Of a DNA stretch of 7,438 nucleotides, positions 1 to 7,438 are shown piece by piece. This DNA comes from an uncultured Clostridium sp. (GTDB taxonomy: Bacteria; Bacillota; Clostridia; Clostridiales; Clostridiaceae): positions 1 to 7,438 of the forward strand of contig NZ_CALEVF010000155.1 in NCBI RefSeq assembly GCF_937920395.1, written 5' to 3'. Position numbers and translations under genes: made by a program. A model generated the notes under the pieces. That model had not been told where the DNA came from, ran no database searches, and was given only the letters and a program-made list of their open reading frames with translations. Numbering within the stretch: position 1 is the first letter of the stretch; each line of letters starts with the position of its first letter.

Positions 1-172
1 TAGAATAATAAGGTTTTAGTATCTCTCTAAGAATATCTAAGTCTAAGCAATACAATTTAGATATAGAAAGTTCAAGTTCTATAATTTTTTTAGGCATAGA
101 TTTGTAGAAATATGAGAGATTTGAAATAATAAATTGCTGATAATCAGCATGAGAATTCCAATTTTCAAGCAT
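1..172 (-). CDS. N-terminal part of a probable IS transposase (runs off window)
   Basis: An open minus-strand frame starts at ATG 170-172 and is still open at position 1, giving 57 codons of a longer protein. An AGAAGG ribosome binding site lies at 181-186, 8 nt before the ATG, so the start is well supported. The peptide begins MLENWNSHADYQQF and continues with an amphipathic region containing YFYKSMPKKIIELE and LDLDILREILKPYYS. This composition resembles, from memory, the N-terminal helical region of DDE transposases common in clostridia, but no catalytic residue falls inside the window, so the family cannot be fixed. If it is a transposase, the element occupies the left margin and reads away from the accessory genes. 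It could also be an unrelated protein with a helical N-terminus. Confidence 0.5.
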   Translation of the reverse strand, partial: MLENWNSHADYQQFIISNLSYFYKSMPKKIIELELSISKLYCLDLDILREILKPYYS

Positions 173-529
173 AAAATAATCCTTCTAGTAAAATATGTCT
201 TTAGGAGGAGGACCGCAAAATTTTACAGACTTGTCAAGTGTTTTATGCAAAAAAAGTGGGGGAATCAATAAAAAATAAGGATACTAAAAATGAGTAATCG
301 CAGGAACTAAGTAGTTTCCGTGAGATCTCTATTTAGGGGAGGGGGAAATTACGTCTATTTTTAGAAAATAATCAAGACTTAGAAGGATTTAAGATACATT
401 TGTGGAAATTAGAGTTAATATTCTTAGTGTTAAAGCAAATTTCAGAAAGAGGGAAAAGATTGAATCCCCATAGTAGTGGAAACGCGGCATCGTTCTTTAG
501 CTTGTTTCAGAAATTGAGCAATTTTAGTG

Positions 530-569
530 ACTATCATCATTTAAGTATATGCTTATGGTGATAGTTTTT
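530..569 (+). terminator. Possible hairpin terminator (plus strand)
   Basis: The arms ACTATCATCAT (530-540) and ATGGTGATAGT (555-565) pair over 11 bp with one G-U wobble and a 14-nt loop. Five T residues follow on the plus strand (565-569). In the minus direction there is no comparable T-run, so it does not look like a terminator for the minus-strand immunity gene. It coincides with the end of a start-less plus-strand open frame. Confidence 0.35.
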
Positions 570-612
570 ATGGGCTCAACATCTGAATCCAAACCTATTC
601 ATAATGTGTAAT

Positions 613-636
613 AAATTTACCATAGCTTATCGTCAT
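613..636 (-). repeat. Weak copy of intergenic motif downstream of the immunity gene
   Basis: Read on the minus strand this is ATGACGATAAGC followed by TATGGTAAATTT. It fits the ATGTCGnAACTGTAAAATA consensus only with extra bases in the middle. It is the least certain member of the family and would mark the downstream end of the array. Confidence 0.25.
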
Positions 637-644
637 TTTATGTG

Positions 645-1103
645 CTACAAAAACTTCTTTAATTCATTAAGTTGCCATTCTCGTTCCAAGGTTATAGCAT
701 CAATATCATTGGAACTAATTAATCCTATTGTTTTTATGGCATAATCTGATGCTACCATCGCATGTTCTCTCATATGTCCACTTGATACCGCTTGACCAAC
801 TACTCTTAATGCTGTTTTCTTTATTTGTGAATCGCACTCACGAGCAATTCTGTGAATTTTAAAGCCAGCCTGCCTTACATCATACATTCTCGCTTTACCT
901 GTTTGCCATAATTCATTTACTATAAATCCATCAACTATTACATCTATCGAATTATAATCTATATCTACAGTGTCCAAAATATGTTTTGCCATTATCAGAG
1001 ACCATTTCGCTAAATCTACTTGGCTAACTTTTTCATATAATTCATTAATTTTAGCCCTTAATTCGTTATTATCTATTATCTTTATTTTCACTTTTGTTGG
1101 CAT
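645..1103 (-). CDS. Imm-5-like putative immunity protein
   Basis: This 152-residue, mostly alpha-helical protein has no signal peptide or membrane segment and should be cytosolic. I chose the start at ATG 1101-1103 because a GGGAGG site (1110-1115) lies 6 nt upstream. An in-frame ATG at 1161-1163 would add 20 residues, would read through that site, and has none of its own. The second half carries the pattern I associate with the Imm-5-like family of polymorphic-toxin immunity proteins. It has the run RQAGFKIHRIAREC (about 77-90), then ALRVVGQAVSSGH (about 98-110), then HAMVASDYAIK (about 114-124). Such proteins are thought to neutralise a cognate toxin delivered by a neighbouring cell. No toxin gene is adjacent, so it would be an orphan immunity gene in an accessory run. 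The family assignment is from memory of the motif pattern, and a plain hypothetical protein is the alternative. Confidence 0.65.
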   Translation of the reverse strand: MPTKVKIKIIDNNELRAKINELYEKVSQVDLAKWSLIMAKHILDTVDIDYNSIDVIVDGFIVNELWQTGKARMYDVRQAGFKIHRIARECDSQIKKTALRVVGQAVSSGHMREHAMVASDYAIKTIGLISSNDIDAITLEREWQLNELKKFL

Positions 1104-1143
1104 AGCATACCTCCCTAAAAATATTTGATTATTTACTTCAACA

Positions 1144-1162
1144 TATTTTACAGATGTGAACA
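1144..1162 (-). repeat. Intergenic motif copy (VOC / immunity gene gap)
   Basis: The minus-strand sequence is TGTTCACATCTGTAAAATA. It keeps the CTGTAAAATA half of the consensus exactly and only loosely matches the first half. It lies in the 84-bp gap between the VOC gene and the immunity gene. Confidence 0.4.
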
Positions 1163-1187
1163 ACTTATTAGATGGGTGCTATCTTAC

Positions 1188-1583
1188 TTACAGTGTCATC
1201 CCAATTTCTGCAAAGAGTTCATGTATATTCCCATCTGGGTCTGCAAATAATGCTGTTCTTTGTCTCCAAGGCATATCCTGTGGTTTATGGATAGGAGTTG
1301 CTCCCTTTGCAATTAGATGTGTAAATGATTCATCAACATCATTTGGATTTTCACATGGAAAAGCCAGTTCAAAAACTTGACCAATTACTGCTTTCTCATA
1401 TTCATTGTTATAAACATACATAACATCTCTCATACAAATAGCAAATCGGACGCCCTCATTTTCAAATTCAACATAATTACCAAGGTCATTTTTAATCTTA
1501 AATCCAAGAACTTGATTATAAAAATTTTTCATTTTATCTATATTATTTGTCCAAATCGTAACAAGATTAATTTTTGCTTTCAT
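1188..1583 (-). CDS. VOC (glyoxalase/bleomycin-resistance fold) family protein
   Basis: This 131-residue cytosolic protein has the two beta-alpha-beta-beta-beta halves typical of the vicinal oxygen chelate fold. The first half opens with INLVTIWTNNIDKMKNFY and GFKI (about 5-30). The second contains the hallmark close FADPDGNIHELFAE (about 113-126), in which Glu122 is the usual C-terminal metal ligand. The His normally found near the start of the first strand is absent (Val8/Thr9 region), so metal binding may be altered or lost. Members range from glyoxalases to antibiotic-binding and fosfomycin-type enzymes, and the substrate cannot be told here. An AAGGAGG site sits 8 nt before the ATG. It is a typical stand-alone accessory gene between the Nudix and immunity genes. 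Confidence 0.85.
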   Translation of the reverse strand: MKAKINLVTIWTNNIDKMKNFYNQVLGFKIKNDLGNYVEFENEGVRFAICMRDVMYVYNNEYEKAVIGQVFELAFPCENPNDVDESFTHLIAKGATPIHKPQDMPWRQRTALFADPDGNIHELFAEIGMTL

Positions 1584-1626
1584 AATAGTTTCCTCCTTCT
1601 TAATTTAATATGTGTATCGTGAATAT

Positions 1627-1645
1627 TATTTTACATTTTCGACAT
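1627..1645 (-). repeat. Intergenic motif copy (Nudix / VOC gap)
   Basis: The minus-strand sequence is ATGTCGAAAATGTAAAATA, one of the closest matches to the consensus. It lies about 45 nt upstream of the VOC start. Confidence 0.55.
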
Positions 1646-1675
1646 GACCTGTTCAGTGTATCTTTTCTTTAATAA

Positions 1676-1719
1676 TTCTTACAGTTATTATGACGAACTT
1701 TACGAATGTTACGACTTAA
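1676..1719 (-). repeat. Short 9-nt direct repeats with degenerate motif copies
   Basis: On the minus strand three consecutive 9-mers read TCGTAACAT, TCGTAAAGT and TCGTCATAA. They are followed by AATAACTGTAAG. The block resembles two overlapping, partly decayed copies of the intergenic motif (GTCGTAACATTCGTAAAG and TCGTCATAATAACTGTAAG), placed just downstream of the Nudix stop codon. Confidence 0.4.
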
Positions 1720-1725
1720 CATTTT

Positions 1726-2118
1726 CTAATTGTATTTATAGTAATCTAATAATTTTTCAGATTCATTACAACAAAAATTAAATTTTTGAATTTCAGATTT
1801 ATCAATCCATTGAATTTGCTCTATCTCCAAATTATATTGTATTTGTTCATTTATCTTACCTGTATATACAATTAATACATATCTATTATCTTGATTGATA
1901 ATATAGACTTTAAATAGTTTTAAGTCCTGAATACTACAATTAATTTCTTCCCTTACTTCTCTTCGAATACACTCTTCTGGTGTTTCATTATCTTCTAATG
2001 CCCCTCCAACAGTTTCCCACAAAAGCGAAAATTTTTTTTTAGACTTGCTCCTTTGAGCAATTAAAAGTTTATTATCATTATCTTTAATTATTATTGAGCA
2101 ACCTATATATGTATTCAC
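1726..2118 (-). CDS. Nudix hydrolase
   Basis: This 130-residue protein has the length of single-domain Nudix hydrolases, which cleave nucleoside diphosphates linked to another moiety in the cytosol. The Nudix box runs from Gly39 to Cys61. Gly39, Glu45, Arg53, Glu54, Glu57 and Glu58 are all in register with GX5EX7REUXEEXGU, so the Mg2+-binding glutamates are intact. The glycine near the end of the box is Asn60. The N-terminal strand (IGCSIIIKDNDNKLLIAQRS) and a Trp-Glu before the box (WETVGG) fit the MutT-like subgroup. The substrate cannot be predicted. A TGGAGG site lies 6 nt before the ATG. The gap to the intact GNAT gene is only 62 bp, so the two may be cotranscribed. Confidence 0.93.
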   Translation of the reverse strand: MNTYIGCSIIIKDNDNKLLIAQRSKSKKKFSLLWETVGGALEDNETPEECIRREVREEINCSIQDLKLFKVYIINQDNRYVLIVYTGKINEQIQYNLEIEQIQWIDKSEIQKFNFCCNESEKLLDYYKYN

Positions 2119-2138
2119 TTCAAACCTCCATTTATTTC

Positions 2139-2161
2139 GTAAAATTTTACTGTACCTTCAT
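2139..2161 (-). repeat. Intergenic motif copy with small palindrome (GNAT / Nudix gap)
   Basis: On the minus strand positions 2161-2143 read ATGAAGGTACAGTAAAATT, a clear variant of the motif. It overlaps a perfect 12-nt palindrome GTAAAATTTTAC (2139-2150). This is the downstream limit of recognisable homology between the two GNAT copies. Confidence 0.5.
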
Positions 2162-2180
2162 AATAAAAGAATGTTATCAA

Positions 2181-2699
2181 TTAATACTCTTCTTTTAAAA
2201 TTGCCATAATAATCTTATCATGGAATTCTCCATTTCTGTAAAATGCTTGTCTCATAACTCCTTCTGTTTTGAAGTTAGCATTAGTATAGGCTTTAATTGC
2301 TCCTATATTTTTTTCTGAGACAGTAAGCATAATTCTATTGAGCCCTAATTCATGAAAAGCATTTTTAGTTATTTCTTTCGTAATAAATGTACCAACACCT
2401 TTTTTATGATATGATTTGTCACCAATAAATATAAAGTATTCTCCAGATAAATTTGTTTCGCTTATTTGTGTTATTCCAGTATATCCAAGTAACTTTTTGT
2501 TTGTAGTATCTATATCTACTATTGCTTTATTATATGCTAATTTATCTAATAAAAGCGTATCAAACCAATGAGATATTTCATTATCAGTATTCATTTTCTG
2601 AAATAGAGATAATGAGTATTTTATAACTTCTTTATCCTTTATCCATAAATAGAAATATTCTTTATCTGATTTTTCTAAAGCTCTTAATTTAATGTCCAT
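2181..2699 (-). CDS. GNAT family N-acetyltransferase (RimJ/RimL-like)
   Basis: This 172-residue cytosolic protein has the layout of Acetyltransf_3/RimJ-RimL-type GNAT enzymes, which move an acetyl group from acetyl-CoA to an amine. The N-terminus IKLRALEKSDKEYFYLWIKD (from residue 3) is the usual opening strand and helix. The acetyl-CoA loop appears as YHKKGVGTFITKEI (motif A, roughly residues 97-110), and motif B appears as NIGAIKAYTNANFKTEG. The C-terminus FHDKIIMAIL is typical of the family. The acceptor could be a protein N-terminus, a sugar amine or a small drug-like amine. TAGGAGG lies 8 nt before the ATG. A near-identical but internally deleted copy lies at 4500-4780. Confidence 0.92.
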   Translation of the reverse strand: MDIKLRALEKSDKEYFYLWIKDKEVIKYSLSLFQKMNTDNEISHWFDTLLLDKLAYNKAIVDIDTTNKKLLGYTGITQISETNLSGEYFIFIGDKSYHKKGVGTFITKEITKNAFHELGLNRIMLTVSEKNIGAIKAYTNANFKTEGVMRQAFYRNGEFHDKIIMAILKEEY

Positions 2700-2747
2700 A
2701 TAACTTGCCTCCTATTACACTCATATCAGCATTTAATCAAGTGGCAC

Positions 2748-2766
2748 CATTTAACAGTTACGACAC
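2748..2766 (-). repeat. Intergenic motif copy (hexapeptide transferase / GNAT gap)
   Basis: The minus-strand sequence is GTGTCGTAACTGTTAAATG. It matches the copy at 4829-4847 at most positions and forms the upstream limit of the duplicated GNAT unit. Confidence 0.55.
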
Positions 2767-2820
2767 CTTAAATGAAGGATGTGAATCAACTTCAACTTTA
2801 AATTATGCTCATATATTATT

Positions 2821-3402
2821 TTAATTGTTATCTCTTATAACTTTACATGGATTTCCATAGGCTACTTTATTATCTGGAATTGATTTAGTTACAACACTAC
2901 CTGCACCAACTGTAACATTATTTCCAATATTAACACCTGGTAAAATAATAGTACCTCCACCAATCCAAACATTATCACCTATAGTAACAGGTGCAGTTAA
3001 TGACTTACAAAATGAAAAAGCACCATTCTCATTTAAAGTGAATCTTTCTGTTGCATTTATTGGATGAAAAACAGTATAAATTTGTACATTAGAAGCAATA
3101 AGTGCATTATTACCAATAATAATTTTATTGCAATCTAAAAAAGTACAATTCATATTAATCTCACAGTTATTTCCTATATATATATTATTTCCATAATCAA
3201 TAAAGAATGGAGCTGTAATCCATAAATTTGCCCCTCTTGAACCTAAAAGTTCGTTTAATATTTGTTCTTGTTTTTCTTTCAATTCATAATCTAATTGATT
3301 ATATATTCTTATTAAATTTTTAGCTTTATGCCATTGTTTTAATAACTCTTCATCACCACAATTATACAATTCCCCAGCTAACATTTTTTCCCGTTCTGTC
3401 AT
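2821..3402 (-). CDS. Hexapeptide-repeat O-acetyltransferase (maltose/galactoside type), copy B
   Basis: This is a 193-residue cytosolic enzyme of the left-handed beta-helix class (maltose, galactoside and NodL acetyltransferases), which acetylates sugar hydroxyls with acetyl-CoA as a trimer. The N-terminal mat domain is seen as MTEREKMLAGELYNCGDEEL. Hexapeptide turns follow (IGNNCEI, IGNNALI, IGDNVWI, IGNNVTV), with the long loop carrying the likely catalytic His in VFHPINATER. The end is GNPCKVIR. The ATG at 3400-3402 is preferred because GGGGG (3410-3414) lies 7 nt upstream; an ATG two codons earlier would leave only 1 nt. It is clearly diverged from the neighbouring copy A (3755-4345), so the pair is not a recent tandem duplication. 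Confidence 0.9.
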   Translation of the reverse strand: MTEREKMLAGELYNCGDEELLKQWHKAKNLIRIYNQLDYELKEKQEQILNELLGSRGANLWITAPFFIDYGNNIYIGNNCEINMNCTFLDCNKIIIGNNALIASNVQIYTVFHPINATERFTLNENGAFSFCKSLTAPVTIGDNVWIGGGTIILPGVNIGNNVTVGAGSVVTKSIPDNKVAYGNPCKVIRDNN

Positions 3403-3497
3403 ACTCATTCCCCCATTTTATATAACAATTTTTGATAAAAAATAAAATACAAGTATGTCCTTATTTAATTATATAGAATATTAATATAAATCTCAAA

Positions 3498-3515
3498 TAT
3501 TTTACATAAAGACAT
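3498..3515 (-). repeat. Intergenic motif copy (between hexapeptide transferases)
   Basis: The minus-strand sequence is ATGTCTTTATGTAAAATA. It is one base shorter than the consensus and closest to the copy at 1627-1645. Confidence 0.4.
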
Positions 3516-3654
3516 CAATTTTAAACACAGCATAATTTTCAATGAGGCAATGCACTATTTACTATAAATAAAGTTAAATAGTACTGTATTTCCATTTACG
3601 GCCATCAACCTATTATTACCGTATATAATATTGCCTTTAATTTTGGATCAAGTT

Positions 3655-3712
3655 TTAAAACACAAAGGTAATTAGGCGAGGGCCCCACTCTACTAATTAC
3701 CTTTGTATTTTT
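3655..3712 (-). terminator. Strong hairpin, terminator of hexapeptide transferase copy A (possibly bidirectional)
   Basis: Perfect 14-bp arms, ACAAAGGTAATTAG (3662-3675) and its complement (3693-3706), enclose a 17-nt GC-rich loop containing GGGCCCC. On the plus strand it is followed by six T residues. On the minus strand a GTGTTTT tract follows, and an A-rich run precedes the stem. It lies about 50 bp after the stop of the 4345-3755 gene, so it most likely ends that transcript. Confidence 0.7.
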
Positions 3713-3754
3713 TATTTATAGTTACAGAGTATAAGAATGTTGCAAATTACATTT

Positions 3755-4345
3755 CTATACTTCAAATCCAGTTCTATCTTCTTCTGTAATTTCTCTAATT
3801 ACTTTACATGGTACACCAGCTGCCATTACATTTGCTGGAATACTTTTTGTAATAACACTACCCGACCCTATAATTGTATTATCTCCAATATTAACACCTT
3901 GATTTATATTAACTCCTGCTCCAATCCATACGTTATTGCCTATCTTTACAGGTTTTGCATAACAACCACCTGCTACTCGTTCTTTTGCATACATTGCATG
4001 ATTAGATGTATAAATTCCAACTCGTGGTCCAAATAAAACATTATTTCCTATATTTATCTCTCCACCATCTAACATTACACAATCGAAATTGGCATAAAAA
4101 TTATCTCCTATTGCAATATTAAAACCAAATTCACATCGAAAATTTGGTTCAAAATGTACTCCATCTCCAATACTTTTCAGTAGCCTTTTTAATATTTCTT
4201 CTCTTTCATGATTGGGTTTACCAAAACTATTATTATATTCATTTGTAAGAAATACCGTATTTTCTCTTGTTTGAATTAATTCTGTTGTTAAATCGTTATA
4301 CATTTTACCAGATAAAATCAATTGTTTCTGTTCTTCTAAAGTCAT
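3755..4345 (-). CDS. Hexapeptide-repeat O-acetyltransferase (maltose/galactoside type), copy A
   Basis: This 196-residue left-handed beta-helix acetyltransferase is of the same class as copy B. It opens with the mat domain (EEQKQLILSGKMYNDLTTEL) and continues with a helical linker ending in LKRLLKSIG. The hexapeptide coils follow (FRCEFGFNIAIGDNF, INIGNNVLFG, VKIGNNVWIGAG, VNIGDNTIIGSG), and the usual AAGVPCKVIRE finishes the fold. The presumed catalytic His lies in YTSNHAMYAKER. It carries a short C-terminal extension (EEDRTGFEV). TGGAGG sits 7 nt before the ATG. A TATAAT hexamer (4366-4371) lies just upstream but without a recognisable -35, so a promoter there is uncertain. The acceptor sugar or xenobiotic is not predictable. 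Confidence 0.92.
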   Translation of the reverse strand: MTLEEQKQLILSGKMYNDLTTELIQTRENTVFLTNEYNNSFGKPNHEREEILKRLLKSIGDGVHFEPNFRCEFGFNIAIGDNFYANFDCVMLDGGEINIGNNVLFGPRVGIYTSNHAMYAKERVAGGCYAKPVKIGNNVWIGAGVNINQGVNIGDNTIIGSGSVITKSIPANVMAAGVPCKVIREITEEDRTGFEV

Positions 4346-4461
4346 AAGATAACCTCCAGCCCACTATTATAAAAGGTATATTCGCTAATAACATTTGTTT
4401 GTTTTTCATTTATTAATCTACCCCATCTTATTAATTATTTTAGAGTTTTGTTAATACAGAT

Positions 4462-4480
4462 TATTTTACTGTTCCGTCAT
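4462..4480 (-). repeat. Intergenic motif copy (GNAT remnant / hexapeptide transferase gap)
   Basis: The minus-strand sequence is ATGACGGAACAGTAAAATA, a close match to the consensus. It marks the downstream limit of the shortened GNAT unit. Confidence 0.55.
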
Positions 4481-4499
4481 ATTGAAAAAATATTGTAAA

Positions 4500-4780
4500 T
4501 TAATAATCTTCTTTTAAAATTGCCATAATAATCTTATCATGGAATTTTCCATTTCTGTAAAATGCTTGTCTCATAACTCCTTCTGTTTTGAAGTTAGCAT
4601 TAGTATAGGCTTTAATTGCTCCTATATTTTTTTCTGAGACAGTAAGCATAATTCTATTGAGTCCTAATTCATGAAAGGCATTTTTAGTTATTTCTTTCGT
4701 AATAAATGTACCAACACCTTTTCTATGATATGATTTCATTCTTTATCTGATTTTTCTAAAGCTCTTAATCTAATATCCAT
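4500..4780 (-). pseudogene. Internally deleted GNAT acetyltransferase copy
   Basis: The original start (4778-4780) and its TAGGAGG site are intact, but only 14 codons (MDIRLRALEKSDKE) remain before a TGA at 4736-4738. The deletion removed the region encoding most of the first half of the enzyme and shifted the frame. The C-terminal half survives as an open frame from ATG 4737-4739 to 4500 (79 residues). It includes acetyl-CoA motif A (YHRKGVGTF) and motif B, with only three differences from the intact protein over 78 residues. The stop and new start overlap as ATGA, so translation by reinitiation is possible. Even so, half a GNAT fold is unlikely to be an active enzyme. Few substitutions mean the duplication is recent. 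Confidence 0.85.
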
Positions 4781-4828
4781 ATAACATGCCTCCTATTACA
4801 CTCATATCAGCAGTTAATTAAGTTGAAA

Positions 4829-4847
4829 TATCTAACAGTTGCGACAT
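4829..4847 (-). repeat. Intergenic motif copy (fmt / GNAT remnant gap)
   Basis: The minus-strand sequence is ATGTCGCAACTGTTAGATA. It is the rightmost copy seen and marks the upstream limit of the accessory run; I found no copy between fmt and the sensor kinase. Confidence 0.55.
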
Positions 4848-4852
4848 TTATG

Positions 4853-4880
4853 AATATTATGAACCAATAATCATAATATT
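4853..4880 (-). terminator. Weak hairpin downstream of fmt
   Basis: Perfect 9-bp arms AATATTATG (4853-4861) and CATAATATT (4872-4880) enclose a 10-nt loop, 33 bp after the fmt stop codon. There is no T-run on the minus strand, so it is at best a poor terminator or an RNA 3'-end stem. Confidence 0.3.
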
Positions 4881-4912
4881 TAAGTCCTATATAGATTATT
4901 AATCAATTATGA

Positions 4913-5866
4913 TTATGATAATACAATGCCTTTTTCTATTTTATTTCCTTTTAAAAATTCTTTTACCTCAAGAGGTTTCCCCCCTGGAAACTGTAATATT
5001 TCTATAATCAGAATACCGTTATTGGTGGCGACTGTAATTCCTTCATTATTTGCATCTATGATATAACCAGGTGGTTTAATAATATTTGCCTCCAATGACT
5101 TGGATTTGAATATTTTAATTGAAATATCTTTATAATAAGTATGAGCAGTTGGCCATGAGTTTATATTTTTATATGGCCAATAACTCAATCCTCTTATTAA
5201 ATTATGTATTTTAATACTACTGTCATTCCAATTAATCTTTGCCATTTGCTTGTTTAACATCTGTACATAAGAACTTCCATCACTCTGTTGTTTTACCCCA
5301 CAAATTTCACCTGTTATAATTCCATTTATTGTTTCCTCTAACAGTTCAGCACCGTTTATTTTTAATAAGTTGTACAATTCTCCTGCTGTCATAGATTCAG
5401 ATATGTCAAACTCACTTCTCATAAGTATATCACCCGTATCTATACCAGTATCCATTAGTATAGTTGTATTTCCAGTTGTTATTTCCCCATTTATTAAACT
5501 CCAATTTATTGGTGCTGACCCCCTATACATTGGGAGGAGGGATGCATGTAGACAAATACATCCGAGTCTTGGTATGTCAAGTATTTGCTTAGTTATGATT
5601 TGACCATATGCTACAACAATAATAAAATCTGGTTTTATTTCTTTTAATTTATCAATAATTACAGAGTCTGTTCTTATTTTTTCCGGCTGGAAAATTGGAA
5701 TTTGATTCGATAATCCGACCTCTTTGATTGGTGAAATTGCTACCTTTTTCCCTCTTCCACTTGGTTTATCAGGTTGTGTTACAATCGCACTTACATTATA
5801 TTTCTCTATCATTTTCTTCAATGAGGGAACTGCAAAATCAGGAGTTCCCATAAAAACTATTTTCAT
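4913..5866 (-). CDS. fmt: Methionyl-tRNA formyltransferase (variant active site)
   Basis: The 317-residue length and two-domain layout match Fmt, which formylates Met-tRNA(fMet) from 10-formyl-tetrahydrofolate in the cytosol. The N-terminal Rossmann domain opens MKIVFMGTPDFAVPSL. The tRNA-contacting loop is DKPSGRGKK (33-41), followed by SPIKEVGL and FQPEKIR. The active-site segment is HASLLPMYRGSAPI (107-120), and the catalytic Asp lies in GIDTGD (Asp143). The C-terminal tRNA-binding domain covers about 205-317. Unusually, the N-x-H motif reads C-x-H (Cys105, His107): the Asn seen in E. coli and B. subtilis Fmt is missing. GGGAGG lies 8 nt before the ATG. The gene stands alone, without def or priA, beside accessory genes, so it may be a second Fmt or a divergent formyltransferase. 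By overall sequence it is Fmt. Confidence 0.93.
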   Translation of the reverse strand: MKIVFMGTPDFAVPSLKKMIEKYNVSAIVTQPDKPSGRGKKVAISPIKEVGLSNQIPIFQPEKIRTDSVIIDKLKEIKPDFIIVVAYGQIITKQILDIPRLGCICLHASLLPMYRGSAPINWSLINGEITTGNTTILMDTGIDTGDILMRSEFDISESMTAGELYNLLKINGAELLEETINGIITGEICGVKQQSDGSSYVQMLNKQMAKINWNDSSIKIHNLIRGLSYWPYKNINSWPTAHTYYKDISIKIFKSKSLEANIIKPPGYIIDANNEGITVATNNGILIIEILQFPGGKPLEVKEFLKGNKIEKGIVLS

Positions 5867-5886
5867 TATTGATACCTCCCTTTGAT

Positions 5887-5908
5887 ACTACAAAATATAT
5901 TTTGTAGT
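5887..5908. promoter_or_regulatory. Perfect 22-nt palindrome in fmt leader (operator or RNA hairpin)
   Basis: The half-site ACTACAAAATA is followed directly by its exact complement. The palindrome starts 7 nt upstream of the fmt ribosome binding site (5875-5880) and lies about 40 nt downstream of the predicted transcription start. It could bind a dimeric repressor as a roadblock, or fold in the mRNA next to the ribosome binding site. The half-site does not let me name a regulator. Confidence 0.6.
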
Positions 5909-5945
5909 TACACAATATTCTACGATGTTGTCTTAATTAATAGTA

Positions 5946-5954
5946 ATTATAGCA
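5946..5954 (-). promoter_or_regulatory. Extended -10 promoter of fmt
   Basis: The minus-strand TGCTATAAT is a perfect extended -10 element (TGnTATAAT). No good -35 hexamer is seen, which extended -10 promoters tolerate. Transcription would start near 5939, giving a leader of about 70 nt that includes the 22-nt palindrome. Confidence 0.55.
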
Positions 5955-6111
5955 TGTTTAATATGTATAATCTTGTTTCATTTGTAATAACACGGTAATT
6001 TATTTCAATTTATAATTTATCCCTATTATTAACATACCAAATAACATATATACTTACATAAACAACAGCTAATGTAGTAAGGATCCTTCGCGTTATATAT
6101 GTAATTCAAAG
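5955..6111. other. Non-coding DNA between the fmt promoter and the kinase-side terminator
   Basis: This stretch is AT-rich, with no supported gene, hairpin or copy of the intergenic motif on either strand. Confidence 0.5.
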
Positions 6112-6153
6112 TAAAAGTGCCGTAAAATTCAATTGAATTTTACGGCGCTTTTA
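6112..6153 (-). terminator. Long-stem bidirectional terminator
   Basis: Positions 6119-6146 form a perfect 28-nt palindrome with half-site GCCGTAAAATTCAA. Pairing extends outward through one T-G wobble and AAAAG/CTTTT, to a 20-bp stem spanning 6112-6153. T-tracts border both strands (AAAAG on the left, CTTTT on the right). It lies downstream of the sensor kinase region and isolates it from fmt. Confidence 0.85.
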
Positions 6154-6428
6154 GGAGATTATTTTTAATAATATCTGCTTTTAAATAATATATAATACAA
6201 AGTGAAATTTCAATTATAAAAGTCAAAATTGCAATTCCTATACTTAAGTTTGGTAATATTACGCCTAAATTATCAATTACCATAACGGAGTCTTCTTTTG
6301 CAAATATAGATAAACCTTATTTCTTAATTCAGGTGGAACTGTATCACAAAGTTTTATTAGTGATAAGTGAGCGTTTCCATCATACTCTAATCCACATGTA
6401 TCTTGATAAATTCTATAAATCTGTCCAT
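6140..6428 (-). pseudogene. Possible frameshifted small gene after the sensor kinase
   Basis: Three short peptides in three frames join end to end. ATG 6426-6428 gives MDRFIEFIKIHVD and then stops. The overlapping frame, open from the kinase stop to 6277, continues with LEYDGNAHLSLIKLCDTVPP and LRNKVYLYLQKKTPL. The last frame, from ATG 6281-6283, encodes 47 residues with a hydrophobic membrane-like segment (LSIGIAILTFIIEISLCIIY) and ends inside the terminator stem. Read together they look like one roughly 95-codon gene with two frameshifts. Alternatively, the 47-codon frame alone could be a small membrane protein; its ribosome binding site is poor. I recognise no family. The start is 4 nt past the kinase stop, so it would share that transcript. 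Confidence 0.35.
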
Positions 6429-6432
6429 TTTT

Positions 6433-7438
6433 CTAAGCTTTCTCTGTGCATACTCTTATATAAACTGTAGTTCCCACACCTATAATGGACTCTATATTTA
6501 CACCATATTCTTCGCCATAATATAATTTTATCCGTTTATCAACGTTCTTTATTCCTACTCCGCCAAGCTTAATATCTTTAGTAGATTTTTCACTTTTTAA
6601 TATACCTAAATCAAAACCATCCCCATTATCCCTTATTGTAAATATAATATCTTTGCCCTCTTTTTTTACATTTATAAGTATAATTCCTTTTCTATCCACT
6701 TGCCTAATTCCATGATAAATCGCATTTTCTACTATAGGTTGGATAATAATTTTCAGAATTTTTTCTTGACTTATGTTATCATCATAATTAATTTCACAAC
6801 TTAACTTATCACCATATCTCTGCTGTTGAATATACAAATATTGCTTTATATGCTCTATTTCATTAAATACTGTTGTTATCTCATTGCCTCCATTTAGCGA
6901 TAATCTAAAGAATTGAGCTAACGCTTTTGTAAGTGATACAACTTTCTGCGTATCTTTAAACTCTGCCATCCAAGCAATTGTATCTAATGTATTATATAAG
7001 AAATGAGGGTTTATTTGACTATGCAATGCATTTAACTCTGAGGTTCTCAGATACTTTTCTTTTTGAATTATTTCTTCTAAAAGTGTTTTTATTCTTTTTA
7101 TCATATTATTAAAATGAGTAGCTAAACTTAGTACCTCATAACAACCTTTTTCATCTAACACCACCGGAGTAAAATCATCTTCAATATTTCTCATAGCCTC
7201 TTCTAATTTTGCTATTGGCCTAGTTATCCGTCCTGCAAAATAACTTCCACTGTAAGCAATTATAGCTAGGAAAACAATACTTATAACAACTATAGTTTCC
7301 ATTAAGTTTTTTCTCATCACTTGTAGTTCATTTAAGCTTGAGACACCAAATAAAGTCCAATCAGTGTTTTTAATTTTATAACGCTGAATTACCATTTTCT
7401 TTTTTTTATCGTACCCCATTTGCATTTTACTCTGTTTT
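6433..7438 (-). CDS. Sensor histidine kinase, YesM/LytS class (N-terminus outside window)
   Basis: The frame is open to the right edge, so the ATG at 7423-7425 is probably internal and the extracellular sensor is missing. Numbering from that Met, residues 1-41 look like the end of a Cache-type sensor (TDWTLFGVSS). A membrane helix spans about 42-64. A HAMP linker (RITRPIAKLEEAMRNI) follows, then a coiled-coil-like helix. The phosphoacceptor region is NALHSQINPHFLYNTLD (132-148), with His141 the likely phosphorylated residue of the His_kinase (PF06580) class. The ATPase domain shows the N box QPIVENAIYHG (Asn234), the G1 box RDNGDGF (265-271) and the G2 box GGVGIKN (288-294). Such kinases usually pair with an AraC-type response regulator and control carbohydrate transport or use. 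The partner gene would lie outside the window. Confidence 0.95.
   Translation of the reverse strand, partial: KQSKMQMGYDKKKKMVIQRYKIKNTDWTLFGVSSLNELQVMRKNLMETIVVISIVFLAIIAYSGSYFAGRITRPIAKLEEAMRNIEDDFTPVVLDEKGCYEVLSLATHFNNMIKRIKTLLEEIIQKEKYLRTSELNALHSQINPHFLYNTLDTIAWMAEFKDTQKVVSLTKALAQFFRLSLNGGNEITTVFNEIEHIKQYLYIQQQRYGDKLSCEINYDDNISQEKILKIIIQPIVENAIYHGIRQVDRKGIILINVKKEGKDIIFTIRDNGDGFDLGILKSEKSTKDIKLGGVGIKNVDKRIKLYYGEEYGVNIESIIGVGTTVYIRVCTEKA

Follow-up and report, generated by a model that had tools for sequence, protein, structure and literature searches.

A possible exchange site of about 58 bp between single-gene units of a clostridial array

The window, the whole stretch of 7,438 nucleotides from an uncultured Clostridium sp. 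that was analysed, raises the question of what a 19-nt motif marks that had been noticed in nearly every gap of a run of single-gene units. The original prediction took it for a unit boundary used for recombination or insertion, possibly in an integron-like cassette array. Most of what is known about cassette capture comes from integrons, and integrons are best known from Gram-negative bacteria. If true, Gram-positive clostridia exchanging single genes at fixed points would represent a new route of gene shuffling. Our answer is tentative, with confidence slightly short of even: the motif forms the right half of a site of about 58 bp, present between single-gene units in many genomes of the genus and likely the place where a putative recombinase exchanges the units as cassettes.

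The inter-unit site

The site is intergenic and has three parts: a left half TTAnTTCGnAATATTC, a core of 19-22 nt (TTC-nTAAACTWCGTCACAAYTG) and a right half (G|TAnnnT...). The 19-mer noticed before corresponds to the right half; the left half and the core had been overlooked. The core was likened by eye to pdif/dif and attI. Terminal inverted repeats are not claimed: the arms of the site appeared partly inverted by eye, but RNAalifold predicted no pair between them, nor a common fold of the site.

Relatives yielded 27 sites when up to 4 mismatches were allowed, and 23 of these were aligned and turned into a model of 58 positions (R1); the window contributed none. R1 matched the window on the gene strand, with a best E-value of 4.6e-9, and the motif was thereby confirmed by a model independent of it, derived from other genomes of the genus. 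Six matches in the window reached E <=0.05; the one at 4450-4503 (plus strand, E 0.032) lies on the wrong strand and counts against the site. Compared with dinucleotide shuffles, all seven gaps between units held at least one half-site with p <=0.020, the floor of a single-gap p being 1/401. Over nine gaps, Fisher p values were 8e-8 for the left and 1.5e-7 for the right half on the gene strand, against 0.04 and 0.02 on the opposite strand. Removal of the two gaps duplicated with the GNAT unit yielded 2e-6 and 5e-6 on the gene strand and 0.04 and 0.06 on the other.

The five minus-strand copies that had been quoted in letters were all found in place; four weaker ones had been given as coordinates only. 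Four of the five are, however, two pairs derived from one duplication of the GNAT unit. In a matrix made from the five copies, the best two other matches were inside genes (5821, plus strand, 15.0 bits; 3384, minus strand, 11.7 bits); all five copies outscored both, while in a leave-one-out comparison two of the five fell below the match at 5821. The copy called loose at 1698-1719 is located within the best full site, and the weaker one at 1144-1162 ranks third among the site matches. Model R1 gave 1627-1645 only 3.3 bits and 3498-3515 only 2.2 bits, but relatives have a unit edge at both positions. The copy at 613-636 found no support (p 0.96 for the right half, 0.155 for the left). The gap between fmt and the kinase, described as free of the motif, is not quite empty, since it contains a weak right half at 5909-5934, upstream of fmt (p 0.012; wrong strand 0.025).

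A genome-wide search had been proposed as a check. The strict 17-mer with one mismatch matched 15 times in six genomes, against 26 times for its backwards control, hence there was no overall enrichment and the short motif alone is unusable genome-wide; in G001 alone the counts were seven and one. The longer core pattern had 20 matches, distributed over 11 of 17 genomes, against six backwards. Contigs of G018 carry copies of the site repeatedly between single genes.

The array in the window

The array is bordered by a 3'-end remnant of an IS91-like element (326-605, plus strand; 73-97 % to multi-copy ends in the genus); all following parts lie on the minus strand. The Imm5-like single-gene unit (605-1150; PF21805; gene within 645-1163) has an approximate right edge and a left edge G|TA at 1150, common to L119, L133 and L123. 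A viral contig carries an Imm5 relative. A right half-site (1132-1159; R1 E 0.0059, p 0.002) occupies the gap to the VOC (glyoxalase-like) unit (1188-1633; PF12681/PF00903), whose left edge G|TA at 1633 recurs in L121. Between the VOC and the Nudix unit is the best full-length site (1664-1721; 29.4 bits, E 4.6e-9). The edges of the Nudix unit (1704-2149; PF00293; gene 1726-2118) were taken from site and motif only, and its left half-site has p 0.002. The site towards the GNAT unit (2150-2185) is mainly a left half (p 0.005; right half 0.21), with an R1 match at 2161-2185 (E 0.036). GNAT copy a (2169-2754; PF13302; gene 2181-2699) is duplicated as 4463-4846, and the likeness stops at the motif on both sides. 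Next to it, the site at 2741-2791 (p 0.002 for the left and 0.012 for the right half) adjoins the unit of hexapeptide acetyltransferase B (2774-3504; gene 2821-3408), which L131 holds as a 98 % block with identical ends. A left half-site (3728-3752; R1 E 0.0062) lies after hexapeptide acetyltransferase A. The unit of the latter (3735-4468; gene 3755-4345) has a right edge set from the site and a left edge common to L122, with 97 % over 105 nt. The site beyond it (4455-4504; right half p 0.020, left 0.13) is degenerate, and the wrong strand of this gap equals the right one (p 0.017 versus 0.020). GNAT copy b (4488-4835; frame 4500-4739; 3' edge approximate) is an internally deleted duplicate. 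It is followed by a site with p 0.002 for both halves (4818-4868; R1 E 1.6e-4) and the unit of an fmt-like gene of the methionyl-tRNA formyltransferase family (4852-5922; gene 4913-5866; TIGR00460, 279.8 bits), which has a left edge G|TA at 5922 and a right edge TTC| at 4852. This unit recurs with 95-97 % in six other genomes, where the sequence beyond its edges is different.

Units of the recurring kind in the window are the fmt-like, the duplicated GNAT and the hexapeptide transferase genes. Comparison with plasmids revealed gene-level matches only (33 records at 60-80 %), and an Rfam search of the window gave no match. As part of the best explanation as a whole, and with the same not quite even confidence, we regard the window as a partly decayed array of such exchangeable units, ending at an IS91-like remnant.

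Unit edges and exchange across the genus

The same units recur at different places in the genus, with a common left edge G|TAnnn in seven families and a common right edge TTC| in four. A G precedes the left edge in 25 of 25 cases, and the sequence further left mostly differs; all 14 right edges end with TTC. At the left edge, the two GNAT copies have GTTAGAT and GTTAAAT, and all other units GTAnnn. Edges were placed by hand after both patterns had been seen, so the placement is not blind; the measured result is the fall in identity. Across the right edge, identity in 19 of 20 pairs dropped from 0.83-1.0 on the unit side to 0.41-0.57 beyond it, against a background with a mean of 0.48 and a 95th percentile of 0.568; it stayed at 0.82 in the remaining pair, L261-L262. 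Outside the left edge, 11 or 12 of 43 pairs (one printed as 0.57) exceeded the 95th percentile of the background. This excess may partly originate from the consensus of the site itself, and one pair with a high outside identity, again L261-L262, has common flanks. On the unit side of the left edge, identity was no higher than 0.61-0.64 in ten fmt pairs, owing to a short stretch that is missing there from the window and from L142, and 0.59-0.61 in two pairs of membrane-protein units. The all-against-all census of edges mixes syntenic and mobile blocks, and no count was drawn from it.

To the right of TTC|, the sequence changes from place to place for near-identical fmt and hexapeptide B units and for most nudix2 units. 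In most cases a unit is not accompanied by the core on either side; exceptions are L261 and L262, which agree right of TTC|, and one cupin unit (L233 and L265), which keeps a similar site. A simple circle integration would predict that the core moves along, so this counts against the preferred explanation. One locus holds fmt in the first of three related genomes, a short membrane-protein-like frame in the second and a GNAT-like frame in the third, all between the same flanks. Three other differences inspected near this locus in G001, G009 and G012 were not at sites. No target duplication was seen by eye, and no empty site was found, which likewise speaks against the exchange.

The alignment of related strains suggested with the original prediction gave blocks of high identity that end at or near the motif (3504, 4469, 4846/4852, 2774 and 1160/1152; less exactly at 1611/1620). 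The same genes occur at unrelated places and their matching DNA stops at the same two points, hence the site is likely used for swapping genes. Unit boundaries used in the gain and exchange of single genes were therefore supported, whereas the integron-type attC was not.

A promoter together with its 5' regulatory region, kept alike by selection while units move by homologous or illegitimate recombination, is an unlikely but serious alternative. On this view functional sequence alone is conserved, which would place the visible edges at the -10 box and beyond the terminator. The left-edge TAnnnT is -10-like, and this resemblance of G|TAnnnT counts against our preferred explanation. Promoter-like hexamers are present in several slots (whole window 56 versus 52.4 expected), terminator-like hairpins were seen by eye in some, and cassettes of attC arrays in the genus contain a similar GACGTAGTTG-TAAAATA motif internally. 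However, the likeness of units with 94-98 % identity breaks off suddenly at the edges, although neutral sequence would be expected to match there as well, and the two edges, TTC| on the right and the one on the left, are equally sharp. Moreover, a truncated VOC copy (L121) and a piece of 105 nt without a gene (L122) retain the same left edge.

In the cassette exchange that we favour, an enzyme would break the DNA at G|TA and TTC|. The most likely candidate is a tyrosine recombinase of the XerA/IntI-like group, which occurs in the genus beside attC arrays and inside IS91-like elements. The core would act as a docking site that mostly stays at the locus, and may provide an incoming gene with a promoter directly ahead of it. 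Since the boundaries are known nearly to the base, the idea is directly testable at the bench.

attC arrays and integrases in the genus

Cassette arrays with attC sites were found in four other genomes of the genus. In G010, L138 and L139, over 40 kb, a geometry search detected about 10 attC-like sites, with a few chance matches. In the array gaps of the window the same search found none, and no R''/R' pair or strong hairpin was seen; the pattern requires TAAC and GTTA and would overlook a badly eroded attC. The single match in the window, at 6038-6099 on both strands, lies upstream of fmt. Folding of the gaps, the structural check proposed for attC, revealed nothing strong (z -1.84 to +0.47).

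No recombinase was seen in the window, where the original prediction had noted the lack of a visible integrase, and in particular no IntI-type integrase with the additional domain. Profile TIGR02249 was above the cut-off in none of 17 genomes; since matches appeared also in all 14 control genomes, they were judged by scores and context only. In two of the four genomes the attC array adjoins an IntI-like recombinase. The 350-aa recombinase of G019 scored 216.5, below the cut-off of 265, and aligns with IntI4 (2A3V) in two parts, between which it lacks about 42 residues. Judged from these alignments, the recombinase beside the attC arrays appears to lack the IntI-specific domain; if true, such arrays would be a natural test of the role of this domain.

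A decayed ordinary integron array (CALIN), with eroded attC hairpins and fmt and other genes captured as normal cassettes, is a very improbable origin of the window. It would fit the attC cassettes of G010, which contain fmt and a membrane-protein unit, and the likeness of G|TWnnnT to the core GTTRRRY. The fmt unit of G010 is, however, narrower than the attC cassette holding it, and the gaps of the window lack the R''/R' pair or strong hairpin, allowing for eroded attC that could be missed. The G018 arrays L233-L236 have a near-perfect inter-unit site, yet the attC scan listed no match in them. The array in the window is not a canonical integron array.

Relation to known cassette systems

Array and integron cassettes are both tandem single-gene accessory units of one orientation, share an overlapping gene pool in the same genus and resemble each other in a sharp boundary after G, which is G|TW in the array and G|TTRRRY in integrons (core consensus GTTRRRY and crossover point as given in the excerpt of PMC12901181). 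In contrast, no attC hairpin was found in the array and no R''/R' pairing was seen with the unit's own start, its site core mostly stays at the locus, and an integrase above the IntI cut-off is absent.

The modules of dif/pdif systems are each flanked by a 28-bp XerC-6-XerD site in inverse orientation. Shuffling of modules between short sites has been described for Acinetobacter plasmids (excerpt of PMC13141974), and insertion sequences target pdif sites (excerpt of PMC10132070). Compared with the systems in these excerpts, the array sites are far less conserved, are situated on chromosomal contigs and have one orientation in the window, and the unit boundaries lie outside the core.

Cassettes integrated at attG are expressed from nearby promoters, and their integration leaves the attC of the cassette at the right junction. 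Integron cassettes enter chromosomal sites by this route (Loot et al. 2024, as cited in the excerpt of PMC12901181). To the extent of that excerpt, the array units would resemble them in entering chromosomal sites and in expression from nearby promoters, and differ in that no attC is seen at the right junction.

IS91-like elements

IS91/ISCR elements mobilise neighbouring genes, and one-ended capture is established for this family. IS91-like elements with a tyrosine recombinase lie within such arrays or close by, next to similar sequence. Their right end reads CCTATTC in seven of 12 copies and finishes with TTC in nine of 12, a count that includes the window and leaves out L151 because it is a copy of L177. 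Movement of the units by such elements through rolling-circle (ISCR-like) transposition, with TTC as terminal or target end, is quite unlikely. In its favour are the capture known from the family, the remnant bordering the array, the right ends that mostly finish like the units, and the left ends GAACTAAACCGC, which often follow unit-end-like sequence. Against it, one-ended events would leave one end variable, but the units have two fixed ends, and IS termini are absent from them: comparison by eye detected neither GAACTAAACCGC nor CCAAACCTATTC at the unit edges, at most the last TTC being shared.

A further-reaching form of the preferred cassette reading is speculative and unlikely as a whole. 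It would be a second, attC-free cassette system, in which units are cut at G|TA and TTC| and swapped at chromosomal docking sites with a fixed double-stranded core of 19-22 nt by an IntI/XerA-like recombinase without the integron domain, spread by the IS91-like element. Elsewhere this element occurs in full copies, with one ORF for a tyrosine recombinase and one for an IS91 transposase, and in L139 a remnant-like end adjoins ORFs of both kinds.

The intergenic site

The array on the minus strand of the window consists of single genes, which encode an fmt-like formyltransferase of the TIGR00460 type, two GNATs (one of them truncated), two hexapeptide acetyltransferases, Nudix and VOC proteins and an Imm5-like protein. 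The quoted copies of a 19-nt motif from the gaps of this array were found at the given coordinates. As a recurring pattern the motif is real, but it is only half of a longer site, and four of its five main copies arose by duplication of one GNAT unit. Because of this duplication, the claim was tested with sites of other genomes only. The GNAT duplicates lie at 2144-2766 and 4463-4847, the second without about 240 bp inside the gene; a GNAT copy in G001 (contig C48, L067) carries a different internal deletion.

The genomes searched were 17 of one genus (G001 and G007-G022) plus G002-G006, reached via loci matched in a GNAT protein scan. Comparison of relatives revealed the longer site, about 58 bp with a left half, a core and a right half. 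A 24-mer site pattern with at most three mismatches had 20 matches in 11 of the 17 genomes, against 6 for the reversed pattern. Up to six mismatches gave 66 rows in 1.68 Mb of fetched sequence, including the window's own site at 1706, and many rows with five or six mismatches resemble chance. The site alignment used 23 of the 27 rows that had four mismatches or fewer; L183, L228, L122 and L237 were omitted on grounds of a shared locus, near-duplication, a link to the window or a variant form. The site model matched the window in the array gaps on the gene strand, with one of the best six matches on the wrong strand, and shuffles of each gap agreed. Thus, chance does not account for the site pattern in the window gaps; the 19-mer makes up one half of the site.

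Unit boundaries

Related strains were predicted to differ by single units exactly at the motif. In blastn comparisons of the window with the 17 genomes, blocks ended at the sites: hexapeptide B (2774-3504, 98 %), a short block (4365-4469, 97 %), fmt (from 4846 or 4852 to 5910, 95-97 %) and Imm5 (601-1160, 90 %; a fragment of 95 % ended at 1152). Three further fmt copies were shorter at the 3' side, with ends at 4871, 4883 and 4908. The ends of VOC were less exact (a fragment ending at 1620, 94 %; a block at 1203-1611, 86 %). The Nudix (1635-2139, 80 %), hexapeptide A (3753-4358, 88-89 %) and GNAT (2181-2714, 85 %) blocks spanned the gene with short flanks and were uninformative on the site. 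The accessory fmt-like gene of the methionyl-tRNA formyltransferase family (4852-5922) is a mobile single-gene unit, present with 95-97 % identity at different places in six other genomes.

At left edges, unit copies were alike from TA-nnn on, preceded by G in 25 of 25 examined, the three nnn bases frequently being unlike between close copies; at right edges, they were alike as far as TTC in 14 examined. Edges were placed by hand once the patterns were known, and the result is the drop in identity, not the edge position. Identity outside the right edge was 0.41-0.57 in 19 of 20 pairs; outside the left edge it exceeded the 95th percentile of the background (0.568) in 11 or 12 of 43.

Exchange at one locus

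The fmt locus of G001 is syntenic in G012 and G009, with common flanks of the slot on the left (TTAAGTCRGTTT...) and right (TTCWTMAACTACRTCAC...). Between these flanks, G001 has fmt, G012 a short frame resembling a membrane protein (by eye) and G009 a GNAT-like frame of 178 aa. Three other differences between these genomes near the locus were not at sites. Names of units outside the window (HD, cupin, nudix2, membrane protein) were given by eye. In near-identical fmt and hexapeptide B units, the core between the TTC of the right edge and the G|TA of the left edge was unlike from place to place, and it also differed for most nudix2 pairs; at the exchange locus it was nearly kept (1 to 3 differences per 22 bases) despite the changed unit. 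Thus, for the most part, units move without the core. Exceptions were L261 and L262, alike outside both nudix2 edges, and one cupin unit that had a similar core at another location (L265).

Given fixed edges at both ends, the exchange in one slot and the duplication within the window, site-specific exchange is the best reading of the unit movement, for which we infer the enzyme and the geometry. A serious rival explains the recurring site by selection on a promoter.

attC arrays in the genus

Clostridial chromosomal attC cassette arrays were observed in G010, G018, G019 and G020 (L138:13000-18710, L139, L164, L165, L166, L170, L172, L180). An attC geometry search gave 25 rows; 24 of them, all from these four genomes, were attC-like by inspection (not L195). 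In G010, one attC cassette contains the fmt unit, and the cassette start was fully complementary to its own attC R'' in seven of the eight consecutive pairs compared (by eye; e.g., GTTAGATG and CATCTAAC); in the eighth, 7 of 8 bases agreed. Insertions resembling introns, whose frames look RT-like in translation (by eye), followed the attC core GTTA or GTTG.

A 350-aa tyrosine recombinase is encoded directly ahead of the first attC site on the same strand in G018 and G019; the corresponding gene of G010 consists of two partial frames. The G019 protein scored 216.5 bits to TIGR02249 (cut-off 265) and 216.6 bits to the XerA-type NF040815 (cut-off 220). In its alignment to IntI4 (2A3V), a stretch covering residues 182-238 is left out, compared with 15 residues of the query; this fits a loss of the IntI-specific domain, which is described as a defining characteristic (PMC9668308). 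The array recombinase of G018 and G019 is IntI/XerA-like, apparently without this domain, and the cassettes lie on the same strand. A review names Firmicutes among the phyla with integrons (PMC8618304); an older survey reports none in 103 complete Firmicutes genomes (PMC2426708). Among the papers listed in searches of open-access literature, none dealt with clostridial chromosomal integrons or with the site, judging by titles and opening abstract lines, which is weak evidence of absence.

IS91-like elements and other repeats

Mobilization of the units by IS91-type elements is likewise a serious rival to site-specific exchange. Right ends of IS91-like elements (n = 12, including the window, where one occupies 326-605) carried CCTATTC in 7 and a final TTC in 9; left ends read GAACTAAACCGC in most aligned copies, with the variant GCACTAAACCGC. 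In L139, the element codes for an IS91 transposase (476 bits to NF033538) together with a recombinase of 286 aa that is of the same type as the 350-aa one. IS91-like elements adjoin site-like or unit-end-like sequence at L139:14217-14245, L097, L169 and L170. From their positions, it looks as if the arrays were a preferred target of these elements.

Window 3442-3632 is a repeated intergenic element of at most about 190 bp that precedes different genes, with copies in G001, G009, G010, G014 and G018 and a strong promoter-like sequence, TTGAGA-17-TATAAT. Some inter-unit slots (L233, also L247; L273; L268) hold a repeat of about 146 bp with many copies in G018, which begins with a terminator-like hairpin (GACGTCACAAAC...GTTTGTGGCG-TTTT) and ends with GAATCGTAGAATA. 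Window 1-333 is the end of another multi-copy element, which occurs at the ends of many contigs of the genus.
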